A stretch of DNA of 64,000 nt from Stigmatella ashevillena (GTDB lineage Bacteria > Myxococcota > Myxococcia > Myxococcales > Myxococcaceae). The stretch covers positions 5,078,425-5,142,424 of the forward strand of contig NZ_JAQNDM010000002.1 in assembly GCF_028368975.1 (NCBI RefSeq), in the 5' to 3' direction. This document shows, piece by piece, positions 1 through 64,000 of the stretch. A model generated the notes under the pieces. It had not been told where the DNA came from and did no database searches. It saw only the letters and a list, made by a program, of their open reading frames with translations. How positions within the stretch are numbered: the first letter of the stretch is position 1; each line of letters begins with the position of its first letter. The position numbers were made by a program, and so were the translations under genes.

Positions 1-682
1 CCCCCATGCCCTGGATGTCGTGGTCCGCGAAGCGCTCCAGGTGTTCATGGATGTTGGGCGCTGGCACGTACCCCCGGCACAAGAACTGGATGATGCGGAA
101 GGTCGTCCGGTAGCTGGTGCTCAGGACCCGGGGATGGGTGATGAGCCGAAGCACCCGCCCCTGCAAATCCTCTAGGCCACAGCCGAGCGGATCCCACAGG
201 CGGCCCTCTTCATGGCAAGGGTAGTAGAACGCATTCATGGAGAAGTCCCGCGTGAGGGCATCCTCCCGCAAGTCTTGCCGGGCCACGAACGAGGTGGTCC
301 ACATGTCGTCGTTCTGGATGTCGTGGTGACTGCGGAGGATGTTGAGGTCCACGCCGCCCGAAGCCGCATCTCCCCAGCTCAGCGTGCCGAAGCGTTCGTT
401 CCGCCGCAGCACGGGATCCATCCCAGGGAAGGCCTGGCGCAGAATCGCATGGGCCTCCTTCACCGGCCGGTCCAAGGAGAGGTCCACGTCCTTGACGGGC
501 GCCCCGGTGAGCCAGTCCCGGCAAGCGCCCCCCGCCACGAAGACTCGCACTCCCTGGCCTTGAAGCAGCGCGATCACTTCCTGGATGCGAACCGTGTGCC
601 CCTCCTGCTGACAGATGACCTGCTCCAAAGACTCTCGCACCACCGTAGGCCCGATGGGATGGCTTGGGTACACGTCACTCAT
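1..682 (-). CDS. tRNA nucleotidyltransferase / poly(A) polymerase family protein, 3' end outside window
   Basis: The frame is open from the ATG at 682 to the left edge, giving 227 residues without a stop. AAGGAG sits 8 bases before the ATG. Around residue 51 the head-domain signature GGACRDWLTGAPVKDVDL appears, with the two metal-binding aspartates of the DVD motif, and later TRDFSMNAFYY matches the RRDFTINAL motif of class II CCA-adding enzymes and bacterial poly(A) polymerases. These enzymes add nucleotides to RNA 3' ends without a DNA template. The segment that normally reads as a conserved E-D-x-x-R base-recognition motif is instead TSYRTTFRIIQF, so it may be a divergent paralogue with another substrate. 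It is divergent from the SDR gene at 839. Confidence 0.8.
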   Translation of the reverse strand, partial: MSDVYPSHPIGPTVVRESLEQVICQQEGHTVRIQEVIALLQGQGVRVFVAGGACRDWLTGAPVKDVDLSLDRPVKEAHAILRQAFPGMDPVLRRNERFGTLSWGDAASGGVDLNILRSHHDIQNDDMWTTSFVARQDLREDALTRDFSMNAFYYPCHEEGRLWDPLGCGLEDLQGRVLRLITHPRVLSTSYRTTFRIIQFLCRGYVPAPNIHEHLERFADHDIQGMG

Positions 683-838
683 GGTGCGTTCTCCTTAGGT
701 CCGCCAGAGCCCCCCGAAGCCTACCGCGTCGTGGCAGGGGGAAGCCTTGGGTTCGACCCGCTGGACAGTACCCGCCCTACATCGAGCACTGAGGCGCTTC
801 CTGGCGCATGCGATATACGGGGCCGGGAGGAAAACATC

Positions 839-1618
839 ATGTCGCGCAAGGTGGCCCTCATCACGGGAGCATCAGCAGGGTTGGGAGAGCAGTTCGCGCA
901 GCGCTTCGCCGAGCACGGGAACGATCTCATCCTGGTGGCACGCACCACTTCACGGCTGGAGACGCTGGCCACCCGGCTGGAGCAGGCGCATGGCATCAAG
1001 GCGCACGTCCTCACCGCGGATCTGGCACAGCCGGAGGCTCCTGAGCGCCTCTTCGAGGACGTTCGTGCCCGAGGGCTGACCGTGGAGTACCTCGTCAACA
1101 ACGCGGGCTTCGGCTCCTCAGGCCCCTTCCTGGACCAGCCCCTGAACCGCGAGGCGGAAATGGTGGAGGTCAACTGCACCTCCCTGCTGAAGCTGACACA
1201 CCTCTTCGCGCAGGCCATGCGGGAGCAGCGCTCCGGACGCATCCTCAACATCGCGTCCACGGCGGGCTTTCAACCGGGCCCCTATATGGCCACGTACTAC
1301 GCCACCAAGGCTTTCGTGGTGTCCTTCTCGGAGGCGCTGGCACACGAGCTCAAGGGGACTGGGGTGACGGTGACGTGTTACTGCCCGGGGGCCACACACA
1401 CGGAGTTCGCCGCCCGCGCGCGCGTCGAGAAGTCACGTCTGTTTCAGCGGCCTGGGGTCGCGACGGCGCCAGATGTGGCCACGGATGCCTACGCGGCGAT
1501 GATGAAGGGCCGCGTGCTGTCGATTCATGGCGTGCTCAACTGGCTGGGCACGATGAGCGTGCGCTTCGGACCGCGCGCCCTCGTGCGTTCCATCGCCGCC
1601 AGCATCAACCAGTCTTAA
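839..1618 (+). CDS. Short-chain dehydrogenase/reductase (DltE/YqjQ-like SDR)
   Basis: A 259-residue cytosolic NAD(P)-dependent oxidoreductase of the classical SDR family. It has the nucleotide-binding TGASAGLG near residue 10, the NNAG motif, and the catalytic YATK (Y-x-x-x-K) in MATYYATKAF. The start is the ATG preceded by GGGAGG; the frame is open much further upstream, but those codons overlap the divergent promoter region. The substrate cannot be read from sequence. Its TAA stop shares the TTAA palindrome with the stop of the convergent ATPase gene, so the two genes end on the same four bases. Confidence 0.9.
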   Translation: MSRKVALITGASAGLGEQFAQRFAEHGNDLILVARTTSRLETLATRLEQAHGIKAHVLTADLAQPEAPERLFEDVRARGLTVEYLVNNAGFGSSGPFLDQPLNREAEMVEVNCTSLLKLTHLFAQAMREQRSGRILNIASTAGFQPGPYMATYYATKAFVVSFSEALAHELKGTGVTVTCYCPGATHTEFAARARVEKSRLFQRPGVATAPDVATDAYAAMMKGRVLSIHGVLNWLGTMSVRFGPRALVRSIAASINQS

Positions 1619-4600
1619 GCGGCGTGTCCCTTCCGCCGCGCCAGCGTGCCTCGGGCCAATCGGATGATCTCGTCCTCGGAGAGCTGCTCGGTCCGCATCA
1701 CCGAGCGCTCTGCCCGGAGCTGCTGCACCTGCCCTTCGCGCAGCACGTGGAATTGCCCCATCTTCTGCGCGGGGAGCTTCGCGCTCGCATCCACACGGGC
1801 CTCGGAGAACATGTTCTTGAGCTTCTTGAGCGCGACGTCCTCCTTCACGCTACCCACGAACCAGGTGCGCACGTTCTCACGGCACTTGTAGTCCAGGTCC
1901 CCCGGGCTCTGGGTGGCGAGCATGACGCCCACTCCCGCGGAGCGGGCCCTCCGGAGGAGGTTCTCCATGGGCTGCTTGGTCGCAGGAACGCTCGTCGCGG
2001 GTAGATACAGGTCCGCCTCGTCGAAGAGGAGCGCGGCCTGAAGCCGGGAAGAGGGGTGCTGGCTGGCCCAGCGGTTCGTCTCCAACAGGAGCTGGGATAT
2101 CCAGAAGAGCACCCGTGGGTTCGCTCCAAGGAACTTGGTGTTGATGATGCTCAACCGCGTTCGGCCCGGTATCGCGGAGGCCCCGCGTCCCAGCAGCTCA
2201 TCCATGTCCAGCCGCTCTCCACCGGACGCCAGCAACGGGCGGATGGTGAGACGAAGCACCTCTAGATCCTGAGCGAGCTTGGTGAACGTCTTGGGTGGAA
2301 GCCCCCCTGTCTCCTCGAGCAGCGCCGTATCCTGGGAGGCAACGAACTGTTGCACCATGTCCAGCGTCAGCTCCTTGCCGATGGGCCGCTGTACCAACAA
2401 CCGGAGTGCCTGGGCGAGCAGGGCGCGGGCGGCGTTGTCCGCGGAGCTGGTCTTGTATTCGAGCATCCCAGCGATGGCGTCCGCAGCTTGCTGCACGCCC
2501 TGGTCCCGCTCCTCCTCGGGCAGTGCCTCCAGCCCCCGGGGAACGATGGGAATGGCCAGCGGCCGTCCATCCGAGCGTCCTGGCGTGTAGAGCGCCACGT
2601 CGACGCGTTCTCGCAGGAGGCGCCGACGCTCGCTCAGGAGCGGCGAGTCCAGGTTCTCCTCCCAGGCCTTCTCGCTCGCGTAGGTGGCCAGGTCTCCCTT
2701 CCGGTCCACGAGGAGCACGGGAATGCCCTGGAGCAAGACCTGCTCGAGGATGTTGAGCGCCAACGTCGTCTTTCCACTGCCCGTCCCTCCCAGGAAGGCG
2801 CTGTGCCGGGTGAGTTCCGACATCTCGAGCGGGACGGACTGCGTCAAGATGCCCGGAGAAGACCCGAGCATCAACGGCCCCGTGAGCACGCCTTTGGCAG
2901 GCACCTGAACGAGCGGAGCCGAGGGCTCCTTCGAGAGCCCAGCGAGGACCTTCTTGGGGGCATCTTCGATGGGCTGCACCTTTTGGGTCGGAGCAGGCGG
3001 AGTCTGTGGAGGCGCGCTCGTCTTCTCCAGACCGAGCATGTCCCCCACGGACTTCAGCCGGGTGATGGGCCGGGCCGTGCGGCTCCACTCCGTCAGCGTG
3101 GGCTGTCCCGCGTTCTTCTCCCGGAACGCTCTCAATGCCACGAGCTCGCGCAGCTCGCTGTCTCCCAGCACCACGCGCCGCCCGCCCTTGCGGATCAGCT
3201 TGTTGATCTGCTCCGCCACGGTGGTCCCGGTCGACGAGGGAAAATCCGAGGTCCGCACGATGACGGGAACACTGCTGGCGGCCTTCCGGAGCGCTTCGGC
3301 CATCTGCCTTCCGAGCCCTCCTCCCTGGGGACTCCGCTCGCAGAGGGCGATGAAGAGCTGGCCATCTCCTGGCTGGACCGTGACTTCCAGGGATGCTTCT
3401 CCCTTCGGTTTGATGGCGAACCGCTGGGCACCTCCCAGCTCGTCGCTGCCCGTTTCGATGGCCCAGGCGAGCAATGCCGCCATGTCCGCGTCCTCCTCGG
3501 GAAGCGCGGCCTTGCAGGAGGAACGGAAGTCCAGCCACATCTGATCCAGATCCACCGGGGGGGCTTGCGTCTGGGAGACAGACTCCCCCTGCCCTCCCGC
3601 CACGCCCTTGCGAGGAAGCGGGAAGGTGTCCGGAAGGCGTCCGTCCTGGATGGCTCGGTCCCGGTACCGCTGGCACTCGTTCAACACATCGCGCGCCCGC
3701 TGGCCCCCCAACACCTCGAAGCTCTCCGCAGGAATGGGCCATGTGGGATCCGCCGGGTCGACGCCCACGCCCCGCTGCTCATACAACGAGCCCAAGCGCT
3801 GGGCCGCGATGCTCCGGGCCGTGTCCGCTGTCACCGTGCCTTCGAGATCCACCGGCTCGGGATCGTTCTCCAGGCGGTCCACCAGGGGACGGTTCAGCAC
3901 CGGCCGTATCTTTCCCCAGTAATCCGACAGGCAGCAGATGACCATCACGGCGTTGGGCACCTTGCTGGCGATGGCCGCGAGGCTGTTCATGGCCCGGCGG
4001 AAGGAGTTCTCCATCTGCGGGCGCTGCTCGAAGTCGCTGACGTCCTCGACCTGATCCACACACAGCACCAGGGCCTGCCCCAGGGCGCCCATCAACCGGC
4101 CCAAGTGCTCCACCATCCGTGCCGGGGCGTCGTCCGCGGTCCGGGGAATCAGGTCCCCAATCATCTTCCGGTCCATCGCGGACAGTTCTTCACAGCGCAG
4201 CCAGTGGAAGATGCGGCGGTTGATGCGTGGATCCCTGCGTTGCAGGTAGAGCAGGGCGCGAAGCAGGTCCACCTCGACATTCCGGAAGCCCGCATCCAAG
4301 AGTAGCTCATCAGCCACCATGTGGATGGTCCCATCCAACTCGTCGTTCTCCAGCACCCGCTCCTCTGGGATGAGCGGCGCGAAGGCGCTGGTGCAGCGCT
4401 TCATCAGCGCATCCGAGAGCCGCATCAGCCCACTGTCCTCACTCAGGGACACGTCATAGGGCCGGTCCAGCGAGTCGATGAGGTTCGAGAGGATGTAGCG
4501 CTCGTACTGCGCCACATCGACCGTCATGGGCATGTAGCCGACGAAGCCCTGGCACTTGCCGTGGACAAGGTTGCGGAAGGCCCGCACCAGGTGCGTCTTC

Positions 4601-4821
4601 CCACTGCCGGAGTCGCCGCGCAGCAGCAGCAGCCGTCCCGCCCCCGGTCCAGGCTGCGCGCCTACCTGATCCACCAAGCGCTTGAAGACACGGCGAGCGG
4701 GTGCGTTGAGCGTCTCGACATCGAAGGGATCCGGATGCCAGAGGTACTGGCCCTGCTGAACACTGCTGAAGATCTCGATGCCCTCGGTGAGGAAGGCCTC
4801 GAGCCGGGCTGGGGTGGACAT
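1615..4821 (-). CDS. Double P-loop ATPase with AAA-like N-terminus and HerA/FtsK-like C-terminus
   Basis: A 1068-residue protein carrying two nucleotide-binding modules. The N-terminal one has Walker A GDSGSGKTH about residues 59-67, and a Walker B-like LVLCVDQVED near residue 252. The C-terminal one has GGTGSGKTTLALNILEQ, a DRKGDLA segment, a LLFDEADLYLP Walker B and LATQSPGDL, the layout of HerA/DUF853 DNA-translocating ATPases. The ATG at 4821 has GGAG five bases upstream and is preferred over an upstream TTG. It is the last gene of a three-gene operon with a nuclease-like protein, which suggests DNA translocation or extrusion coupled to cleavage. Family placement is confident; a defence or repair role is inference. 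Confidence 0.8.
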   Translation of the reverse strand: MSTPARLEAFLTEGIEIFSSVQQGQYLWHPDPFDVETLNAPARRVFKRLVDQVGAQPGPGAGRLLLLRGDSGSGKTHLVRAFRNLVHGKCQGFVGYMPMTVDVAQYERYILSNLIDSLDRPYDVSLSEDSGLMRLSDALMKRCTSAFAPLIPEERVLENDELDGTIHMVADELLLDAGFRNVEVDLLRALLYLQRRDPRINRRIFHWLRCEELSAMDRKMIGDLIPRTADDAPARMVEHLGRLMGALGQALVLCVDQVEDVSDFEQRPQMENSFRRAMNSLAAIASKVPNAVMVICCLSDYWGKIRPVLNRPLVDRLENDPEPVDLEGTVTADTARSIAAQRLGSLYEQRGVGVDPADPTWPIPAESFEVLGGQRARDVLNECQRYRDRAIQDGRLPDTFPLPRKGVAGGQGESVSQTQAPPVDLDQMWLDFRSSCKAALPEEDADMAALLAWAIETGSDELGGAQRFAIKPKGEASLEVTVQPGDGQLFIALCERSPQGGGLGRQMAEALRKAASSVPVIVRTSDFPSSTGTTVAEQINKLIRKGGRRVVLGDSELRELVALRAFREKNAGQPTLTEWSRTARPITRLKSVGDMLGLEKTSAPPQTPPAPTQKVQPIEDAPKKVLAGLSKEPSAPLVQVPAKGVLTGPLMLGSSPGILTQSVPLEMSELTRHSAFLGGTGSGKTTLALNILEQVLLQGIPVLLVDRKGDLATYASEKAWEENLDSPLLSERRRLLRERVDVALYTPGRSDGRPLAIPIVPRGLEALPEEERDQGVQQAADAIAGMLEYKTSSADNAARALLAQALRLLVQRPIGKELTLDMVQQFVASQDTALLEETGGLPPKTFTKLAQDLEVLRLTIRPLLASGGERLDMDELLGRGASAIPGRTRLSIINTKFLGANPRVLFWISQLLLETNRWASQHPSSRLQAALLFDEADLYLPATSVPATKQPMENLLRRARSAGVGVMLATQSPGDLDYKCRENVRTWFVGSVKEDVALKKLKNMFSEARVDASAKLPAQKMGQFHVLREGQVQQLRAERSVMRTEQLSEDEIIRLARGTLARRKGHAA

Positions 4822-4843
4822 GGGCGCTCCAGGGGACGGCGGG

Positions 4844-5836
4844 CTAGACAACGACAAAGTGAAAGCTGGCTCCGTATGCGCGCACTTCGGACTCGGCGAT
4901 GTCGTGGGAGTTCATGGCCGTCACCAGATCCGCGCGGCTCAGCGACAGCCGACGGGTGCGGTTCGCCTCGAGCAGCGCCGTATCGAACGCCTGGCGGCTG
5001 CTCCACTCGGGGTGGAGCACCTTCCAGATGTGGGAGATGAAGACCTTGTTGGGTCCAAAGCGTCCATCAGGCAAGTCTCGTGCGACCGAGAGCACCCGCT
5101 GGGCGAAGTCCTCTTTCGCGGCCGGCAGCTCGGGGGGGCGAGGCAGCGGAGCAACCTCGGGGACAGCACTGGCTTCTGGCAGAGCCCATTGCCTCAAGGC
5201 CGCGAGCCTCACGGCCTCCACCCCGGGACGTGTCGCGCCGACGGCCTGTGCCGCGAGTTGCTCCAGCGCCTGGCGCGGATCCGGAACGGCCGAATCCAGC
5301 AGCTTGCCCAGCAGATGGGCCTGAACGGCCTTCAGCGTGAAAGGCTGCTCCGTCTCCATCCCCAACTGACGCCACAGGAGACGGTCCCTCACCTGTTCCA
5401 ACGTGAGCGGCTCGGCCCCTTCGAGTCGATGGGCCCGCTTCAGAAGCGCCGCGCGAATCCCCTTGGCGGTGGACACCTTTCCCAGCACCTCTTTCGAGGG
5501 CTTCAGGTCCAAGGTGAACGCCAGCAGATGGGCGGTCTTCACCTTCTTCCAGGTGAGCCCTCGAGGCAACTGCTCCACCTGGAGGAACCGGAGGGCCCGG
5601 ACACGGCCCTCCGCGGTCAGCTCCAGGCCGGTGCGTCCGCGGCCGACGATGAGCTTCCCGCGCAGGAGCCCTTCCCGCAGCGCCTCGAAGCGGTCCTTGC
5701 TTTGGGCAGGACTGAAGCGGTGCTCGACAAAGGGGCGCAGCGCGGCGTCCAGCTCCCTCGTCGAGCCGGGCTTCGGGCCTCGCGTGAGCAACCACGACAG
5801 GGCAAGCCCCGTCAGACGGGTATCAGCGGTGTCCAT
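4844..5836 (-). CDS. Unknown linker protein of the nuclease-ATPase operon
   Basis: A 330-residue protein with no recognised enzyme motif. It is rich in Leu, Ala, Arg and Glu and looks mostly helical, with a short Pro-rich hinge around residues 220-235. The C-terminal 90 residues (GRFGPNKVFISHIWKVL, then LSRADLVTAMN and YGASFHFV) resemble a small module I recall at the end of other proteins in putative defence loci; this is memory only. The start overlaps the end of the upstream nuclease gene by 14 bases, has AGGAG 8 bases upstream, and the gene ends 22 bases before the ATPase start, so the three are very likely co-translated and may form one complex. Confidence 0.6.
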   Translation of the reverse strand: MDTADTRLTGLALSWLLTRGPKPGSTRELDAALRPFVEHRFSPAQSKDRFEALREGLLRGKLIVGRGRTGLELTAEGRVRALRFLQVEQLPRGLTWKKVKTAHLLAFTLDLKPSKEVLGKVSTAKGIRAALLKRAHRLEGAEPLTLEQVRDRLLWRQLGMETEQPFTLKAVQAHLLGKLLDSAVPDPRQALEQLAAQAVGATRPGVEAVRLAALRQWALPEASAVPEVAPLPRPPELPAAKEDFAQRVLSVARDLPDGRFGPNKVFISHIWKVLHPEWSSRQAFDTALLEANRTRRLSLSRADLVTAMNSHDIAESEVRAYGASFHFVVV

Positions 5837-7046
5837 GTGGCATCTCCTGCCCGGCGGACTCGCGCCTCCGGGCTTCCATCAGCGTGTCGATTGTTTCGAG
5901 GATGTCCTCCAACCGGGCGACGACGTCCTCGGCCAGGATGCGGACCACCCAGTAACCCAGGCGCTGGAGCGCGAGATCCTTCCGGCGATCCCGGCGGAAG
6001 TCCTCCGCGCTCCGGAAGTGGAAGTACCCGTCGATCTCCACGGCCAGCCGCAGTTCGCGGCACAGCAGGTCGATCTCCAGGGGGCGGACTCCCGTGCCCT
6101 GCTCGATGCGACTGTTCAACGCGAAGCGCCCTCTGGTCGCGGGCCGGTGCTGGAGAAGCTCATAGAGGAACTGCTCGGCCTTGCTGCGTGAGCGATCTGC
6201 CGCTTCTGAACCGGCGACGGTGAGGGCACGTGCCGCTTCGATGTAGTGCGCGACCAGGGGCGCTGGCGTGCCTTCCTGCTGAAACCGGGCCAGGGTCGGA
6301 ACAACGAAACCCGAGGCGGTTCCCGGTGCCGCCTCTTCCGGAACGTCCAGCCAGCCCTCCCTCAGCATGGCGAGGACATGGGACTCACCCCGCTCCTGGC
6401 AGGCCGCGAAGGCTTCCGGCGTGAGGACGCAGACCACGGTGAGGGACGGGGCCGCCGCACAGATCGCCGCAGCGGCACGAAGCCCACGGAGTTCCGGGAG
6501 GCCCACCCGAATGCGCAGGGCCGGTGTCTCTCCGGCGGGAACCCATCTCAACAAGGCACGGAGGGCCGAGAACGGCTCCCGGGCGATGGCCGCGTCCACC
6601 GCGTCCGGGAGCATGCCCCTGGCAGGGAGCTCCCGGGATGCCAGCAGTTGGAGGCTCAGCTCCCAGGTGGCCTTCTCTGTCTGGCCTGGGCTCAGTGCAT
6701 CCAACAGCAGGGCGCGCTCATGGGCCGTCTTCTGCCGGAAGAAGAGCGGCCTGGGAGAGTCCGGCGGCGCCTGGAGGGCAACGAATGCCTCCGCGTCCGC
6801 GAACAGTTCCCGCTCGCGGGCCACCGCTGCCGCCCACGCGCGCACCATGGCACGCGGTTCATCCGCCTCCGGGGCGGCAACGCTCACCCCATGGCGGTGG
6901 GCCCACTCGGTGAAAAGTGTGAGCGCCCGCGAGGGAGAGCCCACGAGAGCGCTCAGGGTGGCGATCCCCTCTTCACGCCGCCGGGCGTGCCGGTCCAGAG
7001 CGTCGAGCAAGGCGGTGTGCGCGGGAAGCAGCACGCAAGTCCCCAC
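5823..7046 (-). CDS. VSR/DUF559-like endonuclease-domain protein
   Basis: A 407-residue protein whose C-terminal 100 residues carry a restriction-endonuclease-like core: RPLEIDLLC, then LAVEIDGYFHF, then DRRKDLALQRLGYWVVRI, the arrangement of Vsr/DUF559 PD-(D/E)XK nucleases. The N-terminal 250 residues are unfamiliar, but SALVGSPSRALTLFTEWAHR resembles a P-loop start that has lost the GK[ST] lysine. The first in-frame start is a GTG at 7046 with a poor Shine-Dalgarno; GTG at 7034 is an alternative. First gene of the three-gene operon. A DNA-cleaving subunit is the simplest reading; a non-catalytic role is possible. Confidence 0.7.
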   Translation of the reverse strand: MGTCVLLPAHTALLDALDRHARRREEGIATLSALVGSPSRALTLFTEWAHRHGVSVAAPEADEPRAMVRAWAAAVARERELFADAEAFVALQAPPDSPRPLFFRQKTAHERALLLDALSPGQTEKATWELSLQLLASRELPARGMLPDAVDAAIAREPFSALRALLRWVPAGETPALRIRVGLPELRGLRAAAAICAAAPSLTVVCVLTPEAFAACQERGESHVLAMLREGWLDVPEEAAPGTASGFVVPTLARFQQEGTPAPLVAHYIEAARALTVAGSEAADRSRSKAEQFLYELLQHRPATRGRFALNSRIEQGTGVRPLEIDLLCRELRLAVEIDGYFHFRSAEDFRRDRRKDLALQRLGYWVVRILAEDVVARLEDILETIDTLMEARRRESAGQEMPHGHR

Positions 7047-7084
7047 GGCGCGTGAGACGGAAGACCGTCACGCGAGAGCGAAAA

Positions 7085-7101
7085 CCTGCCCAATGGGCAG
7101 G
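7085..7101 (-). terminator. Perfect 17-base palindrome, terminator or operator
   Basis: Two perfect 8-base arms around one central base (CCTGCCCA-a-TGGGCAGG). Read on the minus strand it is followed by TTTT, so it can serve as an intrinsic terminator for the RlpA-like gene ending at 7247. It also lies about 40 bases before the start of the nuclease operon, where an operator would sit. The sequence cannot separate the two. Confidence 0.45.
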
Positions 7102-7159
7102 CGGGTGGTCAGCTGTTTTTTGCTGGCCCAGCATGTGCCCGGGAGGGGGTGGACCGGAC

Positions 7160-7177
7160 ATACCCCTTAAGAGGTAT
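7160..7177. promoter_or_regulatory. Near-perfect 18-base palindrome upstream of nuclease operon
   Basis: The 18 bases ATACCCCTTAAGAGGTAT pair in 8 of 9 positions. It sits between the RlpA-like gene and the nuclease operon, about 115 bases before the operon start, and is a candidate binding site for a dimeric regulator. Confidence 0.3.
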
Positions 7178-7246
7178 ATCCAGCCCCCGGTGCAGCATGC
7201 TGTCCCCCTTCGCGCCATGGGGGTCCGGCTCGAACTCCCGGGCGTC

Positions 7247-7666
7247 TTAGAGCACCTGGTACTGCACGACGATGTTGCCGAGATCCGTGTTGGCGATCTG
7301 CGTGAAGGCGCCGTAGGTCAGATCCAGACAGACCGCGCCGCCAAAGCCACCCCGGTCATTGATGGTCACCGTGACCGACTTACCTTGGTAGGTCACCTTG
7401 ACCCGGGTGCCAAATGGCAAGGTTTTGTGGGCGGCCTTGAGCGCCATCCGGTGAAACGGCTCTCCGCTCGCCGTCGGCCAGCCCTCGGGAATCTCGCCCA
7501 CTGCGCCGTACCAGGTGGCGTTACAGGTGGCCATCGTGCCAATGGAACTCACGGAAGCCTCTGCCGGGCGGGCCAGCATGAGGGTGCCCGTCACGCCAAC
7601 GCCCACCACGAGGGCGGCGGCGAGCAATGCATAACGGTGAAAGGTCAGACGATTCGTTGTGTCCAA
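7247..7666 (-). CDS. RlpA-like double-psi beta-barrel protein, exported
   Basis: A 139-residue protein with an N-terminal signal peptide (hydrophobic YALLAAALVVGVGVTG) and a single double-psi beta-barrel domain. ATWYGAVGE, TASGEPFHR, AAHKTLPFGTRVKVTY and VTINDRGGF follow the RlpA pattern. The Glu of TASGE and the Asp of INDRG correspond to residues important for lytic transglycosylase activity in Pseudomonas RlpA. There is no SPOR domain, so it is a short secreted version that may cleave or bind peptidoglycan. Two cysteines could form a disulfide. It appears to be monocistronic with an AT-rich upstream region. Confidence 0.8.
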   Translation of the reverse strand: MDTTNRLTFHRYALLAAALVVGVGVTGTLMLARPAEASVSSIGTMATCNATWYGAVGEIPEGWPTASGEPFHRMALKAAHKTLPFGTRVKVTYQGKSVTVTINDRGGFGGAVCLDLTYGAFTQIANTDLGNIVVQYQVL

Positions 7667-7786
7667 GGATGTTCTCCAGGGGTTGGCAAAAGCCTCTCAT
7701 TGCGTGCTGCCAGCACACCCTTCAACCGGATTGCCTGGATGTCCACTTTTACAACTTTAAATCTGATATAGACTTAACGAAGCAAT

Positions 7787-9220
7787 TCACCTGATCCAGC
7801 TCATCGTGGAATTCAACCGTACGGGTGGAGATGAAGGCGGAGGGAGAACCCATCCTTTGGGCGACAAACCATCCTCTTCGCGCGCCAGATCCGCCTCGGG
7901 ATCCACGAAGCGCTCCGAAGGACGGCCATTCAACGACACGCGCGCATCCGCGTGGACCTCGACCCGGCCCCGCCCCTTTGCCTCGAAGTCTCGCGCGATG
8001 CGGTGTGCCAGTTGGAGGATGAGGTCCGGCTGGACCGACATCTCCCGCTCCTGGAGCCGCGTGAGGTACTGGCTCGGAGGCACATGCCACTCCCGACCCG
8101 TGTCCGGATCGCGAACCACGAACGTCACACTGCCATTCTTCTCCCGCGTCATGACGCGCCATGAGAAGCGCATGCCTTGCTCATGCCAAGAGACATTACC
8201 CCCATACAGGTGGGTCCGCAGTGGGAGGAGGAGCTGAAGCAGGCCGTAAGCCACCGCCGCGCCCAACGCCCACCGGGCCTTTCGACTCGGCGCGATGGGT
8301 ACGCGCGATCCGGACACAGGGAGGACTGGCTCGGGTGGGCCGTTTGGCCTGCCGAACAGCCGCTGGAGCCGCGCCCAGCCCCACCGGGGCCAGGACGGGC
8401 CGAAGAACACCAGCGCCGAGATGACCATGATGACGGGGAACATCCCGATGGGAAACAGCATCGAGGTCGCCGCATGGAAGCCCAGCACCACCCCGTAAGC
8501 CCATGGGCGGAGCCGCCGGTTCAGCAGGAAGACGACGATGGCCGTGTCGAAGAGGAAGCCGGCCCAGGCCGCGGCATATGCCACCCAGCGCTGATCCAAC
8601 AGCGGCCCGGCCAGCGGCAGGCTCGTGCGCGCCGACAGCCAGATGCTGAGCGGCTGCGCGTGGAGCAGCCAGTCGGAGGTGAGCTTGGCAAGCCCGGCGA
8701 ACACATAGACCACCGCGACCTGGAAGCGCAGGAGGTACGTGCACCAGGCGGGCAACACGTCCCGACGCAGGGCCGAGTTCCTCCAGGCATCCACGGAGAA
8801 CGCCCGGTGCGCGGGCACGAAGCAGAGCAGCCCTGCCAGCAGGCTCACCAGGTAGTAATGGTTGAGGTAGTTGGTGACGTCCACCAGTTGGACATAGGTG
8901 AACGTGACGAAGAGCAGGACCACCGCCACCCGGTAACAGAACCCCGCGGCCACGCACAGGCCCAGCACGGCCAGGACGGCGAAGACCCCGTGGATCCACG
9001 GCGCGGGCAGCACTGGGATCCACGAGAACCCCCAGTAGGAGAAACGGAACTTTGCTCGGACGAACAGCTCGTCGACCCAGCCGTAGGCGAGAAAGCGCAC
9101 CGCCGACACCGTGATCATCAGCCCGAACGCCACCCGGAAGGCCGCCAGCGCCGCGATGTCCTTCGGCGCGAGCAGCCACTCCCAGAGACCCGAGCGCCCG
9201 CCCGGCCCCTGCTTAGTCAT
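7787..9220 (-). CDS. HTTM-domain (vitamin K-dependent gamma-carboxylase-like) membrane protein
   Basis: A 477-residue protein with several transmembrane helices in the first 330 residues and a soluble C-terminal part. The opening ALAAFRVAFGLMITVSAVRF and LVDVTNYLNHYYLVSLLAGL match HTTM proteins, the bacterial relatives of vitamin K-dependent gamma-glutamyl carboxylase. Bacterial HTTM functions are largely unknown. The start codon overlaps the end of the imelysin-like gene by 8 bases, so the two are translationally coupled. The pairing suggests modification or membrane handling linked to the periplasmic lipoprotein. Confidence 0.8.
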   Translation of the reverse strand: MTKQGPGGRSGLWEWLLAPKDIAALAAFRVAFGLMITVSAVRFLAYGWVDELFVRAKFRFSYWGFSWIPVLPAPWIHGVFAVLAVLGLCVAAGFCYRVAVVLLFVTFTYVQLVDVTNYLNHYYLVSLLAGLLCFVPAHRAFSVDAWRNSALRRDVLPAWCTYLLRFQVAVVYVFAGLAKLTSDWLLHAQPLSIWLSARTSLPLAGPLLDQRWVAYAAAWAGFLFDTAIVVFLLNRRLRPWAYGVVLGFHAATSMLFPIGMFPVIMVISALVFFGPSWPRWGWARLQRLFGRPNGPPEPVLPVSGSRVPIAPSRKARWALGAAVAYGLLQLLLPLRTHLYGGNVSWHEQGMRFSWRVMTREKNGSVTFVVRDPDTGREWHVPPSQYLTRLQEREMSVQPDLILQLAHRIARDFEAKGRGRVEVHADARVSLNGRPSERFVDPEADLAREEDGLSPKGWVLPPPSSPPVRLNSTMSWIR

Positions 9221-10439
9221 TGTCCCCTTCCACCGAAGACGGCAGCTCGAGATCCAACACGGTGACCAGATCGACCTTGAGCAGATCCGTCACCCCCTTG
9301 ACCGCGTCGTACAGCGCCCGAACCGAGGCCTTGTCCTGGGCCAGCGCCTCCCGGAGGTCCGGCTCGTCCACGGCCTCGAGGGCCGCCTGAGCCGCGGGAA
9401 CCCGCTCGCGAAGCGCCACCGCCAGGGGCTCGGAGCCCACCGCGATCAGCAGGTCATCGAATCCCGTGCCCGAGTAGTCCGCGCCACACCCCTCGACCAG
9501 CCGCCGGAACCCCACCAGGTTGGCCCGCACGTTCGCCTTCGAGCGCCCCGCGAACTGCGACTCCAGCAGCTCCGGGCAGGTGTTGCTGTCGCAGTCCCTG
9601 AGGGCGAGCGGCCGCGCGAGCTTCATGTCCTTCACCTCCCGCTCGACGTAGAAGAGCGCGTCACTCAAGGCGTTCAACGCCCCCTGGCTCGTCGGGTACA
9701 CGGAATTGCCCGAGCCCGCGGTCTCCAACGTCCGCAGGAAGTTTCCCTTGTCCGCCGCCCATGCCTCCACGAGGAGATCCGCGCGGCGGCGCACATCGGC
9801 GGCCACCACCACGGCATAGGCCCGCTTGCGAGCCTCCCGCTCTTCCGTGGACAAGGCTGACCACGTGCCCCCCGCGACGATGGGAGAGGTGGGGGGACAC
9901 GCGGTGTCCGCCCCCGCGTAGAAGAGGAGATACTCCAGGGCATACAGCCCCCGGCGGCTCACCAGGGAGGATGGAAAGCCGGGCGTCTCGTACGACTTGG
10001 AGACGATCTGCTCCTCGATCGCGCACCGGCTGACCAGGGGCCAGGAGTAGATGTTGTCGCGCAGCTCCGCCCCCCCCGCGACACTCCGCGGCGCCGCGGG
10101 CCCCAGCTGAAACACCTCCGACACCTGCCAGGAGTCCATGGCCCCGTGGAATGCCGTGCGAGCGGCCTGGCGCGTCCCCTCCTCGGGGCTCGCGGCGAAG
10201 GCCGCCACCGCGGACTCCAATCCGGCGGCTGTCCTCTGGAAGTCCTGGGCGCTCGTCAGCACACAGCTTCCCGCAGCGGACAACAGCGCCCCGCGCGTGG
10301 TTTCCGCCGCCCCTCCTGTCCCGCCGTCTCCGGGTCCCGGTTTGTTCTCCTCTTTGCACGCGGAGAGGCTCAGGAGGGTGGCCAACGCACACACCGTCCC
10401 GCGCGGGGGCTTCTTGAGAAAACGCCTCGTCTCATCCAT
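9213..10439 (-). CDS. Imelysin-like lipoprotein
   Basis: A 408-residue lipoprotein precursor: signal peptide ALATLLSLSAC with lipobox Cys at about residue 27, then a Gly-rich linker and a helical imelysin fold. Imelysins (IrpA, EfeO relatives) are periplasmic iron- or copper-linked proteins. The family's GxHxxE motif is present as GLYALEYLLFYAG, so the histidine is replaced by tyrosine while the glutamate is kept. The ATG at 10439 is chosen because it gives a clean lipoprotein signal; the frame is open 28 codons further. Divergent from the delta-60 repeat gene with a Fur-like box between them. Confidence 0.8.
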   Translation of the reverse strand: MDETRRFLKKPPRGTVCALATLLSLSACKEENKPGPGDGGTGGAAETTRGALLSAAGSCVLTSAQDFQRTAAGLESAVAAFAASPEEGTRQAARTAFHGAMDSWQVSEVFQLGPAAPRSVAGGAELRDNIYSWPLVSRCAIEEQIVSKSYETPGFPSSLVSRRGLYALEYLLFYAGADTACPPTSPIVAGGTWSALSTEEREARKRAYAVVVAADVRRRADLLVEAWAADKGNFLRTLETAGSGNSVYPTSQGALNALSDALFYVEREVKDMKLARPLALRDCDSNTCPELLESQFAGRSKANVRANLVGFRRLVEGCGADYSGTGFDDLLIAVGSEPLAVALRERVPAAQAALEAVDEPDLREALAQDKASVRALYDAVKGVTDLLKVDLVTVLDLELPSSVEGDND

Positions 10440-10589
10440 GGCTCCGCACCTACCTGATGATTTTGCAAATGACAAACGTTCGCAATTAACACTTGAGAGC
10501 CTCTTGAAATCATTGAAGATCACTGGGTCGAAGATGCCTCATTGACATCTATTTGGACCTCCACATATGGACGCGGCCACCCTGGGTTT

Positions 10590-10639
10590 TGAAAACGATA
10601 ATTGTTTTCAGAATTCCGGAATCGCTTTGTTTTCAGAAT
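10590..10639. promoter_or_regulatory. Fur-box-like operator with a repeated half-site
   Basis: GAAAACGATAATTGTTTTC (10591-10609) matches the 19-base Fur consensus at 14 positions and has 7-base outer arms TGAAAAC/GTTTTCA. The 13-base string TTGTTTTCAGAAT at 10602 is repeated exactly at 10627, adding a third half-site 25 bases downstream. The block lies in the divergent region between the imelysin and delta-60 genes, so it could control both by iron. Confidence 0.6.
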
Positions 10640-10681
10640 AAAAGGACACACCACATGCACGACGAGACGAAGGACCCCGGG

Positions 10682-12139
10682 ATGAAGGCGACGCTCGCCG
10701 GGGCGCTGGTCCTGGCGCTGGCCCTGGGGTTCATGGGCGGCTGCGGCGACGATGATGAGGAGGGTGTCGCGCCTCCCACGCCCGACGCGGGCTCGGGCGA
10801 TGCGGGGACAGGCGATGGGGGCTCGGGCGATGGAGGCTCGGGCGATGGCGGGACGCCCCCCACGGTCGACGACACCGATCTGGCGGTGGTGCGCTTCAAC
10901 ACGGATGGCACCGTGGACACCACCTTCGGGACCAACGGCATTGCCACGGTGGACCTGAGCGCGGGCACCGCGAGCGCGCGGGACACCCTGTGGAGCATGG
11001 ACAGGGACATCTCCAACCGCCTCGTCTTGTTCGGCGGACGGAAGGCGGATCCGAACCGCGCGGACCTCGACTATGCCGTGGCCCGGCTCACCGCCAACGG
11101 CGCGCTCGACACGGCGTTCGGCACCAACGGCATCTACACCCTCAACGTCTCCAACCTGAGCGAGCAGGCGCGCAATGGGTATGTTCAACCAGACGGGAAG
11201 ATCCTCGCGGCCGGGTACCTCTCCCAGCCCACGGGAGTGGGCGCGCAGGCGGCCAACCGGGTTCTGCTCCAGCGCCTGGATGACAGCGGCAAGCTGGACA
11301 CCTCCTTCGGCTCGAAGGGCGTGGTGAACTCGGCGCCGTTCAAGTCCGCAGATCCCGACAACGTGGAGTGGGGCATGGCCGAGGCCTATGCCGCCGGTTT
11401 TCAGTCGGGCAGCTACGTCACCACGGGCTATGGCCGCACCGCCCCCTCGGGCACGGTGGACCTGGTCTCCTTTCGCTACACGGCGGCGGGCCGGTTGGAT
11501 CCCACGTGGGGCACCAATGGCGCTTATGTGCTGAATCTGACGGGCGCCGATGACCGTGGCCGTGACCTGACCGTCCTTCAGGACAACCGGGTGTTCATGG
11601 TGGGCAGCGCCACGCCGGCGACGTCCAACATCGATGCCCTGGTGGTGATGCTCCAGCCCAACGGCCAGCCGGACACGGGCTTCGCCGCCGAGGGTTACAA
11701 GACCTACGACTTCGGCCGCGCGGACGAGGCTTTCTTCGATGCGGCGATCTCGCCCGATGGCGCCTGGGTCGCCGCGGCGGGTTACTCGGCCGTCTCGGCC
11801 ACCGACAGCGACGCGGCGCTGCTCGTGCGGTCGACGACGAGCGCCACGGAGTTCTCCGACGTGGTTCCCCTCTCCGAGACGGCGAACAACCGCTTCTGGT
11901 CTGTCGCGTTCAACCCGGCGAGCACCCAGGTGTACGCCGCGGGCTTCATCACCGAGAATGGCGACAACCACTTCGCCGTGGCGCGCTACAACACGGACGG
12001 CACCCTGGACACCACTTTCGGCACCAACGGCATCGCGAAGCTCAACGTGGTCGCCGCGGGGACCCTCGAGACGGCCCGCTCTGTCGTCGTCCAGTCCGAT
12101 GGCAAGATCGTGGTGGCGGGGATCATCGAAAAGAAGTGA
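10682..12139 (+). CDS. Delta-60 repeat lipoprotein
   Basis: A 485-residue lipoprotein precursor. The signal peptide MKATLAGALVLALALGFMGGC ends in a lipobox, followed by a low-complexity D/G/S/T linker, then at least six delta-60 repeats such as FNTDGTVDTTFGTNGIATV and YNTDGTLDTTFGTNGIAKL, which build a beta-propeller-like domain. The ATG at 10682 (GAAGGA 7 bases upstream) gives a better signal peptide than the ATG at 10655, which adds an acidic start. Its place just upstream of the TonB receptor and opposite imelysin suggests a surface-exposed partner in metal uptake, which is inference. Delta-60 proteins have no defined biochemical role. Confidence 0.8.
   Translation: MKATLAGALVLALALGFMGGCGDDDEEGVAPPTPDAGSGDAGTGDGGSGDGGSGDGGTPPTVDDTDLAVVRFNTDGTVDTTFGTNGIATVDLSAGTASARDTLWSMDRDISNRLVLFGGRKADPNRADLDYAVARLTANGALDTAFGTNGIYTLNVSNLSEQARNGYVQPDGKILAAGYLSQPTGVGAQAANRVLLQRLDDSGKLDTSFGSKGVVNSAPFKSADPDNVEWGMAEAYAAGFQSGSYVTTGYGRTAPSGTVDLVSFRYTAAGRLDPTWGTNGAYVLNLTGADDRGRDLTVLQDNRVFMVGSATPATSNIDALVVMLQPNGQPDTGFAAEGYKTYDFGRADEAFFDAAISPDGAWVAAAGYSAVSATDSDAALLVRSTTSATEFSDVVPLSETANNRFWSVAFNPASTQVYAAGFITENGDNHFAVARYNTDGTLDTTFGTNGIAKLNVVAAGTLETARSVVVQSDGKIVVAGIIEKK
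10790..10848 (+). repeat. 15-base tandem repeat encoding a GSGDGG linker
   Basis: Four 15-base units start at 10790, 10805, 10820 and 10835; three begin GGCTCGGGCGATG and one is degenerate. They encode the Ser-Gly-Asp linker after the lipobox and could vary in copy number between strains. Confidence 0.7.
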
Positions 12140-12162
12140 GTTGAACTCCTGAGCGTTGCCGC

Positions 12163-12198
12163 CTGGACACGGAGGGGCCTGCCCTCTTCCGTGTCCAG
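12163..12198 (+). terminator. Strong hairpin between delta-60 and TonB receptor genes
   Basis: CTGGACACGGA at 12163 pairs perfectly with TCCGTGTCCAG at 12188, and the inner bases extend the stem. No U-tract follows. It may be a terminator, an mRNA 3' end or a partial attenuator that separates lipoprotein from receptor expression. Confidence 0.5.
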
Positions 12199-12251
12199 TT
12201 GCGGAAGACGCTCCTGTTTCAAGCCGTCCCGCGCACGGAGAGGGACAGACG

Positions 12252-14489
12252 ATGCAAGCACGAATGTGGGCGTTCCTTCTCGTCCTTTCGACGGGAGCGG
12301 CGGCTCAACCGGTGGAACCCGCTGCGGAGACACCCCCCAGCGCCGAGGAAACTCCCGCGGTGGACGAAGGTTCGCCTCCCCAAGAGGTGATCCCCCTCCA
12401 GGAGCCGAAGAAATTCGAGAGCGTGGTGGTGGGAACCTCGGAGACGCGGACCAGCGGCTCCATCCACATCCTCACGCCAGCCAAGCTCCAGCGGTTCGAG
12501 TTGGATGACCCCGCAGCGATCCTCCAGTCGGTGCCCGGCGTCTATGCCCGAGGCGAGGACGGGTTCGGGCTGCGTCCGAACGTCGGCCTGCGAGGCGTGA
12601 ACCCTGACCGCAGCAAGAAGGTGACCCTGCTGGAGGATGGCATCCTCTTCGGCCCAGCCCCCTATTCCGCGCCGGCGGCCTATTACTTCCCGCTCATCAC
12701 CCGCATGCAGTCCGTGCGCGTCCTCAAGGGGCCCTCGGCCATCCAGCAGGGCCCGCAGACCGTGGGCGGCTCCGTCGAGTTCATCACCCGGGACATCCCC
12801 GGCGGAGAGGACTACGGGGTGGATCTGGGCGGTGGCCAGAACCTCTACGGCAAGTTCCATGGCCACTACGGGGCCAGCACGGAGCACTCGGGGTTCGTGG
12901 TGGAGGGCGTGCACCTGCGGAACGACGGCTTCAAGGAGCTGGACTCCGGCGGTAACACGGGCTTCCGCCGCAACGAGTGGATGATGAAGGCCCGCCACGA
13001 GTTCGACCCCGTGGGAGAGGCACGCCAGAGCCTCCAGCTCAAGCTGGGCTACTCCGATGAGTCTTCCAACGAGACCTACCTGGGGTTGAGCGACGCGGAC
13101 TTCGAAGAGAATCCCCTGCGCCGCTATGACGCGAGCCGCATGGACCACATGCAGTGGCACCGCACCCAGGCGGTGCTCAGCCACCAGCTCGAGTTCGACG
13201 GGCTGGCGGTCACCACCCAGGCCTACCGCAATGACTTCCATCGCATCTGGCGGAAGGTGAACCGCTTCGAGGGCGCGAGCATCGCCAGCGTGCTGGCGGA
13301 CCCCACGAGCGCCCGAAACGCCATCTATTACGGCGTGCTGACCGGGCAGATCGACTCCTCGACCGCGCAGGAGACGCTGCTCATCGGCCCCAACAACCGC
13401 GCCTTCGTCTCGCAGGGAATCCAGAGCGTGGCGCGGTGGAGCCCTACCACCGGCCCGGTGAAGCACAACGTGGAGCTGGGGGTCCGGTACCACTACGACC
13501 GGATCGACCGGCTGCACACGGAGGATGGCTTCCTGACGCTCGCGGGAGAGCTGATCCCGGACGGCAAGGCCACGCGGACCACGGCCGACAACATCGACTC
13601 GACGCATGCCCTGGCATTCCATGTAACGGACGCCTTGGCGTGGGAACGGTTGTTGGTGACACCTGGGGTGCGGTTGGAGGTAATCCGCTCCCACTCCAAG
13701 GACCATCTCACCGGGACGACAGACAAGGGCTCCCTCAACGTGCTGATGCCGGGACTGGGTCTCTATGGCGCGCTCACCCGCTCCCTGGGGCTGTTCGCCG
13801 GCGCGTACCGGGGCTTCTCGCCCCCGGCGCCCGGCCAGAATGCGAAGCCCGAGAAGAGCATCAACTACGAGGGGGGCGCCCGGTGGACCCGCAGCGGCGA
13901 GCGCTTCGAGGTGGTGGGCTTCTTCAATGACTATTCGAACCTCACGGACATCTGCACCTTCTCCAATGGGTGTGTGAACGATGATCTGGACAGCCAGGTC
14001 GATGCCGGACGGGCGCACATCTGGGGCCTGGAGGTCTTCGCGGAGAAGATCTTCCGTCCGGGCGGGGGCATCACCTTCCCCACCTCGCTGGCCTATACGC
14101 TCACCCGGACACGGCTCCAGGAGGATTTCCGCTCGGCGGACCCCCAGTTCGGCGTGGTCCAGGCCGGGGACGAGATGCCCTATGTGCCGCTCCACCAGTT
14201 GGCCGCTTCGGCCGGCGTGGAGGCAGCCCTAGGGGGGCTCTTCTTGAGCGCCACCTATGTGGACTCCATGCGGGAGAGCGCGGGGCAGGGCGAAGTCCCG
14301 GAGGGTGAGCGGACAGGCTCGCTGCTGACGTTCGATGCGAACGCGAGCTGGAACTTCTCCCGCGAAGGGCTGCTGTACCTGAACGTGCGCAACATCCTGG
14401 ACAAACAGGTCGTCGTGTCGCGGAGGCCTTTCGGCGCACGGCCGAATGCCCCCCGCCTCATCACGGCGGGGCTCAAGTACTCGTTCTGA
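12252..14489 (+). CDS. TonB-dependent outer-membrane receptor, FecA-like
   Basis: A 745-residue receptor: signal peptide (MWAFLLVLSTGAAAQ), a Pro/Glu-rich stretch, a plug domain (ILTPAKLQRF, DPAAILQSVPGVYAR, RPNVGLRGVNPDRSKKVTLL, DGILFGPAPYSAPAAYYFP) and a 22-strand-type barrel ending LITAGLKYSF. The plug most resembles ferric dicitrate receptors of the FecA group, so a ferric chelate is the likely cargo, taken up with energy from TonB-ExbBD, which are not in the window. The start ATG follows GGGACAGACG; the frame is open further upstream. Placed after the delta-60 lipoprotein and near a Fur-like box, which supports an iron role. Confidence 0.9.
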   Translation: MQARMWAFLLVLSTGAAAQPVEPAAETPPSAEETPAVDEGSPPQEVIPLQEPKKFESVVVGTSETRTSGSIHILTPAKLQRFELDDPAAILQSVPGVYARGEDGFGLRPNVGLRGVNPDRSKKVTLLEDGILFGPAPYSAPAAYYFPLITRMQSVRVLKGPSAIQQGPQTVGGSVEFITRDIPGGEDYGVDLGGGQNLYGKFHGHYGASTEHSGFVVEGVHLRNDGFKELDSGGNTGFRRNEWMMKARHEFDPVGEARQSLQLKLGYSDESSNETYLGLSDADFEENPLRRYDASRMDHMQWHRTQAVLSHQLEFDGLAVTTQAYRNDFHRIWRKVNRFEGASIASVLADPTSARNAIYYGVLTGQIDSSTAQETLLIGPNNRAFVSQGIQSVARWSPTTGPVKHNVELGVRYHYDRIDRLHTEDGFLTLAGELIPDGKATRTTADNIDSTHALAFHVTDALAWERLLVTPGVRLEVIRSHSKDHLTGTTDKGSLNVLMPGLGLYGALTRSLGLFAGAYRGFSPPAPGQNAKPEKSINYEGGARWTRSGERFEVVGFFNDYSNLTDICTFSNGCVNDDLDSQVDAGRAHIWGLEVFAEKIFRPGGGITFPTSLAYTLTRTRLQEDFRSADPQFGVVQAGDEMPYVPLHQLAASAGVEAALGGLFLSATYVDSMRESAGQGEVPEGERTGSLLTFDANASWNFSREGLLYLNVRNILDKQVVVSRRPFGARPNAPRLITAGLKYSF

Positions 14490-14539
14490 GAGGCAGAAGA
14501 GGGCTCAGGCGGGCAGAAAACCGAGGGAGTCCGTCCGGC

Positions 14540-14568
14540 TTGAAGGGGCCGGCCAGACTTCCTTTATC
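14540..14568 (+). promoter_or_regulatory. Candidate sigma-70-type promoter of the pyrimidine operon
   Basis: TTGAAG (14540-14545) and TTTATC (14563-14568) are separated by 17 bases, close to a vegetative -35/-10 pair, about 57 bases before the dihydropyrimidinase start. Confidence 0.45.
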
Positions 14569-14624
14569 GTTTGTGCGACACTCCCCCACGGGTTACCCGG
14601 CACTGCCCCCCTGCCCGAGGGAAC

Positions 14625-16019
14625 ATGAGCGTTCTCATTCAGAATGGCCGAATCGTCACCGCCGTGGACGACTACGTGGCGGACGTGTTCATCGAGGGGG
14701 AAAAAGTCTCCCTCATCGGTAAGAACCTGAAGGTCGCGGCGGACAAGGTCATCGACGCCACGAACCGGCTGGTCCTCCCCGGTGGAATCGATCCCCATAC
14801 CCACTTCGACATGCCCTTCGGGGGCACCGTGTCGGCGGATGACTTCGCCAGCGGGACGAAGGCTGCGGCGTTCGGTGGCACCACCTGCATCATCGACTTC
14901 GCCGTCCAGACCAAGGGCCAGTCCACCCTCCAGGGACTGGATGTCTGGCACGGCAAGGCACAGGGCAAGGCGACCATCGATTACGCCTTCCACATGATCG
15001 TCACCGACATGCCCGAGGAGCGGCTGCCGGAGATGCGGCGGCTGGCCGACGAGGGGGTCACCTCCTACAAGCTGTTCATGGCCTACCCCGGCGCCCTCTA
15101 TGTGGACGACGGGACGCTGTACCGCGCCTTCCGCCAGGCCGGCGAGAACGGCACCCGCATCTGCATGCATGCGGAGAACGGCATCGTCATCGACGAGATC
15201 ATCAAGGCGGCGGTGAAGGACGGGAAGACGGAGCCCCGGTGGCACGCGCTCACCCGGCCCACACGAATGGAGGCCGAGGGCGTGCACCGCGCCATCAGCA
15301 TCGCCGAGGTGGCCCAGGTGCCCCTCTACATCGTCCACCTGTCCAGCTCGGATGCGCTGGACGAGGTGAAGCGCGGCCGGGCGCGCGGCGTGGATGTGAT
15401 TGCCGAGACGTGTCCCCAGTACCTCTTCCTGGACCAGAGCTACTACGAGCGCGAGGGCTTCGAGGGCGCCAAGTGGGTGATGACCCCCGCCCTGCGCGAG
15501 CGGTGGAACCAGGACGAGCTCTGGCAGGGCCTCAAGTTCCGCGACCTGGAGACCATCGCCACGGACCACTGTCCGTTCTGCTTCAAGGACCAGAAGGCGC
15601 TGGGCAAAGACTCCTTCACGAAGATTCCCAACGGAGCCCCGGGCGTGGAGAACCGGATGAGCCTCGTCTACAACGGCGGCGTGGTGTCCGGGCGCATCTC
15701 GCTCAACCGCTTCGTGGAGCTGACCTCCACGGCCGCCGCCAAGGCCTTCGGCCTCTTTCCGAAGAAGGGCACCATCGCCGTGGGCTCCGATGCGGACATC
15801 GTCATCTTCGATCCGGAGCGCAAGGAGACCATCAGCGTGAACAACCCCCACACGCACCACATGCGCGTGGACTACAGCGCCTATGAAGGCTTCGTGGTGC
15901 AGGGCTTCACCGAGACGGTGCTCTCCCGCGGACGCGTCGTCATCGAGAAGAACGAGCTGAAGACCGAGGGCGGCGGGCAGTTCGTCAAGCGCGCCCTGTG
16001 CAACTCGCTGCTCCGCTGA
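14625..16019 (+). CDS. hydA: Dihydropyrimidinase (D-hydantoinase)
   Basis: A 464-residue cyclic amidohydrolase that opens dihydrouracil/dihydrothymine to the N-carbamoyl beta-amino acid. Visible motifs are GGIDPHTHFDMPFGG (metal His pair), SYKLFMAYPG (the lysine carboxylated to bridge two zinc ions), MHAENG, YIVHLSSSDAL and the metal Asp in TDHCPFC. Length and order match the family. The ATG at 14625 follows CGAGGGAAC. First gene of a seven-gene plus-strand run whose next members finish the reductive pyrimidine pathway. Confidence 0.95.
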   Translation: MSVLIQNGRIVTAVDDYVADVFIEGEKVSLIGKNLKVAADKVIDATNRLVLPGGIDPHTHFDMPFGGTVSADDFASGTKAAAFGGTTCIIDFAVQTKGQSTLQGLDVWHGKAQGKATIDYAFHMIVTDMPEERLPEMRRLADEGVTSYKLFMAYPGALYVDDGTLYRAFRQAGENGTRICMHAENGIVIDEIIKAAVKDGKTEPRWHALTRPTRMEAEGVHRAISIAEVAQVPLYIVHLSSSDALDEVKRGRARGVDVIAETCPQYLFLDQSYYEREGFEGAKWVMTPALRERWNQDELWQGLKFRDLETIATDHCPFCFKDQKALGKDSFTKIPNGAPGVENRMSLVYNGGVVSGRISLNRFVELTSTAAAKAFGLFPKKGTIAVGSDADIVIFDPERKETISVNNPHTHHMRVDYSAYEGFVVQGFTETVLSRGRVVIEKNELKTEGGGQFVKRALCNSLLR

Positions 16020-16079
16020 AATCTCCAGTCACTCTCCCTCCATTCCAGGGACCACGGGGTCCCTCCTCCGAGGTGCGGC

Positions 16080-16949
16080 ATGCGTAAGGTCATCGGCGGG
16101 CTCATCCAGTGCTCCAACCCCATCAACGACCCAGCGGCGTCCGTTCAGACCATCCGGAACGCGATGTTTGAGAAGCACCTGCCCCTCATCGAGGAGGCGG
16201 GCAAGCGCGGCACGCAGATCCTCTGTCTCCAGGAAGTCTTCAACGGGCCCTACTTCTGTCCCTCGCAGGATGCGAAGTGGTGTGACATCGCCGAGACCAT
16301 TCCCGGGCCCACCGTGGAGCAGTTGTCGGCGTACGCGAAGCGGTACCAGATGGCGATGATCATCCCCATCTACGAGCGGGAGATGGCGGGCGTCTACTAC
16401 AACACCGCCGCCGTCGTGGACGCGGACGGCACGTACCTGGGCAAGTACCGCAAGAACCACATCCCCCACACCAACGGCTTCTGGGAGAAGTTCTTCTTCA
16501 AGCCCGGCAACCTGGGCTACCCGACTTTCCAGACGCGCTACGCCCGCATCGGCGTGTACATCTGCTACGACCGGCACTTCCCCGAGGGCGCGCGCCTCCT
16601 GGCGCTCAACGGGGCGGAGATCGTCTTCAACCCTTCCGCCACGGTGGCAGGGCTCTCCCAGTACCTGTGGAAACTGGAGCAGCCCGCGCACGCGGTGGCC
16701 AATGGCTACTTCATCGCCGCCAGCAACCGCGTGGGCACCGAGGCGCCCTGGAACATCGGCCGCTTCTACGGCAGCAGCTACTTCTGCGATCCGCGCGGCA
16801 CCATGCTCGCCGTGGCCAGCGAGGACAAGGACGAGCTCATCACCGCCGAGATGGATCTCGATCTCATCGAGGAGGTGCGCCGCACCTGGCAGTTCTTCCG
16901 GGACCGCCGACCCGACACCTACGAGAACATGTCCAAGCAATTGCCGTAA
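16080..16949 (+). CDS. N-carbamoyl-beta-alanine amidase (beta-ureidopropionase), nitrilase fold
   Basis: A 289-residue carbon-nitrogen hydrolase of the nitrilase superfamily that releases CO2 and ammonia from N-carbamoyl-beta-alanine. The Glu-Lys-Cys triad is visible: Glu in CLQEVFNGPYF, Lys in KYRKNHIPH, Cys in YICYDRHFPEG. Long match to the bacterial/plant N-carbamoylputrescine and ureidopropionase branch; operon context decides for the pyrimidine role. GAGGTGCGGC precedes the ATG. It follows hydA by 60 bases. Confidence 0.92.
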   Translation: MRKVIGGLIQCSNPINDPAASVQTIRNAMFEKHLPLIEEAGKRGTQILCLQEVFNGPYFCPSQDAKWCDIAETIPGPTVEQLSAYAKRYQMAMIIPIYEREMAGVYYNTAAVVDADGTYLGKYRKNHIPHTNGFWEKFFFKPGNLGYPTFQTRYARIGVYICYDRHFPEGARLLALNGAEIVFNPSATVAGLSQYLWKLEQPAHAVANGYFIAASNRVGTEAPWNIGRFYGSSYFCDPRGTMLAVASEDKDELITAEMDLDLIEEVRRTWQFFRDRRPDTYENMSKQLP

Positions 16950-16971
16950 CACACACGGGGGAAACGAGACG

Positions 16972-18270
16972 ATGGAATCCAAGACGATTCGCGCCAAGCA
17001 CAAGCAATACCTGCTGTCTTCGGTAGCCAACTACTACGAGGAGCCGGTGGTGATGCACGAGGGCAAGGGCTCGCGCCTCACCGATCTCGATGGCAAGAGC
17101 TACCTGGACTTCTTTGGAGGCATCCTCACCGTCTCCGTCGGACACGCCAACGAGCGGGTGAACGCCGCCGTCAGCGCCCAGCTCCAGCGCCTGAGCCACG
17201 TCTCCACGCTCTACCCCACCGTGCCCATCGTGGAGCTGGCCGAGAAGCTGGTGGCCGTGGCCCCCGGCAACTTGAAGAAGGCCTTCTTCACCGCCTCGGG
17301 CACGGAGGCCGATGAGACGGCGGTGGTGCTCGCCCAGGTGGCCACCGGCAACCAGGAGCTCATCGCGCTGCGCCACGGGTACTCTGGCCGCTCGCTGCTG
17401 GCGCAGTCGCTCACGGCCCACTCGAACTATCGCGCCGTGCCCAGCCAGGTGGCCGCCATCAAGCATGGCCTGTCGCCCTACTGTTACCGCTGTCCGCTCA
17501 AGCTAGAGCCCGGCACGTGTGGCATCGCGTGCGCCAAGGATCTGGATGAGCTCATCCGCACCACCACCACCGGCCGCATCGCCGGCATGCTGGCCGAGCC
17601 CATCCAGGGCGTGGGCGGCTTCATCACCCCGCCCAAGGAGTACTTCGAGATCGCCGCGGAGATCGTCCGCAAGTACGGCGGATTGATGATCATCGACGAG
17701 GTGCAGACGGGCTTCGGGCGCACGGGCAAGATGTGGGGCGCGCAGCAGTACGGCGTGGACCCGGACATCATGACGATGGCCAAGGGCATCGCCAACGGCC
17801 TGCCCCTGGCCGCCACGCTCTGCACGCCCGCCATCGGCGATGCGTTCAAATCGAGCACCATCTCCACCTTCGGCGGCAACCCGCTGTCCTGCGCGGCGGC
17901 CGGCGCCGTGCTGGAGGAGATCCAGGAGAACAACCTGGTGGAGAACGCGGCGAAGCGCGGCGAGGAGCTGCGCGAGGGGCTCGTGAAGCTCCAGCGCAAG
18001 TACCCGAAGACCATCGGGGATGTGCGCGGCATGGGCCTGATGCAGGCGCTGGAGCTGGTGGTGGACGAGACCATCCGGGACCGCACCCCCAACCCGCGCG
18101 CCACGCTCCAGCTCTTCGAGGAGACGAAGAAGCGCGGCCTCCTCATTGGAAAGGGCGGGCTCTACGGCAACACCATCCGCATCGCCCCGGCGCTCAACAT
18201 CACGGCGAGCGAAATCTCCGAGGGGCTCCGGGCCCTCGAGGAGTCCTTCGCGGCGATGGGGGTGGCATGA
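16972..18270 (+). CDS. Class III aminotransferase, AGXT2-like (beta-alanine transaminase)
   Basis: A 432-residue PLP enzyme. IIDEVQTGFGRTGKMWG and the PLP lysine in TMAKGIANGLPLAAT define the class III (omega) fold. A cysteine-containing loop (CYRCPLKLEPGTC) resembles that of AGXT2-type alanine-glyoxylate aminotransferases, which also use beta-alanine and beta-aminoisobutyrate. In this operon it would move the amino group from beta-alanine, the final pyrimidine product, to an oxo-acid. The start is the ATG after GGGGGAAACGAG, 22 bases past the amidase stop. Confidence 0.9.
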   Translation: MESKTIRAKHKQYLLSSVANYYEEPVVMHEGKGSRLTDLDGKSYLDFFGGILTVSVGHANERVNAAVSAQLQRLSHVSTLYPTVPIVELAEKLVAVAPGNLKKAFFTASGTEADETAVVLAQVATGNQELIALRHGYSGRSLLAQSLTAHSNYRAVPSQVAAIKHGLSPYCYRCPLKLEPGTCGIACAKDLDELIRTTTTGRIAGMLAEPIQGVGGFITPPKEYFEIAAEIVRKYGGLMIIDEVQTGFGRTGKMWGAQQYGVDPDIMTMAKGIANGLPLAATLCTPAIGDAFKSSTISTFGGNPLSCAAAGAVLEEIQENNLVENAAKRGEELREGLVKLQRKYPKTIGDVRGMGLMQALELVVDETIRDRTPNPRATLQLFEETKKRGLLIGKGGLYGNTIRIAPALNITASEISEGLRALEESFAAMGVA

Positions 18271-19613
18271 GGGAAGGGGACGCGAAGAGGTGGGCGCTTC
18301 CGCCGAACCGAGCGGAGGAGGGCTTCGAGGACAAGAAGCCCCTGTACACCCCCGCCGAGGCCCTGGCCGAGGCCAACCGCTGCTTGTACTGCTCCGGTGC
18401 CCCCTGCATCCAGGCTTGCCCCACCGGCATCGACGTCCCCACCTTCATCCGGAAGATTGGCACCGGGAACCTGAAGGGCGCCGCGCGCACCATCCTCTCC
18501 GCCAACCTCCTGGGCCAGAGCTGTGCCCAGGTCTGCCCGGTGGAGGTGCTGTGCGCGGGCTCCTGCGTCTACACCGGATGGGGCCGCGAGCCCATCGCCA
18601 TTGGCCGACTCCAGCGCTACGCGGTGGAGAACACGCTGGCCAGCCACCCGGCGATCTTCCAGGCCAAGCCGCCCACCGGCAAGCGCATCGCCCTGGTGGG
18701 CTCGGGGCCCGCGTCCATTGCCGCCGCAGGGCTCCTCGCCTTGGAAGGGCACACGTGTCTGATCTATGAGCGCAAGGCGCTGCCCGGGGGGCTCAACACC
18801 CTGGGGATCGCCCCCTACAAGCTCAAGGGCCAAGAGGCCCTCCGGGAGCTGGAGTGGGTGCTCTCGCTCGGACGCATCGAGGTGCGCACGGGCATCGAAG
18901 TGGTGGAGACGGCCACGGGCCCCGGCCAGGTGTCCACCACCGAGTTGCTGGCCTCCCATGACGCCGTGTTCCTGGGGCTGGGGCTGGGCGCGGACGCACG
19001 GCTGGGCATCCCCGGTGAGCAGGGCGAGGGGGTGCAGGGAGCCACCCACCTCATCGAGCGGCTCAAGACGGAGCCTGGGCTGACGCTGGAGGGGGTCCGC
19101 CGGGCCCTCGTCATCGGCGGAGGCAACACCGCGCTCGACATCGCCCACGAGTTGGCGCTGCTGGGCGTGGAGGTGGCCATGGTGTACCGCCGCTCCGAGC
19201 AGGAGATGGGCGGCTATGTCCATGAGCTGGACGCCGCGCGCCTGGACGGGGTGCGGCTCCTGGAGAACCGGCAGCCGGTGGAGATCCTCCGCGAGGACGG
19301 CCGGGTGGTGGCCATGCGGCTGGCGTTCCTGGCCGAGGGCAAGCCCCTGCCGGGCGCCGGTGAGACGCTGCCCACGGACCTCGTGGCGGTGGCCATTGGC
19401 CAAGAGCGCGCCACGCAGGTGGCCCGGGCCTTCGCGGGCGTTGTGCTGGATGAGCGGGGCCGGGTGAAGGTGGATCCGCTCACCCACCGCACCGGCAACC
19501 CGAAGGTCTGGAGCGGCGGTGATTGCGTCAATGGCGGCAAGGAAGTCGTCAATGCCGTGGCGGAGGCGAAGCTCGCCGTCCGGGACATCCAGCGGTACCT
19601 CGCAGGAGAGTGA
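18267..19613 (+). CDS. preT: Dihydropyrimidine dehydrogenase, NAD(P)H-binding subunit PreT
   Basis: A 448-residue flavoprotein related to the glutamate synthase small subunit. The N-terminus has the Fe-S cysteines CLYCSGAPCIQACPTG and SCAQVCPVEVLCAGSC, then an FAD Rossmann motif (VGSGPASIAAAGLLAL) and a second dinucleotide fold (VIGGGNTALDIAHELALLG). It passes electrons from NAD(P)H to PreA for uracil/thymine reduction. The ATG overlaps the aminotransferase stop as ATGA, so translation is coupled, and the gene ends 5 bases before preA. Confidence 0.93.
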   Translation: MREGDAKRWALPPNRAEEGFEDKKPLYTPAEALAEANRCLYCSGAPCIQACPTGIDVPTFIRKIGTGNLKGAARTILSANLLGQSCAQVCPVEVLCAGSCVYTGWGREPIAIGRLQRYAVENTLASHPAIFQAKPPTGKRIALVGSGPASIAAAGLLALEGHTCLIYERKALPGGLNTLGIAPYKLKGQEALRELEWVLSLGRIEVRTGIEVVETATGPGQVSTTELLASHDAVFLGLGLGADARLGIPGEQGEGVQGATHLIERLKTEPGLTLEGVRRALVIGGGNTALDIAHELALLGVEVAMVYRRSEQEMGGYVHELDAARLDGVRLLENRQPVEILREDGRVVAMRLAFLAEGKPLPGAGETLPTDLVAVAIGQERATQVARAFAGVVLDERGRVKVDPLTHRTGNPKVWSGGDCVNGGKEVVNAVAEAKLAVRDIQRYLAGE

Positions 19614-19618
19614 AGACG

Positions 19619-21007
19619 ATGGCTGACCTGTCGATCGATTTCTGCGGGATCCGCAGCCCGAATCCGTTCTGGCTGGCCTCGGCGCCGCCCACCAACACCG
19701 GTGATCAGGTGATGCGGGCCTTCGATGCCGGCTGGGGCGGTGCCGTGTGGAAGACCCTGGGCAACCCCATCGTCAACGTGACGAGCCGCTTCGGTGGCAT
19801 CGACTACGGCAACACCCGGCTGATGGGGCTCAACAACGTCGAGCTCATCACCGACCGTCCCCTGGAGGTGAACTTCCGGGAGATGCGCGAGGTGAAGAAG
19901 CGCTTTCCGAAGCACACCCTCGTCGCCTCGCTCATGGTGGAGACGAAGGAGGAGTGGCGGGAGATCATCCAGCGCTCCGAGGACGCCGGCGCGGACCTGC
20001 TGGAGCTCAACTTCGGCTGTCCGCACGGCATGTGTGAGCGGGGCATGGGCTCGGCCGTGGGTGCGGAGCCCAAGGTGCTGGAGGAGATTGCCCGGTGGGC
20101 CGTGGCGTTCGCCCGAGTGCCCGTCATCGTCAAGCTGACGCCCAACGTGGGCGACATCCTCGAGCCCGGCGAAGCCGCGGTCCGGGCCGGCGTGCCGGCG
20201 CTCTCCCTCATCAACACCGTCAAATCCATCATGGGGGTGGACCTGGACCGGATGGTGCCGCTGCCCCGCGTGGGGGATGCCTCCACCAACGGTGGCTATT
20301 GCGGCCCCGCGGTGAAGCCCATCGCCCTGCACCTGCTGTCCCAGCTCGCCCGCCATCCGCAGTGCGGCAAGCTGGCCATCTCGGGCATCGGAGGCATCTC
20401 GAACTGGCGCGACGCGGCCGAGTTCATCGCCCTGGGGGCCACCTCCGTGCAGGTGTGCACCGCCGTCATGCACCATGGATTCCGCATCGTGGAGGACATG
20501 TTGGAGGGGCTGTCGGACTTCCTGGACGAGAAGGGGATGTCCTCCGTCGCCGAGCTGCGCGGCCGCGCCGTGCCCGCCTACCGCGAATGGGGCGAGTTGG
20601 ATCTGTCGTACAAGCTGGTGGCGGACATCAACCCGGACACCTGCATCGGCTGCCAGCTCTGCTACGTGGCCTGCATGGATGGCTCGCATCAGTGCATCCA
20701 CCTGCCCGGGCGGACAGAGGAGCAGTCCCGTCAGGCCGGGCACACGCACCTGCCCCAGCATGTGCCCGAGCGCGCGGTGACGGCGGCCGCCGGGACGCCC
20801 GGAGCGCGCGTGCCCTTCGTGGATGAGGAGGAGTGTGTCGGGTGCAACCTGTGCCAGCTCGTGTGTCCGGTCCCGGGCTGCATCACCATGGAAGAGGTCT
20901 CCACGGGCCGCCCCCCGGAGAGCTGGAACGACCGCATCGCTCAGGGGAAGTCGTATGTCCCCGGTGGGCTGGAAGCCACGGAAGCCGCACGCAGGAGGAA
21001 CCGCTAG
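19619..21007 (+). CDS. preA: Dihydropyrimidine dehydrogenase, catalytic subunit PreA
   Basis: A 462-residue FMN enzyme with a DHODH-like barrel and a ferredoxin tail. The catalytic cysteine lies in LNFGCPHGMCERGMGSAVG. Two [4Fe-4S] clusters are given by CIGCQLCYVAC (about residue 342) and CVGCNLCQLVCP (about residue 406). With PreT it reduces uracil or thymine to the dihydro form, the first step feeding hydA. Start ATG follows GGAGAGTGAAG. The length fits the PreA family. Confidence 0.95.
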   Translation: MADLSIDFCGIRSPNPFWLASAPPTNTGDQVMRAFDAGWGGAVWKTLGNPIVNVTSRFGGIDYGNTRLMGLNNVELITDRPLEVNFREMREVKKRFPKHTLVASLMVETKEEWREIIQRSEDAGADLLELNFGCPHGMCERGMGSAVGAEPKVLEEIARWAVAFARVPVIVKLTPNVGDILEPGEAAVRAGVPALSLINTVKSIMGVDLDRMVPLPRVGDASTNGGYCGPAVKPIALHLLSQLARHPQCGKLAISGIGGISNWRDAAEFIALGATSVQVCTAVMHHGFRIVEDMLEGLSDFLDEKGMSSVAELRGRAVPAYREWGELDLSYKLVADINPDTCIGCQLCYVACMDGSHQCIHLPGRTEEQSRQAGHTHLPQHVPERAVTAAAGTPGARVPFVDEEECVGCNLCQLVCPVPGCITMEEVSTGRPPESWNDRIAQGKSYVPGGLEATEAARRRNR

Positions 21008-21010
21008 CCC

Positions 21011-22480
21011 ATGTCGCTGACCAATGAGGATCTCGCCGCCACACCCCCGGAGGCGCGCACCTGGACCCTGAAGCACTTCGTCGCGCTCTGGGTGGGCATG
21101 GCCGTCTGCATTCCCACGTACACGATGGCCGCCGGGCTCATCGACCAAGGCATGAGCTGGGGCCAGGCGCTGTTCTGCGTGGGCCTGGGCAACGTCATCG
21201 TGCTGGGGCCCATGATCCTCAACGCCCATGCGGGCACGCGCTATGGCATCCCCTTCCCCGTGTTCGCCCGGGCCTCGTTCGGGGTGACGGGGGCCAATGT
21301 CCCCGCGGTGCTGCGCGCCCTGGTCGCGTGCGGCTGGTTTGGCATCCAGACGTGGCTGGGCGGACAGGCGCTGTGGCAGCTCCTCCTGGCCATGGCGCCG
21401 GGCGTCGAGGCGTCCCTCACCTCGGCGGGGATGAAGGCGGCCATCGGCATCCATCCAGGTGAGCTGCTCGGGTTCGCCGTGTTCTGGCTGGTCACGCTCT
21501 ACTTCATCATCAAGGGCACCGAGTCCATCAAGTTCCTGGAGCTTTACTCCGCCCCCTTCCTCATCGTGGTGGGGCTCGTCCTGTTGATCTGGGCCTGGGT
21601 GAAGGCGGATGGCTTCGGGCCCATGCTCTCGCAGCCCTCGAAGCTCACCGAGCCGGGCGCGTTCATGGCCGTCTTCATCCCCGGCCTCACGGCGATGGTG
21701 GGCTTCTGGGCCACCCTCTCGCTGAACATCCCGGACTTCACCCGCTACGCACGCAGCCAGAAGGACCAGATGATGGGACAGGCGCTGGGGCTCCCGGGAA
21801 CCATGGTGCTCTTCTCCTTCATTGGTGTGGCCGTGACGTCCGCCACCCCGATCATCTTCGGAGAGCTGATCTGGGATCCAGTGAAGCTCATGGGACGCGT
21901 GGGCGGCTCCCTGGTCACGCTCCTCGCCATGTTCTCGCTGTCCATTGCCACGCTCTCCACCAATCTGGCGGCCAACGTCGTCTCCCCGGCGAACGACTTC
22001 TCCAACCTGGCGCCCGGGAAGATCTCCTACCGGACGGGCGGAATCATCACCGCGGTCATCGGGGCACTCATCTTCCCGTGGAAGCTCATCGAGTCCTCTG
22101 GCGGCTACATCTTCACCTGGCTCATCGGCTACTCGGCGCTGCTGGGCCCCATCGGCGGCATCATGGTGGCGGACTACTTCCTGCTGCGCCGACGCGAGCT
22201 GGTGGTGGAGGACCTGTACCGCCGGGGAGGCAAGTATGAGTACCGCAAGGGCGTGAACTGGTGGGCCATGCTGGCGCTCGCCATCGGCGTGGCGGTGAAC
22301 GTGCCGGGATTCCTCGCCGAGGCCGTGCCGGGATTCAAGGACTCAGTGCCGCCCTTCTGGCGCTCGCTCTACACCTATGCTTGGTTCGCGGGCTTCCTGC
22401 TGTCAGGGACGCTCCACCTGGCCTTCTCCGCCTGGGTTGCCCGGACTGAGACTTCGCTGGAACCGGAGCGCAGCGCATAG
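21011..22480 (+). CDS. NCS1 family nucleobase/hydantoin permease
   Basis: A 489-residue, about 12-helix inner-membrane transporter. The N-terminal WTLKHFVALWVGMAVCIPTYT and FPVFARASFGVTGANVPAVLRALVACGW are typical of the NCS1 family (PucI, Mhp1, FurE), which import allantoin, hydantoins or nucleobases with Na+ or H+. Its position 3 bases after preA makes uracil, thymine or dihydropyrimidine the likely cargo. It ends 9 bases before the next gene, so that gene belongs to the same transcript. Confidence 0.9.
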   Translation: MSLTNEDLAATPPEARTWTLKHFVALWVGMAVCIPTYTMAAGLIDQGMSWGQALFCVGLGNVIVLGPMILNAHAGTRYGIPFPVFARASFGVTGANVPAVLRALVACGWFGIQTWLGGQALWQLLLAMAPGVEASLTSAGMKAAIGIHPGELLGFAVFWLVTLYFIIKGTESIKFLELYSAPFLIVVGLVLLIWAWVKADGFGPMLSQPSKLTEPGAFMAVFIPGLTAMVGFWATLSLNIPDFTRYARSQKDQMMGQALGLPGTMVLFSFIGVAVTSATPIIFGELIWDPVKLMGRVGGSLVTLLAMFSLSIATLSTNLAANVVSPANDFSNLAPGKISYRTGGIITAVIGALIFPWKLIESSGGYIFTWLIGYSALLGPIGGIMVADYFLLRRRELVVEDLYRRGGKYEYRKGVNWWAMLALAIGVAVNVPGFLAEAVPGFKDSVPPFWRSLYTYAWFAGFLLSGTLHLAFSAWVARTETSLEPERSA

Positions 22481-22489
22481 AGGGCTCGA

Positions 22490-24493
22490 ATGACGAAGGC
22501 ATGTGTGTGGGTGGGGCTGCTGCTGCTGTGGGGGGTTCCCACCTCGGAGGCCGCCACGGAGCGCAGCTCCGTGGTGATTCTGGGCAAGGTGGCGGGGCAC
22601 CAACAGGTGGAGTACCTCCCCGAGGGGCGCGTCAAGGTCCACTTCGAGTACAACGACCGCGGACGCGGGCCCTCGCTCGACACGGTCTATCAGGTGGGTG
22701 CGAACGGCACGGTCACCTCCGCCGAGAGCCAGGGGGTCGATTACCTCAAAGCCGCCGTCCAGGAGCGCTACACCGCCCAGGGCACCTCCCACGCCTGGAA
22801 GAACTCGGCCGAGGACGAGCAACGCCAGGTTTCAGGGCCTGCCTTCTACCTGGGCCTCCACGCTCCCCCTGAAGAGACCGTCCTGCTGGTGCGGGCCGCG
22901 CTGCGGGCTCCCGGGCAGCGGCTGGTGCTTCTCCCTTCCGGCGAGGTCCAGGTCACGGCCGTCGGCACCCATACCCTCAAGGGCAAGTCCCGCAGCCTCA
23001 AGGTGCGGCTCTACGCCCTGAGCGGGATCGACCTCGAGCCCAGCTACGTGTGGCTCGACGAGGACCAGCGATTCTTCGCCGGTGGCTCGAGCTGGTCGAT
23101 GACCCTCCGAGAGGGTTTCGAGAACACCCAGGAGTTGCTCATCCAGCACCAGGAGGCCGAGCAAGGCCGCCTTGCGCAAGCGCGCGCCAAGCAGCTCACC
23201 ACGAAGCTCGATCGTCCACTGGCCATCACCCATGCCCGCGTCTTTGATCCGGGCACCCTCGCGGTGGAAGAGGATCAGACCGTGCTGGTGGCCCAGGGGC
23301 GCATCACCGCCGTGGGCCCCTCCGCGAAACTGCCGGTGCCTCCGGGGGCCCGCACGTTGGATGCCCAGGGCCGCTTCCTCATGCCGGGCCTCTGGGACAT
23401 GCACGCGCACATCAGCCGGGGGCCCGATGGGCCCATCGCCATCGCCGCGGGCGTCACCACCGTGAGGGATCTCGCCAACGACGAGAAGGCCCTGACCGGG
23501 TTCATCACCGACATCGAGGCCGGGAGGGACATCGGGCCGCGCGTCATCAAGGCCGGCTTCATGGATGGCCGCAGCCCCTATTCCGGACCGACCAAGGTCT
23601 TCGTGGACGATGAGGCCGAGGCCCGCGCCGCCATTGACCACTACGCCGCCCACGGCTTTGAACAGATCAAGGTCTACAGCTCGATCAAGCCGGAGCTTGT
23701 GCCCGTGATTGCCTCTCTGGCCCATGCCAAGGGGCTCCGGGTCAGCGGCCACGTGCCCGCGTTCATGACCGCACGGCAATTCATCGAGGCGGGCGCCGAC
23801 GAAATCCAACACATCAACTTCCTGGCGCTCAACTTCCTGTTCGACAAGGTGCAGGACACCCGCACCCCGGCCCGCTTCATCGCCGTAGGAGAGAACGCCG
23901 CCGCCTTGGAGCTGAGCTCGCCCGCCGTGCGCGACTTCATCACACTGCTGCGGGACCGGAAGGTGGTGGTGGACCCCACGGTGTCCATCTTCGATGACAT
24001 GTTCCACAACCAGCCGGGCCACTGGCACGAGGGCGCCAGTGCCCTCCTGAACCGGGTGCCTCCCACCTGGCAACGCTGGATGCGCTCGGGCAGCGGGGGG
24101 CTCCCGGATGTGCCGAAGCGGCCCGAACTCTACCGCGACTCGTTCCTGCGACTCGTGGAGTTCGTGGGGCTCCTGCACCGCAGCGGCGTGCGCATCGTCG
24201 CCGGCACGGACAATGTCTCGGGCCTGGTCCTGCCACGGGAACTCGAGCTTTATGTCGCGGCAGGTATCCCCCCCAAAGAGGTGTTGCGCATCGCCACGCT
24301 GGGCAATGCCGAGGTGATGAAGCGCGACAAGGAATTCGGACGTGTGTTGCCCGGCTACACCGCCGACCTGATTCTCATCGAAGGGGACCCCACTCTGCTC
24401 ATGAGCGACGTGCGCAAGGTGCGCCACGTCATCCGGGGCGACCGCCTCTATGAGAGCGCGGCCGTGTTCCGCTCCGTAGGTATTGTTCCTTAA
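22490..24493 (+). CDS. Exported amidohydrolase-family protein with unknown N-terminal domain
   Basis: A 667-residue protein with a signal peptide (MTKACVWVGLLLLWGVPTSEA), a roughly 220-residue N-terminal domain without a recognised match, and a metal-dependent amidohydrolase domain. The latter shows LMPGLWDMHAHISRG (HxH), VSGHVPAF, and the late Asp in VAGTDNVSG. It resembles imidazolonepropionase-like or prolidase-like peri-plasmic amidohydrolases. Its place at the end of the pyrimidine operon suggests hydrolysis of a cyclic amide outside the cytoplasm, which is inference. Its 3' end overlaps the convergent gene by 65 bases. Confidence 0.8.
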   Translation: MTKACVWVGLLLLWGVPTSEAATERSSVVILGKVAGHQQVEYLPEGRVKVHFEYNDRGRGPSLDTVYQVGANGTVTSAESQGVDYLKAAVQERYTAQGTSHAWKNSAEDEQRQVSGPAFYLGLHAPPEETVLLVRAALRAPGQRLVLLPSGEVQVTAVGTHTLKGKSRSLKVRLYALSGIDLEPSYVWLDEDQRFFAGGSSWSMTLREGFENTQELLIQHQEAEQGRLAQARAKQLTTKLDRPLAITHARVFDPGTLAVEEDQTVLVAQGRITAVGPSAKLPVPPGARTLDAQGRFLMPGLWDMHAHISRGPDGPIAIAAGVTTVRDLANDEKALTGFITDIEAGRDIGPRVIKAGFMDGRSPYSGPTKVFVDDEAEARAAIDHYAAHGFEQIKVYSSIKPELVPVIASLAHAKGLRVSGHVPAFMTARQFIEAGADEIQHINFLALNFLFDKVQDTRTPARFIAVGENAAALELSSPAVRDFITLLRDRKVVVDPTVSIFDDMFHNQPGHWHEGASALLNRVPPTWQRWMRSGSGGLPDVPKRPELYRDSFLRLVEFVGLLHRSGVRIVAGTDNVSGLVLPRELELYVAAGIPPKEVLRIATLGNAEVMKRDKEFGRVLPGYTADLILIEGDPTLLMSDVRKVRHVIRGDRLYESAAVFRSVGIVP

Positions 24494-24959
24494 GAGACGC
24501 AGCGACTGACCGAGCGTGCGCGATGCTCTTCGTCCCTTCGCGACGGAGGTGATGCGCCTTGCGGAGGCGCCCAAGCCGCTTCTCCACCTCTGCCAACATG
24601 GCAAACGCCTGCCGCGCCTTCTCCGGGAAGCGCGGCAGCGCTTGGACGAAGAGACACGCTACGTGGACGTGATCCCCAAGGTCCGCAAACCCGAGCCGTT
24701 GGCAGCGGCGCAGCAGAGGACCAAACTCCTCCCACGGAGCGCACGCCATGTATGCCTCGGTTAGCACCTCCTTGGCGGTAATCTGTTGAAGGTGAAGGCG
24801 TTCGGCGGGTGCCCGCGCCTCGCGCAGAAGTTCCTTTTCCTGCTCCAGCACAGCACGCTTGTAATCTTGATAAGGGGCCTTTGCTTCGATGAGCTTCAAG
24901 AAAAGCTGCTCTCGCCGCTGCGCGATGCTGTGCCACCAGTCCTTGTGCGTGAGCCTCAC
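24429..24959 (-). CDS. Small protein downstream of Cys-rich lipoprotein, possible immunity partner
   Basis: A 176-residue soluble, charged and probably helical protein (VRLTHKDWWHSIAQRREQLF at the start) without recognised motifs. The GTG at 24959 has a perfect AGGAGG six bases upstream inside the 3' end of the lipoprotein gene, whose stop is 2 bases before; an ATG at 24977 is an alternative. Tight coupling after an exported Cys-rich lipoprotein resembles toxin/immunity pairs of myxobacteria, but no immunity motif is seen. The last 22 residues are coded inside the convergent amidohydrolase gene. Confidence 0.6.
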   Translation of the reverse strand: MRLTHKDWWHSIAQRREQLFLKLIEAKAPYQDYKRAVLEQEKELLREARAPAERLHLQQITAKEVLTEAYMACAPWEEFGPLLRRCQRLGFADLGDHVHVACLFVQALPRFPEKARQAFAMLAEVEKRLGRLRKAHHLRREGTKSIAHARSVAASLKEQYLRSGTRPRSHRGGRPG

Positions 24960-24961
24960 GG

Positions 24962-25675
24962 TCACCCTCCTGGGCATGGCTTGCCGTTGACTTCATCCGG
25001 CCACTGTCCAGTGCGGCGGCACAGGTCCCAACATGCTTGGCACTGGCTCTCGCTGAACTTGCGCCCCCACCGTTCACCTTCTGGCGAGTGCTTGCATTGA
25101 ACGTAGTGATCACGGCACCGCTCGTTCCAGCCTTTCGCCTCTTCAGGGGAAGGAATAGGTGGAATAAATGGCTCTGTGCCCTCTTTAGGATTCGGCTTGC
25201 CCTTGGGTTTTCGATGCGCCACGGGCTCTTGCGTCTTGGATGGCTGTGTTTGAGGCCTCGCGCGCTCACGAGAGGCCCTCCTCTCATATGCCTCCAACTC
25301 CACCTGGATGGCGGCGGCCACGACCACGGCCCCCATGACAATCACCGCTCCAACAATGATTTCTGGCGCAGCCAAGAGACAGACTCCCATTCCCAAGGCA
25401 GCCACACCCGCAGAAGCGACAGCGCATCTTCCCGTGGGATCTTGAAACCGGATCTTCTCATGATCGAGAGCATGAAAGCATTTCTCCACCAGGACGGGCC
25501 ATTCGTTGGGTGCCTCTTGCACGACGCAACGCCCTTGGTCCGCCCAAGGCAGCGCTGCCGCTCTCTGAAGATTGGCGACCCTCTGCTCCCGGACCATCGG
25601 CCCTTTCGGGCGCGGCTCAGTTGTAGCGCAGGCTGACAGCAAAAACAGGAGTGCGCTGCACGTTCGGAAAAGCAT
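24962..25675 (-). CDS. Lipoprotein with Cys-rich C-terminal domain, possible Sit-type polymorphic toxin
   Basis: A 237-residue lipoprotein: signal and lipobox MLFRTCSALLFLLSAC, a hydrophobic middle (GVAALGMGVCLLAAPEIIVG and a following helix), a Lys/Pro-rich linker with repeated Lys-Pro, and a C-terminal domain with CRDHYVQC, then ESQCQACWDLCRRTGQWP. This layout (lipoprotein carrier, linker, variable Cys-rich tip, tightly linked small gene) resembles SitA lipoprotein toxins that myxobacteria hand to kin by outer-membrane exchange. That link is from memory of the family. The ATG at 25675 has GAGAGGG 7 bases upstream and is preferred to GTG at 25681. Confidence 0.6.
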   Translation of the reverse strand: MLFRTCSALLFLLSACATTEPRPKGPMVREQRVANLQRAAALPWADQGRCVVQEAPNEWPVLVEKCFHALDHEKIRFQDPTGRCAVASAGVAALGMGVCLLAAPEIIVGAVIVMGAVVVAAAIQVELEAYERRASRERARPQTQPSKTQEPVAHRKPKGKPNPKEGTEPFIPPIPSPEEAKGWNERCRDHYVQCKHSPEGERWGRKFSESQCQACWDLCRRTGQWPDEVNGKPCPGG

Positions 25676-25748
25676 TGCCACGCCCTCTCAAGCGAAGTGC
25701 TGCGCCACTTCTACACTGGCACGACCACCACCACTTGCTTCAACCGGC

Positions 25749-26294
25749 TCAGGCGGCCAGCGCGGCGTTGATGGCCTGACGCAGGCGCGGGTCCTCGACG
25801 GTCACGTCCGGAGCAAAACGGCCCACCACACAGCCGTCGCGGCCCACGAGAAACTTCTCGAAATTCCACGCGACCCCGGGCGAAGGGTTGACCTCAATGC
25901 CGTAGCCTCGCAGCCGCTCACGCATCGGGCCTTCGCCAGTGGCCACTGGCTGGGCGCCGATCAGCGCCTGATACAGCGGATGGGTGGTGCTCCCAGTCAC
26001 GCTGATCTTGGAAAACAGCGGGAAGCTCACGCCGTAGTTCAGGCTGCAGAATTGGTGGATCTCCGCATCCGAGCCCGGCTCCTGCTCCTCGAAGTCATTG
26101 GCCGGGAAACCCAGCACCTCCAGCCCCGCGCCGTGCTTATCGCGGTACAGCGCCTCCAGCCCTGTGTACTGCGGCGTCAGGCCACACTTGGAGGCCACAT
26201 TGACCACCAGCAGGACCTTGCCGCGGTAGTCGCTCAGCGAGCCGGGCTTGCCCGCAATGGAGGTCAGGGGAATGTCGTAGAGGGATGAAGTCAT
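25749..26294 (-). CDS. Glutathione peroxidase
   Basis: A 181-residue thiol peroxidase of the GPx/BtuE type, reducing peroxides with thiol donors. ASKCGLTPQY carries the peroxidatic cysteine (Sec in animals), GFPANDFEEQEPG and the Trp/Asn of AWNFEKFLVG complete the tetrad. No signal peptide is seen. It lies divergent to the thrombospondin lipoprotein with an AT-rich 190-base region between them. Confidence 0.95.
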   Translation of the reverse strand: MTSSLYDIPLTSIAGKPGSLSDYRGKVLLVVNVASKCGLTPQYTGLEALYRDKHGAGLEVLGFPANDFEEQEPGSDAEIHQFCSLNYGVSFPLFSKISVTGSTTHPLYQALIGAQPVATGEGPMRERLRGYGIEVNPSPGVAWNFEKFLVGRDGCVVGRFAPDVTVEDPRLRQAINAALAA

Positions 26295-26485
26295 GGCGAG
26301 AGGGCGAGTTGTCGAGGGGGGAAAGACTCCTTATCTAGCGCACCTCTCAAACCTTTCTCAAAAATTACTAAAACGTGAATTAAAAGAAAAAGCAGAACAG
26401 CAATTGAATCCGGCGTATCCCGTATTGGACACTGTGCAACGCAAGCACCGCACGGAGCGGAGCGCGCGTCGCCGGAGGTATCTCC

Positions 26486-27151
26486 ATGAGGCAGCAACTC
26501 AAGCAGAGAGTGCTTTGGCAGGGTGTGATGATGGCCGCAGCCAGCTGGGGACTGCTCACCGGCTGTGGGGGCACAAGCCTGGAGCACGAATCCGGGCTGC
26601 CCGAGGAAACCGCCTCCCAGCAAGCCTCGTTGGCGTTGCCGTACTGCTCGACGGTCTGCACCCCTACCGTCTCCTGTGACACGGTCTGCGATCTCGGTCC
26701 TCAAGAGCCCTCCACATGCGGGGATATCGGCCGATGTGCCACCGGCGATGTGGACGGGGATGGCATCCTCTTCTCACAGGACAACTGCCCCAGGGCGTAC
26801 AACCCCCTTCAGGAGGACTGTGATGGGGATGGCCGCGGCGACGCCTGCGAAAACGATCCGGGTGTGTGGGTCTACAAGGCGCCCACCCTGATGCTGTGCC
26901 ACTTCGACCCAGACATGTCCATCAGCGGCATCGATGTGGAGATCTACACCGCGGATGTGTACCAAGACATCAGCTGCCTCCACCTCCCGGATCGCTATGC
27001 CAAGCGGGAAGTGTCCAGCGTGCACTGCGGCTTCCACAGCGAGGGCACCTGCAACAACCGCGTGCAGGAGCGCGTCCAGGAGCTGATGACGCAGGGGTAC
27101 TACCCCATCACCAGCTCGGACCAGGACGTGTGCCCGCAGCCTCGTCTCTGA
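26486..27151 (+). CDS. Cys-rich lipoprotein with thrombospondin type 3 calcium repeat
   Basis: A 221-residue lipoprotein precursor with a signal peptide (VMMAAASWGLLTGCG) and about 18 cysteines. DVDGDGILFSQDNCP and EDCDGDGRGDACENDP form a thrombospondin type 3 calcium-binding repeat. The C-terminal half (CHFDPDMSISGIDVEIYTAD and later Cys pairs) is unfamiliar. It probably sits on the outer membrane. The start is supported by CGGAGGTATCTCC before the ATG. Monocistronic, convergent with the PilT-like gene. Confidence 0.8.
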   Translation: MRQQLKQRVLWQGVMMAAASWGLLTGCGGTSLEHESGLPEETASQQASLALPYCSTVCTPTVSCDTVCDLGPQEPSTCGDIGRCATGDVDGDGILFSQDNCPRAYNPLQEDCDGDGRGDACENDPGVWVYKAPTLMLCHFDPDMSISGIDVEIYTADVYQDISCLHLPDRYAKREVSSVHCGFHSEGTCNNRVQERVQELMTQGYYPITSSDQDVCPQPRL

Positions 27152-27178
27152 GTGCTGCGTGAGGCGGCGCGCCGTGCC

Positions 27179-29056
27179 TTACTTCGTGGGGGCTCCCGAA
27201 GCCTCCGCCGGCGCTTCCACCTTGAAGCCCGCGCGCTCCAGCATGGCCCGCATCTCGCTGCGGGCCACCGACTTGCTCAGCGCCTCGTTCGGCTCCACCA
27301 CCTTCTTCTTCACCAGCTCCAGCAGCGCGTCGTTGAGCATCGTCATGCCCTGCCCGCGCGAGGTCTGCATCACCGAGGGAATCTGGAACGTCTTGCCCTC
27401 CCGGATGAGGTTGGCCACCGAGCCGGAGCACAGCAGCACTTCCTGCGCCGGCACCCGGCCCCCCCCGATGCGCTTGCACAGCGTCTGCGTAATCACGCCC
27501 TTGAGGGACTCGGAGAGCATCATGCGGATCTGCGCCTGACGGTCCGAGGGGAACTGGTCGATGATGCGGTCCACCGTCGAGGCCGCCGTGTTGGTGTGCA
27601 GCGTCCCGAAGACCAGGTGTCCCGTCTCCGCCGTCTCGATGGCGATGGCGATCGTCTCCAGGTCCCGCATCTCGCCCACCAGCACCACGTCCGGATCCTC
27701 GCGCAGCGCCGCCCTCAGCGCGTTCTTGAAGGAGTTCGTGTGGACGCCCACCTCGCGCTGGTTCACCAGACAGCTCTTGTTCTTGTGAACGAACTCGATG
27801 GGATCTTCGATGGTGATGATGTGGTCCTCGCGGTGGCGATTGACGTAGTCGATCATCGCCGCCAGCGTGGTGGACTTTCCCGAGCCCGTCGGCCCCGTGA
27901 CGAGCACCAACCCCTTGCTCAGGAAGCACAGGTCCAGGATGTGCTTGGACAGCCCCATCTCCTCCGCCGTGCGGATGGTGTTGGGAATCTGCCGCAGCAC
28001 CGCGCCGATGCCCTTGCGGTCCTCGAAGACGTTCACCCGGAAGCGCGCCGCCTCCGTCTCGTAGGCGAAGTCCGTGTCGTGGGCCTCTTCCCACTGCTTC
28101 TTGTTCTTCTCTGGCGCGATGCTGAAGAGCAGCGCCTTGAGGTGCTGGGAGGAGAGGACGGCGTACTCCGACACCGGCACCATGTCCCCGTCGACACGCA
28201 GGTGCGGCACCGTCTCACTGGCCAAATGCAGGTCCGAGGCGCGGCGGGACAGCATCAGCTCCAGCAGTCCCAACATCTCGCGCTTCTGCTCGGGCGTCTC
28301 TCTGGAGACCTGGACCTGAGGGGGCTCGGACGCCACTGGGGCCGGCGGGCTGGGAACCGCCACCGGGGCAGGAGGCACCGGGGCCGTTACCGGAGCCGGC
28401 GGGCTGGGGACCGCCCCGGGCGCCTGAGGCAGGGGAATCGCCGTCATGGGCCGGGCGGCTTGAGGCGCGGGGGCGGGCCTGGGCGGCGCACCCGCCAAGG
28501 CGGCCGCCGGCAGCGGCACCGGCGTCATCCCAGGCCGCACGTTCTGCGGCACCGGGGCGGGCGGAGCGGGCACCGCGGCGGGCACCGGCACCGACGTCGC
28601 CACGGGCCGAGCGGCCTGCGGAACCGGAACGGGCGTGGGCGCCGGCATCTCAATGGGAATGGGGGTGGCGAACGAGGGGGTGAAGCCCTCGGCGGCCAAC
28701 TGCATCATCTCGGCGGGCGAGGCCAGTTCCAGCTCGCCCTCGGCCGAGTAGCCCGGCGTCACTGGCGTCACCGACGCCTTCACGTGGCCCTGGAGGTGCT
28801 CCAGCTTCACCTGCACCGCGCCTCCCGGCGACTGGTAGGTGAAGGTGTTGGGCCCCTCGGCCGGAAAGCCCCCTCGCTGCTCGGGGGGAACCAGTTCGGC
28901 CAGCGCCCCGAGGATTTGCTGCGAGGTGAGGTTCTGCTTCAACACGGGCAGCAGGCCGAACGCCGTGCGCATGTTCACCCCGTTGCCCGTCTCGAAGAGC
29001 AGCTCCTGACCTGCGTCCTTGAAAAGCTTTTCGATGATGGCGTCGAGCTTGGCCAT
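27179..29056 (-). CDS. PilT-like type IV pilus retraction ATPase with long N-terminal extension
   Basis: A 625-residue protein. Residues about 1-130 are an unknown domain (MAKLDAIIEKLFKDAGQELL start), 130-310 a Pro/Ala/Val-rich linker built from repeats such as PVPAAVPAPPAPV, and the last 310 a PilT/GspE hexameric ATPase with GPTGSGKSTTLAA, the Asp-box IEDPIEFVH, REDPDVVLVGEMRDLE (AIRAGE-like) and TGHLVFGTLHTN. Classical PilT is about 350-370 residues, so this is an extended paralogue, perhaps for special pilus retraction in social motility. It follows the duplicated-domain gene by 4 bases, indicating an operon. Confidence 0.85.
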   Translation of the reverse strand: MAKLDAIIEKLFKDAGQELLFETGNGVNMRTAFGLLPVLKQNLTSQQILGALAELVPPEQRGGFPAEGPNTFTYQSPGGAVQVKLEHLQGHVKASVTPVTPGYSAEGELELASPAEMMQLAAEGFTPSFATPIPIEMPAPTPVPVPQAARPVATSVPVPAAVPAPPAPVPQNVRPGMTPVPLPAAALAGAPPRPAPAPQAARPMTAIPLPQAPGAVPSPPAPVTAPVPPAPVAVPSPPAPVASEPPQVQVSRETPEQKREMLGLLELMLSRRASDLHLASETVPHLRVDGDMVPVSEYAVLSSQHLKALLFSIAPEKNKKQWEEAHDTDFAYETEAARFRVNVFEDRKGIGAVLRQIPNTIRTAEEMGLSKHILDLCFLSKGLVLVTGPTGSGKSTTLAAMIDYVNRHREDHIITIEDPIEFVHKNKSCLVNQREVGVHTNSFKNALRAALREDPDVVLVGEMRDLETIAIAIETAETGHLVFGTLHTNTAASTVDRIIDQFPSDRQAQIRMMLSESLKGVITQTLCKRIGGGRVPAQEVLLCSGSVANLIREGKTFQIPSVMQTSRGQGMTMLNDALLELVKKKVVEPNEALSKSVARSEMRAMLERAGFKVEAPAEASGAPTK

Positions 29057-29060
29057 GGTT

Positions 29061-29552
29061 TCAGGGGGAGAGGAACTCCACGTACGCGACGTGGCGTTTG
29101 TTGATGAGCGCCATCCGCTCTCCTTGGATGAGCCGGAGAAAAGACGGCGTGCCGTTGAGGTAGTCCGTGAGCCGCGAGCGCTCGTCGGGCTGGAGGTAGG
29201 TGACGAGCCCCTGGAGCTTCTGGCCATCCACCAGCCGCACCTCCACCTCGTGCTCGGTGAGGATGGTGAGCCGCTCGTCTTCACGCAGCTCGTGAGTGGC
29301 CTCCACCCAGGCCAGCGCGATGCTCGCGCTGTTCACGAAGGTGACCGTCTCCCGCGCGACGTCGGAGACCGGCACGAACTTCGCCTCGCCGTTGAGCAGG
29401 TCCGAGAGCCGCTCGCCGTGAGGACTGCCGGGCGCGGCCTCGGTGAGGAAGACATGGACCTGACGTGTCTCCCCTCCGGGGAGCACGAGCTGGGCCGGGA
29501 CACGTCGTTTCGGGATGCGGAACTCTTCCAAGGCGATGGCCGTTTCTAGCAC
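29061..29552 (-). CDS. Unknown protein with two copies of one domain, upstream of PilT paralogue
   Basis: A 163-residue soluble protein. Two halves align: HVFLTEAAPGSPHGERLSDL / NGEAKFVP / VTFVNSASIALAWVE in the first and EVRLVDGQKLQGLVTYLQP / RSRLTDYLNGTPSFLRL / MALINKRHVAYVEF in the second, so it arose by internal duplication. Each copy looks like a small beta-rich domain, perhaps PilZ-like in shape; no RxxxR motif is seen. The start is taken as GTG at 29552 because upstream codons are poor coding. Coupling to the PilT paralogue (4-base gap) suggests a regulator or adaptor of that ATPase. Confidence 0.65.
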   Translation of the reverse strand: MLETAIALEEFRIPKRRVPAQLVLPGGETRQVHVFLTEAAPGSPHGERLSDLLNGEAKFVPVSDVARETVTFVNSASIALAWVEATHELREDERLTILTEHEVEVRLVDGQKLQGLVTYLQPDERSRLTDYLNGTPSFLRLIQGERMALINKRHVAYVEFLSP

Positions 29553-29613
29553 GGCGAGCCCCCACCGTCCCACCTTCCCCAACGCCCGGGAGCCGGGGGG
29601 GAGACAACCGGAC

Positions 29614-30081
29614 TCACATGCCCGCGGACGGTGAGGACGGGCGGGCGGAGCCCAAGGCCAGCGTGATGCTGGCCTGCAGCTCACCGGGAGCCCAAGGGGT
29701 GGCCAGGGTGAAGTGGCTCAGCGAACTCCGGCGCAGGGAGGAGGCATCTTCGCGGCCCAGGGCGGCGGACAGGAGGATGCGGGGCCCTTCGTACGCGTGG
29801 TCCACCAGCCGGGCCAGGAACCATGAAGCCCCGCGCCCATCCACCATCGCCAGGTCGACGATGATGGCGGCCACCGAAGGCCGCGCGGAGAGCTTGCGGA
29901 TGGCGGAGGTGAAGTGAACGGCGTGCAGCAGCTCGAAGTTCCGGGCCAGCTCGCTCGCCACCGCGTTGCGCACGCTCACCCGTTCCGCAATGACCAGGAT
30001 GCAGGGCTCCTGCTCTACGCCGGAGCGGTCCGGGGGCGAGGAGCGCAGCGGCGCCTGGCCCGGAGCAGCGGAGGAAGGCAT
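29614..30081 (-). CDS. Degenerate response-regulator receiver-domain protein
   Basis: A 155-residue protein consisting of a disordered start and one receiver-like fold: CILVIAERVSVRNAVASEL (strand 1), AAIIVDLAMVDGRGA with the phospho-acceptor Asp, RILLSAALGRED and FTLATPWAPGELQASI. The acidic pair of strand 1 (usually DD) is missing and the switch Lys position reads TPW, so phosphorylation by the usual route is doubtful. The ATG at 30081 has GGAG 8 bases upstream. It precedes the duplicated-domain and PilT genes and may belong with them. Confidence 0.65.
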   Translation of the reverse strand: MPSSAAPGQAPLRSSPPDRSGVEQEPCILVIAERVSVRNAVASELARNFELLHAVHFTSAIRKLSARPSVAAIIVDLAMVDGRGASWFLARLVDHAYEGPRILLSAALGREDASSLRRSSLSHFTLATPWAPGELQASITLALGSARPSSPSAGM

Positions 30082-30335
30082 GCCCACGACTCCAGGGAGG
30101 AAAGCCCTGCGCCGGAGCCCCTTGAGCTCCGTGCCCGCCGAGTCCCGTGTGGCCGGCATGAGACAGGGACTGGAGAGGAGCGGTCTGGACACCCAGGCAG
30201 ACTAAACCCCTCGCCCCGCGAGACGCAATCGCGGGTTCGGCTCACCTCAAAACGCATACATGCCCTTCGGCTTCAGGCGCCCCAGTAGGCCTGTCCACGG
30301 GGCACAAGGCCCCCTGTCCTGGAGGCCGGTACACC

Positions 30336-30347
30336 CCCCACGTGGGG
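30336..30347. terminator. Perfect 12-base palindrome after the phosphoesterase gene
   Basis: CCCCACGTGGGG lies 9 bases past the end of the phosphoesterase gene (minus strand) inside the 274-base gap 30082-30355. The rest of this gap has no plausible gene; the palindrome is the only clear structure. Confidence 0.3.
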
Positions 30348-30355
30348 CCCCGCGC

Positions 30356-31573
30356 TCACTGCGCCACGAGCGTCACTTCGGCGATTTCGGGCGCGGGCCC
30401 CAGGCGCAGCGGCGGCCCCCAGTACCCCGTTCCCCGATGGGTGTACACGCGCACGCCGGCAATCATCGCCAACCCCCGGATGACGGGCTGCTGGAGCTTC
30501 ACGAGGAACATGAAGGGAAACAACTGTCCTCCGTGTGTGTGCCCAGACAGTTGCAGGTCCACCCCCAACCCGCGTGCCAGGAACGCCGCGCGCGGCTGGT
30601 GCGCCAGGAGCAGCCGCGGCACCCGCTCGGGCGCACCCGCCAGCGCCAGGTCCGGCCGGCACATGTGCGAGGGATCCACCCGTCCTCCCTCCACGTCCGT
30701 CACCCCCGCCACGGTGAGGCGGGCCCCCGCGCGCTCGACGACGCGATGCTCATTGCGCAACACGGTGAGCCCCAGCCGCGCCACCTCGGCGGACCAGGCA
30801 GCGCCCCCGTGGTAGTACTCGTGGTTGCCCGTGACGTAATAGACCCCCAGGGGAGCCTTCAGCCCGGACAGGGGTGTCATCTCCTCCCGCAGGGCGCGCA
30901 CACTTCCATCCACCAGATCTCCCGTCACCGCGATGAGGTCCGGCTTCAAGGCGTTCACCTGGTCCACCACGCGCTGGAGGAAGTGCCGGTCCAGCGTGGG
31001 GCCGATGTGGACGTCGGAGATCTGCACCACCCGTGCACCGTGAAGGCCCGGGCCCAGGTGCGCCATGGGAATCTGGATTCGCTCCACCCGCGCCCGCCCC
31101 CGCGCCGTGCGGAACGCGAAGCCCAGCGCCGGCACCACCACCGCCAGGACGCCGAGTGCCTTGGTGCGCGCGAACGCGAGGGCATCGGGCACCTCGCCCA
31201 CGAGCCGCCACACCCCGCCGAGCAGGTCCGCCACCACCGTGGCCGAGAGCAGCAATCCGAACGCGCCCAACCACAGCATGGACGTCCAGTAGAGCGCCCG
31301 GTTGAGCCACGTGGGCCGCCAGCGCGAAGCCATGAAGCCCAGGGGAATGGAGGCGAAGAGCAGCCCCAGCGCGCCGAGCCCCAGCGCCGTCCACGGCTGC
31401 CCCCACCCCGGCTCCCACACCAAGCGCAGCCCCAGGTAGCCGTGCAGTCCGGCCACCACGCCTACCGCGAAGAGCATCGCCATCAGCCCTCGGATGATGA
31501 GCCCGACGGGAACCTGGCTCAACGGAATGCCATCCTGCTGCTCGTGTTCAACGCCTGGGGAGAGCTGCGACAT
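30356..31573 (-). CDS. Membrane-anchored metallophosphoesterase
   Basis: A 405-residue protein with about four N-terminal transmembrane helices (residues 25-160) and a calcineurin-like phosphoesterase domain: QISDVHIGP, VTGDLVDGS, VTGNHEYYHGG, LLLAHQPR and LSGHTHGGQLFP supply the binuclear metal ligands. This layout is the YkuE/YaeI group, some of which hydrolyse UDP-diacylglucosamine or act on phospholipids at the membrane. The exact substrate is unknown. Start ATG at 31573, with the short leader before the first helix. Confidence 0.9.
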   Translation of the reverse strand: MSQLSPGVEHEQQDGIPLSQVPVGLIIRGLMAMLFAVGVVAGLHGYLGLRLVWEPGWGQPWTALGLGALGLLFASIPLGFMASRWRPTWLNRALYWTSMLWLGAFGLLLSATVVADLLGGVWRLVGEVPDALAFARTKALGVLAVVVPALGFAFRTARGRARVERIQIPMAHLGPGLHGARVVQISDVHIGPTLDRHFLQRVVDQVNALKPDLIAVTGDLVDGSVRALREEMTPLSGLKAPLGVYYVTGNHEYYHGGAAWSAEVARLGLTVLRNEHRVVERAGARLTVAGVTDVEGGRVDPSHMCRPDLALAGAPERVPRLLLAHQPRAAFLARGLGVDLQLSGHTHGGQLFPFMFLVKLQQPVIRGLAMIAGVRVYTHRGTGYWGPPLRLGPAPEIAEVTLVAQ

Positions 31574-31713
31574 CCTTCACTCACTCCACCAGCAGCACCG
31601 GACCCGCCGCTGGAATCGAGCTTGTCAGCATAACGGCGCGTCCCCCACGGCGCTCGTCCACCCGCCCGTCCTTTCGGGTGAATTCCCGGGAGGGGCGGCC
31701 CTATCTTCTCTCC

Positions 31714-32253
31714 ATGAAGAGACTGTCCATGATGGAGGCTGTGAGTGTTCTCTCGGCGGGCCTGCTGGCAGGTGGGCAGGCGTTCGCGGCCGGGGACGAG
31801 GAGCTGTTCCTGCGCACGCCGCAAGCGGCCCTTTCCGGGCGCGTCACGGCGAACGGCTTCACGGGACCGACCTTCCAACTCTACCGCTCGCCCAGCCAGA
31901 TCCGGGGACGGGCCAATGGCCAGCCGGTCAGCCTGGCCCTCCAGGAGGAGCAAGTCTCAGGGCTCGTGGGAAGCCTCCCTGTGCGCATGCGCGTGCACCG
32001 GCAGGGGGAGCAGGTGACGTTCAGCGGGACGTTCGCCGGCCGGTTCACCCAGCTCGAATGGGACGCCCAGAAGCTGACGGGAACCCTGGGGCGCTGCGGC
32101 TATGAGCTGCGCTTCGTGGAGGGCCGCTATGAAGGAGAGCGCTCTTGCGGAGGCCTCATCGAGGCGCCGGTGGTGCTGGAGATTCCCCAGGCGCTGGCCC
32201 GCGAGGGAGACGTGCAGGTGGCGGCCGTCCTGGCCCTCGTGCTCGGCGTCTAG
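31714..32253 (+). CDS. Secreted protein of unknown function
   Basis: A 179-residue protein with a signal peptide (AVSVLSAGLLAGGQAFA) and a beta-rich mature part with two cysteines (LGRCGYELRF, GERSCGGL). No family recognised. A GTG 36 bases upstream is also in frame; the ATG at 31714 gives the clearer signal sequence. Its 3' end overlaps the end of the convergent AgmC-like gene by about 98 bases. Confidence 0.6.
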   Translation: MKRLSMMEAVSVLSAGLLAGGQAFAAGDEELFLRTPQAALSGRVTANGFTGPTFQLYRSPSQIRGRANGQPVSLALQEEQVSGLVGSLPVRMRVHRQGEQVTFSGTFAGRFTQLEWDAQKLTGTLGRCGYELRFVEGRYEGERSCGGLIEAPVVLEIPQALAREGDVQVAAVLALVLGV

Positions 32254-34234
32254 AGGCCCTTGCGCCCAACAGGAGCGCCAGGGCCCCCAGGCCGCCTCCC
32301 GAGGCCGTACCACACCCACAGCCCGCCTCCGTCTCCAGGGGCGCCATCACTTCGAAAGTCGTCACCTGGGAGAAGAGCGGCTCGCCCTCTTCCGTTCCGA
32401 GCACCCGGGCCGAAACCTGGTGTGTGCCGGGAGACAGGGCCTGGCTGGCGATGAGCACGTAGCGGAAGCGTCCGTCGGCGTCCGCGGAGACACGGGCCAC
32501 TTCCACCGCGTCCACCTCGATGGCCACCGTGACGTCCGGCGGGCTCTTGCCGGCCAGCAAGGGGGTGGGCTCCACCCGTGCGCCCTCCAACGGCACCACC
32601 ATCACCACCGCCGGTGGCTCCGGCGTCACCTCGCCGCCCACCTCGAAGGAGCTCGGCGCCGACAGGGCACTGTGGATGCCCAGCAGCGTGGAGGACACCT
32701 TCACCTCGTGGACGCCCAGGGCCAGCGCCTCGGCGGCAGCGTAGGAGAAGCTGTCCTGGGACTCGCCCAGGCTGAACTCCGCATAGGGCTGGCCATCGAG
32801 GAAGAGGTAAATCCGCGAGCCCGGCGCGGCCCTGCCTTCGAACAGGGGCAGTGAGGACACGCCACGTGCCCCATTCGCAGGCCGGCTCAGCACCGGAGGC
32901 GCCAACGACCCGAAGGGGGAAGCCAGGGTCTTGCTGAGCCCTTGCGAGGGCCCTTCTTCTCCCTGGAGAGGCCCCGCTCCACGCGAGTCCTTGTCCGCGC
33001 TCGAAACGCCGGCGGCGCCCGCGCTCACCACCTGGGGACACGCCAGAGGAGACCCTTGGAGAAAAACGACGCCACCGGCGCCCCCGCCTCCAGGCCCCGT
33101 TCCCAGCGTGGCATTCGTGGTGCTCCCGCCCTTGCCGCCCGAGGCTTCCACGAGTTGGCACTCCAGCCCTCCGCCCACCCGGAGCGAAATGGCCCCTCCC
33201 GCGCCCCCGCCGCCCGCACCATCATTTCCCGGCAGCACGGTGTCCGCCGCGGCACTCCCATTCGCCAGGAAGCGCCCCTGGCCCTGCACCCGGCCCGCGC
33301 GGATGAGCATCACCCCACCGCCCGCGCCGCCTCCGGTTCCATACACATCGTCGCTCTCCCCCTCGCCCCCTCCGCCCCCGAAGACGAGGCGCTCGAAGGG
33401 CGCATACAGCACGGGAGCCCCTCCCAGGCCGCCCACGCTCCGCGCACCGTCCAGGGAGCGCCCGCCCACGCCGCCCACACCGCCGTGTCCGCCTCCGCCT
33501 CCGCCCGCGTTGTGGCAGTTGCCGCCCCCGCCTCCGTTGGCCAGGTTGCCGCGCCCAGAGGCCACGTCGAAGCGCTCGGCCACCAGGCCTTCTCCTTTAT
33601 AGGCCCCTCCCTGCGCGACGGGCACATCGAGCCCCTCACAGCCCTGCAAGGAGGCATGGTCGAGCGAGCGCCCTCCCCGGAACCCCATCCCCGTCACGGT
33701 GAGGGAGCCCGCGTTGGTCAGCGTGCCGGTGACCAGGAACACCAGGAGCCCTCCCACCTTCCCATCCCACGGCGCCGCGCGCAGCGTGGCCTTCTCCGCC
33801 ACCTGGACGGACGTGTACTCCGGCACGCTCACCACCTGGGTGCCGGGCGCGGGATGCGCGTAGAACAAGGGCGCGGTCAGCGTCACCACCTTCCCGGAGA
33901 CCGACTCCACGCGCGCGAACTCGAACCGGCCCACCGGACCGCTGGAGAGCTCCACCGGCGCCTGCGCCCCCGACGCCGGGACGGTCGTCAGCCCCAAGGA
34001 GGGATGGAGCAGCACCAGTTCCCCCGCCGTGAAGCCGGAGGCATCGGACACGGCCAGCTCCCGCGCCCCCGACACCACGCCGGTGTTCAAGAGGGTGTAG
34101 CGGTTGATGACCACGGAGTCCGAGTCCCTCACGGACAGCGCGCCGCTGCGCCCCGAGCCCACTCCAAAGGTGTCTGGCTCCGCGAGCACGCGTTGCGTCA
34201 CGAGAAGGGCTAGCAAGAACAGAACCATCCGCAT
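32156..34234 (-). CDS. AgmC-like glycine-rich secreted protein, paralogue 1
   Basis: A 692-residue exported protein: signal peptide (MVLFLLALLVTQRVLA), an N-terminal module starting EPDTFGVGSGRSGALSV with INRYTLLNTGV, a long Gly-rich region with GGGGGNCHNAGGGGG, two to three bacterial Ig-like domains, and a MYXO-CTERM-like tail (GCGCGTASGGGLGALALLLG then Arg). It is about 50% similar by eye to the gene at 34328. The N-terminus resembles AgmC from Myxococcus, implicated by name in adventurous gliding; that is recall. Unlike its paralogue it has about 25 extra residues (Pro/Arg-rich) after the sorting tail, coded within the opposite gene. Confidence 0.7.
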   Translation of the reverse strand: MRMVLFLLALLVTQRVLAEPDTFGVGSGRSGALSVRDSDSVVINRYTLLNTGVVSGARELAVSDASGFTAGELVLLHPSLGLTTVPASGAQAPVELSSGPVGRFEFARVESVSGKVVTLTAPLFYAHPAPGTQVVSVPEYTSVQVAEKATLRAAPWDGKVGGLLVFLVTGTLTNAGSLTVTGMGFRGGRSLDHASLQGCEGLDVPVAQGGAYKGEGLVAERFDVASGRGNLANGGGGGNCHNAGGGGGGHGGVGGVGGRSLDGARSVGGLGGAPVLYAPFERLVFGGGGGEGESDDVYGTGGGAGGGVMLIRAGRVQGQGRFLANGSAAADTVLPGNDGAGGGGAGGAISLRVGGGLECQLVEASGGKGGSTTNATLGTGPGGGGAGGVVFLQGSPLACPQVVSAGAAGVSSADKDSRGAGPLQGEEGPSQGLSKTLASPFGSLAPPVLSRPANGARGVSSLPLFEGRAAPGSRIYLFLDGQPYAEFSLGESQDSFSYAAAEALALGVHEVKVSSTLLGIHSALSAPSSFEVGGEVTPEPPAVVMVVPLEGARVEPTPLLAGKSPPDVTVAIEVDAVEVARVSADADGRFRYVLIASQALSPGTHQVSARVLGTEEGEPLFSQVTTFEVMAPLETEAGCGCGTASGGGLGALALLLGARASRRRARGPGRPPPARLPRGPAPGESPAPPAPR

Positions 34235-34327
34235 GAGGCCATGGTGCCCCAGCCCCCCACCGGGGGTCGAGACACACACACACCCTTTTCGCGACCGATT
34301 TTCACGCCCACTGGGGGGAGGCGCGGC

Positions 34328-36352
34328 TCACCCACGGCGGGCCCGGAGGCGGCGCGAGGCCCCGCCCGCCCACAGCAGCACCAGCGCTCCCCACCCCAAC
34401 CCAGAGGAAGCCCCACACCCACACCCTACCCCCAGGCGGGTGACGACCTCGAAGTGGGTGGGCTCGGGCAGAGGACTCTCGTCACCCGCCGCCAGGAGTC
34501 GGACCGTGGCCGAGTGAGCCCCGGGAGCCAGCGCCTGCTCGGCGCTCAGTTCGTGATGGAACCGCCCCTCGCCATCCACCTCCACCTGGGCGACCTCCAC
34601 CCCATCCACCTGGAGGCGCACGCTCGTCCCCGCGGGGGCCGTCCCGGCCAGCAAGGGCATCGGGCCCACCACCTCGCCCTGCCCGGGCACCACCAGCAGG
34701 GGGAACTCCGGCGCCTCCTCCCCAGCATCCGGCACCGGAACGCCTCCATCCTCGCTCCCGACGACTTCGAAGCGGTGAGCGCTCGAACGGGCGCCCCATA
34801 CCCCCAAGGCCTCCGCGGCGGCGCTCAGCTCGTGCATGCCGGGCGCCAGGGGCGTGGAGATCTGAAACGAAAAGACCCCACTGGGGCCCGCGTCCACCGA
34901 GGCGAAGAGCACGCCATCCAGGAACAGGTGCACCCGGACGCCCGGCTCGGCCTCGAGTTCGACCAAGGGGCGGGGATCCACCCCCGTGGCGCCCTGCGCG
35001 GGAGACGTCAGCGTGGGCTGGGTGGGCGCCCGGAAGGGCTTCAGGACGTTCTGCACCAGCCCCGGCGCCGTGCCCGTGCCGCCGTTGGCGGGCGTCGCGC
35101 CGTGGGAGTCCTGGCTCGCCGTCGACCGGCCCGCGATGCCCCCCGAGACCGATGACAGACACGGGACGGAGGAGCCTTGCAGGAAGACGACGCCGCCTCC
35201 CCCACCGCCGCCAGGGCCGAGCGCGACCGTCGTATCGCGCACATCCCCTCCGTTGCCTCCCCGGGCTTCCACCACGTCGCAGACGAGGCCGTTCACCGCG
35301 CGCAGGACGATGGCTCCGCCCGCGCCGCCGCCCCCCGCCCCATCCTCGCCCTGGGTCATCAAAGGCTGGGCGCCATTGGCGTTGAAGAGCCCCTCCCCGG
35401 CGATCTCCTGGGCACGCAGGAACATCAGCCCACCGCCCGCGGCGCCCGCCGAACCCTTGTTCTCGTTGCCCTCGCCGGCGCCGCCCCCGCCTCCGAAGAT
35501 GAGCCGCTCCGTGGGGGTGTACACCACCGCGGCCCCGCCCAGCCCCCCCACCGCCTGATTGCCCCGGGCGGCCGAGGCGCGCCCTCCGAGTCCTCCGGTC
35601 CCCGCGTGCGCACCGCCGCCTCCGCCCGCGTTGTGGCAGTTGCCCCCTCCCCCCCCATTGGCCAGGTTTCCGTAACCCGAGGACGAGTTGTGGCGCCCCT
35701 CCACCAGCCCCTCGCCTTTGTAACTTCCGCCGCTGGCCATCGGCTCATCCAGGTTCACGCACCCCGCCAGGTCCGCATGGTTGACGAAGCTCCCCCCGCG
35801 AAAGCCCAACCCCTCCACGGAGAGCAGCCCTTCGTTGACGAACCGGCCGGACACCAGTGCCACGAGAATGCCCCCCGTGCTCCCATTCCAGGCCGCGGCC
35901 CGCAGCGAGCCCGTCCCCTGAACGGTCAACGAGGTGTACTCGGGCACGCTCACCACCTGGGACGCGCCCGCCGGGTAGCCGTGGAGCAGGGGCGCCGTCA
36001 GCGCCAGCACCCCCGAGGACACCGACGCCACGCGCGCGAACTCGAACCGGCCCACCGTGCCGCTGGCCAGGTGCAGGAGCCGGGCATCGCCCGAGGAGGG
36101 AACGGGCATCAGCCCCGTGGACTGGTGGAGGAACACCAGGTCCCCGGCCGTGAAGAGGGCGGAGTTTCCCACCGGGAGTGACGTCGCCCCGGACGTGACG
36201 CTGGTCCGCAGGGGCGTGTAGCGGTTGATGATCTGATTCTGGGCGGAGACGGTCAACGGACCGTTGCGTCCCGTGCCCAGCTCGAAGGTGTCCGGCTCCG
36301 CCAGCGCGCTCCCCGCAAGCAGGAGGACGGCCAGCACCAGGGAGGTTCTCAT
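34328..36352 (-). CDS. AgmC-like glycine-rich secreted protein, paralogue 2
   Basis: A 674-residue exported protein with the same order as the neighbour: signal peptide (MRTSLVLAVLLLAGSALA), EPDTFELGTGRNGPLTV module with INRYTPLRTSV, Gly-rich stretches including GGGGGNCHNAGGGGG and [16 protein letters not shown], Ig-like repeats, and a MYXO-CTERM-like end GCGCGASSGLGWGALVLLW followed by Arg. The two genes form a tandem duplication 93 bases apart, both minus strand. The tail signals anchoring or sorting to the cell surface. A role in gliding or surface adhesion is inferred from the AgmC-like start. Confidence 0.75.
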   Translation of the reverse strand: MRTSLVLAVLLLAGSALAEPDTFELGTGRNGPLTVSAQNQIINRYTPLRTSVTSGATSLPVGNSALFTAGDLVFLHQSTGLMPVPSSGDARLLHLASGTVGRFEFARVASVSSGVLALTAPLLHGYPAGASQVVSVPEYTSLTVQGTGSLRAAAWNGSTGGILVALVSGRFVNEGLLSVEGLGFRGGSFVNHADLAGCVNLDEPMASGGSYKGEGLVEGRHNSSSGYGNLANGGGGGNCHNAGGGGGAHAGTGGLGGRASAARGNQAVGGLGGAAVVYTPTERLIFGGGGGAGEGNENKGSAGAAGGGLMFLRAQEIAGEGLFNANGAQPLMTQGEDGAGGGGAGGAIVLRAVNGLVCDVVEARGGNGGDVRDTTVALGPGGGGGGGVVFLQGSSVPCLSSVSGGIAGRSTASQDSHGATPANGGTGTAPGLVQNVLKPFRAPTQPTLTSPAQGATGVDPRPLVELEAEPGVRVHLFLDGVLFASVDAGPSGVFSFQISTPLAPGMHELSAAAEALGVWGARSSAHRFEVVGSEDGGVPVPDAGEEAPEFPLLVVPGQGEVVGPMPLLAGTAPAGTSVRLQVDGVEVAQVEVDGEGRFHHELSAEQALAPGAHSATVRLLAAGDESPLPEPTHFEVVTRLGVGCGCGASSGLGWGALVLLWAGGASRRLRARRG

Positions 36353-36416
36353 GCGTGCATGGTGCCTCAGACTCCCAAAACGGGTCGAGGGTTGCCAGGA
36401 ACCGGCGTCCGCCGCC

Positions 36417-36941
36417 TTACTCCCTTTCGCCCTCGCCGGTCATTGCCAGGAGGACCGCCCGGTTCAAGGGTTCGAAACAGGACTGGCGCAGCAAGCGCGG
36501 CAAGGCGCGCTTGTCCACGCAGAGCAGTTGGAGCGCATCCGCCCACTCGCCCAGCACGGCCACCGCGCGCACCCCCGCGTCGTCCCGGTACACGTCATTC
36601 AAGTTGTGAACGAGCGCGGGCAGATCCTCCACCTCCCAGCGCTCGGTGCGCTCCCCCACCCACGCGTGCAACTCCAAACGGGGGCGCTCCCTCACATCCA
36701 CCAGCTTGAAGCGCCGGGCCGCGCCGCCCATGGCCAGCGTGAGCGGCCCCACGAGCTCATCCGGGCGGACATTGAAGGCCACCGTCAGCCCCCCGTGAAG
36801 CAGCCCCGCATCGCACAGCCGCAAGAGAGACACCGGCGGCGGCTCGCCCGGCACGGCCACCTGCGCGGCGGCCCCGCGGTCTTTGATCAGACGCTCACGT
36901 CCCAGCGTGTCAACCACCGAGGGCATTCTCACCGAGGACAT
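36417..36941 (-). CDS. Unknown 174-residue soluble protein
   Basis: No signal peptide or membrane segment. The middle (LTVAFNVRPDELVGPLTLA, RRFKLVDVRERPRLELHAWV) is beta-rich and the end helical (ALPRLLRQSCFEPLNRAVLL). Not recognised. It follows the 34328 gene in opposite reading order on the same strand (64 bases upstream of it), so it could be its operon leader gene. ATG at 36941 with GGAAGA just upstream; ATG at 36926 is an alternative. Confidence 0.55.
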   Translation of the reverse strand: MSSVRMPSVVDTLGRERLIKDRGAAAQVAVPGEPPPVSLLRLCDAGLLHGGLTVAFNVRPDELVGPLTLAMGGAARRFKLVDVRERPRLELHAWVGERTERWEVEDLPALVHNLNDVYRDDAGVRAVAVLGEWADALQLLCVDKRALPRLLRQSCFEPLNRAVLLAMTGEGERE

Positions 36942-37202
36942 TCTTCCAGGCCCCTTCTGTCCAGCGCCGTCCGGCGGGCGTCACACCGGAGATCCACGTC
37001 CTTTGATACATCCGCTTTGAAACTCACTTTCAGGCCCGACTGCTTTCTCTTGAAATCATGGGCACCTGGGCTTTGTCAGGCTCAAAGACACTCCGGCTCA
37101 TTCTCGGACTCGACACACCCGAAGCAATAAATCCGTGTGGCTGGGCTACCCGCGAGATGGGATTTCTGCTTTCCTCTGATGCGTCACTGAACGGGGGTGC
37201 GT
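36942..37202. other. Intergenic region between divergent genes, no gene seen
   Basis: This 261-base stretch lies between the 36417 gene and the SDR at 37203. It is less GC-rich than its surroundings, as expected for divergent promoters. No hairpin or convincing -35/-10 pair was found. Confidence 0.5.
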
Positions 37203-37931
37203 ATGGGTACTTTAGACGGAAAGATCGCCATCATCACGGGTGGAGGTTCGGGGATCGGTTTTGCGATTGCCGAGCGCTTCGCGAGAGATGGAGCGCAAGT
37301 GGTGCTGGCAGGACGCCGGCAGCAACGGTTGGAAGAAGCCGCGGCGAAGATCGGACGCGGCGCCCGGGGCATGCCGACGGATGTTGGCGACGAAACACAA
37401 GTCAAACGGCTCATCGATTCGGTGCCCCGTGTCGACCTGCTGGTCACCTGCGCGGGAGGCGCGGTGTTCGGTCCGGTGGAAGAAGTGCCCACCCAGGCAT
37501 GGGCTGACATGTTCCAATCGCGTTTCTTCGGGCAGCTCTCCGCCTGCCGGTACGCCGTTCCGAAGATGGCGCCGGGCAGCGCCATTCTCCTGTGCTCGGG
37601 GGTCGCCGGCCACGCGGCCCTGACGAACTACTCGGGCGGCGCGGGGCTGTGCGGCGCGGTCAACGCCATGGGGCGCTCGCTCGCGATCGAACTGGCCGCC
37701 AAGAACATCCGGGTCAATGTCCTCTCGCCCGGCCTGACCCGGGACACGGCCATCGACTGGGGCGTGCCGCCCGAGAAGCTGGGTGCCTTCATGGAGGGGC
37801 TCGTGAGCCGGGTTCCCCTGAAGCGCTCGGGAACCGTCCACGACATGGCGGACGCGGCCTTCTTCCTGTGCACGAACACCTACGCCACGGGCCAGGTGCT
37901 CGACATCGACGGCGGGTGGACGGCGGTGTGA
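37203..37931 (+). CDS. Atypical SDR oxidoreductase lacking the catalytic lysine
   Basis: A 242-residue SDR-fold protein with the cofactor motif TGGGSGIG and a C-terminal [11 protein letters not shown] typical of FabG-like proteins. The NNAG motif reads TCAGG, and the Y-x-x-x-K site reads NYSGGAG: the tyrosine is present but the lysine is replaced by alanine. Without the lysine, classical SDR chemistry should be impaired, so it may bind nucleotide without catalysis or use another mechanism. The ATG at 37203 with GGGGG upstream is preferred over GTG at 37197. It converges with the subtilisin gene at a 7-base gap. Confidence 0.8.
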
Positions 37932-37938
37932 GCCGCCC

Positions 37939-39567
37939 TCAGTTGAGCTTGAACTGCTGGCTGGCACCGGCGTGGCAAGGGCGCTGGGTCAACGGATTGC
38001 CCGGCGCCGCGGTCCCGCCCGCGATGTCCAGGCATTGGCCACTCTGCTTGACCCTGATGCGGTAGAACCCGTCGTCCATCGCGGAGAGGGAGAAGCGCTG
38101 GGTGTCGCCCCCGTGGCAGGGATTCTGGATGAGCGCCGTCGGCTCCTCCGGACCGCCCCGGACGGCATCCAGGCACTGGCCGCTGTGCTGGGCCACGATG
38201 CGGTAATCCCCCGCCGCCACGTCCGGCTCGACCCGGAAGCGCTGGCTGGGGCCCGTGTGACACACGGACTGCATGATTTCCGCCCCTGCCTCCGCGCTTC
38301 CTCCCACGACATCCAGACACTGGGCGCTGTGCCGCGCGATGATCTCCAGCGGGGTGGTGATGTGCGGGTTGGAGAACAGCAGGCGGTTGGGGGAGCCCAT
38401 GCCCGGATTCAAGACCTTGTCCACCGAGGCGTACCCGGTGAGCGCCTGGGCCACGAGGGACGGCTCCGCGGTGGGGTTGAACTCCAGGAACAGCGCCGCG
38501 GTGCCCGCCACGTGGGGCGCGGCCGTGGAGGTGCCACTCAAGGTGCTGGTGATTGTGTCGCTGCTGTACCAGGCCGAGGTGACCCCCGAGCCGGGCGCGA
38601 ACAGGTCCAGACACGGGCCATGGTTGGAGAAGGAGGCGCGGTGGTCGTCGCGGTCCGTGGCGCCCACGGTGAGGGCCTCGGCGGTGCGGGCGGGGGAGAA
38701 GGCACAGGCATTGGCGTTCTGGTTGCCCGCGGCCACGGCGTAGACAACCCCCGCGGCGATGGAGTTGCGAACCGCATCATCCACCGCCTGATTGGCGCCC
38801 CCGCTCAGGCTCATGTTGGCCACAGCAGGCTTGAGGTGGTGGGCGGTCACCCAGTCCACCGCGCCGATGAGGGTGGACCACTCCGCGCCGCCCGAGCAGC
38901 CAAACACCCGCACCGAGTGCAGGAAGACGCCCTTGGCCACCCCCCAGGAGGCGCCGCCCAGGGTGCCTGCCACGTGGGTGCCATGGCCGCTGCAGTCCGC
39001 GGCGCCATTCCCATCAGCAACACCGGAGTAGTCCAGGGAGACGCGGCCGCCGAACTCGGCATGGGTGGCGCGGATGCCCGAGTCGATGACATAGGCGTGC
39101 ACCCCCTTGCCACGGAGGTTGTAGGTGTAGACGCCGTTGAGCGGCAGGTCCTGCTGGCCGATCCGGTCCAACCCCCAGGTGAGGTCCGCCTGCACGGCGT
39201 CCGGGTAGGCCATCCCATCTTCCACCACGTACTTCACGGAGGGGTCCGCCGCGAGCTGTTGGGCCTGGGCCTCGGGCGCCTTCACCAGGAAGCCGCGCAG
39301 CGCGTGCGCATAGGTCCGCTCCACCTTCACGCCGTGGCGCACGGCGAGCGCGCGCGCCAACTCCTCCACGGCCAGCGGCTCCACCCCCGGAGCCGACTCC
39401 TTCAGCACGACGATGTATTGGCCGGGCACCCACTCCCCGCCCGTCCGCAGGAGGCCCCGCGACGTCACCAGGCGAACCGTGGCTTCGGAAGCCAGCGGAC
39501 CGGACTCCGAGGCACATGCCCCCAGCGCCACGCAGGCGAGGCAGAGCAGGCTCAGACGAAGTCCCAT
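37939..39567 (-). CDS. Subtilisin-like S8 protease with C-terminal ricin-type lectin domain, lipoprotein
   Basis: A 542-residue exported protease. Signal with lipobox-like LACVALGAC, an I9 inhibitor propeptide (GQYIVVLKES to YVVEDGMAY), then the S8 domain with Asp in VIDSGIRATH, His in SGHGTHVAG and Ser in LSGTSTAAPHVAG. The usual Met after the serine motif is Thr here. The last 140 residues form three ricin B/beta-trefoil repeats (HSAQCLDVVGG, HSGQCLDAVRG, QSGQCLDIAGG), expected to bind sugars. It probably acts outside the cell in predation or nutrient release. GGAG precedes the ATG. Confidence 0.92.
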   Translation of the reverse strand: MGLRLSLLCLACVALGACASESGPLASEATVRLVTSRGLLRTGGEWVPGQYIVVLKESAPGVEPLAVEELARALAVRHGVKVERTYAHALRGFLVKAPEAQAQQLAADPSVKYVVEDGMAYPDAVQADLTWGLDRIGQQDLPLNGVYTYNLRGKGVHAYVIDSGIRATHAEFGGRVSLDYSGVADGNGAADCSGHGTHVAGTLGGASWGVAKGVFLHSVRVFGCSGGAEWSTLIGAVDWVTAHHLKPAVANMSLSGGANQAVDDAVRNSIAAGVVYAVAAGNQNANACAFSPARTAEALTVGATDRDDHRASFSNHGPCLDLFAPGSGVTSAWYSSDTITSTLSGTSTAAPHVAGTAALFLEFNPTAEPSLVAQALTGYASVDKVLNPGMGSPNRLLFSNPHITTPLEIIARHSAQCLDVVGGSAEAGAEIMQSVCHTGPSQRFRVEPDVAAGDYRIVAQHSGQCLDAVRGGPEEPTALIQNPCHGGDTQRFSLSAMDDGFYRIRVKQSGQCLDIAGGTAAPGNPLTQRPCHAGASQQFKLN

Positions 39568-39740
39568 GGCTCACTCCAGGTGACACACAGCGTCAAAGTT
39601 CCACGGTACCAGACTTTTCCTGGATTTCGAAACTAAACCGAGGGTGCGCCCGAGGGGGCATGTGTGTGCCCGAGAACCCTCCGGCCGCTGGGGCGAAGGG
39701 CCGCATTGGCTCGGAGGCGAGGGCTGGTGAGACTGCTGGG

Positions 39741-40022
39741 GTGACGCGGAACTTCCCTCCCTGGCTCATTGGCGCGCGGGTGCTTGGCACCGCGGCGCTC
39801 GTTGGCGCGCTGGCGCTCTCCCTGCAACCCGGCTTGGGCAAGCCCTGGCTGGGGGCGGTGCTCATCGGCGTGTTTCTGGTCCTGCGGCTGGGCGGCGAGT
39901 GGTTTCTCGCCCTGCGCTTTCCAGACCCGTCGGGCCGCAACCGCCGCGCGGCCTTGCTGAGCAGCGTGCTGGCCCTGGGCGTCGTGGCCTTCTGGTTCTA
40001 CGTCCGCTCGCGCGGCATGTGA
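39741..40022 (+). CDS. Small three-helix membrane protein
   Basis: A 93-residue protein with three predicted membrane helices (IGARVLGTAALVGALAL, WLGAVLIGVFLVLRL, LLSSVLALGVVAFWFYV) and no known domain. The GTG at 39741 places the first helix near the N-terminus; an ATG at 39660 would add 27 residues of poor coding quality. It converges with the LysR gene, overlapping by 25 bases. Confidence 0.5.
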   Translation: MTRNFPPWLIGARVLGTAALVGALALSLQPGLGKPWLGAVLIGVFLVLRLGGEWFLALRFPDPSGRNRRAALLSSVLALGVVAFWFYVRSRGM

Positions 40023-40918
40023 GCGCGCCGCCGCTGCACCCTCAGGAAGTCTGCGAGCGCCTTCAGCTTCGGCGCCACGTGCGTGCGGCTCGGGTAGTAG
40101 AGGAAGAAGCCAGGGAACAGCGGGCAATACGGCTCGAGCACGGACACGAGGCGTTTGTCGGCCAGCAACTTCCGCACGCGGCTCTCCGGGACGTAGGCGA
40201 GCCCCAGCCCGTCCACCGCGGCGCCCACCATGAGGTCCGCCTCGTTGAGGAACACGCGGCCATCGACCGCGACCTTGAGGTTCTTGGCGCCGTCCTTGAA
40301 ATCCCAGCGGAAGAGGCCGCCACTCGTCCTGCTGCGATAGTTGATGCAGTCGTGCTCGCGCAGCTCTCGCGGGTGCTTCGGCTTGCCACGCGCCGTGACA
40401 TACGACGGCGAGCCGACCACGGTCATGCGGATGTCACCGCTCACGGGGATGGCGATCATCTCGCGCTCCACCATCTCGCCGATGCGAAAGCCCGCATCGA
40501 AACCGTTCTCGACGATGTCGATGAACGCGTCGTCGATGTGAAGGTCGGCCTTGATGCCGGGATAGGCCGCGAGGAACTCGGCGAGCCGGGGGGCGAGCAC
40601 CTCCTCATAGCCGTAGCGCGGCAGGGTCAGGCGCAGGGTGCCGGCGGGGTGATCGCGCAGCTCGCCGAGCGATTCGAACGCCTCGTGCACGCCTTTCATC
40701 GCGGGCCCAAGCCGCGCGAGGAAGCGCGCGCCCGCCTCGGTGAGCCCGACGCTGCGCGTGGTGCGCTGGAGGAGACGCACGCCGACACGTTCCTCGAGTG
40801 CCCGGATGATCTGGCTCACCGCCGAGGGAGTAACCCGCAGTTCCACCGCGGCCGCGGAGAAGCTCCGCTTCTCCGCTACCGCGAGGAGTGCCGTGAGGCC
40901 CGAGAGGTCATCGCGCAT
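39998..40918 (-). CDS. LysR-family transcriptional regulator
   Basis: A 306-residue regulator with an N-terminal winged helix (FSAAAVELRVTPSAVSQIIRALEERVG, quoted in part) and a periplasmic-binding-like effector domain (GTLRLTLPRYGYEEVLAPRL, FDAGFRIGEM). It resembles the CrgA-type LysR group. It lies divergent to an SDR gene with 73 bases between starts, the classical arrangement in which the regulator controls the neighbour and itself. Confidence 0.92.
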   Translation of the reverse strand: MRDDLSGLTALLAVAEKRSFSAAAVELRVTPSAVSQIIRALEERVGVRLLQRTTRSVGLTEAGARFLARLGPAMKGVHEAFESLGELRDHPAGTLRLTLPRYGYEEVLAPRLAEFLAAYPGIKADLHIDDAFIDIVENGFDAGFRIGEMVEREMIAIPVSGDIRMTVVGSPSYVTARGKPKHPRELREHDCINYRSRTSGGLFRWDFKDGAKNLKVAVDGRVFLNEADLMVGAAVDGLGLAYVPESRVRKLLADKRLVSVLEPYCPLFPGFFLYYPSRTHVAPKLKALADFLRVQRRRAHMPRERT

Positions 40919-40939
40919 TCTTTAGAATAACTACAAAGC

Positions 40940-40956
40940 GCATCGAGATTCGACGC
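40940..40956. promoter_or_regulatory. Candidate LysR operator in the divergent region
   Basis: GCATCGA-GAT-TCGACGC is a 7-base inverted repeat with one mismatch, with a perfect TCGA-GAT-TCGA core, in the middle of the 73-base gap between the LysR and SDR genes. Size and position fit a LysR binding site. Confidence 0.45.
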
Positions 40957-40991
40957 ATTCCGAAATCCGGGAGCCTCCGTATCTTAGGGCC

Positions 40992-41837
40992 ATGGAAAAC
41001 ATCATGAGCCCACAGGGCAAAGTCTGGTTCGTCACCGGGGCGTCGTCAGGGTTTGGCCGTTGCATCGTGGAAGAGGCCCTCTCACGGGGCGAGCGCGTCG
41101 TCGCGACGGCCCGGGATCCGCGCACGCTCGATGAGCTCGTGGCACGCGCCCCCGATCGCGTTCTCGCGGTCCGGCTCGACGTCACGAAGACCCACGAGGT
41201 CCAGAGCGCCGTCGCGGCGGCCCTGGAGCGCTTCGGCGCCATCGACGTGCTCGTGAACAACGCGGGCTACACCGTGGTCGGTGCGGTCGAGGAGACGAGC
41301 GACGAGGAACTCCGGGCCGTGTTCGAGCCGCTGTTCTTCGGTGCGGTGGCGATGACGCGCGCCGTGCTCCCGCACATGCGCGAGCGCCGCACGGGAACCA
41401 TCGTCCAGCTCTCGAGCGCGGCCGGGATCGTGACGTGGGCGGGCGTCGGTGCGTACTGCGCGGCGAAGCATGCGCTCGAGGCAATGTCCGAATCGCTCGC
41501 GAAGGAGGTCGAGCCGCTCGGCGTGCGTGTGTTGATCGTCGAGCCGGGTATGTTCCGCACGAAGCTCCTCGGCGCATCGTTCCGGCCGACACCAGCAATG
41601 GCCGCCTACGCCTCGACGGTGGGCACGATGCGCGCGTACTCGACGCAGTCCAACGGTCAACAGCCCGGCGATCCCGCAAAAGCCGCTCGCGCGATCGCGG
41701 ATGCCGTCGCCGCAGGAGGTCCAGCGTTGCGCCTCCCCCTGGGCTCGGACGCGGTCGAATCCATTCGCGAGAAGCTCGCTCACATCGCGGCGGACGTGGA
41801 TCGTACGGAGCCGATCGCACGCTCGACGGCGCTCTGA
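40992..41837 (+). CDS. SDR oxidoreductase, probable LysR target
   Basis: A 281-residue classical SDR: VTGASSGFG, LVNNAGYTVVG, the catalytic YCAAK and LIVEPGMFRT. Similar to retinol dehydrogenase-like or oxidoreductases induced by xenobiotics. ATG at 41004 is an alternative start with GGAAAACATC in front, the same leader that precedes the SDR gene at 839. It is divergent from the LysR gene and converges with ychF. Substrate unknown. Confidence 0.88.
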   Translation: MENIMSPQGKVWFVTGASSGFGRCIVEEALSRGERVVATARDPRTLDELVARAPDRVLAVRLDVTKTHEVQSAVAAALERFGAIDVLVNNAGYTVVGAVEETSDEELRAVFEPLFFGAVAMTRAVLPHMRERRTGTIVQLSSAAGIVTWAGVGAYCAAKHALEAMSESLAKEVEPLGVRVLIVEPGMFRTKLLGASFRPTPAMAAYASTVGTMRAYSTQSNGQQPGDPAKAARAIADAVAAGGPALRLPLGSDAVESIREKLAHIAADVDRTEPIARSTAL

Positions 41838-41853
41838 GCCGCGAGCGGCCGAC

Positions 41854-42963
41854 TCAGACGTTGAAGCGGAAGTGCATGCAGTCGCCGTCTTGAACGACGT
41901 ACTCCTTGCCTTCCACGCGCAGCAGCCCCTTCTCCTTCACCGCGGACTCGCTGCCAAACTTGATGAGGTCCTCCCAGCGCACCACCTCGGCCTTGATGAA
42001 GCCGCGCTCGAAGTCCGAGTGGATGACGCCGGCCGCCTGGGGGGCCTTGAAGCCCGTGTGGATCGTCCAGGCGCGGCACTCCTGCTCGCCCACGGTGAAG
42101 TACGTCTGCAGGCCCAGGAGCTTGTAGCCCGCGCGCACCACCTTGTGCAGCCCGGGCTCGGTCAGCCCCGCGCTCTCCAGGAAGCCGGGACGCTCCTCCT
42201 CGGGCAACTGCTGGATCTCCGCCTCCATGGCCGCGGCGAGCACCACCACCCCGGCGCCCTCCTTCTCGGCCATCTCCCGCACCGCCTTCACGTGCGCGGA
42301 GGCATCTTCCTTGCCGATCTGCGACTCGCCGATGTTCGCCACGTACAGCACCGGCTTGTCCGTCAGCAGGAACAGCTCGCGGATGGCCGCGCGATCGTCC
42401 TCGCTCAGCTTCTGCGCGCGCACGGTGATGGAGGAGTCCAACCCTTCCTTGATGCGATCCAGCAGCGCCAGCTCCGCCTTCGCCTCATCCCCCGCCTTGC
42501 CGCCCGTCTTCGCGTTGCGCTGAGCGCGCTCGCGCCGCTTCTCCACCGTCTCCAGATCCTTGAGGCACAGCTCAATGTCCACCACGTCCCGGTCCCGGAC
42601 GGGGTTCACCCCGCCCTCCACGTGGGTGACGTTGTCGTCCTCGAAGCAGCGCAGCACGTGCAGCACCGCGTCCACCTGGCGGATGTTGGCCAGGAACTGG
42701 TTGCCGAGCCCCTCGCCCTTCGAGGCGCCGCGCACCAGGCCCGCGATGTCCACGAACTCCAGCGAGGTGGGCACCTTCTTCAGGGGCTTGATGAGGGCCG
42801 AGAGCTTGTCCAGCCGCTCGTCCGGCACGGGCACCACGCCCACGTTGGGCTCGATGGTGCAGAACGGGTAGTTGGCCGCCTGCGCACCCGCGGAGGACAG
42901 GGCGTTGAACAGGGTGGACTTGCCCACGTTGGGCAGGCCGACAATTCCAATGGAGAGCGCCAT
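41854..42963 (-). CDS. ychF: Redox-regulated ATPase YchF
   Basis: A 369-residue Obg-family P-loop NTPase that prefers ATP and associates with ribosomes and stress responses. G1 is GLPNVGKSTLFNAL, G3 FVDIAGLVRGASKGEGLGNQ, then a coiled-coil insertion (LETVEKRRERAQRN) and a C-terminal TGS domain (GVIHSDFERGFIKAEV). Full length for the family. A short gap of 49 bases separates it from atpF, so it may be read through from the ATP synthase operon. Confidence 0.97.
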   Translation of the reverse strand: MALSIGIVGLPNVGKSTLFNALSSAGAQAANYPFCTIEPNVGVVPVPDERLDKLSALIKPLKKVPTSLEFVDIAGLVRGASKGEGLGNQFLANIRQVDAVLHVLRCFEDDNVTHVEGGVNPVRDRDVVDIELCLKDLETVEKRRERAQRNAKTGGKAGDEAKAELALLDRIKEGLDSSITVRAQKLSEDDRAAIRELFLLTDKPVLYVANIGESQIGKEDASAHVKAVREMAEKEGAGVVVLAAAMEAEIQQLPEEERPGFLESAGLTEPGLHKVVRAGYKLLGLQTYFTVGEQECRAWTIHTGFKAPQAAGVIHSDFERGFIKAEVVRWEDLIKFGSESAVKEKGLLRVEGKEYVVQDGDCMHFRFNV

Positions 42964-43012
42964 GACGGCTCCTTGAACCCGCGCATGTGGCGGGTCACTT
43001 CCCTACGGAAAC

Positions 43013-43561
43013 TTACGAGGCGCGGCGGTCGGCCTGAGCAGCACCCGCCACGGGCAGCCCCTGGACGAACTGCTCGGCCAGGGCGCGGTGCTTGGCATCG
43101 TCCATGCGCTCAGACAGAAGCTTGCCGGCCACTTCCATGGCCAGGTCCACGGCGATGGTGCGCACCTCGGCGATGGCCTTGAGCTTCTGGTCTTCAATCT
43201 CGCGGCGGGCCTGGGCCTTGAGCTCCTCGGCCTCCTTGCGGCTCTTGTTCATCAGCTCGTCGCGGTACTTCTCCATGTCCTGCTGGTTCTTGCGCATCAT
43301 CTCCGCGGCCTCGCGGCGGGCCTCGGCGATGGCCGTCTTCTGGTCGGCCAGGAGCTTCTCCGCCTCGGAGCGCTCACGCTTGGCGCTCTCGATGGCGCTG
43401 GAGATCTGCTTCTCGCGCTCCTCCACCAGCGACAGGATGGGTCCCCACGCCTTCCACCGCAGCACCACGGCCACGAGGATGAAGGTGACGAGGGTCCAGA
43501 AGATGAGGCCCGGGCGGACCTCCACGAAGCTGCTGGCGGCGAGGACGGAAGGCAGGAGCAT
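43013..43561 (-). CDS. atpF: ATP synthase Fo subunit b
   Basis: A 182-residue b subunit: one N-terminal membrane helix (FWTLVTFILVAVVLRW), then a long charged coiled coil (EEREKQISSAIESAKRERSE onward) forming the peripheral stalk. The ATG at 43561 is chosen; TTG at 43615 would add a leader coded in a hairpin-rich region. Third of the main Fo genes (atpB, atpE, atpF); the delta-alpha-gamma-beta-epsilon genes are not adjacent. Confidence 0.95.
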   Translation of the reverse strand: MLLPSVLAASSFVEVRPGLIFWTLVTFILVAVVLRWKAWGPILSLVEEREKQISSAIESAKRERSEAEKLLADQKTAIAEARREAAEMMRKNQQDMEKYRDELMNKSRKEAEELKAQARREIEDQKLKAIAEVRTIAVDLAMEVAGKLLSERMDDAKHRALAEQFVQGLPVAGAAQADRRAS

Positions 43562-43636
43562 GGCGGCGTGTCCGGAGACGGCGGAGGAAAAGCGGGGAGA
43601 AACTGCCGGGTTCAACGTTCAGCGGGGACAGCGGGC

Positions 43637-43660
43637 CCGGCACCCCAGGTGGGGCGCCGG
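43637..43660 (-). promoter_or_regulatory. Strong intercistronic hairpin between atpE and atpF
   Basis: On the minus strand CCGGCGCCCC and GGGGTGCCGG form a 10-base stem with one G-U pair and a small loop, 20 bases after the atpE stop. No U-tract follows. It may protect the abundant atpE message or limit read-through into atpF. Confidence 0.5.
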
Positions 43661-43680
43661 ACCGGACCCGGGCGGAGCCC

Positions 43681-43911
43681 TTAGGTCTTGGTGGCCAGCA
43701 GGATGCAGACCACGAGCGCGAACAGCGTGGCGCCTTCGATGAGCGCCGCGGCGATGATCATCGTGGTGCGGATGTCGCCACCGGCGGCCGGCTGACGGCC
43801 CGTCGCGTCCATGGCGGCGGCGGCCAGCTTACCGATGCCGAGACCGGCACCGATGATGGAGAGGCCGGCACCGATACCAGCGGCCAGGAAGGCAAGAGCG
43901 AGGTTGGTCAT
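43681..43911 (-). CDS. atpE: ATP synthase Fo subunit c
   Basis: A 76-residue two-helix proteolipid. GAGLSIIGAGLGIGKLAAAAM is the first helix and loop approach; the loop GRQP and the second helix IEGATLFALVVCILL with the ion-carrying glutamate follow. The residues around the glutamate lack the Na+ ligands of sodium types, so it is probably proton-coupled. Many copies per complex are needed, which may explain the hairpins on both sides of the gene. Confidence 0.97.
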   Translation of the reverse strand: MTNLALAFLAAGIGAGLSIIGAGLGIGKLAAAAMDATGRQPAAGGDIRTTMIIAAALIEGATLFALVVCILLATKT

Positions 43912-43940
43912 GGGAGTGCTTCGTCTTTCTTCTTCAGGGA

Positions 43941-44001
43941 CCCACTTGTGGGGGGGTCGTTGTGTCCCTTTGGGACTACCTCCGGCGGACTTCCGTCCGC
44001 C
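43941..44001 (-). promoter_or_regulatory. Cluster of three hairpins between atpB and atpE
   Basis: The 131-base gap contains GGCGGAC/GTCCGCC (43984-44001; GGAA tetraloop on the transcribed strand), GTCCC/GGGAC (43964-43976) and CCCAC/GTGGG (43941-43952). They lie just before the atpE start. Such structures can stabilise the atpE message or tune its translation to give the high c-subunit ratio. Confidence 0.55.
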
Positions 44002-44042
44002 AGGTTCGGGTGGGAGCCCATGAGAGGGGCCCCCTCAACTCG

Positions 44043-45083
44043 TCAGGCGTGGGCCCGGCCATGGTCGTGGCTGGCGCCGCCCTCCTTGTGGCCGTGACCG
44101 GACTCGCCGTGCGCGTCATGGTGGTGGTGGCCCATGGCCACGCCCATGCCGATGAACAGCGCGGAGAGCATGGTGAAGACGTAGGCCTGCACGAAGGCCA
44201 CGAACAGCTCCAGCAGGTAGATGCCCATGGCGAAGGGCACGCTGACCAGCGCCACCGCAGGGTGGCCGAGCATGAAGATGAGGCCCAGCAGGAAGAACAG
44301 GACGATGTGGCCCGCCAGCATGTTGGCGAACAGACGCATCGTGAGGGCGAAGGGCTTGGTGAACAGGCCCAGGATTTCCACCGGAATCATGATGGGCCAC
44401 AGCCACGGGGCCACGCCGCCCGTCAGGTGGCCCAGGTAGCCGCCCAGGCCCGCGGCGCGGATGCCCGCCGCCTGCGTGAGGACGAAGGTACAGATCGCCA
44501 GACCGCAGGTGATGGCCAGGTTGCCGGTGGCCGTCGCCATCCAGGGCACCAGGCCCAGCATGTTCATGAAGAGGATGAAGAAGAACGCGGTGAGCAGGTA
44601 GGGCACGTACCGCGGCCCCTCCTCCTTGCCGATGTTCTTGATGGCCAGCTCGTCCCGGACGAAGACGATGAGCATCTCGAACATGTTGGCGCCCACCCCG
44701 CGCGGCACCAGCTTGCTCTTGTCCCGGTTGCTGAAGCCCAGAACGAAGAGGATGAGCAGCGCCGCGGCCAGCCACATCATCACCGTGTGCTTGGTGATGG
44801 ACAGGTCCAGGCAGCCGGCGCCCAGCCCCGGAATCACCTGGCCGTGGTCCGTGCTCACCGGCGCGCACGCCCCCTCGTGGAAGGGGATGAGAATCTCGGG
44901 CAGGTGGATGGACTTGTGCTCGTGGCTGAGGGGAATCTCGAACTCGTACTCGTGCGAGTCCGACACGTGGTGGAGGATGTAGCCGGCCACGTCCTCCTTG
45001 TGCTCGCCGCCCTCCGCCGCGGCACCCGCGGCGAGCGCGGAGCCCGCGATCAGACTGGCGAACAGAACCATTGCCTTGCGCAT
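44043..45083 (-). CDS. atpB: ATP synthase Fo subunit a
   Basis: A 346-residue membrane protein forming the proton half-channels. The essential arginine is in [16 protein letters not shown], and [19 protein letters not shown] is the conserved last helix. It has a cleavable-looking N-terminal signal ([17 protein letters not shown]), an extra periplasmic domain of about 90 residues, and a His-rich tail ([19 protein letters not shown]), longer than typical a subunits. The ATG overlaps the stop of the preceding atpI-like gene by one base (TGATG). Confidence 0.95.
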
Positions 45084-45481
45084 CACTCGCCTCCGCTGGA
45101 CGCCTTTTTCGAGGCGGCCAACACGTAGCTGACCTCTACCCACTGCAGCACGACGTACACACCGAAGAAACCCACGACGAACGCCGCCGCCGGCAAGCCC
45201 CGCGACACCATCGCGTACAACCCCGCCCCCACCGCCACCGCCCGCAGGGCGAACACCAACCCCACCGCCTTGAGCGCCGCCTGGAGGCTGCGCCGCACCG
45301 CCCACCGCTTCAGCACCAGGGACACCACCCCGGTCATCCCCGCCATCCCCGCGCCCCACAGCGCCGCCCACCGCGTCTCCGGCACCACCGGCAGCGCCGC
45401 CGCCAGTGCTACCCCCACCCCTACCACCCCCGCGGCCACCAGCGCATGGTTCTGGAAGGATTCCTCCGCGGGCCCCTTCAC
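45083..45481 (-). CDS. atpI: ATP synthase subunit I-like membrane protein
   Basis: A 132-residue protein with four membrane helices in the position of AtpI, an assembly or ion-handling factor for Fo. Start GTG at 45481 overlaps the atpZ stop (GTGA). It is placed by context and topology rather than by strong sequence signature. Confidence 0.75.
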
Positions 45482-45744
45482 CGCTGCTTCCCCAACCGCG
45501 TCATCTCGTGGAGGAAGGCGTAGAACCCCACGCAAATCCCCACCAGGCTCAGCCCCACCAGCAACCAGGGCTGTGTCCCCCACCACCGGTCCAGCCAATA
45601 CCCTCCCAGCACCCCCACCACCGCCCCGCCCACCAGCTTCCACACCGCCGAGATGTACGGCGTCGCCGCCCTCATCTGCCGAGCCGTGGGCGACAGCTCA
45701 CTTCCCGGCTCCCGGGGCGTCTTGTCCTGGGGCTCTTGTGCCAT
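45478..45744 (-). CDS. atpZ: AtpZ/AtpI-family small membrane protein
   Basis: An 88-residue protein with a soluble start and two helices ([22 protein letters not shown], quoted in part; [16 protein letters not shown]). The GYWLDRW motif is characteristic of AtpZ-type proteins at the head of Fo operons. First gene of the Fo cluster; the 270-base region to the histidine kinase contains the divergent promoters. Confidence 0.85.
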
Positions 45745-46014
45745 CGGACGCCTTCCCCGCTCCCGGTCCAGATTCAGACTCCACGCGCGCCGGCCGCTTA
45801 GCACTGAAGACGCGGCCTGCGCAACCGCTACGCTCGGCGCCCCGGGGAGCCCCTCGAAGGACCTGTAATCCCATTGGAAAGCCGGGGGGGCCCACCGCCG
45901 GGCGAGAAGGCTCCGGGCTCCTGTGCCCGGACGCCGCCCGACCGGCACGAGGGCTCGGCCCGGGGTCGGCTTCCCCTCTACGGGCCAGGGGTGCCATCTT
46001 TCAAGGCCGTGACG

Positions 46015-48636
<2,622 letters not shown>

Positions 48637-48675
48637 AGAGGGCCCGCCGCGCGCCAGGGCCGTGCGCTGGAAACG

Positions 48676-49311
48676 TCAGCTCTGGTCGGACGCCGACTCG
48701 CGCCGCCGCACCGAACCCATCACGTAGTCGATCCACCGGTTGCTGATGCCGAAGTTTCGGTCCGGGCAGGCGAAGTGGTGCGCCATGTGGTGCGCGCGCA
48801 GCGCCTTGCCCCACGCCGTGCGCGGCTTGAGGAAGTGCAGTGCCCAGTGGGTGGTGTCGTAGAAGAGGTAGGTCGCGACGATGCCGCAATAGTACGGCAG
48901 CGTGACGGCGGGCTTGCCCACCAGCCACAGCCCTCCGCCGATGAGCAACGCCAGGGGAATGCTCGCCCCCAGCGGCATCACCAACCGGTGCGGATCATCC
49001 GGATACTGATGATGGTAGCCATGCGCGATGAAGTGGAACTTCTTGGCCAGACGGCCCTTCCCCTCCCAATGGAAGAGGAAGCGATGAATGGCGTACTCCA
49101 TCAGGAACCAGGTGAGGGCTCCCGCGGCGAACCCCTCGACCGCCAGCAGCGGCCGGGTCGTCCCAGTCCACAGGCCCCAGCCCATCAGGCCCACCACCAC
49201 GGGGAGGTAGACGATGGCGGGGGTCGCGGGATGAATCCTCGAGCAGAACTCGAGGAAGGCATTGTCGAACATCCTGCCCGATACGTGGCGTGTGTACTCG
49301 TCGTTCTTCAT
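48676..49311 (-). CDS. Fatty acid hydroxylase superfamily protein (FA2H/Scs7-like)
   Basis: A 211-residue membrane protein with four helices and the His clusters of diiron hydroxylases: EYAIHRFLFH, FHFIAHGYHHQYPDDPHRL and HHMAHHFACPD. The HxxxH / HGxHHxxPxDxxRLVxPP pattern resembles fatty acid 2-hydroxylases. Myxobacteria contain 2-hydroxy fatty acids in membrane and signalling lipids, so this is a plausible source. It is monocistronic and divergent from yebC. Confidence 0.85.
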   Translation of the reverse strand: MKNDEYTRHVSGRMFDNAFLEFCSRIHPATPAIVYLPVVVGLMGWGLWTGTTRPLLAVEGFAAGALTWFLMEYAIHRFLFHWEGKGRLAKKFHFIAHGYHHQYPDDPHRLVMPLGASIPLALLIGGGLWLVGKPAVTLPYYCGIVATYLFYDTTHWALHFLKPRTAWGKALRAHHMAHHFACPDRNFGISNRWIDYVMGSVRRRESASDQS

Positions 49312-49354
49312 GGCGGCACAATGGACCGTTCGTCGAACTCCGTGCTCCGGCCCC

Positions 49355-49396
49355 AGACACGGGGGGTGTCTATATACCCTTTCTCCAGGAGAAGGG
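49355..49396 (+). promoter_or_regulatory. Two small hairpins upstream of yebC
   Basis: AGACAC/GTGTCT (49355-49371) and a bulged CCCTTTCTCC/GGAGAAGGG (49377-49396) flank a TATATA stretch in the 201-base divergent region. They may be promoter or leader elements for yebC; no T-tract follows. Confidence 0.3.
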
Positions 49397-49512
49397 TTGT
49401 GTCGACGTGCTTTGAATGACGCGCTGCATCATGACTGACTTCCTTCTGTTCACATCCATGAGGAGCGCACCGGGGGGCGCCTCGGCCCCCTGAATCTGCT
49501 AGGAGCCCTGCC

Positions 49513-50211
49513 ATGGGCGCACAGTGGAAGCACAAGGGGCGTACCGAGAACGCCGCCGCCAAGGGGAAGGTCTTCACCAAGCTGGTGAAGGAGATCATGG
49601 TCGCCGCCAAGGGCGGACCGGATCCCAGCGCCAATGCACGGCTGCGCATGGCCGTGGACGCGGCGCGCAAGGCCTCGATGCCGCGCGACACCCTGGAGCG
49701 CGCCATCAAGAAGGGCTCGGGCCAGCTCGATGAGCAGGTCAACTACGAGCTGATCACCTACGAGGGGTTCGCGCCCCACCAGGTGCCCGTCATCGTCGAG
49801 TGCCTCACCGAGAACAAGAACCGCACCGCCACCAACATCCGGATGCTGTTCCGCAAGGGACAGCTCGCCTCCAGCGGCGCGGTGTCCTGGGACTTCAACC
49901 GCCTGGGCGTCATCGAAGCCTCGCCGCCCGCGGCGGACGCCGACGCCGAGACCGCCGCCATCGAAGCCGGGGCCCAGGATGTGGAAAAGGGCGAGGAGGG
50001 CGGGGCCCGCTTCCTCACCGCGCCGACCGACCTGGACGCCGTGAGCCGCGCGCTCAGCGGCCAGGGCTGGACGGTGAGCGCCTCGAACCTGTCCTGGATC
50101 GCCAAGAACCCGGTTCAGCTCGAGGCAGAAGCGCGCGGCGAGGTGGAGTCCTTCCTCGAGGCGATCGACGAAGACGACGACGTGCAGAACATCTTCGTCG
50201 GCCTGCGCTGA
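49513..50211 (+). CDS. YebC/PmpR family protein
   Basis: A 232-residue protein of the YebC family: [59 protein letters not shown] and [17 protein letters not shown]. Recent work ties members of the family to translation of proline stretches as well as to transcription. The start sequence is closer to the YeeN-type branch. TAGGAG precedes the ATG. Its TGA stop is immediately followed by the TCA of the convergent gene. Confidence 0.93.
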
Positions 50212-50586
50212 TCACATGCTGTCGGCAGACGCCGAGGACGACCGCGTCTCCAGCTCGTAGCTGTGCTCGGGGTTGTAGCCCATCACCCACAGGAACGGCA
50301 CGAGCAGGAAGACGCCGCCGATGCACGGGCCCACCTCGAACTGCTCGTTGCGCGAGATGACGGTCTCGAAATCCTCGTAGCCCTCTTTCTTGAGCCTCAC
50401 GCGGGTCGAAGAGCCCACCGTCTTCGTGTCCGAGTGGGTGTAGGGCGTCGAGCCCACCCGGCTCCCGTCGATGTAGACGGCCGCTCCGGAAGGCTCGCTG
50501 CGGATGAGGGTCGAGCTGGTGCACCCCACGGAGAAGGTGAGCAGCAGAGAGGCCGCCACGAGGCGCTTCATGAAGCGTTCATTCAT
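50212..50586 (-). CDS. PEGA-domain lipoprotein
   Basis: A 124-residue lipoprotein precursor: signal and lipobox LVAASLLLTFSVGC, then a PEGA beta-sandwich (SEPSGAAVYIDGSRVGSTPY, VRLKKEGYEDFE) and a hydrophobic hairpin (GGVFLLVPFLWVMGYN). ATG at 50586 has AAAGG 9 bases upstream. Likely anchored in the envelope; function unknown. It abuts the yebC stop without any spacer. Confidence 0.8.
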   Translation of the reverse strand: MNERFMKRLVAASLLLTFSVGCTSSTLIRSEPSGAAVYIDGSRVGSTPYTHSDTKTVGSSTRVRLKKEGYEDFETVISRNEQFEVGPCIGGVFLLVPFLWVMGYNPEHSYELETRSSSASADSM

Positions 50587-50620
50587 GAACATATGCCTTT
50601 GGGATAGTATGCCCCCCTCC

Positions 50621-51034
50621 ATGCTGTCAATTTCCCCCCTGCTCATCGCCTGGGTGCTGGCAGTCCCGCCCCCTCCTTTTGGAGATGCGCGTCATCCGGT
50701 GACGCGCGAGGTGGCCCGGGTCCATTCCGCCTCCGCCCCGCGCGGGGCGTCGATGGGAGCTACGACAGACAGCCATTTTCTGGGCGTGGCCTACCGTTTC
50801 TATCAAACCGTCGTGACGCCCATGGACGGGCCCCGCTGCTCGCACCGGCCCACCTGCTCGGCGTATGCGCGGCAGGCCATCGCGCGGCATGGACTGGTGG
50901 GACTCTGGCTGACTTATGACCGGCTGCTGCGCGATGCCCGCTCGTCACAGGTCCGGCCCCTGCCCGTGGCCCTCGAGCACGGCCGGCTCGTGTATCTGGA
51001 TCCCCTGGAGGAGAGCACGTTCTGGTTACCCTGA
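50621..51034 (+). CDS. yidD: YidD-like membrane protein insertion efficiency factor with extended start
   Basis: A 137-residue protein. FYQTVVTPMDGPRCSHRPTCSAYARQAI and HGLVGLWLTYDRLLR (quoted in parts) match YidD, including the paired cysteines. Standard YidD is about 70-85 residues and sits between rnpA and yidC; this copy is longer, has an N-terminal hydrophobic leader, and sits with a TPR gene, so it is a paralogue with perhaps another role. The start codon is uncertain (50621 or 50609). Confidence 0.75.
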   Translation: MLSISPLLIAWVLAVPPPPFGDARHPVTREVARVHSASAPRGASMGATTDSHFLGVAYRFYQTVVTPMDGPRCSHRPTCSAYARQAIARHGLVGLWLTYDRLLRDARSSQVRPLPVALEHGRLVYLDPLEESTFWLP

Positions 51035-51036
51035 CC

Positions 51037-51873
51037 TTGCTGGCCCTGGCACTCGCGGGAGCCCCCGAGACGGATGCGCAACTGGGCTTCGCCAGCGCGC
51101 TGCACGCCGAGGGCGACTATTACCGCGCGATCGGCGAGTACAAACGCTTTCTCTACCTGTACCCAGACGAGCCCCGGGCGGATGAGGCCCGGCTCTCCAT
51201 TGGCCGAGCCTATGCGCAGGGCGGACAGGCCGAAGCCGCCGAGGCCTACTTCCTGTCCCTGTCTGGAACCTCCCCGGAGTGGCGTTCCCTGTCGATGCTG
51301 GAGATCGGCTGGGCTCGCGCCGTGGCGGGCCGTCCCGAGGCGGCGGTCCTGTCGCTCAAAGCCTTTCTCCGGGAACCCAGTTCCCAGGCGGGGGACAACG
51401 CGAACCGCGCACGCTATCTGCTGGGCTGGTCCCTGATGGAGCTGGGCCAGGGAAACGAGGCCGCGCAGGCGTTTGCCTCCATCCCCCCCTTTCCTGAGCA
51501 AGGGCAGCTCACCGAGGCCGCCCGGAGCTGGGGCGCCCTGCCTCGCAAGTCGCCCGTCCTGGCCGGCGTCCTGTCTCTCATCCCAGGGGCCGGACACGTC
51601 TATATCGGAGAGCCCGTGGTGGGGCTCGCGGCCCTGGCCTGGAACGGCCTCTTCTCCTTCGCGCTCTACGAGTCCATCCGCCAGGAGCAGTTGGGCATCG
51701 CGGTGCTCCTGGGGGCGCTCGAGTCGCTCTGGTACACGGGCACGATCTTCGGCGCCGTCAGCGGGGCGCAGAAGTACAACCGGGACGTCCGGTGGAAGGC
51801 GCTCGATGCGCTGCGCCTGAGCGCCCATGATCGCCCGGAGCGCTGGCCACCCGAGGCGCCCGTCTCCCACTGA
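51037..51873 (+). CDS. TPR-repeat protein with C-terminal membrane segments
   Basis: A 278-residue protein starting at a TTG 2 bases after yidD; no ATG or GTG fits, so the start is uncertain. N-terminal short hydrophobic stretch, then TPR-like repeats (GDYYRAIGEYKRFLYLYP, ADEARLSIGRAYAQGGQAEA), then two to three helices with SLIPGAGHVYIGEPVVGLAAL, a TM2-like motif. It resembles the YbgF/BamD-like scaffold fused to a TM2-like end. With yidD it may act in envelope protein assembly. Confidence 0.65.
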   Translation: MLALALAGAPETDAQLGFASALHAEGDYYRAIGEYKRFLYLYPDEPRADEARLSIGRAYAQGGQAEAAEAYFLSLSGTSPEWRSLSMLEIGWARAVAGRPEAAVLSLKAFLREPSSQAGDNANRARYLLGWSLMELGQGNEAAQAFASIPPFPEQGQLTEAARSWGALPRKSPVLAGVLSLIPGAGHVYIGEPVVGLAALAWNGLFSFALYESIRQEQLGIAVLLGALESLWYTGTIFGAVSGAQKYNRDVRWKALDALRLSAHDRPERWPPEAPVSH

Positions 51874-51979
51874 GCGAGGGACGGCGCCCAGCCGCTCGAT
51901 AGCCGACAGTCGCGCCGACAAATCCCTGCACGGCCTCCGGGCTCCAGGCACTTCTCGCGCTCACCTCGCGAGGAGCCCC

Positions 51980-52837
51980 ATGACTTGCCGCACCACCTTG
52001 ATGGTCCTGCTCTGTCTGTCCGCCGCCGCCCATGCCGAGGAGGAGGCCCCCACCGAGCCCTTCTTCCAGGTGCGCGCCGTGGGCGAGCTGGGCTTTCTGG
52101 ACGTGCATTCCAATACGATCCGCTATGGCCAGACGGGCTCCATCTTCCGCTTCACCGAGGAGGGCGGCCAGGACAACCTCCTGCTCTTCACCCGACTGAG
52201 CCTGGAGCTGTCCTGGCGTGGGCGGCACACCGCCGTGTTCCTGTATCAACCCCTGGATGCGCGCGGCGAGACGGTGCTGACCCGAGACATCACCTTCTTC
52301 GATGACATCTCCTTCCCCGCCGGCACGCCCTTGAACGTGCGCTATGCCTTTCCCTTCTGGCGGGCCAGCTACCTGTATGACTTCTTCTCCGGGCCGGACC
52401 ACGAGCTCTCCGTGGGCGCGTCCCTTCAGCTGCGCAACGCCACCTCCACGTTCACCTCGGCGGATGGCACCCGGCGCTGGTCCAGCCGGGACGTGGGGCC
52501 CGTGCCCATCCTCAAGGTCCGGGGGCGCTACACCTTCGGCTCGGGGGGGTGGCTGGGCATGGAAGTGGATGGCTTCTATGCCTCGGGCGGCCTCTTCAAC
52601 CGGGACAACGACGCGGACAGCTTCACCGGCGCCATCCTCGACGCCAGCGCGCGGGCGGGCATGCGGGTGACCCGCGAGGTGGATGTGTATCTCAACCTCC
52701 GCTACCTGGGCGGGGGCGCGCGCGGAACAGATGAGAAGGAAGCCGCCCAGGGGCTCGGCGACGGCTACAGCAGCAACTGGCTGAACACCGCCACCGTCTC
52801 CCTGGGCTTCCTCTACCGGCTGCCCACGGGCGGCTGA
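51980..52837 (+). CDS. Putative outer-membrane beta-barrel protein
   Basis: A 286-residue exported protein: signal peptide (LMVLLCLSAAAHA) and alternating beta strands such as TRLSLELSWRGRHTAVFLY and DVYLNLRYLGGG, ending TVSLGFLYRLPTGG. AGGAG precedes the ATG. No family recognised. Confidence 0.65.
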   Translation: MTCRTTLMVLLCLSAAAHAEEEAPTEPFFQVRAVGELGFLDVHSNTIRYGQTGSIFRFTEEGGQDNLLLFTRLSLELSWRGRHTAVFLYQPLDARGETVLTRDITFFDDISFPAGTPLNVRYAFPFWRASYLYDFFSGPDHELSVGASLQLRNATSTFTSADGTRRWSSRDVGPVPILKVRGRYTFGSGGWLGMEVDGFYASGGLFNRDNDADSFTGAILDASARAGMRVTREVDVYLNLRYLGGGARGTDEKEAAQGLGDGYSSNWLNTATVSLGFLYRLPTGG

Positions 52838-52862
52838 GCCGCCCCGCCCCGCCCCGCCTTGG

Positions 52863-54038
52863 CTACGGCTTCGGGCAGGACTTCTGGTCGGCCTCGAGCT
52901 GCTTCTGGGCGTTGGCGACATCCTGCTGGGTGAGCGCCACGGCCTCCTGGATCTTCGCCACCGCATCGGTCCACGCGGCATCCTGAACCTTCAACTCCTG
53001 GGCCGTGGCCAGCGATTGCTGATCCGCCTGGAGCTGGGCTTCGAGGGCACTCACCCACTTCGCATCGGCCGCCGTGAGCGCGGCGCACGCCGGGGCCAGC
53101 CCCGGGAGGAACTTCCGGCTCTTGGTCTTTTGCTGCTGAAGCACCAGGGCGTCATAGGCGCTGGCGGCGCTGGCGCGCACACCGAGGGCCAGGGTCGTCT
53201 CCGCCGTGCGCTGGTTGCGAACCAGTTCCCCCTGGAAGAAACGGAACTGGGGCGCCAGCCCCGGAGCGGGCGAGGTGGCCTTGGAATTGAAGTGATTGAA
53301 GGTGCGGACGAACTTCAGCCCCTCGGGAGTGGGCGTGACCGGCACCGCCGCCAGCTTCTGCTTGAGACAGGCGGCCAGGGCCTCTCCCTCCGGGCTTCCC
53401 GCGGGACCGAAGGAAACCTCCCCCGGGGTGGCTTGGTCCTTCACCAGTTGGACGGTGGCCTCGAGCGTGGGAGGCACCTGCGAGGCATAGGGCGCGTAGC
53501 AATCACACCACTGCGGCTGGCCCAGGCGCACCGCGCCCGAATAGTCCGAGGCGGCATGGGTCCCGAAGGTGACCGACAGGCTGCGTCCCTGCTCGTGGAG
53601 GAACTCGACCTCGGCGCTCACCGGCTGCGCCCCCTTGGAGAGGACCGTCAGGGGCACTGCGGCCTCCACGGCCTTGCGCACGCAAGCCTCGCCTTCGGGC
53701 GTGAGGTTCGTTCCCGTGAGGGTGTGCGCCACCTCCTGGTCCGAGGCGCTGGCCTTCAACAGCACGCGGCTGGTCTTCTCCGCACCGCGTGAGGTGGGCG
53801 CCACCAGGCACTCCATCACATACGGCCGCGTGGCCATGAGCGCGCCCACCAGGATGTTCGGATCCGTGGGCGCGGGCATCTGTCCGGCCTGAGGGGCCTG
53901 GCAGACGGCGATGTCGAAGGGAATCTGATTGGTGATGCGGACCGGCTCCGCGGGGGCGGGCCGGGTCACCTTCTTCAAGGGGGAGCAGGCGGAAACGGTC
54001 AGGACAGCGGAGGCCACGGCAATGCGTCGCAACAGCAT
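52863..54038 (-). CDS. Unknown lipoprotein with repeated carboxyl-terminal motif
   Basis: A 391-residue lipoprotein precursor (AVASAVLTVSAC lipobox). Motifs LTPEGEACVRKAVEAAVPL and SPEGEALAACLKQKLAAVPV look like a twice-repeated TonB C-terminal/AgmX-like pattern. The C-terminal 120 residues are a predicted coiled coil rich in Gln, Ala and Lys. Seven or so cysteines in the mature part. Start ATG at 54038 with GAGAGA 6 bases upstream. No known family. Confidence 0.6.
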   Translation of the reverse strand: MLLRRIAVASAVLTVSACSPLKKVTRPAPAEPVRITNQIPFDIAVCQAPQAGQMPAPTDPNILVGALMATRPYVMECLVAPTSRGAEKTSRVLLKASASDQEVAHTLTGTNLTPEGEACVRKAVEAAVPLTVLSKGAQPVSAEVEFLHEQGRSLSVTFGTHAASDYSGAVRLGQPQWCDCYAPYASQVPPTLEATVQLVKDQATPGEVSFGPAGSPEGEALAACLKQKLAAVPVTPTPEGLKFVRTFNHFNSKATSPAPGLAPQFRFFQGELVRNQRTAETTLALGVRASAASAYDALVLQQQKTKSRKFLPGLAPACAALTAADAKWVSALEAQLQADQQSLATAQELKVQDAAWTDAVAKIQEAVALTQQDVANAQKQLEADQKSCPKP

Positions 54039-54079
54039 GGGCAATCTCTCCCGGGTTCGGGGATGGGACGCCCCCTCTA

Positions 54080-55945
54080 TCAGTTCCCGGTGCGCGGCAC
54101 GGGCTCAACCACCATGGCGCTGCCCCCGCCCCGGCGCTGCGGCTCCGCAATGGCGGTGACGGTACCGTCCGAGTGGAAGCGGATGCCGGTGAGCGCGCCG
54201 ATCTGTCCCACATTGGTGAAGACATGCCCCCGCGCTTGCAGCGCCGCGGCCTCCGGCGAGGCGATGAACTCAGGCTCGGCCTGGCTCTTGCCATCCGGCA
54301 CATTGCGCTGGGAGACGCGCGGCGCCGCCACCGCCTCCAGCATGGGCATCCCGAAGTCCAGGTGGTTGATCAGCGTCTGGAGCACCGTGGTGATGATGGT
54401 GCTGCCTCCGGGACTTCCCAGCGCGAGCACGGGGGCTCCGTCCTTGAACACCAGCGTCGGAGCCATGCTGCTGCGCGGACGCTTGCCCGGCTCGGGGGTG
54501 TTGGCATGGGCGGCTCCAGGCTCCGGGGGCACATCGAAGTCCGTCAGCTCGTTGTTGAGCAGGAAGCCGTAGCCTGGAACCACGATGCCGCTGCCGCCCT
54601 CGGCTTCAATGCTGCACGTGTACGTGACGATGTTGCCCAGCTTGTCCGTGGTGGTGACGTGCGTCGTCTCGCGGTTGGGGACGTCCAGCGGCGATGGGGC
54701 GAGCGCGGCCAGAGCGGGCTCGGAGGACAACATGGCGGCGGACCGGGTGACGCTGGGATCCACCTGGAAGGCGAAAGGATTGCCTGCGGGCACTTCCCCC
54801 GAGGCAGCCTTGGCGGGCTGGAGCGCCTTTCGCCGCTCGGCGGCGTAGTCCTTGGAGAGCAGCCCAACCACGGGCACGTCCACATACTCGGGATCCGCGA
54901 CGTAGGCGGTCCGGTCCGCGAAGGCCAGACGCGACGCCTCGAGGTAGCGGTGCAGGAAGTCCACCCGGCCCAGGGCGGTGGGCTCGTAGCCCTCCAGGAT
55001 GTTCAGGGCCAGCTCCAAGGCGATTCCTCCGCTGGAGGGAGCACCCATGCCATACACCGTGTACCCCCGGTAGGTGCTCTTCACCGGCTCACGGATGCGC
55101 GCCTCGTAGTCCGAGAGATCCGACAGCGTCATCACCCCCGGGCGCACCGCGAGCCCCGCATCGGAGGCCATCGGGGGATGGGCCACCGTGTCCACGATGG
55201 CCCGCGCAATCTCTCCCCGGTAGAAAGCCCGGCTGCCCCCCTCAGCGACCCGCCGGTAGGTCTTCGCCAGACCCGGATTGCGGAAGATGGCGCCAACGGG
55301 CGCGGGCTTTCCCCCGTCAGGTAGAAACAGCTGCGCCGAACTGGAAAACAGCTTGAAGCGCTCCACGTTGCGCGAGGTCTGCTCGAAGAAGGTCTGATCC
55401 ACCTCGAAGCCCCGCTCGGCGACGCGGATGGCGGGCTGGAGCACCTCTGCGAGCCCCCGGGTACCGTAGCGGGACAAGGCGACCTCCCACCCCTGCACCA
55501 TGCCTGGAACGCCCGCGGACACCCCGCTGGTCATCACCTCGAACATGGGGATGGGCGTGTCCCCCGCATAGAAGAGCCCCCGGCTCGACGCCCGGGGCGC
55601 CATCTCCCGGTGCTCCACGGTGATGACGCGCTGGTCCTCGGCCCGGTAGATGACCATGAAGCCGCCACCGCCGATGCCGCAGGAGTACAGGTCCGTCGCG
55701 CCGAGGACCGCCGCCGCCGCCACGGCCGCGTCCACCGCATTGCCGCCATCCTTGAGGATCTCGATGGCGGCGGAGGTCGCCCGGACATCCACCGTGGCCG
55801 CCGCGCCGCCCCGTCCCGTCGCCTCGGGCGTGGACGCGGACGTGGGCACGGGCGAGAGCGCCGCCCCGGAGGAGGCCGCGTTGCCGTGGGTGCAGCTGAC
55901 CGTCAGCAGCCAACCGGCTCCCGCCACGATGAGATGTCTGCGCAT
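54080..55945 (-). CDS. ggt: Gamma-glutamyltransferase
   Basis: A 621-residue Ntn hydrolase, exported (signal peptide with Cys at LLTVSCTHG suggests a lipoprotein). It hydrolyses or transfers the gamma-glutamyl group of glutathione. The self-cleavage threonine is the second Thr in NRETTHVTTTDKLGN; LALGSPGGSTIITTV and GIVVPGYGFLLNNEL are conserved. The N-terminal large-subunit motif GIGGGGFMVIYRAED is present. It is monocistronic. Confidence 0.93.
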   Translation of the reverse strand: MRRHLIVAGAGWLLTVSCTHGNAASSGAALSPVPTSASTPEATGRGGAAATVDVRATSAAIEILKDGGNAVDAAVAAAAVLGATDLYSCGIGGGGFMVIYRAEDQRVITVEHREMAPRASSRGLFYAGDTPIPMFEVMTSGVSAGVPGMVQGWEVALSRYGTRGLAEVLQPAIRVAERGFEVDQTFFEQTSRNVERFKLFSSSAQLFLPDGGKPAPVGAIFRNPGLAKTYRRVAEGGSRAFYRGEIARAIVDTVAHPPMASDAGLAVRPGVMTLSDLSDYEARIREPVKSTYRGYTVYGMGAPSSGGIALELALNILEGYEPTALGRVDFLHRYLEASRLAFADRTAYVADPEYVDVPVVGLLSKDYAAERRKALQPAKAASGEVPAGNPFAFQVDPSVTRSAAMLSSEPALAALAPSPLDVPNRETTHVTTTDKLGNIVTYTCSIEAEGGSGIVVPGYGFLLNNELTDFDVPPEPGAAHANTPEPGKRPRSSMAPTLVFKDGAPVLALGSPGGSTIITTVLQTLINHLDFGMPMLEAVAAPRVSQRNVPDGKSQAEPEFIASPEAAALQARGHVFTNVGQIGALTGIRFHSDGTVTAIAEPQRRGGGSAMVVEPVPRTGN

Positions 55946-56094
55946 GAAAAAACCCCGAAGAGTGGACGAATCTCCACCCTATCAAATGACCCCAGCGTAT
56001 AGGCGAGAGGCATCCCCTCGTGCGAGAGTCCGAGGCCGTTGGGACGGCAGCCCTTCACCTCCTGCCGTCTGCTCGCACGGCGAGGAGGATTCCC

Positions 56095-56706
56095 ATGTCT
56101 GTTGGATCATCAAAAGGCAGCACGTCCAGTCAGTCGCGCCAGACCTCGACGCGGGAGGCTTCACCCACGGGGGCCTCACGCACGGCCCCCTCCTCTGGAG
56201 AGACCTCCACCAAAACGGGGCCTCAGGCCGCGCCAGGGGACCGGTTCGAGGCCGCGTCGACCCAGATCGCCCAGAGTACCAGCCCCGTCCGGCAGCTCAG
56301 GTCCAGCACCACGCCTCGCACGGGAACGTCGGGCATGAATGTCGACAGGGCCGTCGCGCACCTCAATGCCAACGCCTACGCTGAATCCCAGCGCGATTGC
56401 GCGCTCCATGTCCGCCGGGCCATCGAGGCGGGAGGGGTCCGGCTGGACGTGAACACGCGGCCCGGGTCCGCCAAGGACTACGGCCCTTACCTTGGGCGGC
56501 ATGGCTTCACGCCCGTCGATACCCAGAACTACGTGCCGCAGAGGGGCGATGTCGCGGTCATCCAGCCCTACCCCGGAGGCTCGGCGGCCGGCCACATCGC
56601 GATGTACGACGGCACCCAGTGGGTCTCGGACTTCCGGCAGCGAGACATGTGGGGGGGTCCTGGCTACCGCCGGGAGCAGCCGCCCTACGAGATCTACCGC
56701 CCCTGA
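56095..56706 (+). CDS. Putative cysteine peptidase / peptidoglycan amidase effector
   Basis: A 203-residue protein with a disordered Ser/Thr-rich N-terminus (about 75 residues, no signal peptide) and a C-terminal domain. Cys in SQRDCALHVRRAI and His in SAAGHIAMYDGTQWVSD, with PQRGDVAVIQPYPGG between, give the CHAP/NlpC-type order Cys-GD-GHIAMY. Such small amidases without a signal are frequent as secreted cell-wall effectors (type VI or other). No effector chaperone or immunity gene with a recognisable signal is adjacent. GAGGAGG is 6 bases before the ATG. Confidence 0.7.
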   Translation: MSVGSSKGSTSSQSRQTSTREASPTGASRTAPSSGETSTKTGPQAAPGDRFEAASTQIAQSTSPVRQLRSSTTPRTGTSGMNVDRAVAHLNANAYAESQRDCALHVRRAIEAGGVRLDVNTRPGSAKDYGPYLGRHGFTPVDTQNYVPQRGDVAVIQPYPGGSAAGHIAMYDGTQWVSDFRQRDMWGGPGYRREQPPYEIYRP

Positions 56707-56717
56707 GCCCACCGATG

Positions 56718-56776
56718 GGCGGCTGTTTCCCTGTGACGGCGTTCACTCGCTGGCTGTCAGCGCCGTCACAGCCGCC
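56718..56776 (+). terminator. Large inverted repeat with two competing stems
   Basis: CTGTGACGGCG (56731-56741) and CGCCGTCACAG (56761-56771) are a perfect 11-base pair with a 19-base loop. GGCGGCTGT (56718-56726) can instead pair with ACAGCCGCC (56768-56776), so the two stems exclude each other. It lies in the 147-base gap after the amidase gene. Terminator or attenuator; no U-tract. Confidence 0.5.
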
Positions 56777-56853
56777 CTGAGGCCTCGGGCGCAAAGTGTT
56801 TCCCATCAGGGCGCGGTCCTCTCCACGCGACGACGCCCCGGTTCGAGGAAACC

Positions 56854-58368
56854 ATGTCCCGCATCACGAGCACCGACGTCATCCGCCCCCACAGCTTGTC
56901 CGCCGAACAGCGCCAGCAGCTCACCGACAGCCTCTACGCCGTCCACCGGCAGATCTTCGATGGGGTGGACCGGGAGTCCTTCGCCCAATACGTCATCGGC
57001 TCCAAGGCCGAGCACACGTGGCTCCTCCTGCACAAAAACGCGGCGGGCGACATCGTTGGCTATTTCGCCCTGCACCTCTTCGAGAAGCAGCTCGGAGGAG
57101 AGCCCCTGGCCGTGTTCCGAGCGGAAGCAGGCTCGCTGCGTGCCTACCGCGGGGGCAACGTCAACGCGCGCTTCTGGATGGAGCGGGTGGTGCGCTACGT
57201 GCTGGGCCATCCAGGCCGTCGCGTGTTCTACCTGGGCGCGTTGGTGCATCCGTCCAGCTACTCGCTGTTCGCCAGACACTGCGGCGAGGTGTGGCCACGG
57301 CCCGGGAAGGAGACCCCCCCGGCGCTCCTCTCGTTCATGGCCGCCTTGGCCTCGGAGTTCGGCCTGGAGCCAGTGGATCCGGCCCGGCCCCTGGTCCGGC
57401 AGGTGGGTTGGTGCACGCGGGAGCCGGAAGTGGAAAGCGAGTACTGGAAGCACTGTGACAAGCCCGAGGTGCGCTATTTCCTCGAGTCCAACCCAGGATA
57501 TGGCGAGGGGCACGGCCTGGTGACGGTGGTGCCCATCACCCTGGACAACCTGCTGAGCATCACCCGGTCCCTGCTGGGGCGGCGGCTGCGCCAATCCCTG
57601 GAGAAGCTCACGGCCCAGGTGCAGCGCGCGTGGCCCAGAACCCGTCCTCGCTTCGCCCAGGACGTCCAGCAGCTTCACCGCGTGCCCTTCCTCGCGCACC
57701 TCGACGAGACCACCTTGCGCGGCCTGGCTGCGCACGCGGAGCGCCACGTGTTGCCCGCAGGCCAGCCTGTCTTCCATGCGGGCAATGCCTGCGATGGGCT
57801 GTACCTGATCGAGCGCGGCGCGGTCTACGTTCTGACCCCCGCTGACTCCGGAGAGACGCTCGTGGACGAACTCGGCAGGGGTGCCGTATTCGGAGAGGGC
57901 TCCCTGCTCACGGGCGAACGCCGCTCGGCTTCCATCCGCACGGCGACGGCCTCGACGTTGGTGCGCCTCCCTCAGTCGGCGCTCCTGCCGCTGATGCAGA
58001 AGGATAGGCGGCTGCGGGAGGGGCTGTGGAAGACGTTCGCCGAGCGGCGCTTCGATGACCTGGCGCGCGGACTCGAACGGTACGGGCACCTCGGGCGCAA
58101 GAACCGCCTCGACCTGTTCCGGCACGGCGAGCCTCGCGAGTTGGCGCCGCGGCAGTGGCATGCGCTCGAAGCGGGCACCCACCTGTTCGTGCCTGTGGGC
58201 AGGGTGGATGTCGAGCACGAGGGGCTGGTGGTGTCCCAGCAAGGCTCTCTGCTCATGGAGCTCAGGAGGCCTCTCCGGGTGAAGGCCCAGGAGACCACGC
58301 GGCTCTTCGTGCTGAAACAGGCGGCGCGGCAGGATGAACAGGACGCGTCCCTGCCGCTCGCGGCATAG
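56854..58368 (+). CDS. Unknown N-terminal domain fused to cyclic-nucleotide-binding domain
   Basis: A 504-residue soluble protein. The first 230 residues look acyltransferase-like (WLLLHKNAAGDIVGYFALHLF, FRAEAGSLRAYRGG) but lack a firm GNAT motif. Residues about 285-400 form a CRP-type cyclic nucleotide-binding fold: GNACDGLYLIERGAVYVL, GRGAVFGEGSLLTGERRSAS. The rest is a helical tail; no DNA-binding HTH is obvious. cAMP or cGMP could therefore gate the N-terminal domain, as in cAMP-controlled acetyltransferases. Start ATG at 56854 after CGAGGAAACC. Confidence 0.65.
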   Translation: MSRITSTDVIRPHSLSAEQRQQLTDSLYAVHRQIFDGVDRESFAQYVIGSKAEHTWLLLHKNAAGDIVGYFALHLFEKQLGGEPLAVFRAEAGSLRAYRGGNVNARFWMERVVRYVLGHPGRRVFYLGALVHPSSYSLFARHCGEVWPRPGKETPPALLSFMAALASEFGLEPVDPARPLVRQVGWCTREPEVESEYWKHCDKPEVRYFLESNPGYGEGHGLVTVVPITLDNLLSITRSLLGRRLRQSLEKLTAQVQRAWPRTRPRFAQDVQQLHRVPFLAHLDETTLRGLAAHAERHVLPAGQPVFHAGNACDGLYLIERGAVYVLTPADSGETLVDELGRGAVFGEGSLLTGERRSASIRTATASTLVRLPQSALLPLMQKDRRLREGLWKTFAERRFDDLARGLERYGHLGRKNRLDLFRHGEPRELAPRQWHALEAGTHLFVPVGRVDVEHEGLVVSQQGSLLMELRRPLRVKAQETTRLFVLKQAARQDEQDASLPLAA

Positions 58369-58394
58369 CAGGGGCGGATGGCTTCAAAACCGCA

Positions 58395-58688
58395 TCAGAC
58401 GATGTCGAGCCCGTATTGCATTGCCGTCAGGTATTGGAGCATCACGAAGTAGACGCTCGAGGAGGCCTTGTGGCTCGAGGCCCCCTTGAACGATTGTACC
58501 AACGCCATTCGCAGCTTCTGCAACTCCAGCGCATTCTCAGCCCGGTTGTCGGTGAATGGATTTCCGAGTTCGCCGACGAGGTGACACGCAGCGTCGAAGG
58601 AGTCGAACACGGCCCCGGTCGCGTCGTCCACGGAGCTGTAAGCGCCGCTCGTCTTCCCTTTGACGACCTCCGCCCAGAGCTCCGCCCG
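58395..58688 (-). pseudogene. 3' fragment of lipase gene cut off by IS insertion
   Basis: The reading frame RAELWAEVVKGKTSGAYSS to the TGA at 58395 is the exact in-frame continuation of the lipase at 59946-61295. It is separated from it by the insertion sequence and a 9-base duplication. An ATG inside the IS end (58697) could restart translation to give about 100 residues. By itself it has no recognisable function. Confidence 0.85.
58680..58688. repeat. 9-base target-site duplication, left copy
   Basis: CTCCGCCCG directly borders the left IS end and is repeated at 59946-59954 beside the right end. Confidence 0.93.
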
Positions 58689-58704
58689 CTGAGGCATCCC
58701 CTCA
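58689..58704. repeat. Left terminal inverted repeat of IS
   Basis: CTGAGGCATCCCCTCA; the reverse complement of 59930-59945 with no mismatch. Confidence 0.95.
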
Positions 58705-59853
58705 AATGACCCCGAAGGCGTGGCTGAAAAGGGGCTGCTGGCTGAGAAGTTGAATGAATCGCTCGATGAGAGGGCGCAAGCGGTGCTCAGGCATGTTGGG
58801 AATGGCTTGGTAGTACATGCAGCCCTGGCGGAACAGCGAGTAGGTGCGGCGCTTGTCGGTGTTGGCCTTGAGCTGGCGCTCCATGCCCAGACTCTCACCT
58901 GCGGCGCCCAGCAGCGTCAGCAGTGCACACGCCAAGGCACTGAGCAGCAGCAGTCGGTCGCGCCTCTCCGGTTCAGCGATGCGCACTTCAGACAGCCCCA
59001 TGCCGAACTTCAGGTCCTTGATGTCCCGGAAGCTCTCCTCGATGGTGAATCTGCGGCTGTAGAGCGCCACCACTTCGGCCGCTGAAGCCAGGTGTAGACT
59101 GGTGGCCAGACACCACGGCTCCTTCATGCCTTTCTTCTTCACGCACACCACCGCGCCCACCTGTGTGCAGTCTGCGGTGACAAGGGCCTGTGGCAGTTTG
59201 CGCAGGTGGCCTGCCTTGGGCACCCAGTCTGCCGCGGTGCGCCGCTCGCCCTTGTCACTGGTGACGGTAATGCACTGGCGGAAACGCACCACGTACTCGA
59301 AGCCCACCTGTCCCAGCAGGGCGTAGAGCTTCTGGTCGGCAAAGCCCCGGTCCGCCACGAACGTCACCTTCACCTCGGCGGGGATGACTTCGCGCAGCCT
59401 CAGCACCACTGCGTCTTCCACCTCGTTGCGCAGGCCCTTGAGGGTGGATTTGTGCACGCTCAGCCACACCAAGGGCGTGGGCCGTCCATGCTGAGTAACC
59501 AGCGAGGCCACCAGCGTCGTCTGATCATCGGCCTCGAAGTCCGTCCAGTCCAGCGCCACCAAGGCTTCGCTGCGCTGCCCCAGCACGTACGGCACCCAGA
59601 GCGAGAACAGGTCCCATACAGGTATCCCCGTGTTGGATAGCAGTCGGTCCACTTGTTTTATCCCGTGCTTGCCCTGAGTGCCTCGAGCCATCGCCAGCGC
59701 TTGGCCGATGGCGTACACCGACAGGCTCGCGGCGTGGATGACGCCCAAGGTGGCCAGCGACAGCGACAGCACTCGCTTGGCGTGCAGATCCTCTTCGAAG
59801 AGGCTGGAGAGAAAGGTATGCACCTGTTGCTGGGTGATGGCGGAGGATGTCAC
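58702..59853 (-). CDS. IS4-family (IS10 group) transposase
   Basis: A 383-residue DDE transposase. The catalytic Asp residues are in VALDWTDFEADD and VADRGFADQ, and the Glu in YSRRFTIEESFRDIK, which fits the YREK signature (Y-2-R-3-E-6-K). The C-terminal part (RRTYSLFRQGCMYYQAIPN) resembles the IS10 group. It is intact. The stop overlaps the left inverted repeat. Confidence 0.95.
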   Translation of the reverse strand: MTSSAITQQQVHTFLSSLFEEDLHAKRVLSLSLATLGVIHAASLSVYAIGQALAMARGTQGKHGIKQVDRLLSNTGIPVWDLFSLWVPYVLGQRSEALVALDWTDFEADDQTTLVASLVTQHGRPTPLVWLSVHKSTLKGLRNEVEDAVVLRLREVIPAEVKVTFVADRGFADQKLYALLGQVGFEYVVRFRQCITVTSDKGERRTAADWVPKAGHLRKLPQALVTADCTQVGAVVCVKKKGMKEPWCLATSLHLASAAEVVALYSRRFTIEESFRDIKDLKFGMGLSEVRIAEPERRDRLLLLSALACALLTLLGAAGESLGMERQLKANTDKRRTYSLFRQGCMYYQAIPNMPEHRLRPLIERFIQLLSQQPLFSHAFGVI

Positions 59854-59929
59854 CCGCCGAGTAGTAGGAATTGCGCCCTACCTACTGCATCAAACGGCCG
59901 GGTTGCCGCTCGCCTGCTTGCCCGCAAGA

Positions 59930-59945
59930 TGAGGGGATGCCTCAG
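59930..59945. repeat. Right terminal inverted repeat of IS
   Basis: TGAGGGGATGCCTCAG, perfect inverted copy of 58689-58704. Confidence 0.95.
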
Positions 59946-59954
59946 CTCCGCCCG
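59946..59954. repeat. 9-base target-site duplication, right copy
   Basis: CTCCGCCCG, identical to 58680-58688. Confidence 0.93.
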
Positions 59955-61295
59955 AGCTCGGGTCCCTGGGATCGAGACGCTGTTCAGGAGCGCCATCCTC
60001 AGGTTCTCCGTGAGCGCGTCCGTGGCCCAGCCGTGCCGCACCGGGGCCTCCTTGTGGCCAGTGGGCGAAAAGTGGAATGAGGGCCAGAAACTCGTATCCG
60101 AGCCCAAGCCCATGCGCTTCTCCGCTGCAATGGCTGCCACGAGGCCTTTTCGCACCTCCTCGGGTTCGTGCGCATCAGGGAAAGCCGCGGTGCACCCCTT
60201 CAGGGGAATTTCCGTGCCGAGGTGGCGCGGCGCCGTGAGGGGATGTGTCGAAGTGCCAATGATCGCGTTCAGCGCCGTCACGCCGGAGAACTTCACCTCC
60301 GAGCTGTGATGCACCGCATCCTTCGGTGAGAAGTAATGGAACACGTTCATCTCCCCCACGTGCAGCTTGATCTTCCTTTCCGACTCACTGCCAAGAACGA
60401 TGGGAGGCGCCGAGATGGCGTAGCAGGAAATGGGCACCGTCCGCTTGATCTTGCGCAGGGTCTCGCTCCGGCTGAGGAGCTCGCCGCCCATCATGTCAAT
60501 GTATGCGCACTGTGCGAGCGCGCCGCCCAGGCTGTGGCCCGTGAAATAAATCTCCTTGAGCCCCCGCGGAGAATGCAGCGCCTCAAGGAAGGCCGCTTCC
60601 AGGGACTCCTTGCAGCTCTCATAGGCATACCAGAACCCGCACGAGAGGGTCGCATGGGAGAACCGAGGGACATCGACACCCTTCAAATGATTCATGTCGG
60701 TGACCCAGTCCGGATTCCCCTGGCTCTGGGTCAAAGCCTGCGCCAGGGCACGGCCACCTTTTCCGCTTCGGCTCCCCCGGAAGACAATCACCATCCGTTG
60801 GGCGATGGGATCATAGATTGCCGCTCCCATCCAGCTGGGCCAGCCCGCCTTCGGGTGCGTCTGGGTCATGCCCGTCTTGCCCTGGAAATAGCAGCACCGC
60901 TTCGTGCCGCTGGCGCCCCGGATCTCGAAGTGCGGCATCTTCAGCTCTTCTCCTTCCAGGTCCACGCCCATCGCATAGCTGATGGAACGATCGAGCGGAC
61001 GAGGCTGGAAGAGCAGATACGGATCTTCGCCGGCACCTCCCCGGTACACGACGCCGTACAACGGGTTCGGCGGCTTCGAAAAGTCGTACTCGAGCGGATC
61101 GAACTTTTGGAGTCCCTTCGGACTGCCCAGGCGTTCGTGGACGCGGGCCATCAGGCGATCGCGCGCGCCCTGCCATACCCCCTCCCCGTGAGCCTCATAG
61201 AACGGATCCATCGGGTAGACGCAGCTCTGGGCGTACGCCTTGTAGGCGAACCGGCAATACTCCAGCATCTCCAGCGCGGTCTCGGTATCGGGCAC
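59946..61295 (-). pseudogene. Class 3 lipase gene, 5' part, interrupted by IS
   Basis: A fungal-type class 3 lipase (alpha/beta hydrolase) with the serine elbow FTGHSLGGALAQCAY; VIVFRGSRSGKG gives the oxyanion region and a DAVHH stretch may hold the His. No signal peptide. The GTG at 61295 has AGGAG five bases upstream. The first 450 codons are intact, then the IS enters; with the element and one target copy removed the frame continues without shift through 58395, giving a 544-residue protein. In place of the natural C-terminus the disrupted gene reads about 30 residues into the IS and stops at 59850. The catalytic core may survive but lacks its last 94 residues. Confidence 0.88.
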
Positions 61296-61934
61296 GACGG
61301 CTCCTGGTGCAGATCTTCGAAAGTTGAAAATCAAACGGTCGAGCAACCTCGGAAGTCAAGGGACGGCAGGGCGTGAATCGTCCCCTGTTCCATGGATCTC
61401 CCCTACTTTGTGTGACACACAGTCTCACCCGGTGAAAATCACGCGACGGTGCACCAAGTCACAAAAGCGCCGAGAACAACGTGGGACGAAGCGGGATAAC
61501 GCCCCCCGCGTGACACCCAGGCGATGGCGAGCAACGGCCTGTTCTGCCTTGGGTTTTCCACTCGCCTCGGCGGCGGCGCCGCCTCCATCCCGAGAAACCC
61601 AGTAGTCTTGAAGAGTTGATGGGCCTTGCTTTGTCCTCCCGTAAGGGTGGGGGTGGAACACCGTCTTGCGCACCTATCGCGCCGCCAAGGGCCTCGGGCG
61701 AGATATCGGGGCGTGCGCAAAAACACGTTCGACCTGCGGCGCATCACGGAAGACAGGCTGCGCGCAGCATGAAGAAAATCAGGAGGAACGTGCCAGACCC
61801 GCGAACCGTCACACGGGAGTGACCCGCCAAAACACTCTCATGTGACTCATTCATAGAAGTGCGCCCCGTGCTACATTGGGTGGCTCCCTCGGCAGGCCTT
61901 ACTGGGACACGAAACAGGAGCGGCTCACTTCATC
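61296..61934. other. 640-base intergenic region without a clear gene
   Basis: Divergent region between the interrupted lipase and the large unknown gene. It holds TGTGTG-A-CACACA (61409-61421), a perfect 13-base palindrome 114 bases upstream of the lipase start. Short frames here look like chance, and no transposon end was found. It presumably holds both promoters. Confidence 0.5.
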
Positions 61935-64000
61935 ATGGGAACCCCTTCGCTGGACGCATGGCCTTTCATCATGCAACTCGTGTACTCCGGTATCAACCCG
62001 GCCATGTTGGAAGCCTATAGCAACCCGAATGAGATTTCGGCTCTCCCCGACAGCCCATTCTTCCAAGAGGCCGTCGAGGCGGTGAAACTCGCCCATCAGG
62101 TGCTGGGAGCTGACTTTGACGCCCTGAGCATGGAGCGCAAAATCGCCCTGCTGGGCTTCATTCGCGCCTCCGGTCCGGACGCGTTTTCTCAGAAATTCAA
62201 GACCGGGGGCAGGACGTCGGAGGCCCTTGAGGCCCTGGTACCTCCCCGTCTGGTCTTCCCGGAGCCCTCCCTCAATCAGCTCCGGAACGGCGAGTTCCTG
62301 CTCATGATGGCGAGCACGGGTCCCGCGGTGCGCTATCTCCACAGGCACTTGCAGGTCTCCGAGCGAATTCTAGAGACCCCGCGGACCGTCTTTGCTCCCT
62401 TCGACACGTTCCACTTCGCGACGGGGACCGCCATCCGGCAATTCGAGGAGCACGTCTTCCAGAAGTCCGAGCACCTGCGCAGCAAGGAGATGAGCCTCGG
62501 CAGTTACACGCTGGGCTTCCTGGAACTCATCGTTTTCTTCGCCAAGGCGCCCCCGGTCGCGAAACTTTCTCCGGCGCCCGCCGGGATGTTGATTTTCAAG
62601 AAGAAGACACACCTGATCAAGACGGAGCTCAAGGACTTTGATGCCTTCATGGAGCTTCGCAAAAAGCTCTGGCTCGCCCATACCTCCCCTCCGAAGAACG
62701 AAACAGAGGACAAGGATCCCCTGGCGCTCAGCGAAGATGACCTGAAGAAGTTCAAATATCTGCTCGCCTATGTTCAAGAGGGCCACACCAGCGAACTCAA
62801 CACGCTCAAGGCCCTGGCGGGGAAGCTCAGCGATCAGGCCAAGAAGTATGCGGAGGGTGCGTGGGAGGAGACCCCCATCGGCGCCAAGGTGGCCATCATT
62901 TCAGTGCCCGCGCTCCTCGCCGGATACTCCTTGTACAGGCACTCCCAAGGCACTGCCACAGCCTTCGATCAGACCTTCCTCGGAGGCCTCGGCTCCTTGA
63001 TGGCGCAAGCCCCGTTCAACATCCTCTCTCCGAAGAAGAGTGCTGGTTTTCAGACCCAGCCGACCCAGCTGTCGGCGAAAGGGTTCCTGGAACCCTTGAA
63101 AAGAAATTTCTCGTTTCCCCAGGCAAAGCCTGTCGAGAGCAAAGGACTCAGTTGGGGAGGCTCGCTCACCTTCAACCAGCACAAGCGCCTTCCCACTGCC
63201 GCCACGCCCCAGGTTCTCAAAGCCAACGGCTTCAGCGATCCGCGCGTGTGGTATTGTGAGAAGACTTGCGGGACCTACCGCACCGACGAGCTGCGCGTCA
63301 TGGTCCAGCGGGGCGAACTCACCCTGACGGATCAGGTCATGGACCTCACCTCGGATGGAGCGCTGACAGAACTCTCCAGCATTCCCATGGTGGCGGCTCA
63401 AAAGCTTTACTCCACCGCCGAGAAGACGGCCTCGGCGACTCTGGAGTATCACAGCACCTTCTTCCGGGGACAGCCTGAGGCGTACTCACTGCCCCCCTTC
63501 CACGTCAAAGCCCAGGGCGAGTGGAAGAACTGGACGCTGGCAGCCGCCGCGAGTTCCAAGTTCGAGGACTTCAAGAACCCCGCCGATGACGAGACCAATC
63601 CAGACGACGACAAGATCACGGGCTTCGTGCGTGATCTGGAGTTCACGGTGCGGCGCAAGCTTCTCGCGGGATTGAATACCCCCTCACGTACGAGTCAGAT
63701 CGATCTGTGGGGCACCCTCAAGGACTCCCAAGTGGAGACCCCTCTCAGCCAACTCAACAAGCACACCCTCGTCACCACGGCCGGGGTGCGTTGGGACGTG
63801 GTTCGCCGGGACAAGAACGAGCTCAGCTTCTCGCTTGCAGGCTCGGTGTACCCAGACACGCCGGGCTCGGCACAAGAGGACCGCTCTCCCGAGTTGGACT
63901 TGCATACGCATCTGATGAACAAGAAGCTCACGCTCTCTCTCGATGCCAAGTTGTTGTTGAAGAAGGAGCCGCAGGCATCATCCGTTCAGCTCCACTTCTT
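61935..64000 (+). CDS. Large protein of unknown function, 3' end outside window
   Basis: Open for 688 codons from ATG at 61935 to the edge. It starts MGTPSLDAWPFIMQLVYSG. Residues 1-310 are helical and soluble, a hydrophobic stretch VAIISVPALLAGYSLYRHS is at about 315, and from residue 360 the protein becomes beta-rich with repeated hydrophobic/hydrophilic alternation (LTFNQHKRL, ATLEYHSTFF, WTLAAAASSKF, LEFTVRRKLLAGL, LSFSLAGSVYP), suggesting a long beta-sandwich or barrel. No known motif. It is divergent from the lipase, so the pair may once have worked together. The nearest GGAG is 16 bases before the ATG, so the start is not certain. Confidence 0.7.
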   Translation, partial: MGTPSLDAWPFIMQLVYSGINPAMLEAYSNPNEISALPDSPFFQEAVEAVKLAHQVLGADFDALSMERKIALLGFIRASGPDAFSQKFKTGGRTSEALEALVPPRLVFPEPSLNQLRNGEFLLMMASTGPAVRYLHRHLQVSERILETPRTVFAPFDTFHFATGTAIRQFEEHVFQKSEHLRSKEMSLGSYTLGFLELIVFFAKAPPVAKLSPAPAGMLIFKKKTHLIKTELKDFDAFMELRKKLWLAHTSPPKNETEDKDPLALSEDDLKKFKYLLAYVQEGHTSELNTLKALAGKLSDQAKKYAEGAWEETPIGAKVAIISVPALLAGYSLYRHSQGTATAFDQTFLGGLGSLMAQAPFNILSPKKSAGFQTQPTQLSAKGFLEPLKRNFSFPQAKPVESKGLSWGGSLTFNQHKRLPTAATPQVLKANGFSDPRVWYCEKTCGTYRTDELRVMVQRGELTLTDQVMDLTSDGALTELSSIPMVAAQKLYSTAEKTASATLEYHSTFFRGQPEAYSLPPFHVKAQGEWKNWTLAAAASSKFEDFKNPADDETNPDDDKITGFVRDLEFTVRRKLLAGLNTPSRTSQIDLWGTLKDSQVETPLSQLNKHTLVTTAGVRWDVVRRDKNELSFSLAGSVYPDTPGSAQEDRSPELDLHTHLMNKKLTLSLDAKLLLKKEPQASSVQLHF

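Follow-up and report, generated by a model that had tools for sequence, protein, structure and literature searches.

To our knowledge, the role of the bacterial relatives of vitamin K carboxylase is an open question, and a locus of the soil bacterium Stigmatella ashevillena poses it in concrete form: what might such an enzyme do beside an imelysin lipoprotein and a TonB-dependent receptor (TBDR)? The locus lies in a window of 64,000 nt, by which we mean the whole stretch of DNA analyzed (assembly GCF_028368975.1, contig NZ_JAQNDM010000002.1, 5,078,425 to 5,142,424; coordinates below are window positions). An earlier note had described four envelope genes around a divergent promoter, and profile matches confirmed the genes where it had placed them. 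On the minus strand, an imelysin gene (9213–10439) is followed, with an overlap of 8 nt, by the gene of an HTTM/vitamin K-dependent gamma-carboxylase-like membrane protein of 477 aa (7787–9220). Across the divergent intergenic region (10440–10654), the plus strand carries a delta-60 repeat protein gene (DUF5122; 10655–12139) and, directly downstream of it here and in relatives, the TBDR gene (12252–14489). The delta-60 product, a probable lipoprotein, matched TIGR02608 in seven stretches (about E 2e-69; 229.5 bits versus a cut-off of 76.5) and is a beta-propeller according to Pfam. The TBDR has Pfam plug and barrel domains and FecA as its closest solved relative (phmmer E 1e-25); with 111.6 bits against the 1100-bit cut-off of the FecA equivalog NF041676, it is best called FecA-like only.

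The HTTM protein, which the earlier note had counted among proteins of unknown function, is by its profile and alignment matches a GGCX-family member and a close relative of human GGCX, with gamma-carboxylase activity predicted at most. It matched Pfam HTTM (E 1e-81; 274.7 bits) and VKGC_lumenal_dom (E 2e-47; 161.8 bits), both with a cut-off of 27.7, and phmmer aligned it to human GGCX at E 5e-41 over human residues ~55–492. In the alignments, H121 and K179 (codon at 8684–8686, minus strand) correspond to human H160 and the catalytic K218. The equivalents of N159, H160, K218, W223, H287, W390, and W399 were invariant in 102 of 102 aligned HTTM relatives (3 short fragments excluded), and those of N159, H160, K218, and W223 were also kept in 15 of 15 additional sequences. 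As described in PMC12589487, K218 is the active base of GGCX and H160, N159, and Y395 hold the Glu side chain, while W501–T591 are propeptide-domain residues. The latter are absent from the alignment, as the HTTM protein has no counterpart past human residue ~492, and Y395 and H404 are replaced by Met and Arg, respectively. Because the propeptide-binding domain is absent, we refer to the protein as GGCX-like and not as a vertebrate-type carboxylase.

At the pocket positions of human Y395-G396, a non-His residue followed by Arg was found in 89 of 89 imelysin-linked HTTM proteins, the Arg being enriched by design in L072–L151 (the 80 top-ranking relatives out of at least 521), since these were retrieved partly with the pattern [MF]R[FW][SA]W. 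The same pair occurred in 9 of 9 further linked HTTM proteins as well as in L061 and L063. His occupied the Y395 position in 9 of 12 HTTM proteins with no tailed partner nearby; L111 and L135, which have neither an imelysin nor a clear D-x-D partner, nonetheless show the linked-type pocket.

The tail in question belongs to the imelysin, a protein of 408 aa with a lipobox (LSAC, Cys28). It matched PF09375 at E 7e-35 (121.4 bits versus a cut-off of 23.5), and its AlphaFold model (pLDDT 90.7) best matched solved imelysin-like proteins. Its family membership rests on profile and fold, because the family motif, GxHxxE, reads GLYALE at residues 164–169, where the His is missing. The protein ends in D406-N407-D408 (codons at 9216–9224, minus strand), with the stop codon directly after and the HTTM ATG overlapping these codons. 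Counting one imelysin per HTTM protein, the nearest imelysin ended exactly in D-x-D-stop for 87 of 89, and the five residues invariant across 37 diverse imelysins include D406, D408, and E293. The D-x-D tail beside HTTM is a new observation, conserved in nearly every relative examined. Neither this tail nor the kinship with GGCX had been noticed in the earlier note.

A second architecture, formed by imelysin-DHOR-imelysin-HTTM operons (DHOR, di-haem oxidoreductase), provides tail-less imelysins for comparison. None of the 12 rows for the other imelysin of these operons (one protein being split in two) and none of 26 DHOR-type imelysins with no HTTM nearby ended in D-x-D. These 26, many of them closely related, comprise L001, L163, L165–L183, and L199–L203; the set leaves out L152, a repeat of L001, the separately counted other imelysins of DHOR operons (L155–L162 and L164), and the weak matches L191 and L195, neither of which has a D-x-D end. 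Since the tail-less imelysins form one clade, the link between tail and HTTM within imelysins may represent a single evolutionary event.

The neighborhood survey that the earlier note had set as its refutation test found the genes together in other genomes. Imelysin was the commonest neighbor: of 105 non-redundant HTTM/VKGC loci, 89 had one nearby, and 78 had a TonB receptor. For 67 myxobacterial loci around VKGC matches, a tblastn search with the four window proteins found the complete set in 40 and HTTM together with imelysin in 56. In a survey of 195 Myxococcota genomes, which relied on the Pfam family and the imelysin profile and was independent of the retrieval pattern, a match reaching imelysin profile position 379 served as a proxy for the tail; such an imelysin lay within 2.5 kb of 67 of 88 VKGC matches. 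Tail-reaching imelysins occurred in 70 genomes, VKGC in 72, and both in 66 (Fisher p 1e-39, kinship uncorrected). The position beside these genes, which we call the slot, varies: among the 105 loci, 40 had delta-60, 30 others had DUF4856, and none had both, so that delta-60 and the unrelated, helical DUF4856 are two exchangeable slot proteins.

The link to iron proposed in the earlier note holds, since a Fur-box-like site lies in the window and most relatives also have one upstream. Within the divergent region, CGATAATTGTTTTCA at 10596–10610 differs by 3 mismatches from TGATAATNATTATCA, the 7-1-7 Fur core consensus, and it is the sole site with at most 3 mismatches across the 64-kb window. Allowing up to 4 mismatches, a Fur-like site was found in 27 of 29 non-redundant imelysin-first operons with delta-60 nearby (2.2% in shuffled sequences); the exception is formed by DUF4856-first operons, where the signal was weak (9 of 25 versus 13%). 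This motif evidence supports an iron-linked, Fur-box-bearing envelope cluster under predicted Fur control. The gene set already appears as Fur/iron-responsive in a listing for Riemerella anatipestifer: adjacent rows of a table, placed where the paper deals with Fur control when iron is restricted, name a TonB-dependent receptor, a vitamin K-dependent gamma-carboxylase, a putative lipoprotein imelysin, and a hypothetical protein, and the discussion names the same receptor as Fur-regulated (PMC5609570).

Loci that lack one of the usual partners are informative about the tail. All eight tail-type imelysins with no HTTM in the fetched stretch (L184–L188, L194, L196, and L197) keep D-x-D; three are second copies with a linked HTTM elsewhere in the genome, two are on a different contig from HTTM, one accompanies an FA_hydroxylase (a protein of the fatty-acid-hydroxylase family), and two (G049 and G051) have neither enzyme in the locus. 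Similarly, the 195-genome survey yielded 10 tail-type imelysins with no VKGC within 2.5 kb, of which three share their cluster with FA_hydroxylase (G171, G187, and G093), three are second copies with a linked VKGC elsewhere (G096, G099, and G054), two are on contigs separate from the VKGC contig (G130 and G135), and two, again G049 and G051, have neither enzyme. In these last two, which belong to one genus and have no VKGC in the genome, an imelysin-DUF4856-TBDR cluster keeps the tail (GDSD and GDAD, respectively) in a locus that contains neither HTTM nor FA_hydroxylase. In the three HTTM-less clusters with FA_hydroxylase, a protein of that family bearing its His clusters stands in HTTM's place and the imelysin tail is kept. 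Through this apparent exchange, two chemistries acting on the same tail could be compared in nature. Six-frame profile scans of 8 of 11 further FA_hydroxylase homologues found no adjoining imelysin, HTTM, DUF4856, delta-60, TBDR, or DHOR; as none of those scanned sits beside cluster genes, the tie to imelysin does not extend to the whole family.

The converse case, HTTM with no imelysin, was also found with a tail. Among 4938 non-imelysin open reading frames of at least 200 aa, a background of stop-to-stop frames from partly overlapping loci that includes many non-genes, only 6 ended in D.D. Three of the six are the immediate upstream neighbors of HTTM genes in loci that lack imelysin (L061, L063, and L064). 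They encode mutually homologous small lipoproteins, unrelated to imelysin, from two genera; no TBDR was detected at loci of this type, and the L063 and L064 genes end 14 nt before HTTM. Other imelysin-free HTTM loci (L005, L028, L035, L066, L111, L135, and others) have no clear D-x-D partner.

We judge it slightly more probable than its denial that the GGCX-family enzyme acts on the D-x-D at the C-terminus of the imelysin with which it is paired, within a Fur-controlled iron-uptake locus. Low iron would lift Fur repression at the divergent promoter, where the motif lies, and the imelysin, the delta-60 protein, and the receptor would be exported, the imelysin as a lipoprotein, as its lipobox indicates. 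The HTTM enzyme would then draw on menaquinol and O2 at its conserved Lys218/His160 center, recognize the free C-terminal D-x-D, and modify, most likely, its acidic side chains by carboxylation, hydroxylation, or another reaction. What is seen directly at this step is the adjacency of HTTM and imelysin, the D-x-D tail, and the active-site residues. The modified tail may create or improve a metal-binding or receptor-docking site, from which iron could be handed to the FecA-like receptor. Against this reading, human GGCX modifies Glu residues that follow an N-terminal propeptide, and an Asp tail at the C-terminus would be a new kind of target. The HTTM protein and human GGCX are alike in fold family, in the residues of the quinone-oxidizing center, and in having a membrane and a luminal domain, but they differ in their partner, here a lipoprotein ending in D-x-D and for GGCX a propeptide-Gla substrate. 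The bacterial vitamin K carboxylase relatives thereby gain a frequent partner, a setting under iron regulation, and a short motif as candidate substrate; if right, the reading would add a post-translational step to the way bacteria take up iron, give menaquinone a second task, and offer insight into the roles of GGCX-type enzymes beyond blood clotting. Rather unlikely, in our estimate, is the idea of a protein-borne iron chelator, in which a membrane oxygenase (HTTM, of the vitamin K type, with an FA_hydroxylase-family di-iron enzyme taking over in some lineages) would turn the lipoprotein's Asp-x-Asp into beta-carboxy- or beta-hydroxy-aspartate, a siderophore-like Fe(III) ligand shown to the FecA-like TBDR. 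If true, it would give many bacterial vitamin K carboxylase homologues their physiological role.

Enzymatic work on the tail has to be weighed against other explanations of its conservation. The tail may instead serve the imelysin as a signal for docking or sorting, directed at the TBDR, the slot protein, or outer-membrane delivery, with HTTM belonging to the same iron regulon but having another function, such as the oxidation of quinones or lipids. Retention of the tail in G049 and G051 fits such a signal, as does the wide occurrence of the TonB receptor and slot protein as partners. However, the imelysin-DHOR-imelysin-HTTM operons tail their HTTM-adjacent imelysin although no TBDR or slot protein was detected there (the tandem locus L126 excepted), and the unrelated lipoproteins beside imelysin-free HTTM end in D-x-D where no TBDR was detected; we therefore regard a pure docking signal as possible but doubtful. 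Scarcely credible is conservation solely because the start of the downstream HTTM gene (aATGac) shares nucleotides with the tail codons. Such an overlap with ATG is possible in 52 of 87 loci, but 30 have no start codon in the tail (in 14 overlap is impossible, 13 have no start codon, and 3 have another gene order), 5 more have GTG or TTG only, D-x-D is retained with varied codons, and the L063 and L064 lipoprotein genes stop short of HTTM. Overlap as the sole cause was rejected on account of the non-overlapping loci with D-x-D; it could help to fix the middle Asn.

Two further explanations look away from the tail. With its catalytic center kept, HTTM might carry out classical gamma-carboxylation of Glu in the body of the imelysin or slot protein, giving Gla-type metal sites, and the invariant E293 speaks for it. 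Yet imelysins are not Glu-rich overall (class A mean, 6.2% Glu), the Y395 and H404 positions and the missing region beyond residue ~492 set the enzyme apart from human GGCX, and the slot protein is exchangeable, so this chemistry seems improbable. The survey also speaks against the suggestion of the earlier note that the delta-60 lipoprotein partners the TonB receptor at the cell surface to take up metal. The gene order here and in relatives agrees with it, but the two genes sit on opposite strands or sides in some loci, and a dedicated partnership of delta-60 finds no support, because it occurs in only 40 of the 105 loci and DUF4856 takes its slot in 30. We thus consider this pairing very improbable; of the proposed metal uptake route, the iron-linked envelope cluster is supported and the dedicated receptor partner is not.

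Several known systems resemble the locus in part. Riemerella RAYM_09779–09794 has the three gene types consecutively and in a Fur-regulated listing under iron restriction, but its fourth gene is hypothetical and not annotated as delta-60, and in the sections concerned its VKGC and imelysin are table rows and are not treated as a system (PMC5609570). The iron-responsive LruB-DHOR-imelysin operon of Leptospira (LIMLP_14170–14180) shares the imelysin-DHOR-imelysin order of our second architecture, whereas in the window locus there is a single imelysin and DHOR is absent; in the main texts of both sources, the word 'carboxylase' is absent and no HTTM/VKGC appears (PMC7567364 and PMC13066512). The imelysin model has an EfeO/EfeM-like fold, matching 4ecg, 3pf0, and ICMP 7xrx (E 1e-7 or better) and, more weakly, EfeO 7wgu and EfeM 7q1g. 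Unlike EfeUOB, the cluster shows no EfeU or EfeB, and its imelysin combines a GLYALE lacking the motif His with the D-x-D tail. A Leptospira vitamin K carboxylase homologue with altered activity, a bacterial GGCX homologue, was reportedly described about 2005. In the open-licence papers searched, which do not include bioRxiv or most subscription journals, we found no discussion of an HTTM/VKGC-imelysin association and no DUF4856-imelysin or imelysin-sterol desaturase pairing; imelysin and gamma-carboxylase appeared together only in PMC5609570.

DUF4856 was also considered as an imelysin relative and rejected (profile comparison probability, 3.6%). Foldseek against the PDB gave no match at E <= 0.001, and VIA-align gave a best Z of 6.9 with alpha-catenin/vinculin bundles, in a range common for helical models. 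Among plasmids, tblastn with the imelysin gave no match and with HTTM gave four records, three with no imelysin and one with the imelysin-DHOR-imelysin-HTTM arrangement. A Bacteroidota plasmid locus shows the same tail pattern, ending in DNDGD.

We re-read the four genes of the cluster at 7787-14489 (HTTM, imelysin, delta-60 repeat protein and TonB-dependent receptor, TBDR) from the DNA and identified them by profile, which confirmed their presence in the window (G000:C2:5078425-5142424, within a 10.95 Mb myxobacterial genome). The delta-60 and receptor genes are oriented opposite to the imelysin and HTTM genes. Because the HTTM ATG lies inside the imelysin 3' end (GAC-AAT-GAC-TAA), the latter pair look translationally coupled. 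The earlier note had described HTTM as being of unknown function; the gene is real, but judged by sequence its product is a GGCX-family enzyme, all eight matches among PDB sequences (phmmer, E <= 0.01) being vitamin K-dependent gamma-carboxylase (best match E 5e-41, residues 16-449). Residues were numbered from human K218, named so in the excerpt of PMC12589487 used here, and with this anchor window H121 lands independently on human H160. The equivalents of N159, H160, K218, W223, H287, W390 and W399 are identical in all 102 aligned relatives, and the first four are kept in 15 of 15 additional sequences. In the same excerpt, K218 acts as the base towards the hydroquinone, and the residues assigned to the Glu side chain are N159, H160 and Y395. 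Compared with human GGCX, the window protein has Met for Y395 and Arg for H404, and human propeptide-domain residues W501-T591 are without counterpart; by this comparison the quinone-oxidising centre is retained, while the substrate side differs. The same genome encodes one further HTTM protein (G000:C2:4698785-4699153), shorter, without the VKGC luminal domain, possibly SdpB-like, and adjoining DUF5819. It also holds one further imelysin, adjoining a di-haem oxidoreductase (DHOR), and one VKOR homologue distant from the locus. Immediately past the HTTM gene lies a small DPBB (lytic transglycolase-like) protein (window 7247-7666, minus strand).

Of 70 VKGC matches among 145 genomes within the order, the surroundings of 67 were fetched (the own-genome locus being already available and two contig-edge matches in G046 omitted), and the best 80 of at least 521 relatives were added, one genome per species. 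With family profiles built from seed proteins, 150 HTTM stretches were obtained, of which 105, on 103 loci, remained after reduction at 90% identity. The gene-neighbourhood survey that the earlier note had proposed finds the cluster families together elsewhere: within 6.5 kb of these 105 HTTMs, drawn in part from the best 80, lay an imelysin in 89, a TBDR in 78, a delta-60 in 40 and a DUF4856 protein in 30, the last two never beside the same HTTM (0/105), and 10 of the 105 had none of the profiled families. TBDR-delta-60 divergent from imelysin-HTTM was the commonest order (23), followed by DUF4856-imelysin-HTTM-TBDR (22); a second architecture, imelysin-DHOR-imelysin-HTTM, is without TBDR. 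By their tree labels or record titles, loci occur in phyla and classes including Bacteroidota, Gammaproteobacteria, Acidobacteriota, Planctomycetota and Bdellovibrionota. DUF4856 was identified from a Pfam match in L067, and its predicted model is almost wholly helical, in contrast to the propeller-type delta-60. Its alignment (A6) has the consensus D-x-N-G-D-G-x-I-x-L, like a calcium-binding loop, in an otherwise mainly helical protein without clear PDB match. One locus (L126) carries imelysin-HTTM-TBDR and imelysin-DHOR-imelysin-HTTM in tandem, and in another an HTTM gene lies directly 3' of a Tox-REase-5/Imm52 toxin-immunity pair (L005:5721-8067). Decayed loci occur in three genomes: L019 (G058) retains TBDR and HTTM, with imelysin and delta-60 not detected, L023/L091 (G068) has frame breaks within TBDR and imelysin, and in L065 (G047) HTTM is split.

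The last residues were conspicuous in the conservation table of 78 HTTM-linked imelysins. An exact D-x-D end was found on the imelysin nearest HTTM in 87 of 89 cases (one per HTTM, the HTTMs being drawn in part from the best 80 of at least 521 relatives), the exceptions being frameshifted (L091) or longer by one residue (L132); x is Asn, Gly, Thr or Asp, and Ala in the additional locus L210. The motif was absent from the other imelysin of DHOR operons (0/12 rows, including one protein split in two and excluding L126's second HTTM-adjacent imelysin) and from DHOR-type imelysins without HTTM nearby (0/26), and was retained in all 8 of the tail-type imelysins whose fetched stretch held no HTTM. 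Only W227, E293, G317, D406 and D408 are invariant across 37 diverse imelysins. The window imelysin model is confident (pLDDT 90.7), with a short, less ordered end (last eight residues averaging 73). Among 4938 non-imelysin ORFs of at least 200 aa, none ended in D[NGT]D and six in D.D, three of which are mutually homologous small secreted proteins directly 5' of HTTM in loci without imelysin. Two are Gly-rich and end SDFD 14 nt before HTTM (L063:7466-8116; L064:10320-11045, minus strand), and the third ends SDSDSD and overlaps the HTTM start (L061:~7467-8123). A Pfam search gave no match for the L063 protein and only one sub-threshold match for that of L061. In the imelysin tree, tail-less proteins form one clade (22 rows, 100/97), and among those with the tail are a 66-row clade (100/100) and a Bacteroidota/DHOR-type set. 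Since the tail-less imelysins form a single clade, the tail-HTTM association may be a single, deeply conserved event within imelysins; independent support comes from the unrelated D-x-D lipoproteins and from an exchange of enzymes.

Of 195 Myxococcota genomes, 70 have an imelysin that matches the profile to its end, 72 have VKGC and 66 have both. Of the four genomes with such an imelysin but without VKGC, G093 and G187 have an FA_hydroxylase-family membrane protein in the cluster. In G171, which also carries a separate imelysin-DHOR-imelysin(DGD)-HTTM locus, such a protein occupies exactly the place of HTTM, flanked by a GDSD-tailed imelysin and TBDR. All three proteins from these HTTM-less clusters (L188:4906-5904, L209:7950-8927, L208:9470-10408) share the family's histidine clusters, the assignment coming from Pfam for L188 and from matches to it for the others; a non-orthologous replacement is possible. 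The gene cluster, its Fur-like motif, the GGCX-type centre, the imelysin tail and the link between that tail and HTTM are observed; by our reading, the D-x-D tail would be a site that the HTTM enzyme recognises or modifies, and the product might aid iron capture. The main result against tail modification is that G049 and G051, the other two of those four genomes, keep the tails GDSD and GDAD with neither HTTM nor FA_hydroxylase in the locus; elsewhere G051 carries a weak match to HTTM and a remote homologue of FA_hydroxylase, and at the thresholds applied the G049 genome yielded neither. Going by the chemistry of both enzyme families, our guess for the product of tail modification would be beta-carboxy- or beta-hydroxy-aspartate. 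A close parallel in logic is the modified copper-binding partner of the MbnH/MbnP type.

At the positions of human Y395-G396, a non-His residue followed by Arg was found in 89/89 imelysin-linked HTTMs, in L061 and L063, and in 9/9 further linked HTTMs (L204, L210, L211, L217-L222). Because the pattern behind the best 80 of at least 521 relatives is biased towards the Arg form, Pfam-found loci are the fair test of this pocket. Among 12 HTTMs without a tailed partner nearby, nine have His first (L005, L028, L035, L066, L205, L206, L207, L213, L214), L212 has Ala-Lys, and L111 and L135 have the linked form.

Genes of matching types appear under Fur regulation during iron restriction in Riemerella (PMC5609570, as excerpted), and an iron limitation response is described for Leptospira imelysin-DHOR-imelysin genes in excerpts of PMC7567364 and PMC13066512. 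The Fur-like promoter reported for the window cluster recurs in its relatives, upstream of 27/29 imelysin-first loci with delta-60 nearby (shuffles 2.2%). The scan took the best match, with at most four mismatches, to the Fur core, within 420 bp upstream of the leading gene's profile match; seven segments were too short to use. HTTMs without imelysin or TBDR had no such site (0/10 rows, 9 loci), and DUF4856-first loci had one in only 9/25 (shuffles 13%), some segments possibly lying within the upstream gene. Sites were present in 5/6 imelysin-first loci without delta-60, 6/7 delta-60-first, 4/4 imelysin-DUF4856, 2/5 of other orders, 1/1 frameshifted locus and 8/11 of the DHOR type (shuffles 5%).
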